Below, one piece after another: positions 1 through 64,000 of a stretch of DNA of 64,000 nucleotides. Positions within the stretch are counted from its first letter, which is position 1; each line of letters starts with the position of its first letter. The notes under the pieces were generated by a model. It ran no database searches. It worked only from the letters and a program-made list of their open reading frames with translations, and was not told the DNA's origin. The stretch is from Pandoraea oxalativorans (GTDB taxonomy: Bacteria > Pseudomonadota > Gammaproteobacteria > Burkholderiales > Burkholderiaceae), in contig NZ_CP011253.3 in the NCBI RefSeq assembly GCF_000972785.3, forward strand, positions 5,022,001-5,086,000, given 5' to 3'. The translations under genes and the position numbers were made by a program.

Positions 1-512
1 AGGCCATCATCGCGCTTGTTGAGACGGGAATGACGGCTTACAACGACATGGCCGCCAAGGAGCGCTTCGCGGATTATGTTCACGCCTACCACAAGGAATT
101 CGACAAGGTGATGAACAACGACTTTCGCGCGAAGTCTCTTGAGAACGCGTGGACCAATCGCCAGATGGTCGCGCTGCAACGCCCGTTGGCCACCTTCCGC
201 AAAATATTCGTCACGCCCGACGGCATCTCGGCCGCCGCCGACGACATTCGCATTCGTGAACTGGGCTTGCTGGCGAACGAACAACTCGCCGAATACGACG
301 CGCTCAGCGCCAGCCCGTCGCCGGTCATCGTGCGCCAAAAGCTCATCGATGCGGAGGCTCAGCTCGTCACGCTGGTCGACGATAAGCACGTCCCGATTTC
401 AGATCTCGTCGCGCTTTTCAACGAACTGAAAGCGGACTTCGAGAAGGCCAAGACCCAATATGCCGCCGCAGATGCTGCCGTGCGCGCCGTTCCGCAAGCG
501 TGGAAGCAATGA
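1..512 (+). CDS. Unrecognised protein, C-terminal part (5' end probably outside window)
   Basis: The frame is open from the first in-frame codon at position 3 to a TGA at 510-512. An ATG at 30 could start a 160-residue protein, but the codons before it (A-I-I-A-L-V-E-T-G) read like protein and the site before the ATG is a weak ribosome binding site, so this may be the tail of a longer gene. The visible part is mostly helical in character, charged, has no membrane segment and contains no motif I recognise. Its stop overlaps the start of the secreted protease gene in an ATGA junction, so the two are probably translated together and may work together. No function can be assigned. Confidence 0.6.
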   Translation, partial: AIIALVETGMTAYNDMAAKERFADYVHAYHKEFDKVMNNDFRAKSLENAWTNRQMVALQRPLATFRKIFVTPDGISAAADDIRIRELGLLANEQLAEYDALSASPSPVIVRQKLIDAEAQLVTLVDDKHVPISDLVALFNELKADFEKAKTQYAAADAAVRAVPQAWKQ

Positions 513-1732
513 GCCGACTTACCCACCTGATCGCCGCTTGCGTGCTAATGCTTGGGATCGGCCCGCACGCGCTCGCTCAATCTCCCGTTGCCAACATTTC
601 ACCTGAGGCCAAGTCGCAAGTGCTCGATGAAGCCCGCGCATCGGGTATCAAGAAGATACTGAATCGGCAGGATCGATTGTTGAAGCAAGAACAAGCTTCG
701 CTCTTCGGCAAGAAGTCCGCTGAAGCCAAATCTCGCCTGTATATCATTGTGCAGACGCGCGAAAACATCGCCTCTGCCAATCAGCTGATCGACGGCAAAC
801 CGCCGACGTCGCCCGACAAGATCGTCACAGGCCTGGAAACCATCCTGAAGACCATGCGCCCGACATATGGCATTTGTTCCGGCGCCCCGATTCTCAATGG
901 TCAGTTCAAAGATCCGGATGCGTGGAAGAACGCGATCGATCAGGTATCGAGCCCGATCGCTGCAGTAGCGCGCAGCGTCGGCGTCATCTTCACGTACAAG
1001 AACGAACAGGCGGTCGTTGGTCAGCCGGGAGCGACCGTTTTCGTTGTCGGAAAATCGCATGTCATGACGAATCGCCACGTCATTCAGGAATACGCATATA
1101 TCGACGGTGCTGGTAAATGGCACATGAAGAAGGATAAGCTGGTGCTCAGAGTGTCATTCCCGTGGGAATACTCGAAGTGCCTCTCTCGTACGACCCCGCG
1201 CAATGTGCGCATCGTCGCAATCGAAGATGTCGGCAATCTGGACGACAAATACGCCGACTTCGCAATTCTTCGCACCGAAGACAATGCGCTACCACCGCCT
1301 GCCCCACTGGCGGACACTTACGATCTGGGAGAACAGGATCGTGTCGCGGTGATAGGGTATCCCGCACCTCCTTTGATGTGCGGCACGGCCTCCGGCGGCA
1401 AGCTCTGCACGAGCCTGAATAGTGAACAGATCAAGGCCGTCTTCGGGCTTCCCGATCAGTCCGTACCGTTCTCCGTCGAGCGATTTGCACCGGGCTACGT
1501 CATTCCCGGACCGATGCTGGACGAATCACAGTTCGCCTATGACGCGTCGACGTGGGAAGGCAACTCCGGTTCGCCCGTCATACGCCTATCGGATGGCAAG
1601 GTCGTCGGCCTGCATTTCGGGGGAGACAGCGAAAGTAACGACGACGAATCGTCGATGATCGGGATCGCCAACTACGCCATCAAAGTCCAGCGGATTCGAC
1701 AGGCGCTTCTGAAGGCCAACGTAACGCAGTAA
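509..1732 (+). CDS. Secreted trypsin-like serine protease
   Basis: Predicted 407-residue exported serine protease of the trypsin/HtrA-like fold. A signal peptide is visible at residues 1-19 (M-S-R-L-T-H-L-I-A-A-C-V-L-M-L-G-I-G-P), cleaved near A-L-A-Q. The catalytic triad can be placed: His190 in TNRHV, Asp250 in YADFAIL and Ser353 in GNSGSP, followed by VVGLHFGG, which usually builds the substrate pocket. No PDZ domain follows, unlike DegP/DegQ. The N-terminal 150 residues are helical and charged and not recognised. I chose the ATG at 509, which overlaps the previous stop (ATGA), over the GTG at 500 because it begins exactly at a good signal peptide. The stop abuts the convergent pirin gene with no spacer. 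Confidence 0.85.
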   Translation: MSRLTHLIAACVLMLGIGPHALAQSPVANISPEAKSQVLDEARASGIKKILNRQDRLLKQEQASLFGKKSAEAKSRLYIIVQTRENIASANQLIDGKPPTSPDKIVTGLETILKTMRPTYGICSGAPILNGQFKDPDAWKNAIDQVSSPIAAVARSVGVIFTYKNEQAVVGQPGATVFVVGKSHVMTNRHVIQEYAYIDGAGKWHMKKDKLVLRVSFPWEYSKCLSRTTPRNVRIVAIEDVGNLDDKYADFAILRTEDNALPPPAPLADTYDLGEQDRVAVIGYPAPPLMCGTASGGKLCTSLNSEQIKAVFGLPDQSVPFSVERFAPGYVIPGPMLDESQFAYDASTWEGNSGSPVIRLSDGKVVGLHFGGDSESNDDESSMIGIANYAIKVQRIRQALLKANVTQ

Positions 1733-2638
1733 CTACTCCGCCTCGTTACATGCAGGCGTGAGCACGCCCATCGATCCTTGCTGATAGCGGCGCGTGAGGG
1801 CGACCAGATCGGCTTCGTCGCGTGCGGCGAAGTTGCCGCGATAGACCACTGGGGCGTCCAGCGGTTCGCCGCCGACAAGCATCAGTCGTGCGCCGCTGCG
1901 TCCCGCCAGTTGCCACGTGCCGGGCGGCAACAACAATGCCTGAACGCTGCCTTCGGCGCGCAACGGGTGTCCGGCGAGCGCCGCATCACCCTGTGCGATC
2001 AACGCGATCCAACGGCGGCCGTCGCACGGAATGTCGAGGGTCCGAACCGCGTCGGCATGCCAGTCGAGTTGCAGCAATGTCGTGCAACCGCCTTCGTTGC
2101 GCGCCACCGCATGCTCAGCCCAGCGTCCGCAGACCAATGTCAGTTCGACGTCACCCTCGCGCCAGCGCGGCATCGACCCGGCGCGCACGACCGTCTGTAC
2201 CGGTGCGCCGTGCGGATGCTGTCCCGCACGACTGACGACCATGCGCACGCCGCGCACCGAGGCGCATGCGTTGTCCGGCACGTCTTCATGCACCGTGCCG
2301 CAATTCGTTTCCAGCCAGAGCAGATCGCCGGGATGCAGCGTGTCGTCGCCACCGTGGGCGTGACGGCTGCGCAGCGAAGTCGTCGATTCGGGAAAGAGAT
2401 ACGTCGCCACCACACATCCGGCATGCGGATGCGGCGGAATACACGCGCCATGACGACGGAAGAGGTCGACCGACAGGAACGGGTCCGTGTGCTCGACCTG
2501 ATCGAAAACACCCGCCCCCGCCGCAGCCGCACATCGGCCGGGACGGGAGACGGGAAGCACGCGCGGGATGGCGTTCGCACCGGCATGGGCGGCCGGACGT
2601 TTGGTCAGACGCGGATGCTGGGGCGTCGGATGGGCCAT
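1733..2638 (-). CDS. Pirin family protein
   Basis: Bicupin of the pirin family, 301 residues from the ATG at 2638. The N-terminal cupin carries the expected metal-ligand cluster (HPHAG, then GTVHEDVP), although the usual H-P-H-R-G is H-P-H-A-G here. The C-terminal region has the family signature GEPLDAPVVYRGNF. Bacterial pirins are iron-binding proteins, some with quercetinase activity or roles in regulating pyruvate metabolism; the substrate here is unknown. It lies 43 bp downstream of the azoreductase gene on the same strand, so the two are probably one transcript controlled by the divergent LysR regulator. An upstream extension to 2743 exists but lacks pirin similarity and would overlap azoR. 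Confidence 0.85.
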   Translation of the reverse strand: MAHPTPQHPRLTKRPAAHAGANAIPRVLPVSRPGRCAAAAGAGVFDQVEHTDPFLSVDLFRRHGACIPPHPHAGCVVATYLFPESTTSLRSRHAHGGDDTLHPGDLLWLETNCGTVHEDVPDNACASVRGVRMVVSRAGQHPHGAPVQTVVRAGSMPRWREGDVELTLVCGRWAEHAVARNEGGCTTLLQLDWHADAVRTLDIPCDGRRWIALIAQGDAALAGHPLRAEGSVQALLLPPGTWQLAGRSGARLMLVGGEPLDAPVVYRGNFAARDEADLVALTRRYQQGSMGVLTPACNEAE

Positions 2639-2681
2639 GGGGGAACCTGCGCGTGCGGGAGAGGCAACGGCGATTCGGCGA

Positions 2682-3281
2682 TTACAGCGCAGCGATGGCT
2701 TCGCGAGCACCGGCGAATGCAGCAGCCGCCGATTCCGGACCACGGGCGAGGCCTTCGGCGTAGATGAACGTCACGTCCGTCATGCCGAGGAAGCCGAGAA
2801 TCGTCTTGATGTACGGGGTCTGGCTGTCGGCCGGCGTGTCCTTGTAGTTGCCGCCGCGTGCGAACGCCACGATCACCTTCTTGCCCTGAATCAGGCCTTC
2901 CACGGTGCCGTCTTCACGATAACGGAAGGTCACGCGGGCACGGGCGATCCAGTCGAAGTACGCCTTGAGCTGCGTCGGCACCTGGAAGTTGTACAGCGGC
3001 ACGCCGAAAACGATGGTGTCGGCGGACTGGATCTCGGCGATCAGCGCGTCGCTGCGAGCGATGATGGCCTTTTGTTCGTCCGAACGCTGCTCTTCCGGCG
3101 TGAAGAATGCGCCGATCACGGCTTCGTCGAGGTGCGGCACGCCATCGGCCAGCAGGTCACGCACAACGACCTTCGCGCCGGGATTCTTGGCGACGAGTTG
3201 GGCCACGGCTTCGTTAGCGAGCGTGGTCGAGTTGGCGCCTTGCGAGCGGGCGGCGGAATTGATTTGCAGAATGGTGGTCAT
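2682..3281 (-). CDS. azoR: FMN-dependent NADH:quinone oxidoreductase / azoreductase
   Basis: Flavodoxin-fold azoreductase of the AzoR family, 199 residues, the family's usual length. The N-terminus ([20 protein letters not shown]) provides the phosphate-binding loop for FMN, and [20 protein letters not shown] is the conserved FMN/dimer segment, followed by GGNY. It reduces quinones and azo compounds with NADH in the cytoplasm and is usually linked to quinone or thiol stress. It is first of a probable two-gene unit with the pirin gene and is divergent from a LysR regulator, a very common arrangement in which the regulator responds to quinone-like inducers. Confidence 0.93.
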
Positions 3282-3431
3282 GTCACTGGCTCCAGAGCCG
3301 GGGGTGTTCCCGAAAGTTCGTCAATCCGTTCGCGCCAGGTGCCCGTTCTGGGGTCGCCTTGAATTGCGCGTCGGCTTGGGATGAATTCTAGTTACCCCCA
3401 AAAATGAAACAAGCCGCTAAAATCGAATTGT

Positions 3432-3451
3432 TTGTTCCCATTTTGGAACAA
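3432..3451. promoter_or_regulatory. Palindromic operator candidate between azoR and the LysR gene
   Basis: Perfect inverted repeat TTGTTCC-N6-GGAACAA in the divergent intergenic region, about 100 bp before the LysR start and 150 bp before azoR. It contains the T-N11-A pattern expected of LysR-type binding sites. The arms and spacing are seen directly; the link to this regulator is inference. Confidence 0.6.
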
Positions 3452-3548
3452 TGACGAAGCGCCGCAGGATCGGAGGGCAGCACCGCCGATTTCGCTGCAT
3501 CATGGCGCGACCTCATACCGAATGACCGCGTCACAGGGAGCGCGCGCG

Positions 3549-4487
3549 ATGATTGACGATCTGAATGACATGCTGATCTTCGCGGAGGTCGTGCGCTCGG
3601 GCAGCATCACGCGGGCCGGCGAGCGGCTCGATCTGCCCAAGGCGACCGTGAGTCGGCGTCTGTCGCGACTCGAAACGCGCCTCGGCACGAAGCTGCTCCA
3701 CAAGACCACGCGCCGACTCGAACTGACGGAAGTCGGCGAGGCATATTACGAGCGATGCCTGCCGATCCTCGAAGAAGTGGAAGAGACGCGGGACTTTGCG
3801 TCGCAAATGTCGAGCAAACCCCGCGGACGTTTGCGCATCACCGCGCCGGCCGACTTCGCCACGCAATGGCTCGCCGTGCCGCTCGCGACCTTCTGCGCGG
3901 CCTTTCCCGAAATCACCGTCGACGTGGACCTGAGTTCGCGCCACGTCGATCTGATCGCCGAACGTGTCGACGTCGCCATTCGCGCCGGTCAGCTTTCCGA
4001 CTCCACCCTGGTCGCGCGTCCGCTCCTTAAACTCACCCGCAGCCTTTACGCGAGCCCGCTTTATCTCAGCGCAACGGGGCTGCCGGGTAGCCCGGACGAA
4101 CTGGACGGCCATCGCTTCATCATCCTGCAAGGGGCACGGCGTCTGTTCAATTCCGACACGCTGCACAAGGGCCGCCAACGCGTCGACATCACCATGCACG
4201 GGGCGATTCAGGCCAACAGCATGGGGATGGTCAAGGAGATGGCGCTCGCAGGCAGCGGCATTGCCGCGCTCACGGACATTCTGGCCGAAGACGCCCTTAA
4301 GTCCGGACGCCTCGTGAAGGTACTGCCCGAATGGTCGTTGCCCGAGAGCTCCGTCCATCTGGTCACGCCGTCACGCCGCTTCCTGCCGCGCAAGACGCAA
4401 GCGTTCATCGAGCACATGCTCGCGGTGGCGCGGACGTGTCCGGAGGAGAATCGCGACCCGTCGGTGCCGGGGCCGTTGCAAAGCTGA
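3549..4487 (+). CDS. LysR family transcriptional regulator
   Basis: LysR-type regulator of 312 residues with an N-terminal winged helix-turn-helix (residues 1-60, recognition region LPKATVSRRLSRLE) and a periplasmic-binding-like effector domain from about residue 88 (RGRLRITAPADFATQ). Start chosen at the ATG at 3549 because AGGGAG lies just upstream and LysR proteins begin directly with this helix; the longer frame from 3432 would add 39 unrelated residues and read through the operator palindrome. It is divergent from azoR-pirin and is expected to control that pair and itself. The effector is unknown, with quinones or electrophiles the likely candidates from context. Confidence 0.92.
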   Translation: MIDDLNDMLIFAEVVRSGSITRAGERLDLPKATVSRRLSRLETRLGTKLLHKTTRRLELTEVGEAYYERCLPILEEVEETRDFASQMSSKPRGRLRITAPADFATQWLAVPLATFCAAFPEITVDVDLSSRHVDLIAERVDVAIRAGQLSDSTLVARPLLKLTRSLYASPLYLSATGLPGSPDELDGHRFIILQGARRLFNSDTLHKGRQRVDITMHGAIQANSMGMVKEMALAGSGIAALTDILAEDALKSGRLVKVLPEWSLPESSVHLVTPSRRFLPRKTQAFIEHMLAVARTCPEENRDPSVPGPLQS

Positions 4488-4488
4488 T

Positions 4489-4538
4489 GCAGCACTGAGT
4501 GCTGCGTTGAAATCCCGCGCTCAGAACGAGCGCGGGAT
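4489..4538. terminator. Two hairpins between LysR and M61 genes
   Basis: A 17-bp perfect palindrome (4489-4505, arms GCAGCACT/AGTGCTGC) overlaps the end of the LysR gene, and an 11-bp stem (4512-4522 with 4528-4538, loop AGAAC) follows. They sit between two convergent genes and probably end both transcripts, but neither has a clear U-tract. Confidence 0.5.
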
Positions 4539-4579
4539 GATCGCAAGGAAGGAACGGTGAAGTGCGAACCGACGGCCGC

Positions 4580-6394
4580 TCAGGCCGTCAGCCACTTCTC
4601 GCGTCGCTGCGCAGCGGCGCGATCGCGTGTTTCGGTAATGCGGTACTGCGACACCTCAGGCGCATCGAGCGTGAGCGACGTCTCACGCAGCTCGTCGCGG
4701 CGGAAGGCGTGCAGCGTCACCCGGTCGCCCGGACGATAGCGCTCGAGCAGCTTGTCGAGATTGCCCGAGGTCACACGCAAGCCGTCGATGGCGACCAGCG
4801 AGTCGCCCGCCGACAGACCGGCGGCTTGTGCCGCACCGCCGTCGAGCACCTGTGCCAGCGTGACTTCATCGCCGCGCTTGGCGGTCTTCACGCCCATGGC
4901 CGGACGACCGTTCTCCGGCGTCACCGGTTCGAGCGTCAGACCGACACGCTCGAGCAGCGTCGCCAGCGGCAAGTCGCGCGTGCCATTGATCGCCGTCGCG
5001 AAAAACGCCGACAGGTCGAGCCCCGAAACCGCTTCGAAGAATGGCTGAACGGCGTCTTCCGCAATCCCTTCGGGCGCGCCGCGATAGAAGTCGCGACCGT
5101 AGCGCTGCCACAGCGCGCGCATCACATCGTCGAGCGACTTCTGGCCGCGCGTCTGCGCACGAATCGTCAGATCCAGCGCGAGCGCCACGAGCGAGCCCTT
5201 CGTGTAATAGCTGACGATGGCGTTCGGCGCGTTCTCGTCCTGACGGTAGTACTTCGTCCACGCGTCGAACGAACTCTCGGCGACGGTCTGCTTAAGACGG
5301 CCGCTGCCGCGCAGCACGTTCGCTACCGTCTTCGCCACGAGTTCGTAATAGTCCTTCGGCGCAATCACGCCGCTGCGCACGAGCATCAGATCGTCGTAAT
5401 ACGACGTGAAGCCCTCGAACAGCCACAGCAGGCGCGTGTAATTCTCCTGATCCAGCGTATACGGCGCGAACGCCGCAGGCTTGATGCGCTTGACGTTCCA
5501 CGTGTGGAAGTACTCGTGGCTCACCAGTCCGAGGAAGCCGCGATAGGCGTCGCTCATGCGCGCCTGTCCCTGCACCGGCAGGTCGTTACGGCTCGCAAGC
5601 AGTGCGGTCGATGCGCGATGCTCCAGACCGCCGTAGCCGTCGCCGACCGTCATGAGCAGGAAGACGTAGCGCGACATCGGCACGCGCGAGCGCGAACTGG
5701 CCCCCGGCTCGAACAAACGGATCTGCGCCTCGCAGATCTTCTTCATGTCGCGCAGCAGACGATCCAGATCAAGATTCGGCACCGGCCCGGTGATGGCGAC
5801 TTCGTGCGTCACACCACAGGCCTTGAACGTGCCGTGCACGAACGTCCCCATCTCGACCGGCGAATCGATGAGTTCGTCGTAATCGACAGCCAGATAGCGC
5901 CCGAAATCGAGCGCCGCCGTGCCTTGCGCAGGTTCCAGCGCAGTAGCGACGCGCCACGCCTTGAACGCAGCGCCGCGCGGACGCAGCACGTCGATCTCGC
6001 ACGGGGCGTGTTCCTGCCCCTGCACGCGCAGGAACACGCTGGTGCCGTTGAAGAAGCCGTGCGTGTCGTCCAGATGCGCGGCGCGCACCGACAGATCCCA
6101 CGCGTACACGTCATACGTCACGATCAGCGTGCCCTTGCACGGCGCGGCCTGCCACGTGTGCTTGTCGAGCTTGTCGAGCGCGATCTTGCGACCCCGGCAC
6201 GTCGCGCCGATGGTCACGATGTTGCGGGCGAACTCGCGCACCATGTAGCTGCCCGGAATCCACGCCGGCAGCGTGAAACGCTGGCCTTCGGGCGCAGGAT
6301 TCGAGACCGTGACGGTCACTTCGAACAAATGGGCGGCGGGCGACTTCGGAACGATCGCGTACCGAACGGCGATGGGTGCAGACGTGGCTTTCAT
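4580..6394 (-). CDS. M61 family metallopeptidase with PDZ domain
   Basis: Glycyl-aminopeptidase-like peptidase of family M61, 604 residues. The zinc motif HEYFHTWN is at residues 293-297, with the family-typical downstream glutamate region (LLWLFEGFTSYYDDL). An N-terminal beta-rich domain (SNPAPEGQRFTLPAWIPGSY) is characteristic of the family, and a C-terminal PDZ domain lies around residues 500-570 (AAQAAGLSAGDSLVAIDGL). There is no obvious signal peptide, so it is probably cytoplasmic. Its substrate is unknown; family members prefer N-terminal glycine or acidic residues. It is followed on the same strand by no close gene but is preceded by dsbC with a 45-bp gap, so co-transcription with dsbC is likely. 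Confidence 0.92.
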   Translation of the reverse strand: MKATSAPIAVRYAIVPKSPAAHLFEVTVTVSNPAPEGQRFTLPAWIPGSYMVREFARNIVTIGATCRGRKIALDKLDKHTWQAAPCKGTLIVTYDVYAWDLSVRAAHLDDTHGFFNGTSVFLRVQGQEHAPCEIDVLRPRGAAFKAWRVATALEPAQGTAALDFGRYLAVDYDELIDSPVEMGTFVHGTFKACGVTHEVAITGPVPNLDLDRLLRDMKKICEAQIRLFEPGASSRSRVPMSRYVFLLMTVGDGYGGLEHRASTALLASRNDLPVQGQARMSDAYRGFLGLVSHEYFHTWNVKRIKPAAFAPYTLDQENYTRLLWLFEGFTSYYDDLMLVRSGVIAPKDYYELVAKTVANVLRGSGRLKQTVAESSFDAWTKYYRQDENAPNAIVSYYTKGSLVALALDLTIRAQTRGQKSLDDVMRALWQRYGRDFYRGAPEGIAEDAVQPFFEAVSGLDLSAFFATAINGTRDLPLATLLERVGLTLEPVTPENGRPAMGVKTAKRGDEVTLAQVLDGGAAQAAGLSAGDSLVAIDGLRVTSGNLDKLLERYRPGDRVTLHAFRRDELRETSLTLDAPEVSQYRITETRDRAAAQRREKWLTA

Positions 6395-6439
6395 GAGAGG
6401 GCGGCTTCTTGTTCTCGGAGGGGGCGAGCGGACGGTAAC

Positions 6440-7204
6440 TTACTTGACCGTCGCGAGCGCCTTTTCCAGTTCTTCGGCGGGCACGGCACCCGGCAGACGA
6501 CGTCCATCGGACAGGATAATCGTCGGCGTTCCGGTGATGTTGAGCTGATGACCCAGCGCGAAGTTGTCCTTGACGGGCTTGTCGTCGCACTTGGCCGTCG
6601 GGGTCGGCGGGGCCTTCTTGTCGAGCATCCAGTCGTGCCATGCCTTGAGCTGATCGGGCGCGCACCAGATGGCCTTCGACTTGGCATCCGAATCCGGGCC
6701 GAGCACCGGGTACAGGAAGGTATAGACGGTGATGTTGTCGATCTTCGAGCTCTTGAGCGTTTCTTCGAAGCGCTTGCAGTACGGGCAGTTCGGATCGGAG
6801 AAGACCGCGATCTTGCGGCTACCGTTGCCCTTCACGTACTTGAACGCGCGATCGAACGGCAGCTTGGCGAAGTCGACCTTGTTGAGTTCCGATTGACGCG
6901 CTTCGGTCAGGTTCTGACGCGTTTTCGTGTCGACCAGATTGCCGCCGAGAATCACGTACTGTGCCTTCTCGTCCGCATAAAGGATCTCGCCGCCGACCGA
7001 TACTTCGAAGAGGCCGGGAATCGGCGTGCGCGCCACTGCTTTGACTGGCGCATCGGCGCCGAGCGTCTTCTGCACGGCGGCCTTCACGCGGTCGAGGGTT
7101 GCGTCGGGCTTGTTTTGCGCGACGGCAGACGTCGTGAAGGTGGCTGCGCAGACTGCGGCGAGAACCCATCCGGCGGACGCCGCGGCGCGATAACGTTGCA
7201 ACAT
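6440..7204 (-). CDS. dsbC: Periplasmic thiol:disulfide isomerase DsbC
   Basis: Protein-disulfide isomerase of the DsbC/DsbG type, 254 residues. A signal peptide ends at SAVAQ (about residue 30); the N-terminal dimerisation domain (about 35-105) includes IPGLFEVSVGGEILYAD; a thioredoxin-fold domain follows with the redox motif C140-P-Y-C143 (CxYC as in DsbC) and the cis-Pro region GTPTIILSDGRRLPG. It shuffles wrong disulfides in the periplasm and is kept reduced by DsbD, which is not in this window. GGAG precedes the ATG at 7204. It lies between the hydroxylase and the M61 peptidase, all on the minus strand, an order I regard as common in Burkholderiaceae. Confidence 0.95.
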   Translation of the reverse strand: MLQRYRAAASAGWVLAAVCAATFTTSAVAQNKPDATLDRVKAAVQKTLGADAPVKAVARTPIPGLFEVSVGGEILYADEKAQYVILGGNLVDTKTRQNLTEARQSELNKVDFAKLPFDRAFKYVKGNGSRKIAVFSDPNCPYCKRFEETLKSSKIDNITVYTFLYPVLGPDSDAKSKAIWCAPDQLKAWHDWMLDKKAPPTPTAKCDDKPVKDNFALGHQLNITGTPTIILSDGRRLPGAVPAEELEKALATVK

Positions 7205-7290
7205 CGAAAATCTCCAGAAATGTGACGAGCGGGAGGCGCGACCGGCTGACCTTGCCTGTAGCAGGGTTGCCGGCGCTTGCGCCGTAGGGG

Positions 7291-8478
7291 TCAGCCCAGG
7301 GCGCGGCCGATCAGGAATTTCTTGACGAAAGGCAGCATGTTCACGCCGTCGAGGCCCGCGTTGCGAACGAACTTCGCGAGCGGGCTGCTCGTCGAGAACA
7401 GCTTATGCAAGCCGTCCGTCGTGAACGCCATGCTGCCGATGTCTTCCTTGCGAGCGCGCTCGTAACGACGTAGCACCGCAGCGTCGCCACAGTCGCGGAA
7501 CGATTCGCGCCCGGCGAGCGCATCGCCGAGCGACGCCACGTCGCGCAAACCGAGGTTCATGCCCTGTCCTGCGAGCGGATGCACCACATGCGCCGCGTCG
7601 CCGATCAGTGCCACGCGCTGCGCGATCAGACGCCTGGCTTGCGCCAGTACAAGCGGAAAACCCTGAGCGCGCGCTGAGACAGGCGTCAACTGACCAAGTT
7701 CACCGTTCGAGAACGTTCCGACGCGCTGTGCGAGTTCTTTGGGATCAAGCGCAAGCAGATGCTTCGCATGATCGTCGGCAGCGGACCAGACCAGCGAGAC
7801 GCGCTGATCGGGCAGCGGCAGCAACGCGACGATTTCGCCGTCATGGAACCACTGGAATGCGGTATCGCGATGCGGACGTTCCGCGCGGAAGTTGCACACG
7901 ACGCCCAGTTGCTCGTAGGGATGCACCGTGCCGTCGAGGCCTTCCGTGCTGCGCACCCACGAGTGCGCGCCATCGGCACCGACCACCAGCGAGGCCCGCA
8001 GCGTCTTGCCGTCCGACAGGCGCACCGATGCGGCGGCCGCGTCGACTTCGAGCGATTCGGCGCGAGCGTCCAGCCATTGCACTTGCGGGGAGAAACGCAG
8101 GGCCGCGTCCAGCGCGCGCTCCAGATTCGACGACTCGGCAATCCAGGCGAGTTGCGGCACCGCAGCCTGATAGGCGGAGAAATGCAGACTGCCGCGCTCG
8201 TCGCCGAACACTTCCATGTCATAGACGGGATTGACGCGTGCCGGATCGACGGCCTGCCAAACGCGCATGCGCTCGAAGAGCGCTTGCGAACTGGACGACA
8301 GCGAATAGATGCGGGCATCCCACATGTCACCGCCCGTCGGGGCGGGGGCTGCGGGTTGCGCGAGCAGCGCGACGGACAGGCGCGCCTGCGAAAGAAGCAA
8401 GGCGGCGGCCTTTCCGACCAGACCGCCACCGACGACGACGACATCGTGCGTCTGGCTGGAGGAATGCGTTTGAGACAT
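7291..8478 (-). CDS. UbiH/UbiF/COQ6 family FAD-dependent hydroxylase
   Basis: Flavoprotein monooxygenase of the UbiH/UbiF/VisC/COQ6 family, 395 residues. The N-terminal dinucleotide motif GGGLVGKAAALLLS binds FAD, and the second FAD signature is seen in ALIGDAAHVVHPLAGQGMNL near the C-terminus. Such enzymes hydroxylate the ring of ubiquinone precursors at the inner membrane; which carbon this copy modifies cannot be read from the sequence. I start at the ATG at 8478, directly before the FAD motif; the longer frame to 8586 adds residues with no homology. It lies 86 bp upstream of dsbC on the same strand. Confidence 0.9.
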   Translation of the reverse strand: MSQTHSSSQTHDVVVVGGGLVGKAAALLLSQARLSVALLAQPAAPAPTGGDMWDARIYSLSSSSQALFERMRVWQAVDPARVNPVYDMEVFGDERGSLHFSAYQAAVPQLAWIAESSNLERALDAALRFSPQVQWLDARAESLEVDAAAASVRLSDGKTLRASLVVGADGAHSWVRSTEGLDGTVHPYEQLGVVCNFRAERPHRDTAFQWFHDGEIVALLPLPDQRVSLVWSAADDHAKHLLALDPKELAQRVGTFSNGELGQLTPVSARAQGFPLVLAQARRLIAQRVALIGDAAHVVHPLAGQGMNLGLRDVASLGDALAGRESFRDCGDAAVLRRYERARKEDIGSMAFTTDGLHKLFSTSSPLAKFVRNAGLDGVNMLPFVKKFLIGRALG

Positions 8479-8670
8479 GCGGCAAATGCAGCGCCAGCGC
8501 CTGAATCGCGCAAGACGGCTGGTTCCGAAATTGAGATGGCGTATTGTCGCACGCCCGCCGCAGGCGTGACGTCCTGCCTCGCCCACGCCGCTGGGACACA
8601 GCGTCGCACTCCGTTGGCGGGCGCTATACTTCCGCGCATAGCGGTAACGAGATTACATAGGGAGCTTCCG

Positions 8671-9534
8671 ATGCGCCTCGACAACGAACAAGAAAGCCAG
8701 AACGTCGAAGACCGCCGAGGTGGCGGATTCGGTGGACGTACCACCATCGGCATCGGCACGATCGTGGTTGCGCTCGCCGCCTCATACTTCTTCGGGATCG
8801 ACCCGCGCGTCATCATTCAGGGTTCGCAGATGATTCAGGGGCAGACGCAGTCTCAGCCCCAATCCGCGCCCACGCAGGCGCAGATCAACGACCCGAAGGC
8901 CGTTTTCACCCGCAAGGTGCTCGGCAACATCGAGCGCACCTGGACGACGGTCTTCCCGCAGCAGATTAACCGTCAGTACGTGCCGCCGAAGCTGGTGCTG
9001 TTCTCGGGCGCGACGCCTACGGCGTGCGGCACCGGCCAGACCGCGATGGGCCCGTTCTACTGCCCGGGCGACAGCAAGGTGTACATCGACTTGCAGTTCT
9101 ACGACGAACTGCGGCAACGTTTCGGCGCTGGCGGCGATTTCGCGCAGGCGTACGTCATCGCGCACGAAGTCGGCCATCACATCCAGAATCTGCTCGGCAT
9201 CTCCCAGAAGTTCGACGAGACGCGCCGCCGAGTCAGCGAGGCGCAAGCCAATGCGCTGTCGGTGCGGCTGGAATTGCAGGCGGACTGCTTCGCGGGCGTC
9301 TGGGCGGCCAATGCGGCCAGGGCGAACGACCAGTTGCTTGAGCCGGGCGACGTCGAGCAAGGCCTGAAAGCGGCGGCCGCCATTGGCGACGACCGTCTGC
9401 AACAGCAATCGCAGGGACGCGTGGTGCCCGAGTCGTTCACCCACGGCACGAGCGCTCAGCGGGTGTACTGGCTGCGTCAGGGCTGCAAACGGGCGACATG
9501 CGCAAGTGCGACACGTTTTCGGCCAAGCAACTGA
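8671..9534 (+). CDS. Neutral zinc metallopeptidase (YpfJ-like), C-terminus frameshifted
   Basis: Membrane-anchored zinc peptidase of the YpfJ family (287 residues as read). One transmembrane helix near residues 26-48 (TIGIGTIVVALAASYFFGID) follows a short charged N-terminus; the metal motif HEVGHH is at residues 165-170. Start chosen at the ATG at 8671 with an upstream GGGAG. Oddity: after R-V-Y-W-L-R-Q-G the reading frame gives K-R-A-T-C-A-S-A-T and stops at 9534, whereas the +1 frame gives G-L-Q-T-G-D-M-R-K-C-D-T-F-S-A-K-Q-L and stops at 9539, which fits the family C-terminus (G-D-x3-C-x-T-F). A single G appears to be missing from the run at 9480-9482. Catalytic residues are upstream of the break. 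Confidence 0.85.
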   Translation: MRLDNEQESQNVEDRRGGGFGGRTTIGIGTIVVALAASYFFGIDPRVIIQGSQMIQGQTQSQPQSAPTQAQINDPKAVFTRKVLGNIERTWTTVFPQQINRQYVPPKLVLFSGATPTACGTGQTAMGPFYCPGDSKVYIDLQFYDELRQRFGAGGDFAQAYVIAHEVGHHIQNLLGISQKFDETRRRVSEAQANALSVRLELQADCFAGVWAANAARANDQLLEPGDVEQGLKAAAAIGDDRLQQQSQGRVVPESFTHGTSAQRVYWLRQGCKRATCASATRFRPSN

Positions 9535-9736
9535 GCTGAACCGGGCCGGCTGGCGCGACGTCGACGTCAGGTGCGAAGGCTTCTGCTGCGGCAAGCGTCC
9601 TGTTCAGGCGCTTTTGGCGGCAGAACGGGTACAATAGCGGACTTTCCGCGACGCAATCGCTGGCCGCATTGGCTAGTTGGCCACCATCCCCAGTGCATTC
9701 GACGGCGCGCACTTACCAAGCCAGACAGGATTTAGC

Positions 9737-10831
9737 ATGAGCCTCAAATGCGGCATCGTCGGTTTGCCCAACGTCGGCAAGTCGACCCTTTTCAACGCGC
9801 TGACCAAAGCGGGCATTGCGGCCGAAAACTACCCGTTCTGCACCATCGAGCCGAACGTCGGCGTGGTGGAAGTGCCGGACCCGCGTCTGGGCAAGCTCGC
9901 CGAGATCGTGAAGCCCGAGCGCATCATGCCGGCGACGGTCGAATTCGTGGACATCGCCGGTCTGGTGGCCGGTGCCTCGAAGGGTGAAGGTCTGGGCAAC
10001 CAGTTCCTCGCCAACATCCGCGAAACGGACGCCATCACGCACGTCGTGCGCTGCTTCGAAGACGAAAACGTCATTCACGTCGCAGGCAAGGTGAATCCGA
10101 TTTCGGACATCGAAGTCATTAACACCGAACTGGCGCTGGCCGATCTGGGCACCGTCGAGAAGGCGCTGCAACGCTATACGAAGGCAGCCAAATCGGGCAA
10201 TGACAAGGAAGCGGCAAAGCTGGTGGCCGTGCTGGAAAAGATCGTGCCGGTGCTGAACGAAGCACGTCCGGTGCGCTCGCTCAAGCTCTCCGACGACGAA
10301 CTGGCGCTCATCAAGCCGTTCTGCCTGATCACGGCCAAGCCGACGATGTACGTCGCGAACGTGAAGGACGACGGCTTCGAGAACAACCCGCATCTGGAAG
10401 CGGTGCGCAAGTACGCCGAAGCCGAGAACGCGCCGGTCGTGGCGGTGTGCGCTGCCATCGAAGCGGAAATCGGGGACATGGACGATGCCGACAAGGCCGA
10501 GTTCCTGGCCGACATGGGCATGGACGAGCCGGGCCTCGACCGCGTGATTCGCGCGGGCTTCAAGCTGCTGGGCTTGCAAACGTACTTCACGGCAGGTGTG
10601 AAGGAAGTGCGCGCCTGGACGATCCACGTGGGCGACGCCGCGCCGCAAGCGGCCGGCGTGATCCACACCGACTTCGAGCGCGGCTTCATCCGCGCACAGA
10701 CCATCGCCTTCGACGACTACATCCAGTACAAGGGCGAACAAGGCGCGAAGGAAGCGGGCAAGATGCGCGCCGAAGGCAAGGAATACGTCGTGCACGACGG
10801 CGACGTGATGAACTTCCTGTTCAACGTCTGA
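9737..10831 (+). CDS. ychF: Redox-regulated ATPase YchF (OLA1-type)
   Basis: Obg-family P-loop protein YchF, 364 residues, the usual length. Walker [15 protein letters not shown] is at the N-terminus; the switch region [20 protein letters not shown] and the NxxE motif in place of NKxD are typical and explain its ATP preference; the C-terminal TGS-like domain includes [19 protein letters not shown] residues and ends in DVMNFLFNV. It binds ribosomes and is implicated in oxidative-stress responses. Start at the ATG at 9737, after GGATTTAGC; the longer frame to 9677 is not conserved. It ends at a strong terminator. Confidence 0.97.
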
Positions 10832-10854
10832 CGCCAGCGTCTGCCAAACGACAA

Positions 10855-10888
10855 ACACCCCAGCCGATGTGCTGGGGTGTTTTGTTTT
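10855..10888 (+). terminator. Intrinsic terminator of ychF
   Basis: Ten-base-pair stem ACACCCCAGC/GCTGGGGTGT with a 6-nt loop, followed by TTTGTTTT. It starts 24 bp after the ychF stop. Confidence 0.92.
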
Positions 10889-10909
10889 GGGCGTTGGAAT
10901 GGGTAGCCG

Positions 10910-11251
10910 CTAACGCGTTAAAAGCCGCGTTTCAAGAACGGTTTGCATATCGCGCCTGCCATCGGCAATCAGGTCGATGATGACCTGCTTCCCAAGGACC
11001 CGGTAGATAACGCGATACGGCTTGAACGCCACCTGTCGGTACTCCCGGATGCCTAGCGAACTGAGTTCTCTGGGGTAATTACCGCGCTCAGGCCATCGCT
11101 CCAGGCCTGACACAGCCTCCATCAACTGATCCAAAACGTAGTCGACGTTTTGCTGACAATCGAATTCTGCGATGTAGTCGTAAATCCCTTCAAGATCACC
11201 TTCGGCACCGTCGGTCAACAACACTTCGTACTTGACCACGATTTTCGTCAC
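10910..11251 (-). CDS. RelE/ParE superfamily toxin
   Basis: Small basic toxin of the RelE/ParE fold, 113 residues. The pattern fits the family: LTDGAEGDLEGIYDYIAE near the N-terminus, RWPERGNYPRELSSLGIREYRQV in the middle (broken here for length) and FKPYRVIYRV with DGRRDMQ at the end. RelE members cleave mRNA on the ribosome while ParE members poison gyrase; the sequence does not decide between them, and there is no complete RelE-type catalytic set that I can place. Its ATG overlaps the antitoxin stop in an ATGA junction, so the antitoxin is made first, as is normal for such pairs. Confidence 0.87.
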   Translation of the reverse strand: MTKIVVKYEVLLTDGAEGDLEGIYDYIAEFDCQQNVDYVLDQLMEAVSGLERWPERGNYPRELSSLGIREYRQVAFKPYRVIYRVLGKQVIIDLIADGRRDMQTVLETRLLTR

Positions 11252-11532
11252 TCCCCAGCTTTTCGCTTCTTGCGAAGACGAGCGACGACATCCGCGACCG
11301 GTTTGACTTTGCCCGCCGCCACATCCTGTTTGCCGAGGGCCAGCAATTTCAGCAGAGCCAAAGCCTCCTGCGTTTCCTCGTACGAAGCCACGTCTTGCAA
11401 CACAGCCTTGGCCTCACCGTTTTGCGTGATCACCAGCGGGGTGCGTTGCTCCGCGATCGTCGCCAATACCTCGGCGGCATTGGCTTTCAAGTAACTAATC
11501 GGCTTTACCTGTGTGGAGTAACGCATGTCCAT
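11248..11532 (-). CDS. Phd/YefM family antitoxin
   Basis: Antitoxin of the Phd/YefM type, about 94 residues from the ATG at 11532 (M-D-M-R-Y-S-T-Q). The signature core is SYLKANAAEVLATIAEQRTP followed by LVITQNGEAKAVLQD; the C-terminal third is charged and likely to be the flexible toxin-binding tail (KKRKAGE). The N-terminal domain binds DNA and should repress the pair together with the toxin. A start at 11526 or an upstream extension to 11586 is possible, but the extension would overlap the probable promoter. It is translationally coupled to the toxin gene by ATGA. Confidence 0.88.
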   Translation of the reverse strand: MDMRYSTQVKPISYLKANAAEVLATIAEQRTPLVITQNGEAKAVLQDVASYEETQEALALLKLLALGKQDVAAGKVKPVADVVARLRKKRKAGE

Positions 11533-11551
11533 ATGTCCATTTTCCCAGTTA

Positions 11552-11578
11552 GGACCGAATATAGTCCTTTTATGGTCC
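11552..11578 (-). promoter_or_regulatory. Promoter/operator candidate of the toxin-antitoxin pair
   Basis: On the minus strand the sequence reads GGACCAT, AAAA, GGACTATATTCGGTCC: two GGAC(C/T)AT direct repeats 11 bp apart and a terminal GGTCC that makes an inverted repeat with the first. TATATT inside it is a good -10 box about 20 bp before the antitoxin ATG. A regulator here would block the promoter; binding is inferred. Confidence 0.45.
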
Positions 11579-11780
11579 CATCTCAATGCCGGGACACTTT
11601 AGCGAGAGGGAGTATGGGATGACAGGAACCAATAGCGTCAGATGGGTTTGCTCGGCATCTTCATAGCCGTCCTATAGCTCCTTGAATGTAGGCCTGTTTC
11701 TGCGAGAAGCCTCACCGCATGGTCGCAGAATTATCGGAAGTCGCTCGGCGTTGCCGGCGCAACGACAAGCTGGCGACCCG

Positions 11781-12437
11781 TCATCCATCCCACCCTTCGC
11801 GGATGATGCGCGCGATCTGTTCTCCCGTCGCGCGGTTGTGGGCCTGCACCAGCGCGACGGCGCCGGCATCGTCGCCCGCCTCGCACAGACGCAGCAACTC
11901 GCGGTGCTCGTCGTGCGAGCGCGTCGCGTTGTCCTGCTTCTGCCACGTCAGGAACAGATAGCGACCGAGATTGAGTCGTGCCGTCGCCACCGCTCGTTGG
12001 AAGTACGGACGCTCCGCTTTCGCGTACAGCATGCCGTGGAAGGCCGCGTTACGCGTGACGATGTCCGTCAGTTCGGTGGCGGCCTCCAAGGCGTCCAGCG
12101 CAGCCCGCGCCCGCGCCAGATCCGCGCGCGACAGATTCGGCATTGCCAGCGCCATCAGACGTCCTTCCAACAACGCACGAAAGTCGGCCAATTCAAGTGC
12201 GTCGTCTTCCGTGAGCGCCGACACGGTCGTGCCGCGATTCGTCCGGCTTGTGGCCAGCCCGTCCGACGCGAGCATCGTCAGCGCCTCGCGCACCGGCACG
12301 TGGCTCACCCCGAGCGCCGCCGCGAGATGGTCCTGACGCAACGCCTCGCCTGGCTTCAACTCGCCGCGTCCGATCTGTTCCCGCAACGCCTCGTAAGTCC
12401 GCTCGACCGCCGTTCCCGTGCCCGCTTCCTGGCGCAT
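11781..12437 (-). CDS. GntR family regulator, FCD (FadR) subfamily
   Basis: GntR-type repressor of 218 residues. The N-terminal winged helix (residues 10-75) contains the signature PGEALRQDHLAAALGVSHVP and VREALTMLASDGL; the C-terminal FCD domain is all-helical and has candidate metal/ligand residues in FHGMLYAKAERPY and SHDEHRELL. FCD proteins sense small organic acids, often with a bound metal. It is divergent from a DASS-type anion transporter with a strong inverted repeat in between, so it most likely represses that transporter in the absence of its substrate. The ligand is unknown. Confidence 0.92.
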   Translation of the reverse strand: MRQEAGTGTAVERTYEALREQIGRGELKPGEALRQDHLAAALGVSHVPVREALTMLASDGLATSRTNRGTTVSALTEDDALELADFRALLEGRLMALAMPNLSRADLARARAALDALEAATELTDIVTRNAAFHGMLYAKAERPYFQRAVATARLNLGRYLFLTWQKQDNATRSHDEHRELLRLCEAGDDAGAVALVQAHNRATGEQIARIIREGWDG

Positions 12438-12459
12438 TAATTGGCTCCCTCGGTTAACT

Positions 12460-12485
12460 ATATATAATTAAGACGAATTATATAT
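12460..12485. promoter_or_regulatory. Inverted repeat, probable GntR operator
   Basis: Perfect 10-bp arms ATATATAATT and AATTATATAT separated by AAGACG, in the 70 bp between the divergent GntR and transporter genes. The AT-rich arms stand out in this GC-rich genome and overlap where both promoters must lie. FCD-type GntR sites are typically palindromes of this kind; binding is inferred. Confidence 0.75.
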
Positions 12486-12507
12486 TATCTGACGACAGGT
12501 AACGCCC

Positions 12508-14013
12508 ATGACTTCTGCCACGCCCTCCCCAACACCCGACCCGCCCGACCTCGCGCCCCCGATAGCACCGCCCACCGGCCCCTCGAAGGCCGCAGCCTCG
12601 GCATCGGATGCCCTCCACCCCAGCCATCTCTGGCGACATGGACTGCTGGCGTCGATCAGTGCGTCCGCCGGGTTCGCGCTGTACATCGCCGGGCTGCGTG
12701 GCGACACACTCGCCGTAGCCGTCGTGGTTCTGCTCTGTCTGAGCTACTGGGCGACGGGCTGGTTGCCGGACTTCCTCGTCTCGCTTCTGTTGATGTTCCT
12801 GCTGGCCACATGCACCTCGCTCGGCGCGACGGTCGTCTTCTCGGGTTTCACGTCGAGCGCGTTCTGGCTGGTCTTCAGCGGTGCGGTCATCGGCATGGCG
12901 CTGAGCGTCACGGGGCTTGGCGAACGGGTCGCCTCCCGGCTTGCCGATCACTGCGGTCATGCGTACGGTCTCGCGCTCATGGGGTTCGCCGCCATCGCGT
13001 TCGCGCTCGGTATCGGCATGCCCTCGACGCTCGGGCGCATCGCCATTCTCACCCCCATCGTGCTGAGCTTTTGCGACCGCGTCGGCCTCGTGCAAGGCCG
13101 CCCGGGACGCACCGGTCTGATGCTCGCCACCGCGCTCGCCAGTTGCGAGTTGTCGACGGCGATCCTTCCGGCCAACCTGCCCAACCTCGTCATGGCGGGC
13201 ACGGCCGAAACCGTGCTCGGTCTACGTCTCGGCTATGGCGAATACGCCGTGGCGTTGGTGCCTACGCTGGCCATCGTGCGAGGCGTCGTACTCGTGATCG
13301 TCGCGAGACGCCTCTTCCCGGACCGTCTGACAATGCGCGGTGGCGAGCGCGCGGACGCTTCAACCGCGATGAACACCGCGATGCGCCCCGACGAAAAGCG
13401 TCTGCTCGGCGCACTCGCGTTGATGCTCACGCTGTGGCTCACCGAACCGTGGCATCACATCGCTGCGGGCTGGGTGGGCCTTGGCGTGGCGCTGCTGTGC
13501 CTTGGACCGCTGCGACTGGTGAATCCGGACGCTTTTCTGGAACAGGTCAAACTCGCCCCGCTATGGTTCGTCGCGGCGATCATCGGACTGACGGCCGCGG
13601 TCGATCATGCCGGGCTGGCCAGCGCCTTGCGACCGGCGTTGGCGCGACTCGATCTGGCGCAGATGTCGACGATGCCCGCCTTTCTGATACTGGTTGCGCT
13701 ATCGATTGCGCTGACCTTTCTTGTCACCTCGAACGCAGCACCGGCGCTCTACACCCCCCTCGTCCCGGCGCTCGCGCTGGGTGCACCGTTGAGCGTGAAG
13801 GCCGTGTTGCTCGCACAGACCGTCGGCATTTCAACCATCGCGCTGCCGTATCAAGCGCCGCCCCTTGTGTTGGCGATGGCGCTGGCGGGCGTCGGCATTC
13901 GAGATGCCACGCGCTATTGCCTGGCGAGCGCCGCCGTCGCGCTGCTCACCGTTGTGCCGCTCACCGCACTGTGGTGGCAGATCGCCGGATTGCTGCATCG
14001 CGCGGCACCCTGA
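12508..14013 (+). CDS. SLC13/DASS-type anion:sodium symporter
   Basis: Polytopic inner-membrane protein of 501 residues with about 12 hydrophobic segments, consistent with the DASS/CitT/SLC13 family. After a Pro/Ala-rich cytoplasmic head (about 45 residues) the first half contains the substrate-loop region MPSTLGRIAILTPIVLSF and ILPANLPNLVMAGTAET; the second half has VTSNAAPALYTPLVPAL, the internal-repeat counterpart of the first loop. Such proteins import di- or tricarboxylates or sulfate-like anions. The divergent FCD-type regulator suggests a carboxylic acid substrate, which is inference. No catabolic gene is adjacent, so the pair probably handles uptake only. Confidence 0.82.
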   Translation: MTSATPSPTPDPPDLAPPIAPPTGPSKAAASASDALHPSHLWRHGLLASISASAGFALYIAGLRGDTLAVAVVVLLCLSYWATGWLPDFLVSLLLMFLLATCTSLGATVVFSGFTSSAFWLVFSGAVIGMALSVTGLGERVASRLADHCGHAYGLALMGFAAIAFALGIGMPSTLGRIAILTPIVLSFCDRVGLVQGRPGRTGLMLATALASCELSTAILPANLPNLVMAGTAETVLGLRLGYGEYAVALVPTLAIVRGVVLVIVARRLFPDRLTMRGGERADASTAMNTAMRPDEKRLLGALALMLTLWLTEPWHHIAAGWVGLGVALLCLGPLRLVNPDAFLEQVKLAPLWFVAAIIGLTAAVDHAGLASALRPALARLDLAQMSTMPAFLILVALSIALTFLVTSNAAPALYTPLVPALALGAPLSVKAVLLAQTVGISTIALPYQAPPLVLAMALAGVGIRDATRYCLASAAVALLTVVPLTALWWQIAGLLHRAAP

Positions 14014-14329
14014 TGAGCCGAAGGCATTCGGCACGCCAAACGTTCCGAAGCTATATTTCAAACGCCAGTTTTTGACATCCCCGCCGAGATACCATCGGAC
14101 GTACGCTGAATAAGGCGGCCGTCGTCGCTATTGCGGTTAGTGCGCATTGATTCTTTCGGAGAACGGCTCGTCTAATATGGAATCGTTCCTGCTGGCGCGC
14201 CGATATCGCTTGAAGTTCAAAACAATGTGCGCGCCACGTCACCGAACGACATCGCCGTCATGAAGAAGTAAAACGAGTACAAGCGCAACAGAGCAACGCC
14301 GTTTCATGCAGCCAGGGGGAGGACCTTGC
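14014..14329. other. Intergenic region without a convincing gene
   Basis: A small hairpin GCCGAA-N4-TTCGGC (14017-14032) follows the transporter and may help end its transcript, without a U-tract. TTGACA at 14072-14077 has no fitting -10. A 28-codon frame starting at 14176 has no ribosome site. GGGGGAGGA just before 14330 is the ribosome binding site of the GT87 gene. Confidence 0.5.
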
Positions 14330-15658
14330 ATGACATCGAAGCCGTCCGCCGTCGCTAACGTCACACGCAGCGCCCCACGCACGCGCCGCCACTGGTCGGA
14401 AGACCCGGCGCGCATTCGTCTTTACAGCGTGGCGGCCATCGTGCTCGCGCTCGCCGTGCTCGGCATCTGGGGATACCGCTATGCATGGAGCGCGACCCCG
14501 ACCATCAGCCCCATCGGGCTCGACTTCCTGCCGTTCTGGGGCGCGTCGCACTTCGTGTTGCAAGGGCATGCGCTCGATGCCTACAACGTCGATCTGATGA
14601 CGCAGGTGCAGATTGCCGAGCAACCCTGGGCGGACAAGATCGGCGGCGTCCTGCCGTGGCTCTACCCGCCGGTCGTGATGGTGTTTCTCGCGCCCATTGC
14701 GCTGCTGCCGTTCACCTACGCTTACACGTTGTACGCCTGCGTCGGCCTCGGGCTCTACTACGCCGCATTGCGACGCACCGCCCCGTGGCCGGGCGCGCGC
14801 TTGCCCGTTCTCGGCTTCCCCGGCGTGCTGCTGGTGATCATCGCCGGACAGATCGCGCTTTACACCACCGCACTCGCAGGCGTCGCGCTGGTCATGATGC
14901 GCAAACGCCCGGTGTGGGCCGGTGTGTTCGCGGGCCTGCTCTTCGTCAAGCCGCATGTCGCCCTGCTCTTCCCGCTGGCGTTCCTCTGCGCCCGCGAGTG
15001 GCGCGCGCTCGGCGCATGCATTGCGACGGTGATCGGCACGACGGTGCTGGCTGCGGCGGTCTTCGGCATCGATGTCTACACGACCTTCCTGCACGCCTCG
15101 GCGTTCGCGCGGCAGAGCATCGTCAACGGAACGGCGCAGATCGCGCGCGTGCCGACGTTCTTCATCACGGCACGGATGCTCGGCGCGTCCGTCGAAGTGG
15201 CGACTATCGTGCACGGCGTCATGGCGTTGTGCGCGGTCGCGGTGCTGATCGACTTCTGGCGGCGTCCGGGCGTCTTTGCCCTGCGCGCGGCAACGCTCGT
15301 GTGCGCAACGACGCTCGTCAGTCCTTACCTCTACGACTACGACCTCACGCTGCTCGCGCTTGTCATCGCATGGTACGTGCGCGACGGCATTGCGCGCGGC
15401 TGGCTGCGTGGCGAGCGCGAGTGGCTCGTGCTGTTGTGGATCACGCCCGCGCTCGGCCTGCTCGGCTCGTTGCAGATCGGCTTCCAGTTCCTGCCGTTCA
15501 TCACGCTCGGCACCCTCGCGATGCTGTGGCGACGCCGCCGTCGCCTCGCCCATGTGCCTGAGGTTCATCAGGCCGACGACGCGAAAACGTCGGGAGACGA
15601 CCATCCCGCCACCGCCCGCGCGCTCCGCACGGACACGACACCAGCGTTCACGAGGTAA
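14330..15658 (+). CDS. GT87/DUF2029-type membrane glycosyltransferase
   Basis: Integral membrane protein of 442 residues with roughly ten hydrophobic helices, matching the GT87 (DUF2029) family of polyprenyl-phosphate-sugar-dependent glycosyltransferases. The first periplasmic loop holds the conserved acidic spot GLDFLPFWGASHFVLQG and DAYN, and PWLYPPVVM follows, both characteristic of the family. GT-C enzymes of this sort take a lipid-phosphate sugar, which the downstream GT2 enzyme would supply. The ATG at 14330 follows a strong GGGGGAGG site, better than the ATG at 14306. Five bases separate it from the GT2 gene, indicating one operon. Confidence 0.8.
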   Translation: MTSKPSAVANVTRSAPRTRRHWSEDPARIRLYSVAAIVLALAVLGIWGYRYAWSATPTISPIGLDFLPFWGASHFVLQGHALDAYNVDLMTQVQIAEQPWADKIGGVLPWLYPPVVMVFLAPIALLPFTYAYTLYACVGLGLYYAALRRTAPWPGARLPVLGFPGVLLVIIAGQIALYTTALAGVALVMMRKRPVWAGVFAGLLFVKPHVALLFPLAFLCAREWRALGACIATVIGTTVLAAAVFGIDVYTTFLHASAFARQSIVNGTAQIARVPTFFITARMLGASVEVATIVHGVMALCAVAVLIDFWRRPGVFALRAATLVCATTLVSPYLYDYDLTLLALVIAWYVRDGIARGWLRGEREWLVLLWITPALGLLGSLQIGFQFLPFITLGTLAMLWRRRRRLAHVPEVHQADDAKTSGDDHPATARALRTDTTPAFTR

Positions 15659-15663
15659 TCGCC

Positions 15664-16875
15664 ATGCCCCGCGCAGCCGCTCCCCGTAACGACATCTCCC
15701 ATTCGCCGACCGCGCATCGCGGGCCATCGGGCACATCAGCCACCGCAGCCTCATCAGGCACGCCACTCATCTCGCTCGTCGTGCCGTGCCACAACGAAGC
15801 CCCTGCGCTCGACAAGTTCTACCGGGCCGTCTCCGCTGCCCTCGACAGCGTCCCCGACGCGCGCTTCGAGATCGTGTGCGTAAACGACGGCAGCACCGAC
15901 GACACACTCAGTTGCCTGCTTGCCTTGCGACGCGCCGACGCACGCATCCGCATCATCGACTTCACGCGCAACTTCGGTAAGGAAGCGGCCTTGAGCGCAG
16001 GCATAGACGAAGCACAAGGCGATGCCGTCATCCCCATCGACGCCGACCTTCAGGACCCGCCCGCCCTCATCCCGGTGATGATCGAACGCTGGCGCGACGG
16101 TGCGGAGGTCGTCCTCGCCAAGCGGACCAATCGCGCTAGCGACACCGTCGCCAAACGCGTGGCGGCGGGGTTGTATTACCGCGTTCATAACCGGTTGTCG
16201 GAAGTGAAGTTGCCGGAGAACGTGGGCGATTTCCGGTTGATGGACCGGCGCGTCGTGACTGCCATCAAGCGACTGCCCGAGCGCCGCCGCTTCATGAAAG
16301 GGCTGTTCGCGTGGGTCGGTTTTCACACGGAAATCGTGGAGTACGTGCGCGAACCTCGCGCCGCTGGCGAGTCGAAGTTCTCCGGATGGCGGCTGTGGAA
16401 TTTCGCGCTCGAAGGCATTACCAGCTTCAGCACGGTGCCGTTGCGATGCTGGACGTACATCGGCGTTTCGCTGGCGCTGATGTCGCTCGCGTACGGCAGC
16501 TATATCGTGATTCGCACGTTGTTGCACGGCATCGACGTGCCGGGCTACGCGTCGTTGCTCGTCGGCATCTTGTTTCTCGGCGGCATTCAGCTGGTCGGCA
16601 TCGGCGTCATCGGCGAATACGTGGGACGTATCTACTACGAATCGAAGGGACGACCGCTCTATCTCGTGCGCCGACGCTATCAATCCAGCGTCAAGGTCAG
16701 TCACTTGCCTGCGCGCACGGGCGTGCGCCACATCTCCGGCAAGATCACGCGCCTCGATACGTCCAGTACCGGTGAAGCAGGAAAGTCGTCGGTGGCACAG
16801 TCAGCACCACGGCCGCGATTCCGATCCAGTGGTTCCCGCCAAGGTGCTCGACCGTTCGTGCGACGCATGTCGTAA
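15664..16875 (+). CDS. GT2 polyprenyl-phosphate glycosyltransferase (GtrB/ArnC-like)
   Basis: Family 2 glycosyltransferase of 403 residues that loads a sugar onto polyprenyl phosphate. The catalytic domain spans about residues 35-260: SLVVPCHNEAPALDKF, VNDGSTDDTL, DADLQDPP (the D-x-D metal site) and GDFRLMDRRVV. Two membrane helices follow (about 262-290 and 300-330, ending GEYVGRIYYESKGRPLY), as in GtrB and DPMS-like enzymes. The C-terminal 60 residues after the helices are basic, low in complexity and unusual; this tail is encoded opposite the end of the gtrA gene (131-bp overlap). With GT87 and GtrA it forms a module for a membrane-lipid-linked sugar modification. Confidence 0.9.
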   Translation: MPRAAAPRNDISHSPTAHRGPSGTSATAASSGTPLISLVVPCHNEAPALDKFYRAVSAALDSVPDARFEIVCVNDGSTDDTLSCLLALRRADARIRIIDFTRNFGKEAALSAGIDEAQGDAVIPIDADLQDPPALIPVMIERWRDGAEVVLAKRTNRASDTVAKRVAAGLYYRVHNRLSEVKLPENVGDFRLMDRRVVTAIKRLPERRRFMKGLFAWVGFHTEIVEYVREPRAAGESKFSGWRLWNFALEGITSFSTVPLRCWTYIGVSLALMSLAYGSYIVIRTLLHGIDVPGYASLLVGILFLGGIQLVGIGVIGEYVGRIYYESKGRPLYLVRRRYQSSVKVSHLPARTGVRHISGKITRLDTSSTGEAGKSSVAQSAPRPRFRSSGSRQGARPFVRRMS

Positions 16876-17200
16876 GCAGCAGGCCGAAGAGCGACACCGG
16901 AAGAAAACGCGCGAGACTCGTGCGATGCACGCGTGCCGAAAAGCTCCATAACGTATTGAGCAGATAGGAGCACGGCGTCGCCACGCAAAATGCCACGGCG
17001 TTCGCGGGCACCGAACCTACGCCGAACGCTTCGATAAGCGTGATCGCCACGAACACGTGCACCGCCGTCGAAATCATCCCCGAGACACCGAAACGCATCA
17101 GCGGCACGAGCAGCGTGCGTATGAGGGGCGACGCACGCCAGCGCCGGGCGCGCGTGGTGGGCGCTTGCCTGTCGGAAGATGTCTGACGCAAATCCGGCAT
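16745..17200 (-). CDS. GtrA family membrane protein
   Basis: Small polytopic protein of 151 residues with four predicted membrane helices, fitting the GtrA (DPMS-associated, PF04138) family, e.g. RFGVSGMISTAVHVFVAITL, the helix with SYLLNTLWSFS and the C-terminal FLLHRYWTY, a strong family signature. GtrA proteins are thought to flip polyprenyl-phosphate sugar across the inner membrane. I start at the ATG at 17200; the longer frame to 17293 adds residues unlike the family. Unusually it runs against the GT2 gene and shares 131 bp with its 3' end. Confidence 0.85.
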   Translation of the reverse strand: MPDLRQTSSDRQAPTTRARRWRASPLIRTLLVPLMRFGVSGMISTAVHVFVAITLIEAFGVGSVPANAVAFCVATPCSYLLNTLWSFSARVHRTSLARFLPVSLFGLLLTTCVARTVEHLGGNHWIGIAAVVLTVPPTTFLLHRYWTYRGA

Positions 17201-17446
17201 CGGGACTGACTCGCTGAGGAAGACGACGAAATCGGTTCGCCTGACAATACCGGCACACGCGCATCGGGTTGCGAAAAGCTTGCACTGCAACATCGGCGCA
17301 GGCGCCCGTCAGGGTTGGACGATTAAGAATTTATGCCATTTCTTCCGAATTTGGGTTGCGTGCCTGAACGAGACGTCTAGGATTGCGAGGTATTACGCAG
17401 TCGATGTCGCAACAACAAGAAGCCGTCCCATCACAGGAGGAAGACA

Positions 17447-19894
17447 ATGCAACGCCCCAATGCCATTCACGCCGCCGGTGCGCTGGCCTTTGCCGTCACG
17501 ACGTGGAGCGCGTCCCTGCATGCTGCCGATGCTACGGCATCATCCGCCTCACCTTCCTCGCAAACGCTGACCGTTACCGGACTGTCGCAACCCGCCGACA
17601 TTCTGATCGATCGCAACGGCGTGCCGCACATCTTCGCTGCCAACGAGCGCGACGGCTTCTTCGTGCAAGGCTTCAATGCCGCGCGCGATCGTCTGTTCCA
17701 GATCGACCTCTGGCGACGCCGTGGGCTCGGCCAACTGTCCGAAGTGTTCGGCCGCGCCTACGTGGCGCAGGACGACGCGGCGAGACGTTTCGTCTACCGG
17801 GGCGATATGGCGACGGAGTGGCGTCGCTACGGACCCGACGCGAAACCGGCGGCGCAAGCGTTCGCTGCCGGGGTGAACGCCTACATCGACTGGCTCGCGC
17901 GGAACCCCGATCAGATACCGTACGAATTCCGAAAGGTCGGCTACTGGCCGGCCAAATGGTCGGCCGAGGACATCGTGCGCATTCGCAGCCACGGCCTCAC
18001 GCGCAACCTCAAGAGCGAAGTGGCGCGCGCCAAGGTCGTGTGTCGCGCATCGCTCGATGCGGACAGCGTGCGCGTCGGCCTGCAACCCGCGTGGAAGACG
18101 CAGGTGCCCGACGGCCTCGATCCCTGCCTGCCGGATGATCTGCTCAAGGTCTTCGACCTCGCCACGCAGGGCGTGAAGATCACCAGGGATTCACTGCAAC
18201 ACGCCAACGCGGACATCGTCCAACTCGCCGAGAACGGTCCTTACGACGTCTCCACCGAATCGGCGGAAGGCAGCAACAACTGGGTGGTCTCGCCGCAGAA
18301 GTCGGCCACGGGACGCGCCATCATGGCCAACGATCCGCACCGCGCCTATGCTGCGCCGAGTCTGCGCTACATCGTGCAGGTCAGCACGCCCACACTCAAC
18401 CTGATCGGCGCGGGTGAGCCTGCGATTCCCGGCGTCGCCATCGGTCACAACGGCACCATCGCCTTCGGCCTCACGATTTTCAACATCGATCAGGAAGATC
18501 TGTACGTCTACGAACTCAATCCGGCCAACCCAGATCAGTATCGTTACCAGGGCAAGTGGGTGCCGATGCGCACCGTGCACGAGACGATAGAAGTCCGCGA
18601 CGGCGCGCCGGTCCAGACCGACCTCAAGTTCACGAAGCACGGCCCGGTGATTTATGTGGATGCCGCGAAGCACCGCGCTTATGCCGTGCGTACTGCATGG
18701 CTGGAACCGGGCATGTCGCCGTACTTCGACGCCATGCGCTATATGCGCGCGAAAACCTATGCTCAGTTCCAGACAGCGCTCGACACTTGGGGCGCACCGA
18801 CCGTCAATCAGGTCTATGCAGATACCTCGGGCAACATCGGCTGGGTGCCGAGCGGCATGGCGCCGATTCGCCCGAACTGGGACGGCCTCATGCCCGTGCC
18901 CGGCGACGGACGCTATGAGTGGGCTGGCTTCTGGCGCCGCGATCAGTTGCCGTCCGCGTACAACCCGGCAAGCGGCTACTTCACAACGTCCAACGAAATG
19001 AACATGCCTGCGGGCTATCCCTACGCGCAGCGCAAGCTCGGCTTCGAGTGGACGAACGGCTCGCGACATGCGCGCATCGACGAAGTGCTGAAGGCAAAGG
19101 ATAAGGTCTCGCTCGAAGATTCGGAGCAGTTGCAGAACGACATCGTGTCGATCCCGGCGCGGCGTCTGATGGCGCTGCTCGCACCGCTGTCGAGCAACGA
19201 ACCGCGCACGGCTTCGGCCCTTAAGCTCCTGAAGGGATGGGACGCGCACATGGGTGCCGACTCGGCGCAGGCCGCACTGGAAGAGGTCTGGTTCAGCCGT
19301 CATCTGGGTCGCGCGTACAAGAACGCGGTACTGCCGAAGGCAGCCGCCGACACGTTCGATGCGCCCGACCCGGCATCGATGCTCGACGCGCTCGAACAAC
19401 CGGCTGCCCGCTTCGGCGAGAACGCTGCGGCCAAACGCGATGCCGTGCTGCTCGCGAGCCTTGGCGATGCATGGGACGAGATGGTCAAACTGCAAGGGGT
19501 CGATCCGGGCGCCTGGCGGTGGGGCAAGCTCCAGACAAACCTGAACGCCCATCCACTCGCCGACGCCGTGGACGCCGACATGCGCGCCAAACTCAACGTC
19601 GGTCCGTTGCCCAAGGGGGGTAGTCCGTTCACGCCCAACCAGTCGACGTACCGCGTGAGCGATTTCCGTCAGACGAACGGACCGTCGTTCCGGATCGCGG
19701 TCGACGTAGGGAACTGGGACAACACGCGTGCAATGAACTTGCCGGGTGAATCGGGCAACCCCGACAGCCCGCACTATCGCGATCTGGCGCAGAAGTGGCT
19801 CGACGGCGAGTACTTCAAGCTGCCGTACTCCCGCGAGGCCGTAGAAGCGGCGACGGAGTCGCGCCTGCACCTCGTGCCGGAGACGTCTCGTTGA
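17447..19894 (+). CDS. Penicillin acylase family N-terminal-nucleophile hydrolase
   Basis: Periplasmic Ntn-hydrolase of 815 residues. A signal peptide (about residues 1-27, ending SLHAAD) is followed by the alpha-chain region (ILIDRNGVPHIFAANERDGF, FNAARDRLFQIDLWRR), the processing site with catalytic Ser276 in EGSNNWVVSP, and the beta-chain with NDPHRAY and GNIGWVPSGMAPIRPNW. The family includes penicillin G acylase, cephalosporin acylases and AHL (quorum-signal) acylases. This one aligns best by feel with the general penicillin amidase group; the acyl substrate is not readable. AGGAGG lies just before the ATG. It stands alone, with no quorum-sensing genes nearby. Confidence 0.92.
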   Translation: MQRPNAIHAAGALAFAVTTWSASLHAADATASSASPSSQTLTVTGLSQPADILIDRNGVPHIFAANERDGFFVQGFNAARDRLFQIDLWRRRGLGQLSEVFGRAYVAQDDAARRFVYRGDMATEWRRYGPDAKPAAQAFAAGVNAYIDWLARNPDQIPYEFRKVGYWPAKWSAEDIVRIRSHGLTRNLKSEVARAKVVCRASLDADSVRVGLQPAWKTQVPDGLDPCLPDDLLKVFDLATQGVKITRDSLQHANADIVQLAENGPYDVSTESAEGSNNWVVSPQKSATGRAIMANDPHRAYAAPSLRYIVQVSTPTLNLIGAGEPAIPGVAIGHNGTIAFGLTIFNIDQEDLYVYELNPANPDQYRYQGKWVPMRTVHETIEVRDGAPVQTDLKFTKHGPVIYVDAAKHRAYAVRTAWLEPGMSPYFDAMRYMRAKTYAQFQTALDTWGAPTVNQVYADTSGNIGWVPSGMAPIRPNWDGLMPVPGDGRYEWAGFWRRDQLPSAYNPASGYFTTSNEMNMPAGYPYAQRKLGFEWTNGSRHARIDEVLKAKDKVSLEDSEQLQNDIVSIPARRLMALLAPLSSNEPRTASALKLLKGWDAHMGADSAQAALEEVWFSRHLGRAYKNAVLPKAAADTFDAPDPASMLDALEQPAARFGENAAAKRDAVLLASLGDAWDEMVKLQGVDPGAWRWGKLQTNLNAHPLADAVDADMRAKLNVGPLPKGGSPFTPNQSTYRVSDFRQTNGPSFRIAVDVGNWDNTRAMNLPGESGNPDSPHYRDLAQKWLDGEYFKLPYSREAVEAATESRLHLVPETSR

Positions 19895-19926
19895 TGAGGT
19901 AAGCCAGCCGTATTGCCGAAAATGAA

Positions 19927-19955
19927 ACAGCCGGTGGGTACGCCCCGCCGGCTGT
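19927..19955. terminator. Hairpin between acylase and MFS genes
   Basis: Eight-base-pair stem ACAGCCGG/CCGGCTGT with a 13-nt loop between two convergent genes. It lacks a U-tract on the plus strand, so terminator function is likely but not certain. Confidence 0.6.
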
Positions 19956-19991
19956 CTCGAGAACTGTCGTTACGGGGTTCAGCCGCTCGAC

Positions 19992-21491
19992 TCAATGACC
20001 GCCGGGCACGAACTCCGGCTTGTCGCGCTTCGTGCCGCGCGTGCTGTCGACGGCGTTCGTCGGCACCAGCATGAACAGCAGCATCACGCCAATCGAGATC
20101 GCGAGGATCGACAGGAACGTCAGGTGCAGCGAGTGTTGCAGCACCGCGCGAATCGCCTGATCAGCCAGCGACGACACCCCGCGATCTTCCAGCACGTGAC
20201 GCAGTTGGTCCGACGTCACCGGTGCCAGCCCGCTCGAATGCGTCAGGCCGAAGTTGAGCACAGCGCCGAAGAGCGTCGCGCCCAACGTGCTGCCGAGGTT
20301 ACGCGAGAAGATGTTCGACGCCGTGGCGCTACCACGCTCCGAGGGACCGACCAGTTCCTGAATCAGCACCAGCGCGCTCACGCTGCCCGTGCCCATCGAG
20401 AAGCCCATGATCAGCGAGCCGACACCGGCGAGCACGGGCGAGCTGCTCGGGCCGAGCAATGCGAAGACAAGGCCGCCGACCGGCATGAGCAGGCTGCCGC
20501 CGACCAGCACGCGACGCAGGCCGAAGCGCGTGAACGTCTTGGCGGCAATCGTCGAGCCGATCGGCCAGCCGACCATGATCATCGTCAGCGCCATACCGGC
20601 GACGACCGGCGTCTGACGCAAGACGCCCTGCGCGTACATCGGCAGGAAGGTCGTCAGGCCCATCAACACCATGCCCGAAAGCAGCGTCGCCGCATTTGCC
20701 GCTGCAATTGGACGACGACTCCACAGTGCAAACGAGATCATCGGATCCTTCGCGCGACGCTCCTGCCAGACGAACAGCAGCGACGCCAGGACGCAAACCA
20801 GCACACCCCCCCAGACGTGTGTGTCGGTGAAGGCATTGGCGTCCGTCAACGCGATCATCAGGCCCGCGACGGCAATCGTGAAGAACACCGCGCCCATGTA
20901 ATCGATGCTCGGACGCTGACGCGGTGCCTCTTCATGCAGATACGCGATGAAACCTGCCGCAGCCAGCAAACCGATCGGAATGTTGAGCCAGAAGATCCAT
21001 GACCAGGACATATCGCGAATGATCAGACCGCCCAGCATCGGGCCGAGCACGGCAGAGATGGCCCACACGCTCGCCAGATAGCCCTGCACCTTGCCGCGCT
21101 CGCTGATCGGGTAGTAATCGGCAATGATCACCAGACTGACCGGCTGAATGCACGCCGCGCCCACGCCTTGCAACAGGCGGAACGCGATCATCGCAGGCAT
21201 CGACCAGGCGAAACCGCCGCCCAGCGAGGCGACGAGAAACACGGCGATGCCTACGAGAATGACCGGTTTGCGTCCGTAAATGTCGGCGAGTTTGCCGAAC
21301 ACCACGGTCATGGCCGTCTGTGCGAGAAGGAAGGCGGAGAAAACCCAGCTATAGAGATTCAGGCCACCGAGTTGGGCCACGATTTGCGGCATAGCCGTCG
21401 AGATGATCGTGGCTTCGATGGCAACCATAGAGGTCGCCGCCATGACGGATGCCACAATCAATGGCCGCACGGAATTGCGTGTCGCAGACAT
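19992..21491 (-). CDS. DHA2 family MFS multidrug exporter
   Basis: Major facilitator protein of 499 residues with 14 predicted membrane helices, typical of the DHA2/EmrB-QacA drug:proton antiporter group. Motif D1-like (EATIISTAMPQI), motif A (GKLADIYGRKPVILVG) and motif C region (GPMLGGLIIRDMSWSWIFW and NIPIGL) are present. EmrB-type proteins normally pair with an EmrA adaptor; none is adjacent, so it may act alone in the inner membrane. No regulator gene flanks it, and 536 bp without a convincing gene lie upstream. Confidence 0.9.
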   Translation of the reverse strand: MSATRNSVRPLIVASVMAATSMVAIEATIISTAMPQIVAQLGGLNLYSWVFSAFLLAQTAMTVVFGKLADIYGRKPVILVGIAVFLVASLGGGFAWSMPAMIAFRLLQGVGAACIQPVSLVIIADYYPISERGKVQGYLASVWAISAVLGPMLGGLIIRDMSWSWIFWLNIPIGLLAAAGFIAYLHEEAPRQRPSIDYMGAVFFTIAVAGLMIALTDANAFTDTHVWGGVLVCVLASLLFVWQERRAKDPMISFALWSRRPIAAANAATLLSGMVLMGLTTFLPMYAQGVLRQTPVVAGMALTMIMVGWPIGSTIAAKTFTRFGLRRVLVGGSLLMPVGGLVFALLGPSSSPVLAGVGSLIMGFSMGTGSVSALVLIQELVGPSERGSATASNIFSRNLGSTLGATLFGAVLNFGLTHSSGLAPVTSDQLRHVLEDRGVSSLADQAIRAVLQHSLHLTFLSILAISIGVMLLFMLVPTNAVDSTRGTKRDKPEFVPGGH

Positions 21492-22027
21492 GTGTTTTTA
21501 TGAAGTGGGGGATACGGCGTAACAACTTGCGAGAAAGGCGCAACACCGTGTCAGGTGCAGCAGCCGCTGCCAGATGGCGGAAGACGGGGATCGAACGTGG
21601 CGGTCGTGCCGCACGCGTAGTCAAGACGACTTGGGCCTGGCGATGGCCACAAGCATAGCCGAATGCGACAAAACACGTGCGACGCGCATCGGCGCGGACA
21701 AGCGCTCGACGCACAACCTATGCTGGCCGCGGATTCACACGGTGCGCGAAGACAAGACCCTGATCGGATTCCGGTTTTGGAAGGTGCCGGGCGACGATCC
21801 GGGAAGCGAATCGCGAACGCTGCCGCTCGCCATTTCCCCCTCACGTCGGCACGTTTCGACTCGTTGCCGTGGAGCGACACGCGCCGTCCCGAAATCCGAC
21901 GTGAACTTGCGGCCTATCGTCGCAGGGGTCGCAGGGGGCACCGGGGTCGCAGCGCGAAGCACCCCGAATTATCGCCAGGTGAGAATTTCCGCCCGATGGC
22001 GCGTCGGGCGCATCGGGCGGATGCCGT
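21492..22027. other. Gene-poor stretch upstream of the MFS gene
   Basis: Open frames of 100-160 codons exist here on both strands, but they are arginine-rich, lack ribosome sites and overlap each other, so I do not call a gene. Near 21920-21955 GTCGCAGG(G) recurs three times at short spacing. The segment must hold the promoter of the MFS gene at its left edge. Confidence 0.5.
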
Positions 22028-22285
22028 TCAGGCCGTGCCGCGATTGCGCTTGATCACACCATAGATCGCCAGCAGCACGATGGCGCCGATGATCGAAGCG
22101 ATCCAGCCTGCGGACTGGCCTTCCGAATACAGGTGGAGAAACTGACCGACATACTTGGCGAGCAGTGCGCCCGCGATGCCGAGGATGATCGTCATGATGA
22201 TGCCCATGCTGTCCCGCCCGGGATGCAGGGCGCGTGCAATGAGACCGACGACCAGACCGACCACGATAGTGCCGATGATGCCCAT
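22028..22285 (-). CDS. GlsB/YeaQ/YmgE family membrane protein
   Basis: Hydrophobic 85-residue protein with three glycine-rich membrane helices: MGIIGTIVVGLVVGLIARAL, IIMTIILGIAGALLAKYVGQ and ASIIGAIVLLAIYGVIKR. The LHPGRDSMG loop after helix 1 is the hallmark of the transglycosylase-associated/GlsB/YeaQ family. These proteins are widespread and stress-linked but of unknown biochemical role. The ATG at 22285 is preceded by GGAG at the right distance; the longer frame to 22405 is not hydrophobic and not conserved. Confidence 0.9.
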   Translation of the reverse strand: MGIIGTIVVGLVVGLIARALHPGRDSMGIIMTIILGIAGALLAKYVGQFLHLYSEGQSAGWIASIIGAIVLLAIYGVIKRNRGTA

Positions 22286-22593
22286 GACGAATCTCCAAGG
22301 ATGGGAACCCGAACGCAGTATAGACCCGATTTCCGAAGACCCACACCCAATATGTGAACCGGACGTCGCCCGCCCGCCGACGGCTTGCGACATCTGATAT
22401 ATCAAGCGAATTCCGCCCGACCACCCTCCTGCGGCAGGCCTTCGCTATGCCGGGTATAAGGGATGACTATTTGTCAAAACCCGACGGCTGCGCGATGATG
22501 CGGCACGCTGCCCCAATGCGCGGGCACGCCGGGCCAATGAAACGGGCATCGCGTCGACGCGCTATAATCAGGAGCTATTGGATCCCCCACACC
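22286..22593 (+). promoter_or_regulatory. Intergenic region with the hemA promoter
   Basis: No gene is supported in these 308 bp. TATAAT at 22563-22568 is a consensus -10 box placed 25 bp before the hemA ATG; no good -35 hexamer is seen at 17 bp. On the other side the region must hold the glsB promoter. Confidence 0.5.
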
Positions 22594-23880
22594 ATGCAAC
22601 TGCTCGCTCTCGGCCTGAACCACCATACGGCGCCCGTCTCGCTGCGCGAACGGGTGGCGTTTCCGTTCGAGCGGATCGAGCCGGCGCTGGCGGGCCTCAA
22701 GAGTCTGTGGACCGGCAGCGGCAAGTTGAGCGCGCCCGAGGCCGCCATCCTCTCGACGTGCAACCGCACCGAGATCTATTGCGTGACGGACGATGCCGCG
22801 GCGCGTGAGCGCGCGGTGCACTGGCTGTCCCAGTTCCACAACATTCCCGCCAGCGACCTCGCCCCCCATTTGTACGCCCTGCCCCAGTCCGACGCCGTGC
22901 GTCACGCCTTTCGCGTGGCCAGCGGTCTGGACTCGATGGTGCTGGGTGAAACGCAGATTCTCGGGCAGTTGAAGGACGCCGTGCGCACCGCCGCCGAGGC
23001 GGGTGCGCTGGGCACGTATCTGAACCAGCTTTTCCAGCGCACGTTCGCGGTAGCCAAGGAAGTCCGTGGCCAGACCGAGATCGGTGCGCATTCGGTGTCG
23101 ATGGCCGCTGCGGCGGTGCGTCTTGCACAGCGTATTTTCGAGAGCATCAGCACGCAGAAGGTGCTGTTCATCGGCGCGGGCGAGATGATCGATCTGTGCG
23201 CGACACACTTCGCCGCGCAAAATCCGAAAGCCCTGTACATCGCCAACCGGACGGCCGAACGCGGCGAGAAGCTCGCCGAGCGTCTGGGCGGCACGGCGAT
23301 CCGTCTGTCGGAGTTGCCGCAACGTCTGCACGAGTTCGACATCGTCGTGTCCTGCACGGCGAGTACGTTGCCGCTGATCGGGCTGGGCGCTGTCGAGCGG
23401 GCCATCAAGGCACGTAAGCACAAGCCGATGTTCATGGTCGATCTGGCCGTGCCGCGCGACATCGAACCGGAAGTCGGTCGTCTGACCGACGTTTTCCTGT
23501 ACACCGTCGACGATCTCGGCGCGGTCGTGCGCGAAGGCAACGCGCTGCGTCAGGCAGCCGTTGCGCAAGCCGAAGCGATCATCGAGACGCGCGTGCAGAA
23601 CTTCATGCAATGGCTCGACGCGCGCAGCGTCGTGCCGGTCATTCGCGATATCCACGGCACTGCCGAGGCCATGCGTGTGGCCGAACTCGAGCGTGCCCAG
23701 CGCATGCTCGCGCGTGGCGACGACCCTGCCGCCGTGCTCGAAGCCCTGTCCCAGTCCCTCACCAAGAAATTCCTGCACGGCCCGACGCACGCGCTCAATA
23801 CGGCGCGCGGCGATTCGCGCGAGCAAATCATCCACCTCATTCCCGAACTGTTTCGCACCTCGGGATCCGCCGACAAATAG
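22594..23880 (+). CDS. hemA: Glutamyl-tRNA reductase
   Basis: First enzyme of the C5 heme pathway: reduces glutamyl-tRNA to glutamate-1-semialdehyde with NADPH. 428 residues. The N-terminus [17 protein letters not shown] is family-typical, the catalytic cysteine is Cys56 in [10 protein letters not shown], the NADPH-binding region contains [12 protein letters not shown], and the C-terminal helices form the dimer domain. The ATG at 22594 fits the conserved N-terminus; 80 further codons upstream are not homologous. The stop codon (23878-23880) is directly followed by the prfA ATG, so hemA-prfA-prmC form an operon as in many proteobacteria. Confidence 0.98.
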
Positions 23881-24963
23881 ATGAAAGCGAGCATGCAAGC
23901 CAAGCTCGACCAATTGACGCAACGTCTGGTAGAGCTTGATGGCCTATTGAGCCAGGGCGACGTTACCCGCGACCTGGACAACTACCGCAAGCTCACGCGC
24001 GAACATGCCGAGCTCGCGCCTGTCGTCGCGCAATATCAGCAATATCGCCAGGCGCTGGGGGATGTCGCCGCCGCACAGGAAATGGCGTCGGATCCGGAGA
24101 TGCGCGAGTTCGCCGAAGACGAAGCCGCGAACGCCCGCGCCCGCATGGAAGATCTGGAAGGCACGCTGCAACGCATGTTGCTGCCGCGCGATCCCAACGA
24201 CGACCGCAACATCTATCTCGAAATCCGTGCGGGCACCGGCGGCGACGAGTCGGCGCTGTTCGCGGGCGATCTGCTGCGCATGTACTCGCGCTATGCGGAG
24301 CGTCAACGCTGGCAGGTCGAAATCATGTCGGCGAGCGAATCGGATCTGGGCGGGTACAAGGAAGTCATTGTCCGGCTCGTGGGTCAGGGCGCGTACTCGC
24401 GTCTGAAGTTCGAGTCGGGTGGCCATCGCGTGCAGCGTGTGCCCGCCACCGAAACGCAGGGTCGCATTCACACGTCCGCCTGCACCGTGGCCGTGATGCC
24501 GGAAGCGGACGATGTCGCCGACGTCGAAATCAATCCGGCCGACATTCGCATCGATACGTTCCGGGCGTCAGGCGCGGGCGGTCAGCACGTCAACAAGACG
24601 GATTCGGCCGTGCGCATCACGCACTTGCCCACGGGCATCGTCGTGGAGTGTCAGGACGACCGCTCGCAACACCGCAACAAGGACAAGGCGCTCAAGGTGC
24701 TCGCCGCGCGCATCAAAGATGCGCAACTGCGTGCGCAGCAGGCCAAGGAAGCCGCCACCCGCAAGAGCCTGATCGGCTCGGGCGACCGCTCCGAGCGCAT
24801 TCGCACGTACAACTTCCCGCAGGGGCGGATGACGGATCACCGCATCAACCTCACGCTCTACAAGCTCGAATACATCATGGACGGCGATCTCGACGAGATG
24901 ATTAACGCACTGGTGACCGAGCATCAGGCGGAATTGCTGGCGTCGCTGGGCGAGGCGGCCTGA
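23881..24963 (+). CDS. prfA: Peptide chain release factor 1
   Basis: RF1 recognises UAA and UAG stop codons and triggers peptide release. 360 residues, the normal length. The codon-reading motif P188-A-T190 and the catalytic GGQ (233-235, in [15 protein letters not shown]) are both present. The start [11 protein letters not shown] matches the usual RF1 N-terminus and begins at the base after the hemA stop. Its TGA shares one base with the ATG of prmC, the enzyme that methylates the GGQ glutamine. Confidence 0.98.
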
Positions 24964-25838
24964 TGACGCCGGATGGGCAGAACGCGCAGGACGGCAGCGC
25001 AGCGCCCGTCGGGGTGGCCACCGTCGCGACGCTGTTGCGCGAGCCGGGCCTGCCGCCCCTGGAGTCGCGCATTCTGCTCTCGCACGTGCTCGGCTGGAGC
25101 CGTACGCAACTGATTACCCGCGACCGCGAGCCGCTCGCGCCCGAGACGGTCGCCGTCTACCGGACCTTGCATGCGCGTCGCGTGGCGGGCGAACCCATCG
25201 CCTATCTCACCGGTACGCGGGAATTCTTCGGACTGGTGCTCAACGTCAGCCCCTCGGTCCTCATCCCCCGGCCTGAAACGGAACTGCTCGTGGAGCTGGC
25301 GCTGGCGCGCATCGAAGGACGTCAGACGCCGCGCGTGCTCGATCTTGGCACCGGCAGCGGGGCGATTGCGCTGGCCATCGCCCATAGCCGCCCCGACGCG
25401 CGCGTCACGGCGCTCGACCGATCCGCCGACGCCCTCGACGTCGCCCGTGAAAACGCCCGTCAACTCGGGCTGGACGGCCGCGTCCGGTTCCTGGCGAGCG
25501 ATTGGTATGACGCACTGCCCGCTGACGAGCCCCCCTTCGACCTCATCGTCTCCAATCCGCCCTACATCGTGTCGGGCGACGAACACCTCTCGCAGGGTGA
25601 CCTGCGCTTCGAGCCGGTCGACGCCCTGACCGACCACGCCGACGGTCTCGCCGCCCTGCGCGTCATCGTAGCGGGCGCGCCGCAGCGTCTGCTGCCCGAT
25701 CGCTGGCTGCTGTGCGAGCACGGCTACCATCAGGCCGCGGATGTCCGCTCGCTTTGCACGGCGGCGGGTTTCACGGACGTGGCCTCCGAGCGCGACCTCT
25801 CGGGCATCGAGCGCACGACCGGTGGACGCCGCCCCTGA
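24963..25838 (+). CDS. prmC: Release factor glutamine methyltransferase
   Basis: S-adenosylmethionine-dependent methyltransferase that modifies the glutamine of the GGQ motif of RF1 and RF2. 291 residues. An N-terminal helical domain binds the release factor; the Rossmann domain shows VLDLGTGSGAIALAIA (SAM site) and the catalytic NPPY in LIVSNPPYIVSG. PRPETELLVE before the SAM motif is also family-typical. It overlaps prfA by one base, matching its function on that protein. Confidence 0.97.
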   Translation: MTPDGQNAQDGSAAPVGVATVATLLREPGLPPLESRILLSHVLGWSRTQLITRDREPLAPETVAVYRTLHARRVAGEPIAYLTGTREFFGLVLNVSPSVLIPRPETELLVELALARIEGRQTPRVLDLGTGSGAIALAIAHSRPDARVTALDRSADALDVARENARQLGLDGRVRFLASDWYDALPADEPPFDLIVSNPPYIVSGDEHLSQGDLRFEPVDALTDHADGLAALRVIVAGAPQRLLPDRWLLCEHGYHQAADVRSLCTAAGFTDVASERDLSGIERTTGGRRP

Positions 25839-25918
25839 GCGGACGCCGACGGGCGGCGCAGAAAACCGCTAAAATGCCGGATACGCCGACTTTCCGGCAT
25901 CCCCACGGGCTTCCGAAC

Positions 25919-26233
25919 ATGACTACCCAGCAACGTATCCAGCAAATCGTCTCCGAGCACCCCGTCGTCCTTTTCATGAAGGGCAACGCGCAATTCCCGC
26001 AGTGCGGTTTTTCCGGCCGTGCCGTCCAGATTCTGAAGGCATGCGAAGTCAACGACCTGTTCACGGTCAACGTGCTGGAAGACAACGAAATCCGCGAGGG
26101 CGTGAAGGAATTCGCCAACTGGCCGACGATCCCGCAGCTCTACATCAAGGGCGAATTCATCGGCGGCTCGGACATCATGATGGAGATGTACAACAGCGGC
26201 GAACTCAAGCAGATCATCGCCGAACTGGCCTAA
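25919..26233 (+). CDS. grxD: Monothiol glutaredoxin (Grx4-type)
   Basis: Monothiol glutaredoxin of 104 residues with active site CGFS (in FPQCGFSGRAVQIL), the glutathione/Fe-S contact WPTIPQLYIKGEFIGG and the C-terminal GSDIMMEMYNSGEL. Proteins of this class bind and transfer [2Fe-2S] clusters with BolA-type partners. Start at the ATG at 25919 (M-T-T-Q-Q-R-I-Q), matching the family; the longer frame overlaps prmC. It lies 80 bp after prmC on the same strand. Confidence 0.97.
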   Translation: MTTQQRIQQIVSEHPVVLFMKGNAQFPQCGFSGRAVQILKACEVNDLFTVNVLEDNEIREGVKEFANWPTIPQLYIKGEFIGGSDIMMEMYNSGELKQIIAELA

Positions 26234-26279
26234 GTCGTCTGAGTCACCTGAGCGCCGGATCTCTCCGACCGATAAGTCG

Positions 26280-26906
26280 ATGACCCTATCGACCTTATCG
26301 ACGGGTGCCGCCCGAACGTCCGCACCTTCGCGTCTGATCGTTGCCATTACCGGCGCGACGGGCGCGGTGTACGGCGTGCGCCTGCTCGAACGCCTACGCG
26401 CAATGGGCGGCGTCGAAACGCATCTGATGGTCTCGAGTGCTGGCTGGCTTACGCTGCGCCACGAACTCGGGCTGGACCGCTCGGACGTGCAGGCGCTCGC
26501 CGATCAGTACCACAGCGTGCGGGAGATCGGCGCGAACATCGCCAGCGGTTCGTTTGCCACGGCTGGCATGGTCGTCGCGCCCTGCTCGATGAAGACGCTC
26601 GCAAGCGTCGCCCACGGGCTATCCGACAATCTGATCGCCCGTGCCGCCGACGTCACCCTGAAGGAGCGCCGCCGTCTGGTATTGATGGTGCGTGAGACGC
26701 CCTTCAACCTCGCGCATCTGCGCAACATGACGGCCGTCACCGAAATGGGCGGCATCGTGTACCCGCCGCTGCCTGCGTTCTACAACCGCCCGGCATCGCT
26801 CGACGCGATGGTCGACGACACCGTCGCCCGCGTGATCGATCTGTTCGGGATTGCACCGCCCGTCGCCTCAAGCTGGGACGGTCTGGGCAAGGACGTCGAA
26901 GGCTGA
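26280..26906 (+). CDS. ubiX: Flavin prenyltransferase UbiX
   Basis: Makes prenylated FMN, the cofactor of the UbiD decarboxylase in ubiquinone synthesis. 208 residues. ITGATGAVYGVRLLE is the FMN-binding start, FATAGMVVAPCSMKTLASVAHG (middle) and VRETPFNLAHLRNM carry the conserved active-site residues, and MGGIVYPPLPAFYNRP closes the site. Relevant to the window's UbiH-type hydroxylase, which acts in the same pathway. Forty-six bases separate it from grxD. Confidence 0.96.
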   Translation: MTLSTLSTGAARTSAPSRLIVAITGATGAVYGVRLLERLRAMGGVETHLMVSSAGWLTLRHELGLDRSDVQALADQYHSVREIGANIASGSFATAGMVVAPCSMKTLASVAHGLSDNLIARAADVTLKERRRLVLMVRETPFNLAHLRNMTAVTEMGGIVYPPLPAFYNRPASLDAMVDDTVARVIDLFGIAPPVASSWDGLGKDVEG

Positions 26907-26953
26907 GCGCCGCGCGCGCCGACTCTGGCGCACACGGCCCCCCTCCCGCTCGT

Positions 26954-27505
26954 TTATCTCACGCCATCGACCCAGCGTTGCAGTGTGTCGAGCGCGCCCT
27001 GCGATTGTCCGGCGGCGGACTCCGGCGTCTGCATGCATAGTTCCAGCATGATCTCGTTCGGATCGAGCAGATAGAGATGTTCTCCGTCTCCATGACGCTC
27101 GGCGGCAAAAGGCACCTCGTGAGCCGTCAGACGCGCCTTCCAGCGCTCCAGCGCTTCAAGATCACGCACGCGCAGCGCGACGTGATGAATCTGAGTGGCG
27201 GGTGTGTCGGGGTGCGGTTCCGGCGCGAGGCCGTCGCAATTAAAAAACGCCAGTGCCTGGCCGGGTTCGATCTGGTAGCTGACGAGCAGATAGGGCTTGC
27301 CCCACAACCGGCTCATGCCGGTCTGCGCCCCTGCGAGTGTGAAACCCATCACATCGACGTAGAATCGGTGCGTGAGCGTCGCGTCGTAGCTTGGATACGC
27401 GACGTGATCGATGGCCACCGGCGCGAGCGCCGGTGCAGCGGGCGCAGCCCGCCCGTGGGCCGTGGCGTCGGCGGCAGAAGTGGGATCCAGCATCGCCTGG
27501 TTCAT
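26954..27505 (-). CDS. VOC family (glyoxalase/dioxygenase fold) protein
   Basis: Metal-binding VOC protein of 183 residues with two beta-alpha-beta-beta-beta modules. Candidate ligands are His in IDHVAYPS, His in IHHVALRV and Glu in NEIMLELC, the usual two-His-one-Glu set. The fold includes glyoxalase I, fosfomycin-resistance proteins and extradiol dioxygenases; the sequence does not tell which. The N-terminal 28 residues are Ala/Pro-rich and unstructured. It converges with ubiX and stands alone. Confidence 0.85.
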   Translation of the reverse strand: MNQAMLDPTSAADATAHGRAAPAAPALAPVAIDHVAYPSYDATLTHRFYVDVMGFTLAGAQTGMSRLWGKPYLLVSYQIEPGQALAFFNCDGLAPEPHPDTPATQIHHVALRVRDLEALERWKARLTAHEVPFAAERHGDGEHLYLLDPNEIMLELCMQTPESAAGQSQGALDTLQRWVDGVR

Positions 27506-27756
27506 CTCGATCCCCCGGACGGCAAAGTCGTGATGGCATTCGGGAAACTGCGCCTGTAGTGTAGTCCTGCAACCTGCGTGGCATCAACCGAGTGTCAGCC
27601 GGACCCGCATGGACTATAGTGAAAACGCCACACTTTGCGTGCCGGACCGCATGGTTGCGTCTTTCCAGGGACTGTCGCATCAATGCGCCTGCCCCGGAAA
27701 CCGCGCCCGCCACGCATCCCCCCAGTGGTGTGAGATGTACGCGACCGGAGTTTGTC

Positions 27757-28050
27757 ATGGAGACCGCCCTCTCGCCTGTTGTCGTCTACGCCGTTGTGAC
27801 GCTCGTATTCGTCATGCTGGTTCTCGTCGTGCCTGCTGGCGCACGTTGGCGCAACGTCGCCTGGCCCGCTTCCGTACCCCCGCTCTCCCCGCACCGTCCC
27901 GGCGATCTGCTCGGCACGCCCCGTACACCGTACTGGCGTTCGCCGAACGACACACGCGATTTGCGTCGTCCGTCCTACTTCGCGACCTCCGAACGACGCG
28001 GTCGGCGTCCGGCAAGCTTTCTCGCGCCGCGAGATCACGAACGCCGATAG
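27757..28050 (+). CDS. Small single-span membrane protein, unrecognised
   Basis: A 97-residue protein with one strong N-terminal helix (VVVYAVVTLVFVMLVLVVPA) and a basic, Pro/Arg-rich cytoplasmic or periplasmic tail. A GGAG sits eight bases before the ATG at 27757, which supports this start over the much longer frame from 27592. No family is recognised. It stands alone between a VOC gene and a small secreted protein gene; an 8-bp tandem repeat follows its stop. Confidence 0.6.
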   Translation: METALSPVVVYAVVTLVFVMLVLVVPAGARWRNVAWPASVPPLSPHRPGDLLGTPRTPYWRSPNDTRDLRRPSYFATSERRGRRPASFLAPRDHERR

Positions 28051-28065
28051 GCCTGCTCGCCTTCA

Positions 28066-28094
28066 TCACCTCGTCACCTCGTCACCTCGTCACC
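28066..28094. repeat. 8-bp tandem repeat (TCACCTCG, 3.6 copies)
   Basis: Units at 28066-28073, 28074-28081 and 28082-28089, followed by TCACC. It lies 15 bp after a stop codon in non-coding DNA, so copy-number change would not alter a protein directly. Confidence 0.85.
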
Positions 28095-28213
28095 CTTACG
28101 CCTTGTTACATCTGTAGTGCCGCCGTAGCACCGGCGGCGGCCCCTCGTCCGTAGAATTTCGACTACGGATCGCGCGCCGGCACACACAGCGCAGCGCTTA
28201 ATAAGGAGAACAG

Positions 28214-28534
28214 ATGCAACGTCGTTTCTGGATGGCCACCGCCAGCCTCGTGGGACTCACGGCAGTCGTCGTGTCGGGCAGCGCCTTCGCGCGCACCGAC
28301 GTGTCGGTCAACATCGGCATCCCCGGCCCGGCCATCATTGCCCCGGGGCCGGTCTACGCGCCGCCCCCGGTCTACGCCGCACCGGCACCGATGATGGTGG
28401 CCCCGCCTCCCGTTGTTTATGGCCCGCCCCCGCGCTACTGGCGAGGCCCGCCGCCGCGCCACTGGCACCACGATCGCGACTGGGATCGTCGTGGATGGGA
28501 CCATCGCGACCGTCGCGATCATCGCCATCGCTAG
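28214..28534 (+). CDS. Small secreted proline/histidine-rich protein
   Basis: Exported protein of 106 residues. A signal peptide (residues 1-26, ending SGSAFA) precedes a Pro/Ala/Tyr-rich middle with repeated PPPVY and PGPVY units and a C-terminus rich in His, Asp, Arg and Trp (e.g. HWHHDRDWDRR), which could bind metals or polyanions. AAGGAG is well placed before the ATG. Similar short proline-rich periplasmic proteins are common in Burkholderiaceae, with unknown function. A strong terminator follows. Confidence 0.75.
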   Translation: MQRRFWMATASLVGLTAVVVSGSAFARTDVSVNIGIPGPAIIAPGPVYAPPPVYAAPAPMMVAPPPVVYGPPPRYWRGPPPRHWHHDRDWDRRGWDHRDRRDHRHR

Positions 28535-28571
28535 GATTTCCCGCCTTCATGGCGAAACAATGTCGAAGAAA

Positions 28572-28610
28572 AGCCCCGCAGCTCGGCCGACCTGCGGGGC
28601 TTTAATTTTT
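28572..28610 (+). terminator. Intrinsic terminator of the proline/histidine-rich gene
   Basis: Ten-base-pair stem AGCCCCGCAG/CTGCGGGGCT with a 10-nt loop and a TTTAATTTTT tail. From here to 28859 I see no gene; base composition is lower in GC than the neighbourhood. Confidence 0.93.
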
Positions 28611-28859
28611 CAGCACGCCCATCGTTGAAAACGTCATGGTGACGGACGTCGCTGCGGTCGCTGCGAACGGATTGTATCGACTCATGTAATGCGCGCATGA
28701 AGCCTCGACGACTTATCGACACTTCATGCGCCATCGCGCATTCAGGCATGAATCGGCATTCGAGTGATTTACGACCTCGCATTAAAACGACAAATGGTTT
28801 CGTAACTCATCGGACAACGCACTTTCGATGCCGCACGAAAAACGTCAGCCTTCTATATT

Positions 28860-28976
28860 TCAATAGCGATAGCAGCAACGGTGCCCGTAATAACCCCCTC
28901 CGTAATAGGGCCGTTCCGGAACAACAACGCATCCGGCAAGCGTGATAGCAAGCAATGCAGCGACGACTAACTTCAT
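28860..28976 (-). CDS. 38-residue lipoprotein
   Basis: Very short gene found by reading the minus strand: M-K-L-V-V-A-A-L-L-A-I-T-L-A-G-C, then V-V-V-P-E-R-P-Y-Y-G-G-G-Y-Y-G and a Cys/Tyr-rich end. The lipobox L-A-G-C puts the lipidated cysteine at residue 16, leaving a 23-residue mature peptide rich in Tyr and Gly. GGAG lies eight bases before the ATG at 28976. The +2 residue is Val, which favours the outer membrane. No function is known. The good ribosome site and perfect signal sequence argue for a real gene. Confidence 0.75.
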   Translation of the reverse strand: MKLVVAALLAITLAGCVVVPERPYYGGGYYGHRCCYRY

Positions 28977-29089
28977 GATCTGGCTCCACAGATAAGAACG
29001 CGAATCCGTTCGCTTTCTTTATATCGCCGCCCCTGTAGGAAGCCCATCACGCGTCTGTAAGCCGTGTAAGCGAAGGTTGCCAAACCGGG

Positions 29090-29126
29090 AAAGTGTCGCA
29101 CTTTGTTACGTAACGCACGCTGCGTG
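29090..29126. promoter_or_regulatory. Cluster of three palindromes, enhancer candidates
   Basis: Three adjacent perfect inverted repeats: AAAGTG-TCG-CACTTT (29090-29104), GTTACGTAAC (29105-29114) and CACGC-T-GCGTG (29116-29126). The cluster sits about 85-120 bp upstream of the sigma-54 promoter, where activators of that sigma factor bind. Also TGTTACG (29104-29110) is mirrored by CGTAACA (29131-29137). Binding is inferred. Confidence 0.55.
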
Positions 29127-29208
29127 TGGCCGTAACATCGAACCGCCATCGATGTCGTGACTTTCCGAAAACCCAGCAACGACGCGGGTTTCACGAGGCC
29201 CCGTTGTC

Positions 29209-29224
29209 TGGCACGACGCTTGCA
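29209..29224 (+). promoter_or_regulatory. Sigma-54 (RpoN) promoter, -24/-12
   Basis: TGGCACG-N4-TTGCA, an exact match to the sigma-54 consensus with correct spacing between GG and GC. The start of transcription is expected near 29235. Confidence 0.85.
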
Positions 29225-29234
29225 TAGTGATAAG

Positions 29235-29317
29235 CGTCGCCCTTTCAATTGCCCCGAAGAGTGCGGCTTTGACTCAAACCCTCCTCCCGTTGCAGATATG
29301 GGAGGAGGCTTTTTTTC
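29235..29317 (+). ncRNA. Predicted sigma-54-dependent small RNA or attenuated leader
   Basis: Inferred from a consensus -24/-12 promoter followed about 55 bp later by a strong terminator, giving a transcript near 83 nt. No ribosome site with a start codon and a closed short frame lies within it. The terminator's left arm is CCTCCTCCC, complementary to Shine-Dalgarno sequences, though it would be paired in the folded RNA. The other reading is a leader of the chemosensory operon that begins 364 bp further on, with the terminator acting as an attenuator. Confidence 0.6.
29280..29317 (+). terminator. Strong intrinsic terminator
   Basis: Nine-base-pair GC-rich stem CCTCCTCCC/GGGAGGAGG with an 11-nt loop and seven T residues at 29311-29317. 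No annotated gene ends before it on this strand, which is why a short non-coding transcript is proposed. Confidence 0.92.
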
Positions 29318-29681
29318 AGATCTTTCCGATCTTTGCGGAGCCCAATCTCCGACATACGATCGCGACATTTTCCTGCACCGCGCATGTGCGGGCACTTAGC
29401 TCTACTTATTTCATTTGTGCGTTTGAAATGTATCGACGCTATAACAGCGTCGACTTCCTTTTTGTTTCCTTTATCTTTAAAGCCTTAATGGACGCGGCTT
29501 TCGAAGCGATTCTCATCGATATCGGCATAGACCACATGCGGGTACGCACCGATCTAAAGTTGACTCCTTCGCTGTCGTAATCGCGTCTATAGAGGACTGC
29601 GTATTCAATTGGGGGAACGCAGCATCCCTTTCGTGACGGCCGCACGACACGCGCCGGGGCAAGCGTATCAGGGGGAAAGTC
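29318..29681 (+). promoter_or_regulatory. Upstream region of the chemosensory operon
   Basis: No gene is supported here. It holds a hairpin CGACGCT-ATAAC-AGCGTCG (29434-29452) followed by a pyrimidine-rich tract, and a promoter-like TAAAGTTGACT (29555-29565) without a clean -10 at standard spacing. GGGGGAAAG just before 29682 is the ribosome site of the receptor gene. Base composition is lower in GC than the flanking genes. Confidence 0.45.
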
Positions 29682-31379
29682 ATGGAAATCGCCACGCCTG
29701 AATTCCAAATGGAACAACAGGAACTACAGGCCGTCACCGCCGCGCTCAACCGCGTGCAGGCCGTCATCGAGTTTGATTTGCAGGGGCGCGTTCTTCACGC
29801 CAACGAGAACTTCCTGCACACCCTCGGCTACCGTCTCGATGAGATTCAGGGCCAGCATCACCGCATGTTCTGCGAGCCGGAGTACACCGCCTCGAACGCA
29901 TATCGCGAATTCTGGGCAAAGCTCGGTCGCGGTGACTTCGATTCCGGCGAGTACAAGCGTCTGGGCAAAGGCGGACGCGAAGTGTGGATCCGCGCGTCGT
30001 ACAACCCGGTCTTCGACCCGAACGGCGTGCCGTACAAGGTGATCAAGTTCGCCACCGATGTCACAGCCGACCGCACGCGTCAGGCCGAATACGAAGGCAA
30101 GGTTCGCGCAATGGACATCGCGCAGGCCGTCATCGAGTTCAATCTCGACGGCACGGTCATCACGGCCAACGACAACTTCCTGAAAACGCTGGGCTACTCG
30201 CTCGACGACGTTCGCGGCAAACATCACCGCATGTTCTGTGAGGCCGATTACGTCGCCGGCAACGAGTATCGCGACTTCTGGGCCAAGCTCAATCGCGGCG
30301 AATTCGGTGCGGGGCGCTACAAGCGTCTCGGGCGTGGCGGGCGCGAAATCTGGATTCAGGCGACGTACAACCCGATCCTCGACGCGAATGGCCGCCCCTA
30401 CAAGGTCGTGAAGTTCGCCACCGACATCACCCAGCAGGTCGAACTCGAAGCGAGCGTGAAGCGGCGGGCGGAAGACGATCAGCGCAAAGTCGCGCTGCTG
30501 CTCGACACCGTCAACCGCGCGGCTGCGGGCGACCTGACCGGCGCCATTGCGGTGAACGGCACCGATCCCATCGATCAGTTGGCCGACGGCATTCGCCACA
30601 TGATGGACGACCTGCGTGGCGTGATCGGCAAGGTCGTCAACTCGGCAGGCGAGTTTTCCGGTGCATCGCGCGACATCGCAGACCGCGCGAATACGGTGGC
30701 CACCGGTGCGCAGGCGCTGGGCGCGACGGTCGAAGAGATGAATGCATCCATCGAGGAACTGACGGCGTCGATCAACTCGATTGCCGACAACACCAAGGGT
30801 GCCGACCAACTCGCCAAGTCGACGCAGCAGGAAGCCGAAACCGGCTCACGCGCCATTGCCCGTTCCATCGAAGCGATGGAACTGATCAACAAGTCGTCGG
30901 AAGACATCAGCGAGATCGTGAAAGTGATCGGCGAGATTGCCGGGCAGACGAACCTGCTCGCCTTCAATGCCGCGATCGAAGCGGCGCGCGCGGGCGAACA
31001 CGGCCTCGGCTTCTCGGTCGTGGCAGACGAAGTCCGCAAGCTCGCCGAGCGCTCGTCGCAGGCCACCAAGGAAATCTCAAAGCTCATCAACGAGTCGACC
31101 AAGCGCGTGTCGCAGGGCAGCGACGTGTCGCGTCAGGCGGGTGAAGCGTTCGAGAAGATCGTGAGCGGTGTGTCGCGCACCACGCAGGCCATCTCCGAAA
31201 TTTCGTGTGCCGCCGAAGAACAGCTCGTCGCCGCGCGCGAAGTGAGTCTCGCGATTCAGCACGTGGCGGAAGAGACGGAGAAATCGGCGGGCGCGTGCGA
31301 AACCATCGCCCAGGCGACGACCGGTCTCAATCAGGGCGCAGAGGAACTGGATCGCACCGTATCGAGGTTCAAGGTGTAG
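29682..31379 (+). CDS. Soluble methyl-accepting chemotaxis protein with two PAS domains
   Basis: Chemoreceptor of 565 residues with no membrane segment. Two PAS domains in tandem (about residues 12-125 and 135-247) are clearly related to each other, each with the motifs [11 protein letters not shown] or [22 protein letters not shown] and G-R-E-V/I-W-I. The signalling domain (about 300-565) carries the invariant hairpin tip [20 protein letters not shown] followed by [23 protein letters not shown]. There is no C-terminal pentapeptide for CheR/CheB docking. The layout matches BdlA/Aer-like cytosolic receptors that sense redox or bound ligands. It is first in an operon with cheR, cheD and a triple CheW. 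Confidence 0.93.
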
Positions 31380-31495
31380 GTCTTACCCGGCGAGCCCACA
31401 TGCTTCACACCTCGCGAACACGCTCGCCGGTATTTTTCCGGTGACGGCCGGTCGACTGGCCGCACCGGGACCCACTTCCGCCAAGAGGGCCCGAT

Positions 31496-32338
31496 ATGGA
31501 AATCGAAGCCGAAGCCGACGCCGTCACCCAGCAAGCACTCCTGCGTGCTGTTCACCGGCATACCGGCATCTCGATGAACGAGAAGAAGTGGACGATGTTG
31601 CAGGGCCGCTTGCGCCCGCGCCTGCGCACGCTCTCGCTGCGCTGCTACCGCGACTATCTGGCGCTGCTGGAAAACACCCCGGACGAGATTCGCAACTTCG
31701 TGAATCTCGTCACGACGAACGAAACCACCTTCTTCCGCACCCCGCGCGTGTGGGATTACTTCGCTCAGCATTACCTGCCGCGCTGGCACGCCGCCAATCC
31801 GGGACGCACCTTCCACATGTGGTCGGCCGCCGCGTCCTCCGGCGAGGAGTCGTATTCCGCCGCCATGATCTGCGAGGAATTTCGGGCGCGTCATACGGGT
31901 TTTCAGTACCAGATCCACGCGACCGACATTTCGAGTCAGGTGCTGGCCCTCGCCATGGCTGGCAATTACGGCGGTCGCAGCATCGACGGGCTGAAGCAAC
32001 AGCGTCCGGCCATGCTCGCGAAGTACTTCCGTCCGAGCGCAGGCGGGTTCACGGTCGCCCCCGAGTTGCGTGCGCACATCACATTTGGCGAGCACAACCT
32101 TTACCAACGCCTGGCGCGTCGCGAGGCGTTCGACCTCGTCATGCTGCGCAATGTGCTGATCTACTTCGAGACGGGCGACCAGGAACGGGTGTTGGAGAAC
32201 GTACGTCGCACGCTGACCCCCGAGGGCGTGCTGATCGTCGGCGAATCGGAGTCGCTCTCGCGACTGTCCACCGGCTATCAATTTGAGCAACCGCTCATTT
32301 ACCGCAACCAGGGGGCGTCGAATGGGGCTGTCGCATGA
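31496..32338 (+). CDS. cheR: Chemoreceptor glutamate methyltransferase CheR
   Basis: SAM-dependent enzyme that methylates receptor glutamates, 280 residues. The N-terminal helical domain (about 1-85) is followed by the catalytic domain with FVNLVTTNETTFFR, WSAAASSGEESYSAAM (SAM site), IHATDISSQVLALA and LVMLRNVLIYFE, all typical. No TPR domain follows. It sits 116 bp after the receptor gene and overlaps cheD by 17 bp, so the products probably act on the neighbouring receptor. A CheB methylesterase partner is absent from the window. Confidence 0.95.
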   Translation: MEIEAEADAVTQQALLRAVHRHTGISMNEKKWTMLQGRLRPRLRTLSLRCYRDYLALLENTPDEIRNFVNLVTTNETTFFRTPRVWDYFAQHYLPRWHAANPGRTFHMWSAAASSGEESYSAAMICEEFRARHTGFQYQIHATDISSQVLALAMAGNYGGRSIDGLKQQRPAMLAKYFRPSAGGFTVAPELRAHITFGEHNLYQRLARREAFDLVMLRNVLIYFETGDQERVLENVRRTLTPEGVLIVGESESLSRLSTGYQFEQPLIYRNQGASNGAVA

Positions 32339-32849
32339 CATTCAGGTGTTGATGGGCGAGGTGCGCATCGGGCGCGGTGAAGACGTGCTGCGGGCTACCC
32401 TCGGTTCGTGCGTCGGCATCGGACTGATGTGGCGCTCGCGCGGGCTCTATGGCCTCGCACACTGTCTGCTTCCGGAAGCGCCGAATCCGACGCTGGCCAT
32501 CGGTGCGAAGTACGTCACGCAGGCGGTGCCGTCGCTGCTCGCGCTAATGAAGGCGGACGGGGCGCGCCGCGGCGAGATCGAAGCGGTGATCGCGGGTGGC
32601 GGCAACATGATGCCTCACCAGCCACCGGCCAGGCATGGCCTGATCGGCGAAGCTAACGCCAAGATGGCACAGGCGCTGATCGCCGAGACGGGCATACCGA
32701 TCATCCACGTCGAAGTCGGTGGCGAAGTCGGACGGCAACTGTTGATCGATTGCGCGCGTCACGCGTTTCACGTGCGCACCATTGGCTCGAACGGGGGTGC
32801 CGCCATGCCGCGTCGCCCCGCTCTCAGACTCGTGGGACGTGAATCATGA
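32322..32849 (+). CDS. cheD: Chemoreceptor glutamine deamidase CheD
   Basis: CheD deamidates receptor glutamines. 175 residues from the ATG at 32322. The catalytic Cys30 is in ATLGSCVGI and His47 in GLAHC, with the same 17-residue spacing as in characterised CheD proteins; GGGNMM follows as usual. The start lies inside the end of cheR (17-bp overlap), and its TGA overlaps the ATG of the triple-CheW gene in an ATGA junction, so all three are translationally coupled. In other bacteria CheD also binds CheC; no cheC is present. Confidence 0.94.
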   Translation: MGLSHDIQVLMGEVRIGRGEDVLRATLGSCVGIGLMWRSRGLYGLAHCLLPEAPNPTLAIGAKYVTQAVPSLLALMKADGARRGEIEAVIAGGGNMMPHQPPARHGLIGEANAKMAQALIAETGIPIIHVEVGGEVGRQLLIDCARHAFHVRTIGSNGGAAMPRRPALRLVGRES

Positions 32850-34738
32850 ATGCACGGACACCGGGATTTGCGTTTCTCCAGCGCGACGCCGTCGCTGGCA
32901 CGACCGTCCTGCCGCCGACGGTTTCGCCTTATCAGGGGTATCAAGGTCTTAAGGGTTACGGATGCGGCTACGGTTCGCTCCCGGGCGTGACGACTCGCGT
33001 GCGCGACGCGGTGCACTCGCCGTCACCAGAGGCGCATGCGTTGCCGGAAGCGTCAATTGACGACGTGCAGATGGACGTGGCGTCGCAATCGTCAACGTCT
33101 GTCGACGCAACGCTGACGACGTCGGCGACGCCAACGAAGGCGCGCAACGCCGCGCCCGACGATATCGAGGTGTTCGGCTCGTTTCATTTGGGAGAGGTCG
33201 AATTCGCATTGCCGATTGCGGCGTTGCAGGAGGTCGTGAATTTCCCCGAGCGCATTACGCCGGTGCCCCTCTCGCCTGCCTTTCTGCTGGGGTTGTTCAA
33301 CCTGCGAGGCACGCTCATTCCCATCGTGGATCTGAAGCCGTTGCTGGCGATCGCTGACGCCGCGACCGTGGCGGGTGCCGGGTCCGGCAACGCTACGCCG
33401 GTGACGCAGAAGATCGCCATCGTCGATGTCGAAGGCATTCGCGTCGGGTTGCTGTTCGATAGTACGAGCGAGATTCTGCGAGTCCGGGCGTCGCAACGCA
33501 CGGGCTTCGAATACGATCCTTCGCACGCTGCGCCGCAGGTGGTGTCCGGCGCCATCAAACTCGATGGCGGCGACCGCATTTTGCAGATCCTCGCGCCCGG
33601 GGCACTCGTCCACATCGAGAACATGCCGCAATTGTTGGCGCGTCAGGCGCTCAGCGCGCCGCAGCGCCGCCAGCAGCGGCAACGGCTGCAATGCGTGTCG
33701 TTTACCGTAGAACACTCGCGTCTGGCGCTGCCGATGAGCGCGATCCGCGAGATCATCCGCATCCCCGATCTGCAAAACTCGGCGCTGGCAAGCGTCTTCT
33801 GCGTCGGCATGCTGAACCTGCGCGGCACGGTCGTGCCCGTCATCGATTTCGCGCATTTTCTGGGGTTGCACGCGAGTCGTCCCGAGCCGGAGATCGCGGG
33901 AACGGCGTCCGACCCGCGGCGCATTCTGATCGTGAAGCAGGAAGACGTGCACTTCGGCTTGCTGGTCGATGCGGTAGACAGCATCGTCACCTATTACGCG
34001 GACGAGTTGCTGGCGATGCCGTCGTTCAGCGCATCGCACGCGCAGCTCTTCGCAGGATGCATCCCGCGCGAGCCGGTGGAAGCGGGAAGTACGGGGGGCG
34101 CGAGCGTCACGTCGAACGACATCGTACTGCTCAATGCCGACGAACTTTTCACACATTCGCAGGTGCTCAAACTTACGCGCGGGCATCGCGAGTTGTATCG
34201 CGAAACGGATCCGGCACAACGGGCGAAAGCGGGCGAGGCGGTGGGGCGCGGCGCGAAGTCATCGCGCGGGACGCGTCACGCTTACGTGTCGTTCCGATTG
34301 CAGCACATGCTCGCGGTGCGCCTCGACCAGTTACGCGAGATCATTCACGATTCGCCGGATGTAATACCTGCACCGGGTGCACCGTCGTTCGTGCGCGGCA
34401 TGCTCAATTTACGTCGCGAACTGGTGACCATCGTCGATTTGCGTGCGCTTTACGGCATGCCGATACAGGACGACGCACAGGTGCGCAAGATTCTGGTCAT
34501 CGAACACGGCAGGGACAAGTTCGGGCTGCTGGTGGACGCCATCGAGAACATCGTCACGCTGGACGAAGCGGACAAGCTTCCGGTCCCGGCCATGCTGCTC
34601 GGACGCGCGACCCACGAGATGCGCAACGACATGCGCGAAGCGGTGGAACTCCCCGCAGCGGATGGCACCGCCCGCACGGCGATGCTACTCGACCTTCAGC
34701 CGCTCAAGATGCGGCTTGAGACGGCGTTGGGGCAATGA
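32846..34738 (+). CDS. Protein with three CheW domains
   Basis: Adaptor-type protein of 630 residues with three CheW-like domains in a row: about 110-275 (GSFHLGEVEFALPIAALQEV, GLFNLRGTLIPIVDL), 285-430 (CVSFTVEHSRLALPMSAIRE, GMLNLRGTVVPVIDF) and 475-625 (YVSFRLQHMLAVRLDQLREI, GMLNLRRELVTIVDL). Each keeps the N-L-R-G/R core used to contact receptors or CheA. The first 105 residues are low in complexity. CheW is normally one 150-residue domain linking receptors to CheA. Here no CheA is encoded nearby, so the protein must either use a CheA from elsewhere or act as a scaffold. Confidence 0.93.
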   Translation: MNARTPGFAFLQRDAVAGTTVLPPTVSPYQGYQGLKGYGCGYGSLPGVTTRVRDAVHSPSPEAHALPEASIDDVQMDVASQSSTSVDATLTTSATPTKARNAAPDDIEVFGSFHLGEVEFALPIAALQEVVNFPERITPVPLSPAFLLGLFNLRGTLIPIVDLKPLLAIADAATVAGAGSGNATPVTQKIAIVDVEGIRVGLLFDSTSEILRVRASQRTGFEYDPSHAAPQVVSGAIKLDGGDRILQILAPGALVHIENMPQLLARQALSAPQRRQQRQRLQCVSFTVEHSRLALPMSAIREIIRIPDLQNSALASVFCVGMLNLRGTVVPVIDFAHFLGLHASRPEPEIAGTASDPRRILIVKQEDVHFGLLVDAVDSIVTYYADELLAMPSFSASHAQLFAGCIPREPVEAGSTGGASVTSNDIVLLNADELFTHSQVLKLTRGHRELYRETDPAQRAKAGEAVGRGAKSSRGTRHAYVSFRLQHMLAVRLDQLREIIHDSPDVIPAPGAPSFVRGMLNLRRELVTIVDLRALYGMPIQDDAQVRKILVIEHGRDKFGLLVDAIENIVTLDEADKLPVPAMLLGRATHEMRNDMREAVELPAADGTARTAMLLDLQPLKMRLETALGQ

Positions 34739-34833
34739 ATAGGGGCGACAAGGTGGTTCAAGGGTGAGGAAGCGGCAAGCGCGGGATGCAGTACTGAAGC
34801 AAAACCGGCGGATTCGCGAGCGCCGGTGCAGGG

Positions 34834-34865
34834 CCCTGCGGCGTGTCGGGGGGCACGCCGCAGGG
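34834..34865. terminator. Hairpin between triple-CheW and patatin genes
   Basis: Perfect 12-bp stem CCCTGCGGCGTG/CACGCCGCAGGG with an 8-nt loop, placed between convergent genes. Only a short T-rich tail (TGGTTTG) follows on the plus strand, so terminator function is probable and not certain. Confidence 0.65.
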
Positions 34866-34880
34866 GTGGTTTGCATCGCC

Positions 34881-36062
34881 TCAGATCACTTCATGACGAT
34901 GAATATCGTGCGTGACGAAGCCTCGGGCATCATCCGGCATCGCTAGCCAGTCGGGATGCGCCAACGTACGGCGAACGTCGTCGAGGCCGCTGGCCCAGTG
35001 GTCGAGCATCGTGGACAGCCCGAACTGATAGTCCTTGTAGTGCCCCTCGTATTCCTTGTTGCGGTAAATCAGCTGCACGACGTTGTAACGCTTGCTGCAC
35101 GCAATCTCTTGCGCAGCATGACACCACGGATCCCGTGCACGGACATCCGCAGGCACGCGATCCAGCACCTCGCGCAATACGCGTCGATAGTGTTGGGCAC
35201 GCTGCAAGTTGTCCGTCACCAGACGGGTACGGCTCGAGAACTGGATATCCTTCTGCCGTCCCGCCGCGTCGTTCAGATTGTCCGGCAACGGCCCCCGCGC
35301 ACTCCACAGATCGACCTGAAACGCGAGCGTGTCACGGCGTGGCGACGTACCCAATACCTCCGAGAGCGGTGTGTTCGACACGAGGCCACCGTCCCAGAAA
35401 TACTGCCCATCGATCTCTACGGCCGGGAATCCCGGCGGCAACGCACCCGACGCCATGAAGTGCTCCGCACGCAACGTCTCGCGCGTATTGTCGAAATACA
35501 CGAAGTTGCCGGTATGCACGTTCACCGCACCGACCGACACGCGAATCTCGCGCGCATTGATCCGGTCGAAATCGGCGAACCGCTCCAGCGTTGCGCGCAA
35601 CGCAGACGTGTCGTAGTAACTCGCATGCGCCGGGTCGCCCATGGCCGTGGGCAGCGGCTGGGGCCAACGCGGCGTGAAAAAACCCTTCTGCCCCTCCGCC
35701 ATCGCGCGCCACGCCTGCCAGGCGCTGTAGGCGATGCGTCCGGACTCCGGGCCGTTGAGGATGGCGGCTTCGAACGGTGCGGGGAGCGGCGGGAAGACCG
35801 CGGGCTCGCAAATCGTCCGCCAGAACGCTTCGAGTTGTTCGACGCGGCGCTCCGGCGCATTGCCCGCGATGATCGCCGTGTTCAGTGCGCCGATGGAGAT
35901 GCCAGCGATCCAGTTCGGTTCGATACCCGACTCGTACAGACCGGCGTACACGCCCGCCTGATAGGCCCCAAGCGCACCGCCCCCCTGCAAGACGAGCGCC
36001 ACCGTCTCGTACGGCGGCAGATCGATGGCGCGTTTGGGGACTTTGGGCGGATTGGCCGTCAT
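34881..36062 (-). CDS. Patatin-like phospholipase (DUF3734 type)
   Basis: Serine hydrolase of 393 residues with the patatin fold. The oxyanion loop is GGGALGAYQAG, the nucleophile Ser56 lies in GISIG and the dyad Asp in FWDGGLVSNTP. The long C-terminal region fits the DUF3734 extension found on many proteobacterial patatins. AGGAGA is well placed before the ATG at 36062, so I reject the longer frame to 36143. There is no signal peptide. It lies 131 bp downstream of a 3-hydroxybutyrate dehydrogenase on the same strand; the pairing suggests a role in turnover of polyhydroxybutyrate or its granule lipids, which is inference. Confidence 0.9.
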   Translation of the reverse strand: MTANPPKVPKRAIDLPPYETVALVLQGGGALGAYQAGVYAGLYESGIEPNWIAGISIGALNTAIIAGNAPERRVEQLEAFWRTICEPAVFPPLPAPFEAAILNGPESGRIAYSAWQAWRAMAEGQKGFFTPRWPQPLPTAMGDPAHASYYDTSALRATLERFADFDRINAREIRVSVGAVNVHTGNFVYFDNTRETLRAEHFMASGALPPGFPAVEIDGQYFWDGGLVSNTPLSEVLGTSPRRDTLAFQVDLWSARGPLPDNLNDAAGRQKDIQFSSRTRLVTDNLQRAQHYRRVLREVLDRVPADVRARDPWCHAAQEIACSKRYNVVQLIYRNKEYEGHYKDYQFGLSTMLDHWASGLDDVRRTLAHPDWLAMPDDARGFVTHDIHRHEVI

Positions 36063-36193
36063 GACCGTTCTCCTGAAGCGTACTGCGTGATGTTGATGCG
36101 AGGCGAGTCGCGTGAAGCGAAGCATCGAAGCGATGAAGCGCAAACATCGTCCCAGCGGGACTGCCCACCGGGACGGCGAAGCGCCACGTGCGC

Positions 36194-36991
36194 TTACTGC
36201 ATGAACCAGCCGTGGCTCACGACGAACGACTGCCCGGTGAACGCCGCGCTCGGGAATGTCGCGAGGAACAGTGCCGTCTGGGCGACGTCGTCGACCGTGG
36301 TGAACACACCGTCGACGGTGCCGCCGAGCATCACCTTCTTGATGACTTCGTCTTCCGAAATGCCCAGCTCCTTGGCCTGCTCCGGAATCTGCTTGTCGAC
36401 GAGCGGCGTGCGCACGAAGCCCGGGCAGATGACATGCGAGCGCACGTTATGCTGCGCGCCCTCCTTGGCCAGCACGCGGGCGAGGCCGAGCAACGCGTGC
36501 TTGGCCGCCACGTACGCCGACTTCAGCGGCGACGCCTCATGCGAGTGCACGGAACCCATGTAAATGACAATGCCACCGCGGTCGTCCTTGTACATGTGCT
36601 TGAGCGCCGCCTTGGTCGTCAGAAACGCGCCGTCGACGTGAATCGCCTGCATCTTCTTCCAATCGGAAAACGCGTAGTTCTCGATCGGATTGACGATCTG
36701 AATGCCCGCGTTCGAGATCAGGATGTCGACGGACCCGAACGTCTGCGCGACCTTGTCGATGCCGCTATTCACCGCCTCTTCGTTGGTGACGTCCATCGCC
36801 ACTCCGATGGCCTGGCCACCGGCGGCCTTGATTTCTTCGGCGACGGCGTCTGCGCCCTGCTGATTCAGATCCGCAATCGCGACGGCCGCACCGGCACGCG
36901 CCAGCGTCAGCGCAATCTCTTTCCCGATGCCGCTGGCAGCCCCCGTCACCACCGCGACTTTCCCATTCAACTGATTCACCGACTGGCTCAT
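36194..36991 (-). CDS. bdhA: 3-Hydroxybutyrate dehydrogenase
   Basis: NAD-dependent short-chain dehydrogenase of 265 residues that converts 3-hydroxybutyrate to acetoacetate. The Rossmann motif is [15 protein letters not shown], the catalytic Ser is in [11 protein letters not shown] and the Tyr-x3-Lys in [33 protein letters not shown] (given to 20 residues: [20 protein letters not shown]) is characteristic of bacterial 3-hydroxybutyrate dehydrogenases. I start at the ATG at 36991 because GGGAG lies at the right distance; the GTG at 36997 is too close to it. Likely operates in degradation of polyhydroxybutyrate together with the patatin-like enzyme downstream. Confidence 0.93.
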
Positions 36992-37126
36992 TTGCACACT
37001 CCCGATTCGTCAAAATGGCGGACCATGCAACGCGGCACGATGTGACGCGTGAACATGGCTCGTCGAACACTGGCTGATGGCGGACATCCCCGCATCGATG
37101 GGCGGGTCCGGCCGCCGCACAAACAG

Positions 37127-37150
37127 AAAAGGCGCCTTGCGGCGCCTTTT
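37127..37150 (-). terminator. Bidirectional terminator after ettA
   Basis: Ten-base-pair stem AAAAGGCGCC/GGCGCCTTTT with a 4-nt loop. The A and T runs at both ends make it work in either direction; it lies seven bases after the ettA stop on the minus strand. Confidence 0.9.
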
Positions 37151-37156
37151 CCTGCA

Positions 37157-38824
<1,668 letters not shown>

Positions 38825-38890
38825 TCGGCTTTCCTGATCCTGAAACGGTTATGACGGCTCACAGGCGAGCGCCAGATAGCGGCAAGTTTA

Positions 38891-39355
38891 TCAAAGCGCG
38901 GCACGCACAGCATCGGGCGCGTCGATCACGAGGTCGGCGCACGCGTACGCGCAGCACGGCAGCAGCCAGCCCTGCATCCTCTCGTCGCGCGACAGACCGG
39001 GCCACTCGATCCGATAGGTCACCGGTGCATTCGTGCCCAGCGCATCGCCCGCCAAGCCGCTTCGCGCTTCGCACAGACACGCACGACACGTGCCGTTGCG
39101 ACACAGGCTCGGCAGCTTGATGCCAGCGGCCTGCGCGGCGAGCAGAATCGGTGTGTCCGGCGGCGCGTCGAATTGCCAGCCCGAGGGCAGGAGCGTGACG
39201 CGCGGCGGCTTCGCGCTCTGTGCGTCTTCCGAAGCGACGGTGGGCACGGCTTCTGCCGAAGACGAGGATGTGACAGGTGTTGATGCGGCCAAGGGACGGG
39301 GGGATCGACTCGGAAGGGAGAAATCGAGAATCGGAGAAACGGAGAAACGGAACAA
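38891..39355 (-). CDS. [2Fe-2S] ferredoxin-domain protein (start uncertain)
   Basis: Short iron-sulfur protein. The plant-type [2Fe-2S] pattern is visible: C-R-N-G-T-C-R-A-C-L-C, with a fourth ligand in LLPCCAYACADL near the C-terminus. The domain covers roughly the last 100 codons. The longest frame uses a TTG start at 39355 and has a Ser/Pro-rich head unlike the family; a GTG inside AEAVPTVASEDAQ is another possible start, so the true N-terminus may lie 30-45 codons downstream. It faces the MazG-like gene across a short region with a run of nine A residues. The redox partner is unknown. Confidence 0.75.
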   Translation of the reverse strand: MFRFSVSPILDFSLPSRSPRPLAASTPVTSSSSAEAVPTVASEDAQSAKPPRVTLLPSGWQFDAPPDTPILLAAQAAGIKLPSLCRNGTCRACLCEARSGLAGDALGTNAPVTYRIEWPGLSRDERMQGWLLPCCAYACADLVIDAPDAVRAAL

Positions 39356-39423
39356 AAAAAAACGCTACGCGGCGCGTCTGGCGCCAACGCGCTACCATAA
39401 CCCACTTCCGAGTTCCGAATCCC

Positions 39424-39825
39424 ATGTCCACTGCTCCCAAGGATCTCCGCGCGTCAGGTAAGACCGACGCGAACGCCGCGCCCGCTACGCCTGCCGTTGC
39501 TCGTCTTATCGATACGGCCGGGCTGGAAGCCGAATTGCACGCGTTCGCCGCTGCCCGCGACTGGCATCGGTTCCATACGCCCAAGAACCTCGCGATGGCG
39601 TTGTCGGTCGAAGTGGCTGAGCTCGTAGAGATCTTCCAATGGCAGACCGAGGCGCAGGCCAATGCCATCATGCAGTCCGATGAGGCGCGTCATGTCGAGC
39701 AGGAACTGGCGGATATCGCGATGTACCTGGTGCGGCTGTCGACGGTGCTCGGCGTCGACCTGAACCGCGCGGTGACCGACAAACTCGTCATGAACGCGCA
39801 GAAGTATCCGGCGCCTGAAGCGTAA
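39424..39825 (+). CDS. MazG-like nucleotide pyrophosphohydrolase
   Basis: All-alpha NTP pyrophosphohydrolase of the MazG/dCTPase group, 133 residues. The metal motif E-x2-E with E-x2-D is seen in VEVAELVEIFQW and EQELADIAMYLVRLS. RDWHRFHTPKNLAMALSVE is typical of the RS21-C6/MazG-like single-domain members. These clear modified or excess nucleoside triphosphates such as dCTP analogues. The ATG at 39424 is chosen because upstream codons belong to the repetitive region. It stands alone before the phosphoesterase gene. Confidence 0.88.
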   Translation: MSTAPKDLRASGKTDANAAPATPAVARLIDTAGLEAELHAFAAARDWHRFHTPKNLAMALSVEVAELVEIFQWQTEAQANAIMQSDEARHVEQELADIAMYLVRLSTVLGVDLNRAVTDKLVMNAQKYPAPEA

Positions 39826-39998
39826 TTCGTGAAGACTGGCGGGCTTGCACGAATACCGGCTGGCAGACGCAATTCGTTGCGATTCGTCGCGATTCAAGTT
39901 TCAAGCCAATGGCCGAGATTTCGCGCCCGCCTCTTGCAATCGGACGCTGCGCCCGCATAACGCCCAGGTCCGCCCCCGAATTTCGATCCGACCACGCT

Positions 39999-41219
39999 AT
40001 GTCTCAATCCTCACAGGCTTCCCAGACGTCAGACGCGCCACCCGGCGCGAGTCACACGCACGGCAAGTCACCGAAACGCACACTCCCCGCACGCCCGCGC
40101 TGGTTGATGCTCGCCATCATCGCGTTGTTGCACGCCTACATCGGCTGGCGTCTGCTGACTCCGCTGCCCGTGGCCATAGGCTGGAAGGTGCTGGGCGGCT
40201 TGTGGCTCGCCGTCTCGACCGTGCTGATTCCGCTCGGCCTGATGAGCCGCGCCATCCAGAAAGAACCGCTCGCCACCCTGCTGACGTGGACCGGGATGAC
40301 GGCCATCGGCATCTTCTCGTCGCTCTTCGTGCTGACGCTGCTGCGTGATGTGGTACTGGGTGTCGCGATGGCTTTCTCGGTACTCGACGCGCAGCTCGTC
40401 ACCCGCTCGGCGGTCATCGTGCTGATATTGACGGCAGCGTCGACGGTGCTCGGCTTCTACAACGCACGACGCCTCGCCCGCGTGGTCGACGTCGACGTTC
40501 CGATCGCCAACCTGCCGTCCGAGCTCAAGGGCTTCACCATCGTCCAATTGAGCGACATTCACGTGAGTTCGACGATTCGACGCCGTTATATCGAAGCGAT
40601 CGTCGAGGCGTCGAACGCGCTCAAGCCGGATCTCGTCGCGATCACCGGCGATCTGGTGGACGGCGGCGTGCCCGCGCTACGCGACCATATCGCGCCGCTC
40701 GGCCAGCTGACCTCGCGCCACGGCACCTACGTCTGCACGGGCAACCACGAGTACTACTCAGGCGCACCGGCGTGGGTCGCGGAATTGCGACGCATCGGTC
40801 TGACCGTCCTCGAAAACGAGCATGTGGTGCTCGAGCACGAAGGGGCGTCGCTGACGGTCGCCGGCGTGACGGACTTCACCGCCCATCAGTTCGATCCGGG
40901 AAAACGCAGCGATCCGCAGGCGGCCATCGCGGGCGCGCCCGAAGGCGTGCCGCGCGTGCTGCTTGCGCATCAACCGCGCAGCGCCCCCGCCGCTCAGGAC
41001 GCCGGTTTCGATCTGCAACTCTCCGGACATACGCACGGCGGACAATTCTGGCCGTGGATGTACTTCGTGCCGCTGCAACAGCCGTTCGTGCATGGGCTGC
41101 ATCGTCTCGGCCGCCTAGCCATCTATGTGAGCCGGGGAACGGGCTACTGGGGGCCGCCGAAGCGTTTCGGCGCGCCGTCGGAAATCACGCGCATCCGGCT
41201 CGTGCCGGGCAAGGTTTAA
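39999..41219 (+). CDS. Membrane-anchored metallophosphoesterase (YkuE-like)
   Basis: Calcineurin-type phosphoesterase of 406 residues. About four N-terminal hydrophobic helices (residues 30-155) anchor it, and the catalytic domain shows the full set of metal motifs: QLSDIHVS, GDLVDGG, GNHEYY, LLAHQPR and SGHTHGGQFWP. The best-known relatives (YkuE, YaeI) act on phospholipids or lipid-linked phosphates, but no substrate can be assigned here. The N-terminal tail is Ser/Gln/His-rich. It ends 14 bp before the acylphosphatase ATG, so the two are probably co-transcribed. Confidence 0.9.
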   Translation: MSQSSQASQTSDAPPGASHTHGKSPKRTLPARPRWLMLAIIALLHAYIGWRLLTPLPVAIGWKVLGGLWLAVSTVLIPLGLMSRAIQKEPLATLLTWTGMTAIGIFSSLFVLTLLRDVVLGVAMAFSVLDAQLVTRSAVIVLILTAASTVLGFYNARRLARVVDVDVPIANLPSELKGFTIVQLSDIHVSSTIRRRYIEAIVEASNALKPDLVAITGDLVDGGVPALRDHIAPLGQLTSRHGTYVCTGNHEYYSGAPAWVAELRRIGLTVLENEHVVLEHEGASLTVAGVTDFTAHQFDPGKRSDPQAAIAGAPEGVPRVLLAHQPRSAPAAQDAGFDLQLSGHTHGGQFWPWMYFVPLQQPFVHGLHRLGRLAIYVSRGTGYWGPPKRFGAPSEITRIRLVPGKV

Positions 41220-41233
41220 CGGGATTTGATGCG

Positions 41234-41533
41234 ATGAAATCTCTTTCGTCCGGCAGCGCTTCGCTGGAAACCGTGGCTGTGCGTCTGCGCGGCAAGATTC
41301 AAGGCGTGGGATACCGCCATGCGGCCGTGCGCGAAGGGCATCTGATCGGCGTTCGCGGATGGGTGCAGGCGCTGCCCGAGGGTGACATTCTCGCCGTCGT
41401 GCAAGGCACGCCCGATCAGGTCGACAAGATGCTCGAATGGATGCGGCGCGGACCGCCCGGCGCGCGCGTCATGGAATTCGAAAGCGAAGTGGAGTACACC
41501 GGCCGTCGTTTCGACCGGTTCGAACAGCTTTAA
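41234..41533 (+). CDS. Acylphosphatase-like protein lacking the catalytic Asn
   Basis: Small alpha/beta protein of 99 residues with the acylphosphatase fold. The phosphate-binding loop KIQGVGYRHAA, including the essential Arg, is intact. In the second signature, normally G-W-V-x-N-x3-G, this protein reads G-W-V-Q-A-L-P-E-G, so the catalytic Asn is replaced by Ala. Acylphosphatases hydrolyse carboxyl-phosphate bonds, and loss of this Asn abolishes most activity in studied enzymes. It may therefore be inactive, or bind a phosphoryl ligand only. Gene order after the phosphoesterase suggests co-expression. Confidence 0.85.
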   Translation: MKSLSSGSASLETVAVRLRGKIQGVGYRHAAVREGHLIGVRGWVQALPEGDILAVVQGTPDQVDKMLEWMRRGPPGARVMEFESEVEYTGRRFDRFEQL

Positions 41534-41585
41534 TCCAAGATCGGCACGCAAGTGCTGGTCCGTTCCACCCTTGCCTCCGGTCCCG

Positions 41586-42050
41586 ATGCCAGCACCTACG
41601 CCTACGCCCAGCACACGTCGCGCTATCGACGAAGGCGCACCCCACATCGTCGCGCTGCTCGCGCAGCTGGGCTACGAGACGCCGCTCGATATCGTCCGTC
41701 GCAATATCGCGCTATCGAATGCCGGGGGCGATGACGCAGCCTTCGTCGCCGTGGACGAAAACGCACAGATTGTGGGATGTATCGGATTACACGCGCTCAC
41801 CATGTTCCATCTGGCGGGGCGTCTGGGGCGCATTACGGCGCTGGTGGTGGAGGAGAGTGCGAGAGGCTCGGGCGTCGGGCACGCGCTGATGGCGGCCGCT
41901 CACGCGTGGTTCGACAAGCGTGGATGCGAGAAATTCGAAGTGACGAGCAGCGACCATCGGGTCGCCGCACATCGCTTCTATGCGCGCCATGGCTATGCCC
42001 GCGATGGGCAGAGACTGGCGCGCAAAAGCCAGACGTCGTCGCTGACTTAA
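41586..42050 (+). CDS. GNAT family N-acetyltransferase
   Basis: Acetyl-CoA-dependent acyltransferase of 154 residues. The acetyl-CoA loop is R-G-S-G-V-G-H-A-L (within [19 protein letters not shown]) and the C-terminal [13 protein letters not shown] is typical of the fold. The substrate is unknown. The ATG at 41586 gives a normal length; the frame is open further upstream into the acylphosphatase gene, so a GTG at 41562 is possible. Its stop overlaps the convergent infA stop by four bases. Confidence 0.87.
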
Positions 42051-42268
42051 TTCTTGTGACGGTAGTTGATGCGGCCCTTGCTCAGGTCATAGGGCGACAT
42101 TTCCAGCGTCACGCGGTCACCCGCGAGAATACGGATGCGGTTCTTCTGCATGCGGCCGCTCGCATATGCCACCACTTCCACGCCGTTTTCGAGCGTGACG
42201 CGAAAGCGATTATCCGGCAGCACATCCGAAACGTGTCCGCTGAATTCGATCAGTTCTTCCTTGGCCAA
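42047..42268 (-). CDS. infA: Translation initiation factor IF-1 (solitary copy)
   Basis: IF-1 of 73 residues with the OB-fold pattern of the family ([59 protein letters not shown]). It binds the ribosomal A site with IF-2 and IF-3 during initiation. The gene stands outside any ribosomal protein operon, which in Burkholderiaceae usually indicates a second infA besides the one in the spc operon. Sequence differs from the common E. coli form at many positions but keeps the core residues. 566 bp without a clear gene lie upstream. Confidence 0.95.
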
Positions 42269-42834
42269 TATCGTGTCCTCTTGAGGGTGCCGCTCGCGAG
42301 GGGCGCAGCACCGGTGTTACTGTAAGTTCGTTCGCCAATACCGTCCCCGCACCCTGAAAACTAGCGGGGGTGCACATCGAACGCCAAAAGGAGCCTACCC
42401 GGTCGACCGGCCATGAAGGCAAACGGTGCACCGAAAGCGGCGGTGGTTCGAAGGAACAAGGCACATTGCGGCAGTGCCACAAAGACGAGCAGTGCGTGTC
42501 GGGAGGGCGAAGACCGGTTCGGTCTGCGTCATCGGCACAGCGCGTGATCCGGCTCGCAGGACATGGCTGTCAGCGGCGCCGATAAAGCATTACGCGATCG
42601 TCAGGCGATGATCGGCGAATTTTCGCCGATCCCGCAAGGATACGCCTTTCTCCGTCGCCCGTGTGGAAAAAATGGCCCACACGGGCCCATTTGAACGCTT
42701 TTGTCGCCTAATCGTGGCGCAATGCACCAATCAGGCTCGCCAGCGGCCGGATTTCCCTCGGGGTCAACGCGGATGTGACGCGCAGCGCGCACTCTACTAT
42801 GCTGTAAGTACCCGCAGCCCGCAGGAGAATGACC
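42269..42834. other. Intergenic region with palindromes upstream of infA and the CBS gene
   Basis: Arginine-rich open frames here lack ribosome sites and are not called. Two stems stand out: 10-bp arms at 42610-42619 and 42622-42631, and a 9-bp stem CCCGTGTGG/CCACACGGG with a loop at 42667-42676. AGGAGA before 42835 is the CBS gene's ribosome site. Confidence 0.5.
42610..42631. repeat. Near-perfect 22-bp palindrome
   Basis: Arms GATCGGCGAA and TTCGCCGATC with only TT between them. Such a tight dyad is more like a protein-binding site than a terminator. It lies 342 bp before infA and 204 bp before the CBS gene. Confidence 0.7.
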
Positions 42835-43311
42835 ATGAAAACAGTCGCTCAGATCCTGAAATCCAAATCGGTCGACACCGTATATAAAGTGCGGCCGTCC
42901 GATTCGGTCCTCGATGCCCTGACCCTGATGGCCGAAGCCCGCATCGGCGCGGTACTGGTCAGCGAGGACGACCGCACCATCGTCGGCATCTTCACCGAGC
43001 GCGACTACGCCCGCAAAGTCGCGCTGATGGGACGAACCTCCGTCAACACGCCGGTGCGCGACGTGATGACCGCCGCGGTACGCTACGTCAGCCCCGAACA
43101 GACCAACGAAGAGTGCATGACGCTCATGACGCAGCATCGCATCCGTCACCTGCCTGTCATGAAAGACGGCAAGTTGGTCGGCCTGCTGTCCATTGGCGAC
43201 CTGGTCAAAGCCATCATTACCGAACAGCAGTTCACCATCGATCAGTTGGAGAACTACATCATGGGCGGTAGCGCGGCTCTGGTCGGCACCTCGCCATCGC
43301 GTCCAAGTTGA
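42835..43311 (+). CDS. Protein with a pair of CBS domains
   Basis: Soluble protein of 158 residues made almost wholly of two CBS repeats (about 10-65 and 78-135), each with the adenosine-ligand pattern (DSVLDALTLMAEARIGAVLV and EECMTLMTQHRIRHLPVMKD) and the G-I-F-T-E-R-D-Y and G-L-L-S-I-G-D-L ends. Bateman modules sense AMP, ATP or SAM; no effector domain is fused, so it probably acts on a partner. ATG at 42835 is preferred to 42829 because AGGAGA is at the right distance. A terminator follows. Confidence 0.9.
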   Translation: MKTVAQILKSKSVDTVYKVRPSDSVLDALTLMAEARIGAVLVSEDDRTIVGIFTERDYARKVALMGRTSVNTPVRDVMTAAVRYVSPEQTNEECMTLMTQHRIRHLPVMKDGKLVGLLSIGDLVKAIITEQQFTIDQLENYIMGGSAALVGTSPSRPS

Positions 43312-43397
43312 GGCACAGGCCGCATGCGCCCGCTCCCGCGCTTCGGACAAGATTCAGGCACGCTTCAGAATTAACGCCGACAGCGTAATCAGGGGCA

Positions 43398-43426
43398 CGG
43401 CGCTTCACACGAAGCGCCGCTTTTTT
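43398..43426 (+). terminator. Terminator of the CBS gene
   Basis: Nine-base-pair stem CGGCGCTTC/GAAGCGCCG with an ACAC loop and six T residues. Confidence 0.93.
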
Positions 43427-43434
43427 GTCGACGA

Positions 43435-43474
43435 CAAAGAAAAACGCCACGCTAGCCTGCGCTAGCGTGGCGTT
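43435..43474 (-). terminator. Terminator of the MFS gene
   Basis: Fourteen-base-pair stem AACGCCACGCTAGC/GCTAGCGTGGCGTT with a 4-nt loop; on the minus strand it is followed by TTTTTCTTT. It lies 28 bp after the stop of the convergent MFS gene. Confidence 0.92.
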
Positions 43475-43501
43475 CCGTTCGTCGCGCTAAACCGACCGCG
43501 C

Positions 43502-44980
43502 TCAGAAGTCTTCTGCGTCGACGTCGTAGTTCGACGGCTCCCAGCGAATCGCCAGCAACGCCAGCAAACCGATCGCCGGGGCAATGGCGATTACCCAGAA
43601 CACCTTGGTGGCAAGTGCGGCCGCCAGCACCGGGAACAGGAACAGCGAGACGGTCGAGCTGGCGCGCATCAACGTCTGGTTGAAGCCCACACCCACGCCA
43701 CGCAGCGACGTCGGGTAGCTCAGCGACGCGAACGTCATCGAATGCGCCCCCGGGCCGAAGCCCTGCCCCAGCAGGAACAGCGCGAGGAAACCGAGCGCCC
43801 ATGCTACTTCACCGGCGCTGCCCGGCTTGCCGACGAGGGCCAGACCCACGAGCGCCGTCAACTGGAACGCATAGCCCACGACCGTCAGCTTCCACGCACC
43901 GACCTTCGGCACCAGACGCACGCCCAGCAGACCGCCCGTGAACGCGAACAACAAATTCAGCGCGAGCGACATCAGAATCGTGGTGAGCATCGACTGCGCG
44001 AGGAAGCTGGCGATGATCACCGGCAGCCCGAACGCCACTGCGTTATACGCGAACGACGAAGCTACCGCGATGATGGTCGCGAGCGTCGTACGGCGCAGGT
44101 ATACGCCTTTGAGCAGCTTGCCGTAGTTGCTCCACGCGGCCGGGCGCTTCGGCGCGACACGCGCCGCGTCCTTCGCCACGACGGCATCGATGCCGTAAGA
44201 ACGCTTGAGAATCTTCGCCGCGCCTTCGAGGTCACCCTGATTGGCGGCCCACACCGGCGATTCGCTCATGTACCGGCTACGCACGGCAATGATGGCCAGC
44301 GCAGGAATCGCACCGAAGCCGAGGATGATCCGCCACAGCAGTGCGCTATGCGACGCGGGCAACAAGGAGTAGCACAGCAGCACCAGCAAATACGATCCGC
44401 AAATCGCCGCATACCAGGTGGGACACCACATCGCCACCCGCGCCGCCTTGTTGCCCCGCCCCTTGAGTTTCGAGAACTCGGCCAGGAACGCCATGGCGAC
44501 GGGCAAGTCGATGCCGACGCCCAGCCCCATCACGAAGCGCGCACCGGCGAGCACGTACTCGTTCGGCGCCAGCGCACAGGCGATGGCGGCGATGACGAAG
44601 CACAGCATGTCGGCCATGAACACACGGTAACGGCCGATCCGGTCGGTGAAGTAGCCGCCGAGGAACGCGCCGACGATGGCCCCGAACGTAATGGCCGACG
44701 CCACCATGCCCGTGCCCGCAGGCGTCAGTTGAAATTCGCGGGCCACGTCCTTCAACCCGAAGGCGAGCGCGCCGAGATCGTAGGCGTCGAGGAAGACACC
44801 GCCGAGGGCAATGGCCACGATCCAGCGTGCATTGGAGACGCGCGCGCCGCCCTCGTTGACGAGCTGTGCGACATCGGCTGCGGAGCGAATAACCGCCGGG
44901 GCACCGGCACGCGCGGCGGAAGACACCGCAGAACCCGCCTGCGCAGGCGCGGCGGAAGACAGGGAAACGTCGACTGACAT
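43502..44980 (-). CDS. MFS transporter, metabolite:proton symporter type
   Basis: Twelve-helix major facilitator protein of 492 residues with an Ala/Ser-rich cytoplasmic head of about 50 residues. The first helix GGVFLDAYDLGALAFGL with its acidic residue, the loop GGYFTDRIGRYRVFM and the motif RFVMGLGVGIDLPVAMAFLA suggest the sugar/organic-acid porter groups (AAHS, metabolite:H+ symporter). The substrate is unknown. I start at the ATG at 44980; the GTG at 45010 lacks a better ribosome site. It ends at a strong terminator. Confidence 0.85.
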   Translation of the reverse strand: MSVDVSLSSAAPAQAGSAVSSAARAGAPAVIRSAADVAQLVNEGGARVSNARWIVAIALGGVFLDAYDLGALAFGLKDVAREFQLTPAGTGMVASAITFGAIVGAFLGGYFTDRIGRYRVFMADMLCFVIAAIACALAPNEYVLAGARFVMGLGVGIDLPVAMAFLAEFSKLKGRGNKAARVAMWCPTWYAAICGSYLLVLLCYSLLPASHSALLWRIILGFGAIPALAIIAVRSRYMSESPVWAANQGDLEGAAKILKRSYGIDAVVAKDAARVAPKRPAAWSNYGKLLKGVYLRRTTLATIIAVASSFAYNAVAFGLPVIIASFLAQSMLTTILMSLALNLLFAFTGGLLGVRLVPKVGAWKLTVVGYAFQLTALVGLALVGKPGSAGEVAWALGFLALFLLGQGFGPGAHSMTFASLSYPTSLRGVGVGFNQTLMRASSTVSLFLFPVLAAALATKVFWVIAIAPAIGLLALLAIRWEPSNYDVDAEDF

Positions 44981-45468
44981 GAGACTGGACCAGAGAAGGC
45001 GGAACACCAAAGGTCGCGATGCTACCGCTTGGTACCGAGGCGACCCAAGTGTTTTCTCGTTATATGCTTAGACGATTCCTGCGTCGCACATCAAAATTCG
45101 CTCATTTAGCGCCAAAAATACTCGCAAGCACCCCAAATTTCGAGTGCTTCCCGCTCACGAGTTAAGCGTTCGCAGAGCATGACACCACGTCTCGCCGGAT
45201 GGGAATATGATCGAGGAACACTTCGAATCGTCGCGCACGGGTCACGAGTCGGTGGCAAACGCGTCCGCCACCCCCGCTTTCGCGGCGGATGCACAGTCTT
45301 TACAGTCGCTTACCTTTTCTTACAGCAAAAAGGTCTGCGGAACCCTACATTCCGCATCGTGGTCGGAACAGATGCGCACTACCGGGCACTAATGGGCACT
45401 AATGGGCACTAATGGGCGGTCACATGCCCCTACCAAGCATCAATACCTCACGCTCACGAGGACGAAAA
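44981..45468 (+). promoter_or_regulatory. Intergenic region with a 10-bp tandem repeat
   Basis: No gene is supported. It contains an inverted repeat AAGCAC/GTGCTT (45126-45149) and, at 45384-45417, three copies of the 10-mer GGGCACTAAT followed by GGGC, 50 bp before the lipoprotein gene. The repeat period equals one helical turn. Confidence 0.6.
45384..45417. repeat. GGGCACTAAT tandem repeat (3.4 copies)
   Basis: Exact 10-bp units at 45384-45393, 45394-45403 and 45404-45413, then GGGC. It may be a stacked operator or a slippage product; the sequence alone does not decide. Confidence 0.9.
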
Positions 45469-45969
45469 ATGAAGATCAAAGCACTTACGGGAATCAGCGC
45501 GGCACTGGCCGCCGTCATGCTCGCCGGTTGCGTGGCTCCGGGCCCGCAATATGGCTATCAGCAACAGGGCTACCAGCAGGGCTATCAGCAGGGGTACCAA
45601 CAGGGATACCAGCAGCCTCCGCAACAACAGGGTGCGCTTTACGGCACGGTGCAGTCCATCGAGCAACTGAACGGTCCTAACAACAGCCCGAACATTCTCG
45701 GCACGGTCCTGGGCGCCGCAGCCGGCGGCCTGCTCGGCAACACGATGGGCGGCGGACGCGGACGTACCGCCACGACCACTGCCGGCGCAGCCATCGGCGG
45801 CATCGCGGGCAACCGCATCGAGAACAGCATGGGCGAGCCGAACGTGCTGTATCGCATCACCGTGCGTCTGGACGACGGTCGCGTCGCCACCGTCACGCAA
45901 ACGCCGCCGCTGCGCGTGCAGCAAGGCCAGCGCGCCGCAGTGTCGAACGATACGGTGTACCCGTACTGA
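45469..45969 (+). CDS. Glycine-zipper outer-membrane lipoprotein with GYQQ repeats
   Basis: Lipoprotein of 166 residues. The lipobox L-A-G-C follows a typical signal (MKIKALTGISAALAAVMLAG). Mature protein: a Gln/Tyr-rich linker with five G-Y-Q-Q units encoded by degenerate 12-bp repeats, a glycine-zipper membrane segment (VLGAAAGGLLGNTMGGGRGR, AGAAIGGIAGNRIENSM) and a C-terminal beta segment (YRITVRLDDGRVATVTQ). It resembles the SlyB/PcpY-type 17 kDa surface-antigen family, which stabilises the outer membrane. ATG at 45469 fits the signal; the gene ends at a terminator. Confidence 0.9.
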   Translation: MKIKALTGISAALAAVMLAGCVAPGPQYGYQQQGYQQGYQQGYQQGYQQPPQQQGALYGTVQSIEQLNGPNNSPNILGTVLGAAAGGLLGNTMGGGRGRTATTTAGAAIGGIAGNRIENSMGEPNVLYRITVRLDDGRVATVTQTPPLRVQQGQRAAVSNDTVYPY

Positions 45970-45990
45970 GCGGCATTCGCAGCAAGCCAC

Positions 45991-46030
45991 AACGCCCGCC
46001 GGGTTTGCGCCCGGCGGGCGTTGTTGTTTT
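45991..46030 (+). terminator. Terminator of the glycine-zipper lipoprotein gene
   Basis: Thirteen-base-pair stem AACGCCCGCCGGG/CCCGGCGGGCGTT with a 6-nt loop, then GTTGTTTT. Confidence 0.93.
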
Positions 46031-46149
46031 CAGGCCAGACATTTATGGCAACGGGGGACGCCCGGGGGACGGCGGCCTCCCATAATTCACGGTTAGCGCG
46101 CGTCATTTCATGGTCTTCGCACGTCACACGCAAAGCGAATATGACCTGC

Positions 46150-46161
46150 TAAGATACGCGC
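46150..46161 (+). promoter_or_regulatory. TAAGATACGCGC element upstream of the wcaJ-type gene
   Basis: A -10-like TAAGAT followed by ACGCGC, 83 bp before the initiating transferase ATG. An almost identical element (TAAGATATGCGC) precedes the wzc-like gene, suggesting a shared promoter class in this locus. No good -35 box is seen. Confidence 0.4.
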
Positions 46162-46243
46162 GCAATCGGTGCGACCATCGGAGGGCCCCCGCCGTTCCGG
46201 AACTTTGTCGAGTCCGTCAGTTACCGCAACTTCGAATTTCGTC

Positions 46244-47659
46244 ATGTCGACTCAGACGACTTACCACCATCGGCTCTTCATGGCGATGGTCGGCGGCTTC
46301 AGCGCAGTGCTCAATGCAGGCGCTTTTTTCACCGTCCTGCGACTGAACGGACACGACCCCTATACCCCTTACGGACTCACGCTCGTGTGCACGTTGGGCG
46401 CAGCGGCGTTCATCGTCTTCGCCCGCTTTCATCTACTCGCCAGCGCCCGCAATCTCGGCTGGATGCTCGGACGCGGCGCCATGCGCTGGTGCCGCGTCCT
46501 GGTCACCGCCATCGTGTTGCTGTTCCTCACGTACGAGAGCACCGAAGACGTGCGCATGATGGTCGCGCAGTGGGTGCTGCTCGCGCTGCCGTTGCAAATG
46601 ATCGGTCTCGCCGTGCTGCGCGGCATGGCGCACAGCATCAACAATGCACCCGGCAATCAGCGCCGCGCAGCGTTCTTCGGCCTCGGGGCCGAAGCACGCA
46701 AGCTGAATCTGCGTCTGCAACGCTCGCCGATCCTGGGCATTCAGGTCGCGGGCTACTACAACGACACCCCGGTCACGCCGGACGCAGGCGAAGTCCTACC
46801 GCCCTACCTCGGCCGCTACGCCGACGCCACCGCGCGCATTCAGGCCAACGAGTACGAGATCGTCTTTATCGCCATCGGCCAGCAGGACAACAAGGAACTC
46901 ACCAGCGAGATCGTCAACCGTCTATACGATTCGACGGCGGCCATCTACCTGCTGCCGGAGTTCAGCTTCCCCGGCGATCTGCCGATGTCGAGCACCGACA
47001 TCGCAGGCGTGCCGCTGCTGGCGCTGCACGACGTCACTGTGCAGGGGCTGCTGCGCATGATCAAACGCGGCATCGATCTGGTCGGCGCATCGCTGATCCT
47101 GTTGCTGCTCAGCCCGGTGATGGTCGCCGTCGCCATCGCGGTACGACTCGACTCACCCGGCCCGATCCTCTTCCGTCAGCGTCGCTACGGCGAACGTGGC
47201 GAGCCGATCGTCATTCACAAGTTCCGTTCGATGCGTGTGTTGCAGCCTGAAGATGCCGCAGCCGCAGCCACAGGCGGATTACGCCAGGCGCATGCAGGCG
47301 ACAGTCGCATTACCGCGATCGGCAAGCATCTGCGTCGTACGTCGCTCGATGAATTGCCGCAGCTCTTCGACGTGCTCGCGGGTTCGATGAGTCTCGTGGG
47401 GCCGCGTCCGCACGCGGAAGAACACAACGAAATGTACCGGCGCGTGATTCCCGGCTACATGCTGCGTCACAGTGTCAAACCGGGGATCACGGGATGGGCG
47501 CAGATAAATGGTCTGCGCGGAGAAACGGACACACCGGACAAGATGCAGCGGCGCGTGGAATACGACCGTTACTACATCACGCACTGGTCGTTGTGGCTCG
47601 ACATCAAGATTTTGCTCAAGACGATTCCCGTCATGGTGACGGGACGTAATGCTGTCTGA
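46244..47659 (+). CDS. Undecaprenyl-phosphate glucose phosphotransferase (WcaJ-type)
   Basis: Starts the exopolysaccharide repeat unit by moving a sugar phosphate to undecaprenyl phosphate. 471 residues: four N-terminal membrane helices (about 10-125), a Rossmann-like domain (about 140-255), a further membrane helix and the catalytic polyprenyl-phosphate transferase domain (from about 280). Motifs: KRGIDLVGASLILLLLSPVM, FHKFRSMR-like VIHKFRSMR, R-R-T-S-L-D-E-L-P-Q, GPRPHAEEHNEMY and KPGITGWAQI. The sugar is probably glucose by family, not shown here. ATG at 46244 chosen from the family N-terminus. Confidence 0.93.
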   Translation: MSTQTTYHHRLFMAMVGGFSAVLNAGAFFTVLRLNGHDPYTPYGLTLVCTLGAAAFIVFARFHLLASARNLGWMLGRGAMRWCRVLVTAIVLLFLTYESTEDVRMMVAQWVLLALPLQMIGLAVLRGMAHSINNAPGNQRRAAFFGLGAEARKLNLRLQRSPILGIQVAGYYNDTPVTPDAGEVLPPYLGRYADATARIQANEYEIVFIAIGQQDNKELTSEIVNRLYDSTAAIYLLPEFSFPGDLPMSSTDIAGVPLLALHDVTVQGLLRMIKRGIDLVGASLILLLLSPVMVAVAIAVRLDSPGPILFRQRRYGERGEPIVIHKFRSMRVLQPEDAAAAATGGLRQAHAGDSRITAIGKHLRRTSLDELPQLFDVLAGSMSLVGPRPHAEEHNEMYRRVIPGYMLRHSVKPGITGWAQINGLRGETDTPDKMQRRVEYDRYYITHWSLWLDIKILLKTIPVMVTGRNAV

Positions 47660-47680
47660 GGCTGTCTGAGGCGGTCTGAG
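47651..47680. repeat. 10-bp tandem repeat across the wcaJ stop codon
   Basis: Units GCTGTCTGAG, GCTGTCTGAG and GCGGTCTGAG. The first contains the gene's stop codon, and the repeats carry further TGA triplets in varying frames. Confidence 0.8.
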
Positions 47681-47708
47681 TCGAACGGGCGTGTGGCCCG
47701 ATTCAAGC

Positions 47709-48524
47709 TCACTCGCGTCCGAGTTCGCGCCATTGACGCCAGCAGATGCCGATGAATCGGCGGTCGTCGACGAGATAGCGACGCCACATACGGCCGGGGT
47801 TTTGCAAGATGCGATACATCCATTCCGAACCGGTGCGCTGCATCCATTTCGGCGCACGCTTTTGTATGCCAGCAGCGAATTCGATGGCGGCGCCGACACA
47901 GAGCATCAGCCCCCCGGGCATGGTGTCGGCGTACGCCATCGCCCAGCGTTCCTGCTTCGGCATACCGAGGCAGACGAAGATGAGATCGGGCGCGAGGGCA
48001 CGAACGCGTTGTGCGACGTCCTGGCCTTCGGCACCGGTCGGATCGAACGTCATCGACGGAATCAGCAGCGTGAAGTCGAGTCCGGGAAAACGTCGCGACA
48101 AGCCTTCCGTCAGTTGGGCTTCCTGTCCGGGGCGTCCACCGACGAAGACCGCTTTACGGCCCGACGCACGTGCGTTGTCGCACAGCGCGGGCAGCAGGTC
48201 TGCACCGGTCACGCGACCTGGCAGCGGTTTGCCGAACAGGCGGCTCGCCCAGATGATGGGCATGCCGTCGGCAAAGAGAAAGTCGGCGGTGCGATATTCG
48301 CGTTTGAATTCCGGCTGCGTATCGAGCCGCACGATGTGGTCGACGTTCGGGGTGACGACGATGCGCGAGCGACCATCGCGAAGCACGGCGGTTTGCGTGA
48401 GCACCTCGACGGCGGTCTCGAACGGTACGGCGGCAATGTTCAGACCGAACAGTGCGACGTTAGGCTCGAAGACTTCGCGTACGGAAGATGCCGGTGCAGC
48501 TTGCAGATCGGTGTCGCGGCTCAT
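47709..48524 (-). CDS. WecG/TagA/CpsF family glycosyltransferase
   Basis: Cytoplasmic GT26 family enzyme of 271 residues that adds a sugar to a lipid-linked acceptor. Family motifs: VTPNVDHIVRL near residue 60, FLFADGMPIIWASRLFGKPL with GRVTGADLLPAL, and APDLIFVCLGMPKQERWA. The C-terminal PKWMQRTGSEWMYRILQNPG is typical. It would act after the initiating transferase. It runs opposite to its neighbours, 50 bp after the wcaJ-type gene, and shares a 139-bp divergent promoter region with the GMC oxidoreductase gene. Confidence 0.92.
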   Translation of the reverse strand: MSRDTDLQAAPASSVREVFEPNVALFGLNIAAVPFETAVEVLTQTAVLRDGRSRIVVTPNVDHIVRLDTQPEFKREYRTADFLFADGMPIIWASRLFGKPLPGRVTGADLLPALCDNARASGRKAVFVGGRPGQEAQLTEGLSRRFPGLDFTLLIPSMTFDPTGAEGQDVAQRVRALAPDLIFVCLGMPKQERWAMAYADTMPGGLMLCVGAAIEFAAGIQKRAPKWMQRTGSEWMYRILQNPGRMWRRYLVDDRRFIGICWRQWRELGRE

Positions 48525-48663
48525 GACGTTTCGTACCCCTGGTATGCCTGCTTTTTTTGACGTGCGACGTCCGCACGCATTCGAGAGCAGGCACGATAGT
48601 AGCAGCGCACTTCGCGCACGTCAGTGACACTTTTCACAACACGTCGCGTATTTTGAACACACG

Positions 48664-50373
48664 ATGATCCTCGACGCCAACGACATTCCTGCCGGTACCG
48701 AACTGCAAGCCGACTTGTGCATCGCAGGCGCAGGCGCGGCTGGCATCACGCTCGCATTGGCGCTCGAAGCCAGCGGCCTCGACGTGATCCTGCTCGAGAG
48801 TGGCGGTGACGCCGCCGAGCCCGCCGTGCAGCAGCTGTACACGGGCACTGTCGCGCACGCGCGCCTGCATCCGCCCGCCGACAGCTATCGCGTGCGCCGC
48901 TTCGGCGGCTCGACCACGCTGTGGGGCGGACGCTGCATGCCGCTCGATGCCATCGACTTCGAAGCGCGCGACTACATGCCGCACAGCGGCTGGCCCATCG
49001 GGCTCGACGCGCTGATGCCGTGGTACGGACAAGCCAACGCGTTATGCGAAGCGGGCGAGTTCGCTTATACCGCCGAGCAGGCCTTTGCGCGCGCCGACCC
49101 TCCCTCGCGCCCGATGATCGGCAACTTCGAGAGCGACGTCTTCTCGACGAACACGCTGGAGAGGTTTAGTTGTCCGACAGACTTCGGCGCGCGTTACCGC
49201 AACCGTCTCGCCAAAGGTCGCGTGCGTGTCGTGCAGCACGCCAATCTCTGTCATCTGCCTCAGACGCATGGCGCAACGCGCCTCGTCGGCCCCGCGCAGG
49301 TGAAAACGCTCGACGCAAAGGCTTTCACGGTGGCGGCCCGCGCGTATGTGCTGGCGACGGGCGGGCTGGAGGTGCCGCGTCTGCTACTGAACAGTCCCGG
49401 TGTTAGCGGCAACGGATTGGGGAACGCGCACGACGTCGTCGGCCGTTACTACATGAGCCACATCGCCGGGACCATCGGCACGCTCGATCTGTCGGGGGCC
49501 AGTTCCGTGTGGCACGGCTACGACGTCTCCGACGAAGGCATTTATTGCCGTCGACGTCTCGCATTGCGCCCACAGGCGCAGCACGACCTTCACGCGGGCA
49601 ACTTCATCGCCCGCCTGCATCACCCGCGCATTCCGGACGCGGGCCACGGCAACGGCATTCTGTCGGCGCTCTATCTCGCACGGCCCATCGTGCCGTACGA
49701 GTATGCGAAGCGTCTGTACGGGGACGCGCCGGGCGGCGTCGGCAACTGGCTGGCCCACGCGCGCAACGTCATCATGGATGCGCCCAACACCGTGCGCTTC
49801 CTCACGCACTGGCTGACGCATCGCACGCTCGCCACACGCAAGTTTCCGTCGGTGATCGTGCGCCCGGCCAACCTTCGCTTCAGTCTCGACTTCCACGCCG
49901 AGCAAGCACCCTGCGAGGACAGCCGCGTCACGCTCGGCGACGAGCGGGATGCACTGGGCATGCGGCGCATTCACATCGACTGGCGCTACACACGGCAGGA
50001 CGTTGAAACCGTGACGCGCTCGCTGGCCGCGCTCGCGCAGGAGATCGAACGCACTGGTGTCGGCAGCTTCGCCTACGATCCCGCCGAAGTCGAAGCCGAG
50101 ATGACGCGCTACGGCGCTTACGGCGGCCATCACATCGGCACCGCCCGCATGGGCGACGATCCGCGCTCGAGCGTGGTCGATGCCAACGGCCGTTTGCACG
50201 AGGCCGATAACGTGTTTATCGCGGGCGCAGCGGTCTTCCCGACGTCGGGTCAGGCCAACCCGACGCTGAGCATCGTGGCGCTCGCGCTGCGCCTTGCAGA
50301 CCATTTGCAGCGGCAGGCGAATCTGAGCACCCTGCCCGTTCCCGTCACCTCGACGTCTTCCACCGCTCTCTGA
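48664..50373 (+). CDS. GMC family FAD-dependent oxidoreductase
   Basis: Flavoprotein of 569 residues. The FAD site is CIAGAGAAGITLALALEASG, and the family end signature is G-Q-A-N-P-T-L-S-I-V-A-L-A (about residue 540). YRVRRFGGSTTLWGGRCMPL is the second conserved box. Enzymes of this family oxidise alcohols, sugars or sterols. In an exopolysaccharide locus it probably modifies a lipid-linked or nucleotide-linked sugar, which is inference. It is 13 bp upstream of the epimerase gene, so the two form an operon. Confidence 0.9.
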   Translation: MILDANDIPAGTELQADLCIAGAGAAGITLALALEASGLDVILLESGGDAAEPAVQQLYTGTVAHARLHPPADSYRVRRFGGSTTLWGGRCMPLDAIDFEARDYMPHSGWPIGLDALMPWYGQANALCEAGEFAYTAEQAFARADPPSRPMIGNFESDVFSTNTLERFSCPTDFGARYRNRLAKGRVRVVQHANLCHLPQTHGATRLVGPAQVKTLDAKAFTVAARAYVLATGGLEVPRLLLNSPGVSGNGLGNAHDVVGRYYMSHIAGTIGTLDLSGASSVWHGYDVSDEGIYCRRRLALRPQAQHDLHAGNFIARLHHPRIPDAGHGNGILSALYLARPIVPYEYAKRLYGDAPGGVGNWLAHARNVIMDAPNTVRFLTHWLTHRTLATRKFPSVIVRPANLRFSLDFHAEQAPCEDSRVTLGDERDALGMRRIHIDWRYTRQDVETVTRSLAALAQEIERTGVGSFAYDPAEVEAEMTRYGAYGGHHIGTARMGDDPRSSVVDANGRLHEADNVFIAGAAVFPTSGQANPTLSIVALALRLADHLQRQANLSTLPVPVTSTSSTAL

Positions 50374-50386
50374 TCCCGTCCGCCCT

Positions 50387-51319
50387 ATGAAAGCTCGCAT
50401 TCTTGTCACCGGCGCGACCGGGTTCATCGGCCGTCACATCGTGGACGCACTCGCCGCCAGCGACTGGGCGGCGCCTGTCGCCGCGTCGCGCCGTCCGGGC
50501 GCGGGCATGCGCGTGGTCGACGCGTTGTCTGCCGCCTCGCTGGGCGAAGCCCTTGCCGACGTCGACGGTCTGGTGAACTGCGTTGCCGGGTCGCCGGAAA
50601 CGATCGTGGCGAACGCCCGCGCGTTGCGGCAGGCACTGGACGCACGCGGCACGCCGCTGCCTGTCGTCTACTTCAGCTCGATGGCGGTGTACGGCGTCGC
50701 CGAGGGACACGTCGACGAGTCCACTGCACTCGCAGGCGCCAGTCCCTACGGCATCGCCAAGGTGGAAGCCGAGCAGGCGCTGGCGGGTCTGTCGACGGTG
50801 ACGTTGCTGCGTCCGGGATGTGTGTATGGCGGCGGCAGCCCGCAATGGTCCACACGCATTGCCGAACTGCTGCGTGCCGGACGGCTGGGCGACCTGGGTG
50901 CCGCAGGGGATGGGCACAGCAACCTCGTGCATGTGGACGATGTCGTAAAGGTTGCGCTGAACGCACTGCGCAACCCGGCCTCTGGGGGGCACGCCTACAA
51001 CCTCGCCATGAGCGACTCGCCGCGCTGGAACGAGTACTTCACCGCTTATGCGATGGCGCTGGGGGCAACGCCTGTGAAGCGCATCGGCGGACGTCGGCTG
51101 AAGATCGAAACGAAGCTCGTCGCCCTGGCGCTCAAGATCGCCGAGATCGCGGGACGAAAGATCGGTGTGAGGGGATTGCCTGCGCCGTTGCCACCGTCGC
51201 TCGCGCGTCTGTGGCAGCAGGACATTGTGCTGGACGGCAGCCGCGCGGAAAAGACATTCGATCTGTCCTGGACGCCCTGGCGCGACGCGGTTCGGGCGGA
51301 AGCCGCACGCGACCGGTAA
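50387..51319 (+). CDS. NAD-dependent epimerase/dehydratase
   Basis: Extended short-chain dehydrogenase of 310 residues. The NAD motif is VTGATGFIGRHIVDAL; the catalytic Ser/Tyr/Lys set is seen in VYFSSMAVYG and SPYGIAKVEAEQAL. LLRPGCVYGGGSPQW and the C-terminal SWTPWRDAVRAEA fit sugar-nucleotide epimerases. The exact sugar is not readable. It directly follows the GMC oxidoreductase gene and converges with the wzx gene. Confidence 0.88.
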   Translation: MKARILVTGATGFIGRHIVDALAASDWAAPVAASRRPGAGMRVVDALSAASLGEALADVDGLVNCVAGSPETIVANARALRQALDARGTPLPVVYFSSMAVYGVAEGHVDESTALAGASPYGIAKVEAEQALAGLSTVTLLRPGCVYGGGSPQWSTRIAELLRAGRLGDLGAAGDGHSNLVHVDDVVKVALNALRNPASGGHAYNLAMSDSPRWNEYFTAYAMALGATPVKRIGGRRLKIETKLVALALKIAEIAGRKIGVRGLPAPLPPSLARLWQQDIVLDGSRAEKTFDLSWTPWRDAVRAEAARDR

Positions 51320-51404
51320 GACGGTCGCTTCAACGCAACGGGCGCGCGGCGATGTGCGCCCTCAATGCCGCGCTCCACCGCTGCCCCAGTGACCCACCGA
51401 CGAC

Positions 51405-52754
51405 TTAAGGACGCGACAGTCGTCCCGCCGCCCACCGCCAGAGCGTCGCGAACGGCGACACGCCGAGCAACCGACGTGCGGCCCATGCGGCGGCGGCACC
51501 GTTCACGGCAATCGCGAGCGACGCCGCAACCGACGCGCCCACACTGCCGCCCATCGGCGTGAGCGCCGCCAGCCCCACGAGCAGCACCACGACCGACACC
51601 CCGTTGATGCGCATCAGCGCACGCGTGTGCGCCGTCATGCCGAGCAATTCGGGCATCGCGGTGAAGCACGCGGCAGCCATCTGTCCGAGCGCGAGCACGC
51701 GCAAAGCGCTCGCGCCAACGTCGAACCCGTGACCGAACAGCCCCAGCAGGAACTGCGGAATGACCAGCATGCCGAGCGTGACCGGCAGCGCGAGACACAA
51801 TACCAGCCCGATGGCCTGCGCCGCACTGCGCTCCAGCCCCGGCAAATCCTGACGCGCGTAAAGGCTGGCGAATCGCGGCGCGGCCATGCCCGTCACGCCG
51901 CTGATCAGGATGTTGACGACCAGCGCCAGACGCCACGCCAGCGCGAACAAACCCGTCTCGCGCGACGACGCGACAATCCCCAGCACGATGGCCGGCGCCG
52001 ACGTGATCAGCAGTTTGGTGAGTTCGAGAGAGAACAGTGACAGACCCGGCTTGAGCAAACCGGGAATCGCGCCATGCGGCTCACCCGCAGGCACGTCGCG
52101 CAGGAAGCGGCGAAGCAGCACCGCGCCCACCAACGCCGCCACCGCAAAGCTTGCGGCCGTGAGGATCAGCGTGTTGACGACCGTCAGCTTGCCCGTCGCC
52201 ACCAGCGGAATCGCCGCCACACAGAACACCGCCGGCCACAGCCACGAGTAGATCATCTGACTGAAGCCCACGCGCTGCAATCCCGCGAGCGCACCGGCCA
52301 GCGCCGCGCCCATGTTCTGCGGGATGAACGACAACGCGCCCAGCATGAGCGGCGCGACAAGCTCCGGCTTCTTCAGGATATCGTTGGCAAAGAGCGCCGC
52401 CCCGCCAGCGAGCAGCACCGAGACGGCCGCCGATGCGATGAACACGTGCATAAGCGCGCGACGGATCGTCGGGCGCACGGCGGTGGACTCCCCCGATGCG
52501 ATGTCCATCGCCAGTTGACGCGTGAGCGCCTGATCCATCCCGAGACGCCCGAAACCCGCGAGCGCGACCATCGTACTGAAGACGATGTAGAAGTTACCCG
52601 TCTCGACAACGCCCAGCGCCGCCGCAATCAGCAGGTGAAAGCCGTAGCGGCTCGGCAAATCCAGCAGTCGCACGCCGAGGCTGATCACACTGCCGCGCAG
52701 CATCGAAGCCCCGGATTTCGCGGACCGCGCGGACGTGTTCGGCGCGTCCGACAT
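51405..52754 (-). CDS. Polysaccharide flippase, Wzx-like (MATE/MOP superfamily)
   Basis: Integral membrane protein of 449 residues with about twelve helices, typical of Wzx/RfbX O-unit flippases. Conserved features are the first helix with LLDLPSRYGFHLLIAAALGV and the glycine/alanine-rich helices that follow; a polar residue in each half lines the cavity. It would carry the lipid-linked repeat unit across the inner membrane. The gene begins one base after the end of the GH44 gene, so wza, wzy, GH44 and wzx probably form one minus-strand transcript. Confidence 0.88.
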   Translation of the reverse strand: MSDAPNTSARSAKSGASMLRGSVISLGVRLLDLPSRYGFHLLIAAALGVVETGNFYIVFSTMVALAGFGRLGMDQALTRQLAMDIASGESTAVRPTIRRALMHVFIASAAVSVLLAGGAALFANDILKKPELVAPLMLGALSFIPQNMGAALAGALAGLQRVGFSQMIYSWLWPAVFCVAAIPLVATGKLTVVNTLILTAASFAVAALVGAVLLRRFLRDVPAGEPHGAIPGLLKPGLSLFSLELTKLLITSAPAIVLGIVASSRETGLFALAWRLALVVNILISGVTGMAAPRFASLYARQDLPGLERSAAQAIGLVLCLALPVTLGMLVIPQFLLGLFGHGFDVGASALRVLALGQMAAACFTAMPELLGMTAHTRALMRINGVSVVVLLVGLAALTPMGGSVGASVAASLAIAVNGAAAAWAARRLLGVSPFATLWRWAAGRLSRP

Positions 52755-52755
52755 C

Positions 52756-54450
52756 TCAGTTCACCGCCTTGCGAAGCACGAACAGCAGAATGCTCTGCGG
52801 CGGCAGATCGGCGCGCAACGCGCTGCCGGAATAGGTGATGTCCGGCTGGCGCGTCAGCTTGTTATCCGCCAGTTGCCAGACTTCGCCGGTGCCCGAAGCA
52901 GCGAAATTGGCGAGCGAGACGTTGGCCTGCGCGGCACGGTCGAGTTGCTTGTTGATGACGACGACGGTCAGCGCGCCGTCCTTCGGACGCACTGCCGCAA
53001 AAGCCGACACCGTATCGGGATCGGGGACGGTGGCCGATACGCTGGTCGAGCCGAATTCGCCGCCGTGGCCGTCGTAATTGCGATACAGCTTGATGGCCTT
53101 GTAGACCGGCATCGACGGATCGAGCGTGCCCCAGCGCGTCGCCATGTCCAGCTTCTCACGTCCGAAGATACCGAGGATGTCGGCCTGCGCCGTCGCCCCG
53201 TTCATGCGCGTGTCCGCGCCCCAGTTGTACTCAGTCAGCGCGATGGGTGTGCCGGGGTGGTAATACGTGTCCACCCACTGACGCATCATCGGAATCAGCG
53301 CGACCACGCTGTTGATCCATGTCGGATCCTTGTAATTCGGATCCCACAGATTGCGCGTGGAGCGGTTGCGCATGAGCGCAATCTCGGTCGAGGTGCCGTT
53401 CGCCGGTTCCTCGTACTCTTTGCTCTGCGGATAAAAGTGCAGACTGAAGATGTCGACCGGACGACCAGCTTTCTTCCATTGCGTGAGCAGCCACGGAATG
53501 TACGGCATGCCGCCCGTCTCGTTGAGGCGGTCCGGCGCTTGCGCGTAGCCATGCGTGACCGAATGCTGCTGATCGAAGCCGCTGTACAGGTAGCCGTTCC
53601 AGCCCCACTCTTCCGGCGCGAGCACCTTGGCGCTCGGGTCCGCCGTCTTCACCGCGCGCGAATACGCGATCACCTTGGCGGCGATCTCGCTGGCGTGCGC
53701 GCCCGTCGGATGCGAGTTGTTGTGGATCAACTGCCACAGACTCGGCTCGTTATCCATCGCGTAGTACTTCACACCGCCCGCGCGCGCCGGGCCGAACTGC
53801 TGCACCAGTGCTGTCACACGGGCCTGCTGGCTCGCGGGATCGTCGGGCACGGTAGCGTCGTCCGGATCGTTCCTGACGAGCGTGCCATCGCGCAGAATGC
53901 CGTTGCCCGCGTCGGTCATGCCGTCCACGTCGTGGTTCTGCTGCGGGCCGTACTTGGCGATGGAGAAACTGGCCAGCCGGTCGCGCGAGCGCGAGAGCGT
54001 AGCCACGCGGCCAAGCATCGAGATCGTGATGATCGGCTGCGCACCGGCAGCCTGCGTGAGCGCCACGAAGCGGTCGCCGAACTGATCGTTGATGTCCGCC
54101 GGATTGACGGGCAGGCTCTCGTAGTACCAATCGCGACCGGCGTTACGCGCGTCGAGCCGCCAGTTGTACGCCGACGCACTGTTGCCGCCCGAGCGGTTCA
54201 GCGGCGCGCGCAGATCCTGCAACATCGCCGTCGTACCGAAGTTGATGCCGTAGATCAGCGGGTTGATCGGATGGCGGTTCGCCGCCGCGTCCACGGCGAT
54301 CTCCGCCGAAAGCGGGCCACCGGGCGTCGCCTGGGTGCACGCGGCGCACGACAGCATCACGCCCGCGGCCGCGAGCTGAATCAGACGGGGCATGACGCGG
54401 CGAAACGGCGAAGGCTGGGAAGACGCACTACGGCGCGGCAACACGCGCAT
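52756..54450 (-). CDS. GH44 family glycoside hydrolase, lipoprotein
   Basis: Predicted 564-residue endoglucanase-like enzyme. After a long basic head and a lipobox (S-C-A-A-C, about residue 36) a TIM barrel and beta-sandwich follow. GH44 motifs: NPLIYGINFGT near the start, acid/base Glu in YYAMDNEPSLW and nucleophile Glu in IALTEYNWGAD. The C-terminal beta domain (LTVVVINKQLDRAAQANVSL) is normal. GH44 enzymes cut beta-1,4-glucan and xyloglucan. I start at 54450, where GGAG fits, giving a 23-bp overlap with wzy; MPRLIQL at 54393 is an alternative. Location in an export operon implies trimming of the exopolysaccharide. Confidence 0.9.
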   Translation of the reverse strand: MRVLPRRSASSQPSPFRRVMPRLIQLAAAGVMLSCAACTQATPGGPLSAEIAVDAAANRHPINPLIYGINFGTTAMLQDLRAPLNRSGGNSASAYNWRLDARNAGRDWYYESLPVNPADINDQFGDRFVALTQAAGAQPIITISMLGRVATLSRSRDRLASFSIAKYGPQQNHDVDGMTDAGNGILRDGTLVRNDPDDATVPDDPASQQARVTALVQQFGPARAGGVKYYAMDNEPSLWQLIHNNSHPTGAHASEIAAKVIAYSRAVKTADPSAKVLAPEEWGWNGYLYSGFDQQHSVTHGYAQAPDRLNETGGMPYIPWLLTQWKKAGRPVDIFSLHFYPQSKEYEEPANGTSTEIALMRNRSTRNLWDPNYKDPTWINSVVALIPMMRQWVDTYYHPGTPIALTEYNWGADTRMNGATAQADILGIFGREKLDMATRWGTLDPSMPVYKAIKLYRNYDGHGGEFGSTSVSATVPDPDTVSAFAAVRPKDGALTVVVINKQLDRAAQANVSLANFAASGTGEVWQLADNKLTRQPDITYSGSALRADLPPQSILLFVLRKAVN

Positions 54451-55774
54451 GGAGACTCCGGGGGACGGCACGACGGTCGAAGCCACCCACACGCCACACG
54501 TAGACGAAGATCGCCAGAATCACGGCGGTCTCGCCCGGGGCGAGCGTTGGTGGATAGAAGAAGGACACCAGCAGTACGAAGACCAGATAGTCGTACAGCG
54601 CGCCGAGGAAATCGTCCTCGACTTCCGCACGCAAGCGCCGATAGAAGAACAGTCCGCGCAACTGGAAACACAGAATGACGAACGCGCCGATCAGGCCGTA
54701 CTCGAACACGATCCCGAGCCACGTAATGTCGGCCAGGAAGAAGAAGTGGTGGAAATAAGTCGTCAGCGTATCGCCGCTCGCCGGACTGATCGTGCCCACG
54801 CCGAAGAGCCAGCGCAGCGAATCGTTACCGAGAAAGCGGGTGGCCAGCGTCGCCGAGATTCGACGCGTATCGAAGCCGGTTTCCGCGTTGGCGCTGAAGA
54901 TGGTCGCGAGATACCCCATCGAAAACACGCCCACCAGCACAATCGGGGCCACGAGCATCAACCCGATGCGCGCACGCGGGCGTGCCCACACAAACGTGTT
55001 GTGGACGAGCACGCCCATGATGCCAATGGCGAGCGCACGCGATTTCACGATCAGCAGCGCCACCGCCAGACCGATCAACACGCTGATCAGGTAGCCGACG
55101 TTGCGCTCGAAGAATGCGCGGCGATAGCAGAAAAACAACAGAATGAACGGGAAGTACATCGACATCCGGATACGATGCCCGCGACTGTCGTTCGTGAAGA
55201 ACGGCGCTTGTCCGAAAACGTAGGTTTCCTTGTACCAGTCCGCGGGCACCAGCAGCCACATGAGAATCAATGCGCCGACGATGACCGCACCGAGAATCAC
55301 GAAACTGCGTCCCAACTCATGCAGCGTGGGCTTGAGCATGAGCAGCAGCGCGAGAAAGGAAAAGAAATACAGAATCGGCAACAACTTCACTTGCGCCGTC
55401 ACGCTGGTGAAAAAACTTTCGTGGAAGTAGATCACCGCCGCAAAGCTCGGCACCATCACGAGCCACGCGAAGCTCAGCAACACCTGCCGAGTGAACGGAA
55501 AACGCGGCTGACTGCCGAGTCGCAGCACGAGCGGCAGCGTCAGAATCGGGAAGGCTTTGGAGAGCGCCCACAGCGGATACAGCGCCGTGATGTAGTGGAA
55601 CGTCTGACCGAACAGCGGGAGCAGCACCACGAGAATGCCGACGACGAACGTGCGCGGCAAGCCACCCGAGAAGACTTCCGGCACGTCATCGACCATGTCG
55701 ATCGTGCGGGTCGTGTCGGACACTGCACCGGAGGTGGCGGGCTTCATTTCGAGAGAGGGCTGCGCGGCTATCAC
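54428..55774 (-). CDS. O-antigen ligase/polymerase family protein (Wzy-like)
   Basis: Polytopic protein of 448 residues with about eleven helices and a large loop after residue 300 (GNDSLRWLFGVGTISPASGD), the layout of Wzy polymerases and WaaL ligases. The Arg-rich FFYRRLRAEVEDD segment and the aromatic YFHHFFFLADITWLGI helix are seen. In this operon it most likely polymerises the repeat units in the periplasm. It overlaps the GH44 gene start and begins 98 bp after the wza gene end. Confidence 0.85.
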   Translation of the reverse strand: MIAAQPSLEMKPATSGAVSDTTRTIDMVDDVPEVFSGGLPRTFVVGILVVLLPLFGQTFHYITALYPLWALSKAFPILTLPLVLRLGSQPRFPFTRQVLLSFAWLVMVPSFAAVIYFHESFFTSVTAQVKLLPILYFFSFLALLLMLKPTLHELGRSFVILGAVIVGALILMWLLVPADWYKETYVFGQAPFFTNDSRGHRIRMSMYFPFILLFFCYRRAFFERNVGYLISVLIGLAVALLIVKSRALAIGIMGVLVHNTFVWARPRARIGLMLVAPIVLVGVFSMGYLATIFSANAETGFDTRRISATLATRFLGNDSLRWLFGVGTISPASGDTLTTYFHHFFFLADITWLGIVFEYGLIGAFVILCFQLRGLFFYRRLRAEVEDDFLGALYDYLVFVLLVSFFYPPTLAPGETAVILAIFVYVWRVGGFDRRAVPRSLHARVAAP

Positions 55775-55872
55775 GAAGCGGTTGGAATCGGTAAGTAGAC
55801 TTGACGGGTTTGCACTGCGAACTCGGGAACGTCAGCCGTCGCGAACATCGCGCGACGGCTGACGTCGGGCGA

Positions 55873-56589
55873 TCAGAAGCTGCGAGCGCCGTTGATGTCG
55901 TAGTTGACGTTCTTGTTGAACGGCAGTGCCTTGTTGATGTACTGGTCGACCCACAGATCCACTTCGGCGATGGACGACTTCGGCACAAAGATGGTGTCGT
56001 TCGATTGCAGAACAATGTCCTGCGCCGGATCGCCCTGCTGCGTGAGCGTCTTGATGTCGACGGTGCGCAACATCGGACGGCCGTCCGGGCTGCGGCGAAT
56101 CAGCACGACTTCGCCGGTACGTGCGGTATCGAGCAGGCCTTGCGCGGTGATGATCGCCTGCATCACGCTCATGCCCGGCGTGAGTGCGAGTTCGCCCGGC
56201 TTGCCGACTTCACCGCCGACGAACACGTGCGCAGCGGTTTGCGTGACGGCGACCATCGCCATCGCGTTGGCCGTCATGTGGTTGTTCGCAAGCGCTCGGT
56301 TGACCGTATCGCCGAACTGCGCGAGCGTCTGGCCCGCCGCAGGCAGATTGCCTGCGAATGGCATGGCGACGGTGCCATCGGGCGCCACACGGCCCTTGTA
56401 GTTGAGTTCGATGTTGAAGGGCAGCACGACGGAAATGTCGTCGCCGGGCAACAACTTGTACGGACTCGGCGTGGCATCGACCCACGTCGCGAAGCGTTCG
56501 GGTTGTTGGTATTTGGTGTCGACCCAGGTGTGGGAGCAGGCCGTCAGCGTCATCAGCGCCAGTACGCAGGCCGGGCGGAGCATATTCAT
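55873..56589 (-). CDS. Polysaccharide export outer-membrane protein (Wza-like)
   Basis: Lipoprotein of 238 residues that should form the outer-membrane export channel. The lipobox L-T-A-C follows MNMLRPACVLALMT; the polysaccharide export domain is SPYKLLPGDDISVVLPFNIE and DGTVAMPFAGNLPAAGQTLA, and a SLBB domain follows (VFVGGEVGKPGELALTPGMS). It is shorter than E. coli Wza (379 residues) and has a single SLBB domain. It is divergent from the wzc-like gene; in Gram-negative export systems the two proteins contact each other. Confidence 0.9.
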   Translation of the reverse strand: MNMLRPACVLALMTLTACSHTWVDTKYQQPERFATWVDATPSPYKLLPGDDISVVLPFNIELNYKGRVAPDGTVAMPFAGNLPAAGQTLAQFGDTVNRALANNHMTANAMAMVAVTQTAAHVFVGGEVGKPGELALTPGMSVMQAIITAQGLLDTARTGEVVLIRRSPDGRPMLRTVDIKTLTQQGDPAQDIVLQSNDTIFVPKSSIAEVDLWVDQYINKALPFNKNVNYDINGARSF

Positions 56590-56706
56590 GGGACAGATGG
56601 CACGAGGCCGAGGTGGTTTCACGGTTTGGACCGTACTCTAGTGCACTTCTGCCGTCTCGCCAAGCACGATAAATCAGCGTCCGATTTAGGATAATGGCGG
56701 TTTTAG

Positions 56707-56744
56707 GGGGACTTTACGGGGACTTTCTTGCGTAAGATATGCGC
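56707..56744 (+). promoter_or_regulatory. Direct repeats and promoter element before the wzc-like gene
   Basis: Two copies of GGGGACTTT (56707-56715 and 56718-56726), 11 bp apart, are followed by TAAGATATGCGC (56733-56744). The second element also precedes the wcaJ-type gene. The region lies in the 205-bp divergent space between wza and wzc. A regulator site is inferred. Confidence 0.5.
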
Positions 56745-56794
56745 CTTGAAACCATCAACTATGGCCGGGCAACCTTTCCGCTTCTTGCATCTCT

Positions 56795-58972
56795 ATGGCA
56801 ATTACGACTAGAACAAGGCCTGACCGGCACGCCGCGGTCGTCGACGTGACGATCCGGGACTACCTCAACACACTTTTCTACTACCGCAAAATCGCCACGA
56901 CGGTGTTCCTCGCCATCGTGGCGCTCGGTGTGCTCGTTGCGCTCTTCGTGCCGATTCCGTATCGCGCACAAGCCACGCTGCTCGTGCTCAATGCGGGGTA
57001 TTACGACCAGACCAACAATCCGAACGGCGGCGTCTCGCTGCAACCGCCGCCGGGACAGCTCAATGGCGTGGAAGCGCAGATCCTGTCGAGTCCGGAATTG
57101 CATCGCGACGTCATTCTCTCGAAGCTCGGACCGGGTGCAACGGCCAGCGAGATCGATCGCGAATTGCAGAACTTCGAGAAGCGTCTGCACATCGAGCAGA
57201 ACGATCTCGCCAACACGATCTCGCTGACGTATTCGGATACGGACCCGAAGGCCGCCGCCGATGCGCTGGCGCGCCTGCTCGACAAGTACTTCCGTCAGCG
57301 CGCGTCGATCTTCACGCAAGGCCGCGTCAATCTGCTGGTCAGCCAGCGTGACGACGTAGGCAAGCAACTCGACAAGGCCGATGCCGATCTGCTCGCATTC
57401 CAAAAGAAACACGGCATCGTCAAGATCGACGATCAGACGTCGCGCGCCGTGCAGCTCGAATCGCAACTGGTGCAGCGCAAGCTCGAAACCGATGCGAAGC
57501 TCGCGCAGGACCGCAGCGAACTGAAGTCGCTGCAATCGTCGACGAAGGATGTCCGCAACACGATTCCGATCTACACGGACGATTCCGAAACCAGCCGCGC
57601 GATCAACATTCTGCAGGGCTCGCTGAGTGAGCTCGAGAACAAGCGTGCGGACTTCGCGTCGCGCTACATGGCGACGTCGCCGTTCGTCGTGCAGCTCGAC
57701 AAGCAGATCGCCGATATGCGCGCGAACATCGCGAAGCAGCGTCAGGAAATGATGACGGCGACGCGCATGGGGCATAACAACTACTTCGACGTCGTGCAGG
57801 AACGTCTGGCCGTGCTGAACGCCAGCATTGCCGGGGGCGTCGCACAACAGGCCGCGCTCGAAGCCCAGATCAAGGAAACGCGCGACAAACTCCAAGGCAT
57901 GAGCGACGTGTCGAGCCAGTTGAGCCAGTTGCAGGCGCGCCGCGACATTCTCGCGGACAGCTTCAAGGAGCGCTCGCGTCAGGTCGAACTCGCGCGCGTG
58001 CAGCAAGGCCAGGTCAGCCAGATCAACGGCACCAACGTGCGCGTGATTCAGGCGCCGTTCCCGCCGTCGCAACGCAGTGTTTCGGCCAGTCTGCTCATCG
58101 CCGCCTCGATTGCCGCAGGCTTGCTGATCTCCGCGCTGACGGTGCTGATCCTGTCGAGTCTGCGCGAGACGTTCCTCAGCCCCGAACAAGTCGAGCGCGC
58201 CCTGCTGTTGCCGGTGGTGAACGCGCCGGTGTTGCTCGGTGGGGATCGTCGCGGCGCCGCCGCAGGTGCGGCAGCCAGTACCGGTGCAAACGTCGAACCG
58301 GCTTACGCGCGGCCAGCACATCTGGCTTACGGCCGCATGATTGCTGCGATCAATAGCAGTACGGACGGCGTCGCCAAGGTCGTCATGGCCCTGTCCACCG
58401 GCAAGAACGACGGTCTTTCGTCCGTCATTCAGGGCTTGACCAGCGAGCTCGAACATCGCTCCGGCAAGCCGATCCTGATTCTCGACATTGCCTCCACGCC
58501 GGATGCGCCGATGTATGGCAAGCCGAACGCGCAAGGCCTGCTGGCGTGGCCGTCGAATGGCGGCAGCGGCACGGCCAGCGTCGAAGCGGTCAAGCCGACC
58601 GGCACAGACGAATCGGGCGCGCTGTCCGATCTCACGTTCACCCGTGTCGATGGTCACAATATTGTCGTGGCACAGCCTCACAGTGGCGCGGTGCCGTCGT
58701 CGTGGCAACTGGTCACGCGTCTGTTCGACGCGCTGCGTGAGTCGCACGACTACATCGTGGTGCATGCACCGCCGTCGAGCCAGTCGTTCACCGGCATCGA
58801 AAACGCACCGCTGGCCGACGCTACCGTGCTGGTCGTGCGCGCCGAAGCCACGCGCAAGCCGGTCATCGCCGGGCTCAAGGCGCAGGTCGAAGATGCCGGC
58901 GGACGGTTGATCGGCGTGGCGCTCACGCATCGTCGCGGTTATATTCCGAGCTTCATCTACCGGTTCTTCTAG
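56795..58972 (+). CDS. Wzc-like chain-length protein with a degenerate kinase domain
   Basis: Polysaccharide co-polymerase of 725 residues. A Wzz domain is bounded by membrane helices near residues 33-55 and 428-450, with a long coiled-coil periplasmic part (about 190-410). The C-terminal domain has the BY-kinase position and length, but its P-loop at residues 534-543 reads S-T-G-K-N-D-G-L-S-S: the expected Lys is Leu541. There is no Walker A' or tyrosine cluster at the end (only one Tyr in IYRFF). It should set chain length and link export, but is unlikely to phosphorylate itself. Confidence 0.88.
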   Translation: MAITTRTRPDRHAAVVDVTIRDYLNTLFYYRKIATTVFLAIVALGVLVALFVPIPYRAQATLLVLNAGYYDQTNNPNGGVSLQPPPGQLNGVEAQILSSPELHRDVILSKLGPGATASEIDRELQNFEKRLHIEQNDLANTISLTYSDTDPKAAADALARLLDKYFRQRASIFTQGRVNLLVSQRDDVGKQLDKADADLLAFQKKHGIVKIDDQTSRAVQLESQLVQRKLETDAKLAQDRSELKSLQSSTKDVRNTIPIYTDDSETSRAINILQGSLSELENKRADFASRYMATSPFVVQLDKQIADMRANIAKQRQEMMTATRMGHNNYFDVVQERLAVLNASIAGGVAQQAALEAQIKETRDKLQGMSDVSSQLSQLQARRDILADSFKERSRQVELARVQQGQVSQINGTNVRVIQAPFPPSQRSVSASLLIAASIAAGLLISALTVLILSSLRETFLSPEQVERALLLPVVNAPVLLGGDRRGAAAGAAASTGANVEPAYARPAHLAYGRMIAAINSSTDGVAKVVMALSTGKNDGLSSVIQGLTSELEHRSGKPILILDIASTPDAPMYGKPNAQGLLAWPSNGGSGTASVEAVKPTGTDESGALSDLTFTRVDGHNIVVAQPHSGAVPSSWQLVTRLFDALRESHDYIVVHAPPSSQSFTGIENAPLADATVLVVRAEATRKPVIAGLKAQVEDAGGRLIGVALTHRRGYIPSFIYRFF

Positions 58973-58990
58973 TCGTCGGTTCAGCCCAAC

Positions 58991-59980
58991 ATGCAACAAA
59001 TCAGCGCGATTCTGCCGATCAAGACACGAGGACGACACTACGCCGACAACATCGGCCGGTGCGACATCCTGTTCTCGTCGCTGCGCCACTTCACGACGCC
59101 GTCGCTGTTCCATCGTTTCGTCATCATCGTGCCGCACGACGAAGTGGAGGAAGTGCGCGGCTACGCGAAAGCATGGTCCGACTTCCCCATCGAAGTGATC
59201 GACGAATCGCTGTACATGGGCGCGTTCAACGAGTTCTCGCAGCGTCACCAGATTCGCAACTGGCACCGTCAGCAGATCATCAAGATCAATGCGCCGGAGT
59301 GGATCGAGACGGAGTACTTTCTGATCTTCGATCCGGACTGCTTCGCCACGCACAGCTTCGACTACGACTCGCTGATCGTCGACGGGCGCGCGATTACGCA
59401 CCTCAAGGGGCGCAGCGTCGAGCCGTACTACTGGGAAGCGTCGGCCAAGCTGCTCGACGTCGATCCGCATCTGGATCGCGAAGGTGTATGGTGGACGCCC
59501 GCGACGCTCTCGCGCTCGCTGTGCGTGTCGTTGCAGGAGCGGCTCGAAGCCGTGAACGGCACCGATTGGAAGCGCGTGCTGCTCGCGAACTACGCCATCG
59601 ACTGGACGGAATACACGCTGTACTGGCTCAACGCCGAACGTGCCGGGCTGCTCGACAGGTACCACACGCAGGCCGTGCCGCCCCAGCGCACCCTGCACGC
59701 CGACGAGAGTGTGTGGTTCGCCGACAAGATGCAGGAGTGGGACGCCGCCCACTACTTCGCGCCCGAGAGCGACGGCCTGTTCGCCGTGGTTCAAAGCAAC
59801 ACGAAGATCCCGCTCGATCAGGTGGTGGCGAAGCTCTCGCCGTATTTCCCCATCACGATTCAGCCGTACGACCGTCACGTCGATCCGGTGCTCAAGGGCG
59901 CCGAGCTATACTCCGCCGTAGTGCGCAAAGGACTGAAAATGGTCCGGAAGCTGCTGGGCAACGGAACGGGTATCAAGTGA
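58991..59980 (+). CDS. DUF6492-like protein, possible glycosyltransferase
   Basis: Cytoplasmic protein of 329 residues. The N-terminus MQQISAILPIKTRGR and FLIFDPDCFATHSFDYDSL, with a D-x-D type acidic motif in an otherwise alpha/beta region, resemble small glycosyltransferases and fit the family I know as DUF6492, which is often found in polysaccharide loci. I cannot confirm the family without a search. If it is a transferase it would be only the second candidate in this locus. It lies 18 bp after the wzc-like gene and 13 bp before the acyltransferase gene. Confidence 0.7.
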   Translation: MQQISAILPIKTRGRHYADNIGRCDILFSSLRHFTTPSLFHRFVIIVPHDEVEEVRGYAKAWSDFPIEVIDESLYMGAFNEFSQRHQIRNWHRQQIIKINAPEWIETEYFLIFDPDCFATHSFDYDSLIVDGRAITHLKGRSVEPYYWEASAKLLDVDPHLDREGVWWTPATLSRSLCVSLQERLEAVNGTDWKRVLLANYAIDWTEYTLYWLNAERAGLLDRYHTQAVPPQRTLHADESVWFADKMQEWDAAHYFAPESDGLFAVVQSNTKIPLDQVVAKLSPYFPITIQPYDRHVDPVLKGAELYSAVVRKGLKMVRKLLGNGTGIK

Positions 59981-59993
59981 CCGGGGTAGTTTG

Positions 59994-61184
59994 ATGGGCA
60001 GTCGCAAGACGGGTAATGGCGTCGACGTTGCAGCGAACGCGGCAGCGAGCAGCACCAAAGGCCGGATGGTCGGCATCGAGATGCTGCGTTTTTTCAGCGC
60101 GTTCGCGGTACTGATCTGGCATTACCAGCATTTCTTCTTCCGCCCGGAAACGGCGTCCATCGACCTCGCGCGCAGCGCCCAGCCGCTCTACGCGCTGCTG
60201 CATCCGTTCTACGATTTCGGATGGCTCGGCGTCAACGTCTTCTGGGCGATCTCCGGCTTCATCTTCTTCAATCGCTATTTGTCGAAGATCGTCGCGCGCA
60301 AGGTCTCCGGCGGCCTGTTCTTCCTGAATCGCTTCTCGCGGCTGTATCCGCTGCATATCGCCATGCTCATCGCCGTGGCGCTATTGCAGGCGTATTACGT
60401 GCGCGAGAACGCCGCATTCTTCATTTATCCGTACAACACGCCGTACGACTTCTTCGTCAACGTAATCTTCGCGTCCGGATGGCTCACGCCGTACACCGAC
60501 CCCTTCAACGGCCCGGTGTGGAGTGTCTCGACGGAAATCGTGATCTACGTGGCGTTCTTCCTGCTCGCGCGCTTCTGTCGCATCGGGCTGGTGTGGACGT
60601 TGCTGCTGATGTGCGCGTCGGCGGCTGCGGGCGGATGGCTGATCCATCTGCAGGTCAAGGGCAGCGCATCGAACATCGTCTTCTGCGCTTTCTATTTCTT
60701 CATTGGCGGCGCGGTGCATCTGATCTACGAGCGGTTGCGCGACGTGATCGAGCAACACCGTGGTGGGACGGTCGTGCTGTGCTGTCTGGCCTATGTGGCG
60801 CTGATCGCGTTCTGCGCGGTCTTCGGCGGCACGAAGTATCTGGCGGCGACGGTGATCGCACCGGTCTCCATCGTTTTGCTGCACGCGATCGAGCCGTGGA
60901 TTCCCGAGCGGCTGGCGCAGCCCATCGCCAATCTGGGCAATACGACCTATGCCAGCTACCTCATCCACTTTCCCCTGCAACTGGCGACGGTGATCGTTCT
61001 GCAACGCCTGGGCATGTCGAGCGCGACGCTCGCCCTGAACCCGTGGTTCCTGGTGGCGTATCTGATCGTGGTGTTCTCGCTCGCGCGCACGGTGTTCCGC
61101 GTGTTCGAAGCACCGGCGCAGACCTTCCTTCGCCGGCGTCTGGCGTGGATCGGCGGACGCTCAGCGACGAACGCCGCCCGTTAG
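59994..61184 (+). CDS. Acyltransferase 3 family membrane protein (OafA-like)
   Basis: Integral membrane acyltransferase of 396 residues with about ten helices. The family features are the helix with MLRFFSAFAVLIWHYQHFFF, including the catalytic His, and the FNRFSRLYPLHIAML segment with conserved Arg. It probably acetylates or otherwise acylates the exopolysaccharide. The TTG at 59991 is next to the ATG at 59994, which I prefer; GGGGTAG lies before it. It closes the plus-strand part of the locus. Confidence 0.9.
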   Translation: MGSRKTGNGVDVAANAAASSTKGRMVGIEMLRFFSAFAVLIWHYQHFFFRPETASIDLARSAQPLYALLHPFYDFGWLGVNVFWAISGFIFFNRYLSKIVARKVSGGLFFLNRFSRLYPLHIAMLIAVALLQAYYVRENAAFFIYPYNTPYDFFVNVIFASGWLTPYTDPFNGPVWSVSTEIVIYVAFFLLARFCRIGLVWTLLLMCASAAAGGWLIHLQVKGSASNIVFCAFYFFIGGAVHLIYERLRDVIEQHRGGTVVLCCLAYVALIAFCAVFGGTKYLAATVIAPVSIVLLHAIEPWIPERLAQPIANLGNTTYASYLIHFPLQLATVIVLQRLGMSSATLALNPWFLVAYLIVVFSLARTVFRVFEAPAQTFLRRRLAWIGGRSATNAAR

Positions 61185-61195
61185 CCCGCCAACGC

Positions 61196-61420
61196 TCAAT
61201 GATGGTGATGGTGGTGATGCGACCAGAGCGGATCCATCGAGTCGACGAACGAGGCGACAGCGTCCTTGTCGCCCGTGGCGTGGCGCATCAACTGGCCGCA
61301 CTTGCACCAGCCCTGGTAGGGCGTGATATGCGAGCAAGCGGTCGTCTTCTGCAAGTACAGCGTGACGGGTTTGGCGCACTTGGTGCACTTGAACTTGAGC
61401 GTCAGGGCGGGTTTGCTCAT
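61196..61420 (-). CDS. Zinc-ribbon-like protein with a natural seven-histidine tail
   Basis: Small cytosolic protein of 74 residues. Three cysteine pairs/clusters are seen: C-T-K-C, T-A-C-S-H and W-C-K-C, an arrangement suited to zinc or other metals. The gene ends in seven consecutive His codons just before the stop. The ATG at 61420 has GGAG at the right distance; the longer frame reaches into the terminator region. The function is unknown; metal storage or delivery is a reasonable guess. It is downstream of the two tRNA genes but separated by their terminator. Confidence 0.8.
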   Translation of the reverse strand: MSKPALTLKFKCTKCAKPVTLYLQKTTACSHITPYQGWCKCGQLMRHATGDKDAVASFVDSMDPLWSHHHHHHH

Positions 61421-61459
61421 GAGAGAGACTCCAAAATGTGCGCAAAAAGAAGGGTACGC

Positions 61460-61493
61460 AAAAAAGCCGGATGTCGTGAAGACACCCGGCTTT
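61460..61493 (-). terminator. Terminator of the tRNA transcript
   Basis: Thirteen-base-pair stem (left 61463-61475, right 61481-61493, one G-U pair) with a GTGAA loop; on the minus strand it is followed by TTTTTT. Confidence 0.9.
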
Positions 61494-61571
61494 CTGTTTT
61501 GCATTACCGACGCCGTGCGAATCTGACGCCGGTCGACTTCGATGTGTCAATGTCACACCGTTGCCGCTGGA

Positions 61572-61647
61572 TGGCGTCCCCTAGGGGATTCGAACCCCTG
61601 TACTCACCGTGAAAGGGTGATGTCCTAGGCCTCTAGACGAAGGGGAC
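61572..61647 (-). tRNA. tRNA-Glu (anticodon TTC)
   Basis: Read on the minus strand: acceptor stem GTCCCCT/AGGGGAC, T-loop GTTCGAATC, anticodon loop CTTTCAC giving TTC, discriminator G and an encoded CCA. All stems pair. Reads GAA and GAG codons. Confidence 0.97.
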
Positions 61648-61664
61648 AAAAATCGTCATTCGTG

Positions 61665-61740
<76 letters not shown>

Positions 61741-61755
61741 GCGCGAAGAGGCGTG

Positions 61756-61784
61756 ACTATAGCGCATTTGGGAAAAACCCGCAA
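61756..61784 (-). promoter_or_regulatory. Promoter of the tRNA operon
   Basis: On the minus strand: -35 TTGCGG (61779-61784), 17-bp spacer, -10 TATAGT (61756-61761), then a GC-rich discriminator typical of stringently controlled stable-RNA promoters. Confidence 0.85.
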
Positions 61785-61900
61785 CTCCTCTGCGTAACGG
61801 CCCCCGACGATCCACCTACATACCCCATACAAAACGCCCGACGAAATACCTATTACTTTAGATAGGATAACGATGCATTTGATTGACGGAAAATCGTTAG

Positions 61901-62153
61901 TCATCCAGTATTCCGCGATTCTCGCGTCCGTTAGTTGCCGTTGAGCAACGCGATGCCCGCGACGGCACCAACGTCGTCGTCAGCCAGGGCGGTCAGGCGC
62001 TGCGCGAAGGCGGCCGTTACGCGGTCGTGGCGATGGGCACCGAGTTCAAGGATCTGCAGACGGGGCAAAGCCTCGGCCGGTTCGACGACGAAGAAGAAAT
62101 CCACGCCATCGGCTGGCGCTCAGGCAGCGCCTGCGCAGGACGATAAGTGGTAA
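61901..62153 (+). pseudogene. Remnant of a protein gene, 5' truncated and probably frameshifted
   Basis: One frame (open 61901-62146) reads like protein with no start codon: after EQRDARDGTNVVVSQGG it gives LREGGRYAVVAMGTEFKDLQ and TGQSLGRFDDEEEIHAIGW, then a dubious end. The next frame supplies a better-looking end, A-Q-A-A-P-A-Q-D-D-K-W, stopping at 62153, so a frameshift near 62110 is likely. The pattern V-x-G-x-R-Y-x-V then D-x-x-T-G-x-x-L-G-R resembles the C-terminal domain of CsgG/FlgT-type lipoproteins, a tentative assignment. No ribosome site or upstream domain is present. Confidence 0.6.
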
Positions 62154-62326
62154 GACGCCATCCCCGTCGCAGCCGTCCGATGTGATGGCCCGCGACGACG
62201 GCTAACGAGCGGTTCCCGTAAGGGCTGAAGCGGCGATGGCGGCCAGTCACGCGAGGCGAGTAAAATCCGCAACGCGCATGGCTGGCGATCGTCGCCGCTT
62301 CCGCAGTTTTGACGGGACACACGCTC

Positions 62327-62791
62327 ATGAAGAAAGTAGTCGCGCTCGCGCCGATGCTCGCCGCGAGTTGGGCCCAGGCCGAGAAGATCGGCGATGTCAG
62401 CACCGCGTTCAAGTTCCTCGGGCCGGATCACAAGATCGTTGTCGACGCGTATGACGATCCCAAGGTAAAGGGCGTGACGTGCTATGTCTCGCGCGCCAAG
62501 ACCGGCGGCCTCAAAGGCATGGTCGGGCTCGCCGAAGACAAGGCCGAAGCATCGATTGCGTGCCGTCCGGTCGGTCCGATCTCCTTCACCGGCCCGCTGC
62601 CCAAGGAAGAAGAAGTCTTCTCCGAAGGGCTCTCGCCCCTGTTCAAAAAGCTGCGCATCGTGCGCATGGTCGACAAGACGCGCAATACGCTCGTCTATCT
62701 CACCTACTCCGACAAACTCATCGACGGCTCGCCGCAAAACAGCGTCACCGCCGTGCCGGTGGATCGTGCAACGCAGATTCCGATGAAGTGA
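62327..62791 (+). CDS. creA: CreA family protein
   Basis: Periplasmic protein of 154 residues of the CreA family, known in enterobacteria from the cre locus but of unknown biochemical role. Signature: KIGDVSTAFKFLGPDHKIVV, a short exported head (MKKVVALAPMLAASWAQA) and VKGVTCYVSRAKTGGLKGMVG with a conserved cysteine, then CRPVGPI. The ATG at 62327 fits the signal peptide; a TTG at 62309 is upstream. It stands alone between the gene remnant and the sigma-54 activator gene. Confidence 0.9.
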   Translation: MKKVVALAPMLAASWAQAEKIGDVSTAFKFLGPDHKIVVDAYDDPKVKGVTCYVSRAKTGGLKGMVGLAEDKAEASIACRPVGPISFTGPLPKEEEVFSEGLSPLFKKLRIVRMVDKTRNTLVYLTYSDKLIDGSPQNSVTAVPVDRATQIPMK

Positions 62792-62836
62792 TGCTCGCAC
62801 GGGCGGACGTTGACGTCGACGCCGGACTGCGCGACG

Positions 62837-64000
62837 TCACCCGCGCAGCAACCCGAAGCGCCTGAGCTTGCGATACAGCGTGTTGCGGCTCACGCCGAGC
62901 CGTCGCGCTGCGGCGCTCACCTGCCCCTGACAGGCGTCGAGCGCCGCTCGCAGCGCCTGACGCTCCGCTGCTTCCAAAGGTGCCTCGGACAATCCGTCGG
63001 CCGGTGAATTGGACGATGACGCAGACGGTGAGGCGTCCGCCATCGCGATGTCCGCTTCGCGCAGTTCGCCCGGCAGATCGTCGACGGTGACGACGCCGTT
63101 CTCGCTGAGCGCCACCAGCGTGCGGATGACGCTGCGTAGCTGACGCACATTCCCCGGCCACGCGTGATGACACAACCGGTCGAGCGCAGCGGGCGTCACA
63201 TGCACGGCAGGACAACGGCCCGACGACTCCGCCTGTGCGAACAGCCGCTGAATCACCTCGACCTTGTCCTCGCGCTCGCGCAACGGCGGCACGGTGACTT
63301 CGAGCCCACTCAGACGATAGAACAGATCCTCGCGAAACAGCCGTTCGCCGATACGTTCGGAGAGATCGCGATGCGTGGCGCTCAGCACGCGAATGCCCAG
63401 CGGCACCGGCTCGCCACCACCCAGCGGCGACACCATCCGGTCCTCCAGCACCCGCAGCAAGCGCGTTTGCATCGCGAACGGCATGTCGCCGATCTCGTCG
63501 AGAAACAACGTGCCGCCGTTCGCCTGCCACAGCTTGCCCGCCATCCCCTCTTTGCGCGCACCGGTGAAGCTGCCGCCCACATAGCCGAACAATTCGCTTT
63601 CGATCAACGACTCGGGAATTGCCGCGCAATTGAGTGCGACGAACGGCCCGCCCGAGCGCGCACTCGCTGCGTGCACCGCGCGCGCGAACACTTCTTTGCC
63701 GCTTCCCGTTTCACCCCGAATCAGCACGGGCACGTCGTGCGCGAAGACGCGGCATGCGCGTGCAAACGCGCGCGCCAGCGTGCGATCGGAGAACGGTTCC
63801 GTGACCACTTCCGGCACAGTGCGCGACACACCGGGCGCACGCCGGAGTGCGCGCGCGGGCGCGCGCAGCATCGCCAGCAGCGACTCGCCCGCGTTCGCAC
63901 CGGTGTTGGCGTGCAACGGCCAGCACGTACTCGGCGACGGATGCGCCTGCGCGAGCAAGGTATCGAGCGTCTGCACGAACCATCGGTCGACGCGAGTGCC
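62837..64000 (-). CDS. Sigma-54-dependent activator, AcoR-like (N-terminus outside window)
   Basis: C-terminal part of a bacterial enhancer-binding protein; the frame stays open to the right edge (codons before 63976 read R-V-D-R-W-F-V-Q-T-L-D). The visible AAA+ domain has Walker A GETGSGKE, ESELFGY, Walker B GGTLFLDEIGDMP and LFREDLFYRLSGLEVTVPPL; the sigma-54 contact loop reads G-S-F-T-G-A rather than G-A-F-T-G-A. A Fis-type helix-turn-helix is at the end. AcoR-like proteins have an N-terminal GAF domain, not visible here. Its target is unknown. Confidence 0.93.
   Translation of the reverse strand, partial: GTRVDRWFVQTLDTLLAQAHPSPSTCWPLHANTGANAGESLLAMLRAPARALRRAPGVSRTVPEVVTEPFSDRTLARAFARACRVFAHDVPVLIRGETGSGKEVFARAVHAASARSGGPFVALNCAAIPESLIESELFGYVGGSFTGARKEGMAGKLWQANGGTLFLDEIGDMPFAMQTRLLRVLEDRMVSPLGGGEPVPLGIRVLSATHRDLSERIGERLFREDLFYRLSGLEVTVPPLREREDKVEVIQRLFAQAESSGRCPAVHVTPAALDRLCHHAWPGNVRQLRSVIRTLVALSENGVVTVDDLPGELREADIAMADASPSASSSNSPADGLSEAPLEAAERQALRAALDACQGQVSAAARRLGVSRNTLYRKLRRFGLLRG

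Follow-up and report, generated by a model that had tools for sequence, protein, structure and literature searches.

The window, a stretch of 64,000 nucleotides of the Pandoraea oxalativorans genome (NZ_CP011253.3, positions 5,022,001 to 5,086,000 of the forward strand), contains a gap of 705 bp between a minus-strand gene for a 38-residue lipoprotein-like product and a plus-strand gene for a chemotaxis receptor. The gap harbors an exact sigma-54 -24/-12 sequence, TGGCACGACGCTTGCA, followed after 55 bp by a terminator that consists of the stem-loop CCTCCTCCCGTTGCAGATATGGGAGGAGG (29280-29308), a C and seven Ts (29310-29316). When the start is set about 12 nt past the GC of the -12 box, an RNA of about 83 nt is predicted. 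A previous sequence-only reading had proposed a consensus TGGCACG-N4-TTGCA promoter, a strong terminator with seven Ts about 55 bp further on, and an RNA near 83 nt; the exact promoter match, the 11-pair stem with its seven Ts, the distance and the length all bear this out. Open reading frames that span the promoter-RNA stretch do exist in the ORF list. Reading frames across the RNA are not maintained in the sequences of relatives, which were read by eye, and a short peptide encoded within the RNA was rejected because its frame and stop vary among them. The comparison of genomes and the pair support described below favor a sigma-54-type promoter in front of a short, independently terminated, non-coding RNA. 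This part of the sequence-only reading stands, while its anti-Shine-Dalgarno arm does not (see below). Coordinates are collected in the table. Downstream of the small RNA (29433-29453) there is another inverted repeat, TCGACGCTATAACAGCGTCGA, with a T-rich stretch after it.

Features of the small-RNA locus (positions in the window) and of the half-site cluster next to the Tad/Flp locus
Feature	Position	Strand	Basis or remark
38-residue lipoprotein-like gene	28860-28976	-	
Putative activator site 1: GTTACGTAAC, a palindrome of two overlapping half-sites	29105-29114	.	exact match; identity 0.98
Putative activator site 2, CCGTAACATCG	29130-29140	.	identity 0.89; lost in decayed L026
Sigma-54 promoter, -24 TGGCACG / -12 TTGCA	29209-29224	+	sequence; aligned loci; G028 copy
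Predicted small RNA, about 83 nt	29235-29317	+	start inferred from -12 box; covariance model R1 matches
5' hairpin of the RNA	29236-29267	+	folds, pair support, identity 0.92
Hairpin loop CAATTGCCCCGA, proposed pairing seed	29246-29257	+	11 of 12 columns invariant, 25 loci
Intrinsic terminator, 11-pair stem and T-tract; 5' arm CCTCCTCCC	29280-29316	+	
Chemotaxis receptor gene, two PAS stretches	29682-31379	+	
Half-site cluster and sigma-54-like site	L115 18731-19998 (G000:C1:3242731-3243998)		before small ORF and lipoprotein gene

By itself, the promoter motif is only partly beyond chance and would be weak evidence. With up to two mismatches, it occurs 9 times in the window compared to 8.5 occurrences expected from shuffles, and the only exact match is the one described here. 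Genome-wide, TGGCAYGNNNNTTGCW was found 17 times versus 3 times for the reversed control. We regard the comparison across genomes as decisive for the locus being real.

Sequence conservation, expressed as mean pairwise identity over 25 loci (the decayed locus L026 and the G028 copy are not part of this set), follows the predicted elements. Identity is 0.98 in the block of the first putative activator site and 0.89 in the second half-site, with 0.49 between them, and falls to 0.38 in the spacer after the activator sites and 0.37 in the promoter-proximal spacer. It reaches 0.91 in the -24 box and 0.88 in the -12 box, which flank four nucleotides with an identity of 0.53. Between the -12 box and the RNA start it is 0.44, and it rises again at 29236, the expected 5' end of an RNA started by sigma-54. 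The 5' hairpin (0.92, its loop 0.98), the linker (0.69) and the terminator stem (0.86) follow. The -24/-12 boxes, the 5' hairpin and the terminator are conserved islands amid drifting DNA. Of the 26 aligned loci, 22 keep the pattern TGGCAYG-N4-TTGC, and 25, all except the decayed L026, keep TGGCA-N6-TTGC. The arrangement taken to define a sigma-54 small RNA, GG at -24 and GC at -12 with 10 bp between them, is shown by 25 of the 26 aligned loci and by the G028 copy.

Two further conserved stretches were read as lying outside the RNA unit. The first, with an identity of 0.98 at 29062-29084, belongs to a near-invariant block with the direct repeats TGTAAGCCG/TGTAAGCGA (29053-29084), located upstream of the minus-strand lipoprotein-like gene, of which it is perhaps the operator. 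The second, AACCCARTAACGACGCGGGTTT (29171-29192, identity 0.70), lies between the activator sites and the promoter.

The chemotaxis receptor gene is encoded on the same strand, begins about 365 bp downstream of the RNA and is present in all 26 aligned loci, as might be expected if the RNA were an attenuated leader of this gene and a signal permitted read-through of the terminator. However, identity declines to 0.44 straight past the terminator, and a separate conserved promoter-like block, which we take to resemble a sigma-28 promoter, immediately precedes the receptor gene. Because the gene has this block of its own, we consider attenuation very improbable.

The predicted fold consists of the 5' hairpin, the linker and the terminator. 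Its energy of -29.1 kcal/mol was not equaled by any of 200 shuffled sequences, and the RNAs of five relatives adopt a like fold. The stability of the 5' hairpin alone is unremarkable, as 63 of 200 shuffles were equally good. Among 21 distinct sequences, standard pairs occupy 99.0% of the pair cells, compared to 52-73% in slid controls. Two-sided changes were found at 3 of the 20 pairs (one in the hairpin, two among the 11 of the terminator), a number that is not above chance, since 129 of 500 letter shuffles reach it; the count of cells with a two-sided change and the covariation score both exceeded 500 of 500 shuffles. We conclude that the comparison supports the RNA structure, and that the evidence from two-sided changes is modest because the sequences are closely related. 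The loop motif CAANTGCCCCGA is nearly invariant across loci, and the loop region TCAANTGCCCCGAA is fixed save for one column. Dimerization by kissing loops through the loop palindrome CAATTG was rejected because the palindrome is broken in four loci, reading CAAATG in L012, L014 and L018, and CAACTG in L022.

Of 32 Pandoraea genomes, 26 have the unit of promoter, RNA and terminator intact and at the same place; it is decayed in one and absent from five (G018, G021, G023, G025 and G030). The sequence-only reading had suggested such a conservation search for the promoter-terminator pair. A DNA search with 29190-29320 detected the locus in 26 of the 32 genomes of the genus, and gave zero matches in the remaining 267 of the 299 family genomes examined. 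Covariance model R1 retrieved 25 strong copies in the genus (at least 91.8 bits) and a weaker copy in G028 (L104, 48.6 bits), which has the activator sites and the sigma-54 promoter as well. Part of the RNA sequence is kept at L026 in G029, where neither the promoter nor the terminator nor the second activator half-site survives; we count this locus as a decayed copy. A search with a promoter-plus-loop DNA pattern returned named records from Pandoraea in 12 of 14 cases, and two Erythrobacteraceae records matched the pattern. Outside the genus, the R1 search, which used Infernal's stricter filters, gave matches at E ≤ 0.1 in 9 genomes (20.8 to 39.3 bits). The best two of these nine (L105 and L106) were rejected: they have no sigma-54 site upstream and resemble terminators at gene ends. 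In summary, neither the DNA search nor R1, with the best two of nine matches read, yielded a copy of the RNA outside Pandoraea. The unit appears to be an independent small-RNA gene conserved in this genus, as the explanation that we consider likely overall would have it.

The sequence-only reading had attributed an anti-Shine-Dalgarno function to CCTCCTCCC, the 5' arm of the terminator. In this case the RNA would work by pairing of its pyrimidine-rich arm CCUCCUCCC with Shine-Dalgarno sequences. The arm is indeed complementary to ribosome binding sites of the GGAGG type, and seeds of the kind of CCUCCUCCC are proven for NfeR1, an RNA of alpha-proteobacteria, according to the available part of the paper (PMC10746234). 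However, the arm is paired in every fold that we obtained, and it varies between species: CCTCCTCCC gives way to CCCCTTCCC in L023-L025, to CCTCCCCCC in L015 and to other forms besides, among them that of L104, the copy in G028. When the 5' arm changes, the partner arm changes along with it, suggesting selection for the terminator, which alone would account for the variation. The loop is steadier across loci than the arm. An anti-Shine-Dalgarno role of CCTCCTCCC is therefore not supported by the aligned sequences, and we regard a mode of action through this arm as unlikely. The hairpin loop would be a better pairing seed, and we lean towards an RNA that acts in trans through the exposed loop CAANUGCCCCGA.

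Searches for mRNA partners of the loop gave no convincing target, either by strings in start regions of three genomes or by duplex energies. The string TTCGGGGCA occurred at most 25 nt before an ATG in 22, 25 and 22 cases in G000, G016 and G020, compared to 11, 2 and 5 cases for the reversed control; judged by these counts, the string is not rare. Of the 69 matches, 41 were read, and no match combined a credible gene start with conservation across the three genomes. Strings shared between genomes that were inspected closer lay within genes or opposite a gene start on the antisense strand, or had no credible start, and were rejected. The duplex energies of the RNA, the loop and the linker with 11 chosen start regions fell inside the range of 60 shuffles each, in a test that disregards accessibility.

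The aligned loci revealed a predicted upstream activator site, GTTACG/CGTAAC, that was new relative to the sequence-only reading. Of the 26 aligned loci, 22 have the palindrome GTTACGTAAC and the remaining 4 have GTTACGTTAC; CCGTAAC of the second site is likewise kept in 22. Neighboring putative sites are about 22 bp apart. The half-site pair is not over-represented in the genome, because GTTACG-N4..34-CGTAAC occurs at 6 distinct places, below the 27 of the reversed control. At 3 of the 6 places the half-sites are followed, on their own strand, by a sigma-54 sequence, with 12 of 12 sigma-54 letters matched at this RNA, 11 of 12 at C1:4690127 and 10 of 12 at C1:3242980. The converse check for half-sites at genomic sigma-54 loci covered 15 of 17 (all but L063 and L064).

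The promoter at C1:4690127 (L149, G000:C1:4688547-4691641) precedes the gene of a 70-residue protein without a match in Pfam or NCBIfam; AATCAANNNNTTAA at this promoter resembles the IHF consensus. At C1:3242980, the sigma-54-like site lies 190-249 bp past a cluster of seven GTTAC/GTAAC half-sites. Downstream of it come a small ORF and the gene for a collagen-like lipoprotein (Collagen_mid), adjoining a Tad/Flp pilus locus that was confirmed by Pfam (Flp_Fap, RcpC, Tad, T2SSE and T2SSF).

Both associations recur in the genus. The pattern CGTAAC-N56..86-TGGCAY-N5-TTGC gave 53 matches in 26 of 32 genomes versus 8 for the reversed control. Assigned by hand from the printed strings, 27 matches were the RNA promoter (25 genomes, two counted twice), 24 the promoter of the 70-residue protein and 2 lay elsewhere; G010 was missed by the spaced pattern because its half-site differs. 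By this pattern, the promoter of the 70-residue protein is present in 24 of 32 genomes. For 18 of these 24 matches the surroundings were read, and the printed frame was the 70-residue protein in 15. The Tad-adjacent cluster with a downstream sigma-54-like sequence was found in all seven genomes read (G000 and the chosen G012, G013, G016, G021, G028 and G030), including G030 and G021, both of which are without the RNA; that the gene downstream of it is the one for the lipoprotein was read from G000 alone. The half-sites common to the RNA, the gene of the 70-residue protein and the Tad/Flp-adjacent lipoprotein gene point to surface adhesion, and they make it probable that the RNA is part of a surface-adhesion program. 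The signals named in the sequence-only reading, nitrogen, carbon or motility, were a guess.

Which activator might bind the half-sites? The genome contains 14 strong matches to sigma-54 activators. The gene of one of them, P0001, lies within the Tad locus at a distance of about 14 kb from the third half-site place. According to Pfam, P0001 comprises Sigma54_activat and HTH_8 and no N-terminal domain. Another, P0002, contains a VpsR domain. Each of the two proteins occurs in 31 of the 32 genomes. Four of the five genomes without the RNA (all but G018) possess both, which counts against the explanation preferred below; presence and absence are uninformative for choosing the activator. G018, which is without the RNA, P0001 and P0002, is listed in the same genus and 100% complete, yet measures 1.2 Mb; we take it to be a strongly reduced or misplaced genome.

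We tentatively propose P0001, favored because of its position alone, as the candidate activator of the RNA promoter. It is a serious possibility that the RNA is real and is turned on by another activator (for example P0002, NtrC or a CbrB-like protein), and that the link to adhesion is wrong. The 14 activator matches offer alternatives, P0002 is as widespread as P0001, and the letters of the half-sites are those of the Pseudomonas CbrB sites TGTTAC and GTAACA (PMC6296734, available part). A VpsR-like activator with mapped sites, BerB, is known from Burkholderia (PMC5552954, in the portion available). Against such alternatives, the third half-site promoter adjoins the Tad locus with the P0001 gene, and does so even in G030 and G021, where the RNA is missing; moreover, CbrAB is called exclusive to Pseudomonads in the accessible text of PMC6296734.

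The explanation that we prefer is an activator-dependent sigma-54 small-RNA gene whose product acts through its loop and is linked to adhesion. An enhancer-binding activator would occupy the GTTACG/CGTAAC sites, which lie some 75-105 bp upstream, and make sigma-54 polymerase start at about 29235. Transcription would end at the terminator, giving the RNA of about 83 nt, which would most likely pair with mRNAs in trans via the loop. The terminator, together with the U-tail present at the 3' end, may serve as an Hfq-type 3' end. The activator of the RNA would probably turn on the gene of the 70-residue protein and the Tad/Flp-adjacent collagen-like lipoprotein gene as well. We have good confidence in this scheme as a whole. 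The promoter, the half-sites, the RNA structure, the terminator, the conservation and the sharing of half-sites are properties read from the DNA, from which we infer transcription, its dependence on sigma-54, which activator is involved, the action in trans through the loop and a role of Hfq.

A more specific version, which we offer as rather speculative, is a P0001 regulon in which the lipoprotein, the 70-residue protein and the RNA are switched on as cells get ready to attach, with the loop silencing mRNAs of the motile state. If this version is true, the activator, the signal and the RNA are all undescribed.

Small RNAs with a sigma-54 promoter of their own are few. CrcZ and Qrr1 are known examples of sigma-54-driven regulatory RNAs, and the Pandoraea RNA looks like an undescribed one. 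The sequence-only reading had likewise known of no description, in agreement with our searches of the open-access literature, in which no sigma-54-driven small RNA of Pandoraea was found, and of Rfam. At the gathering score, Rfam 15 identified only two tRNAs in the window and no family match for the RNA (including bdhR1, RF02278, and Qrr); at E ≤ 10 there were only two matches, both far below the cut-off and both to eukaryotic families. CrcZ and CrcY carry A-rich motifs of the AANAANAA type that titrate Hfq/Crc, and no such motif occurs in the sequence of the Pandoraea RNA.

Other small RNAs share traits with the one described here. NcS25, an 84-nt RNA of Burkholderia, Paraburkholderia and Pandoraea and the subject of the relevant paper found on small RNAs of Pandoraea, is similar in length and genera, but is encoded at another locus, beside a porin gene, and the available part of its description reports no sigma-54-like motif upstream (PMC10117139). 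CJnc230 is processed from an RpoN-dependent mRNA (PMC11187230, available part). The alpha-r14 (cuckoo) RNAs form three hairpins, each with an unpaired CCUCCUCCC, as far as the accessible portion of PMC10746234 describes them. The Pandoraea RNA has CCUCCUCCC in common with NfeR1 and the alpha-r14 RNAs, but as a single copy that varies between loci and takes part in the terminator stem, which sets it apart from the alpha-r14 group.

Further parallels are with sigma-54-driven RNAs. Qrr1 of Vibrio fischeri depends on sigma-54 and the activators LuxO and SypG, and is turned on by the activator of an aggregation pathway (PMC10162802, in the part available). The proposed adhesion link of the Pandoraea RNA would parallel this control, although the RNA has no Rfam match, belongs to another bacterial family and would have other activators. 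CrcZ and CrcY of Pseudomonas depend on sigma-54 and the activator CbrB, with TGTTAC/GTAACA half-sites whose neighbors are 20-25 bp apart (PMC6296734, available text). The half-sites upstream of the Pandoraea RNA have these letters and a similar distance of about 22 bp, but continue as GTTACG/CGTAAC. CbrB-like half-sites precede a predicted small RNA in a group said to lack CbrAB. For the Pandoraea RNA there are a promoter and putative activator sites, a candidate activator and a regulon that probably comprises three transcripts.
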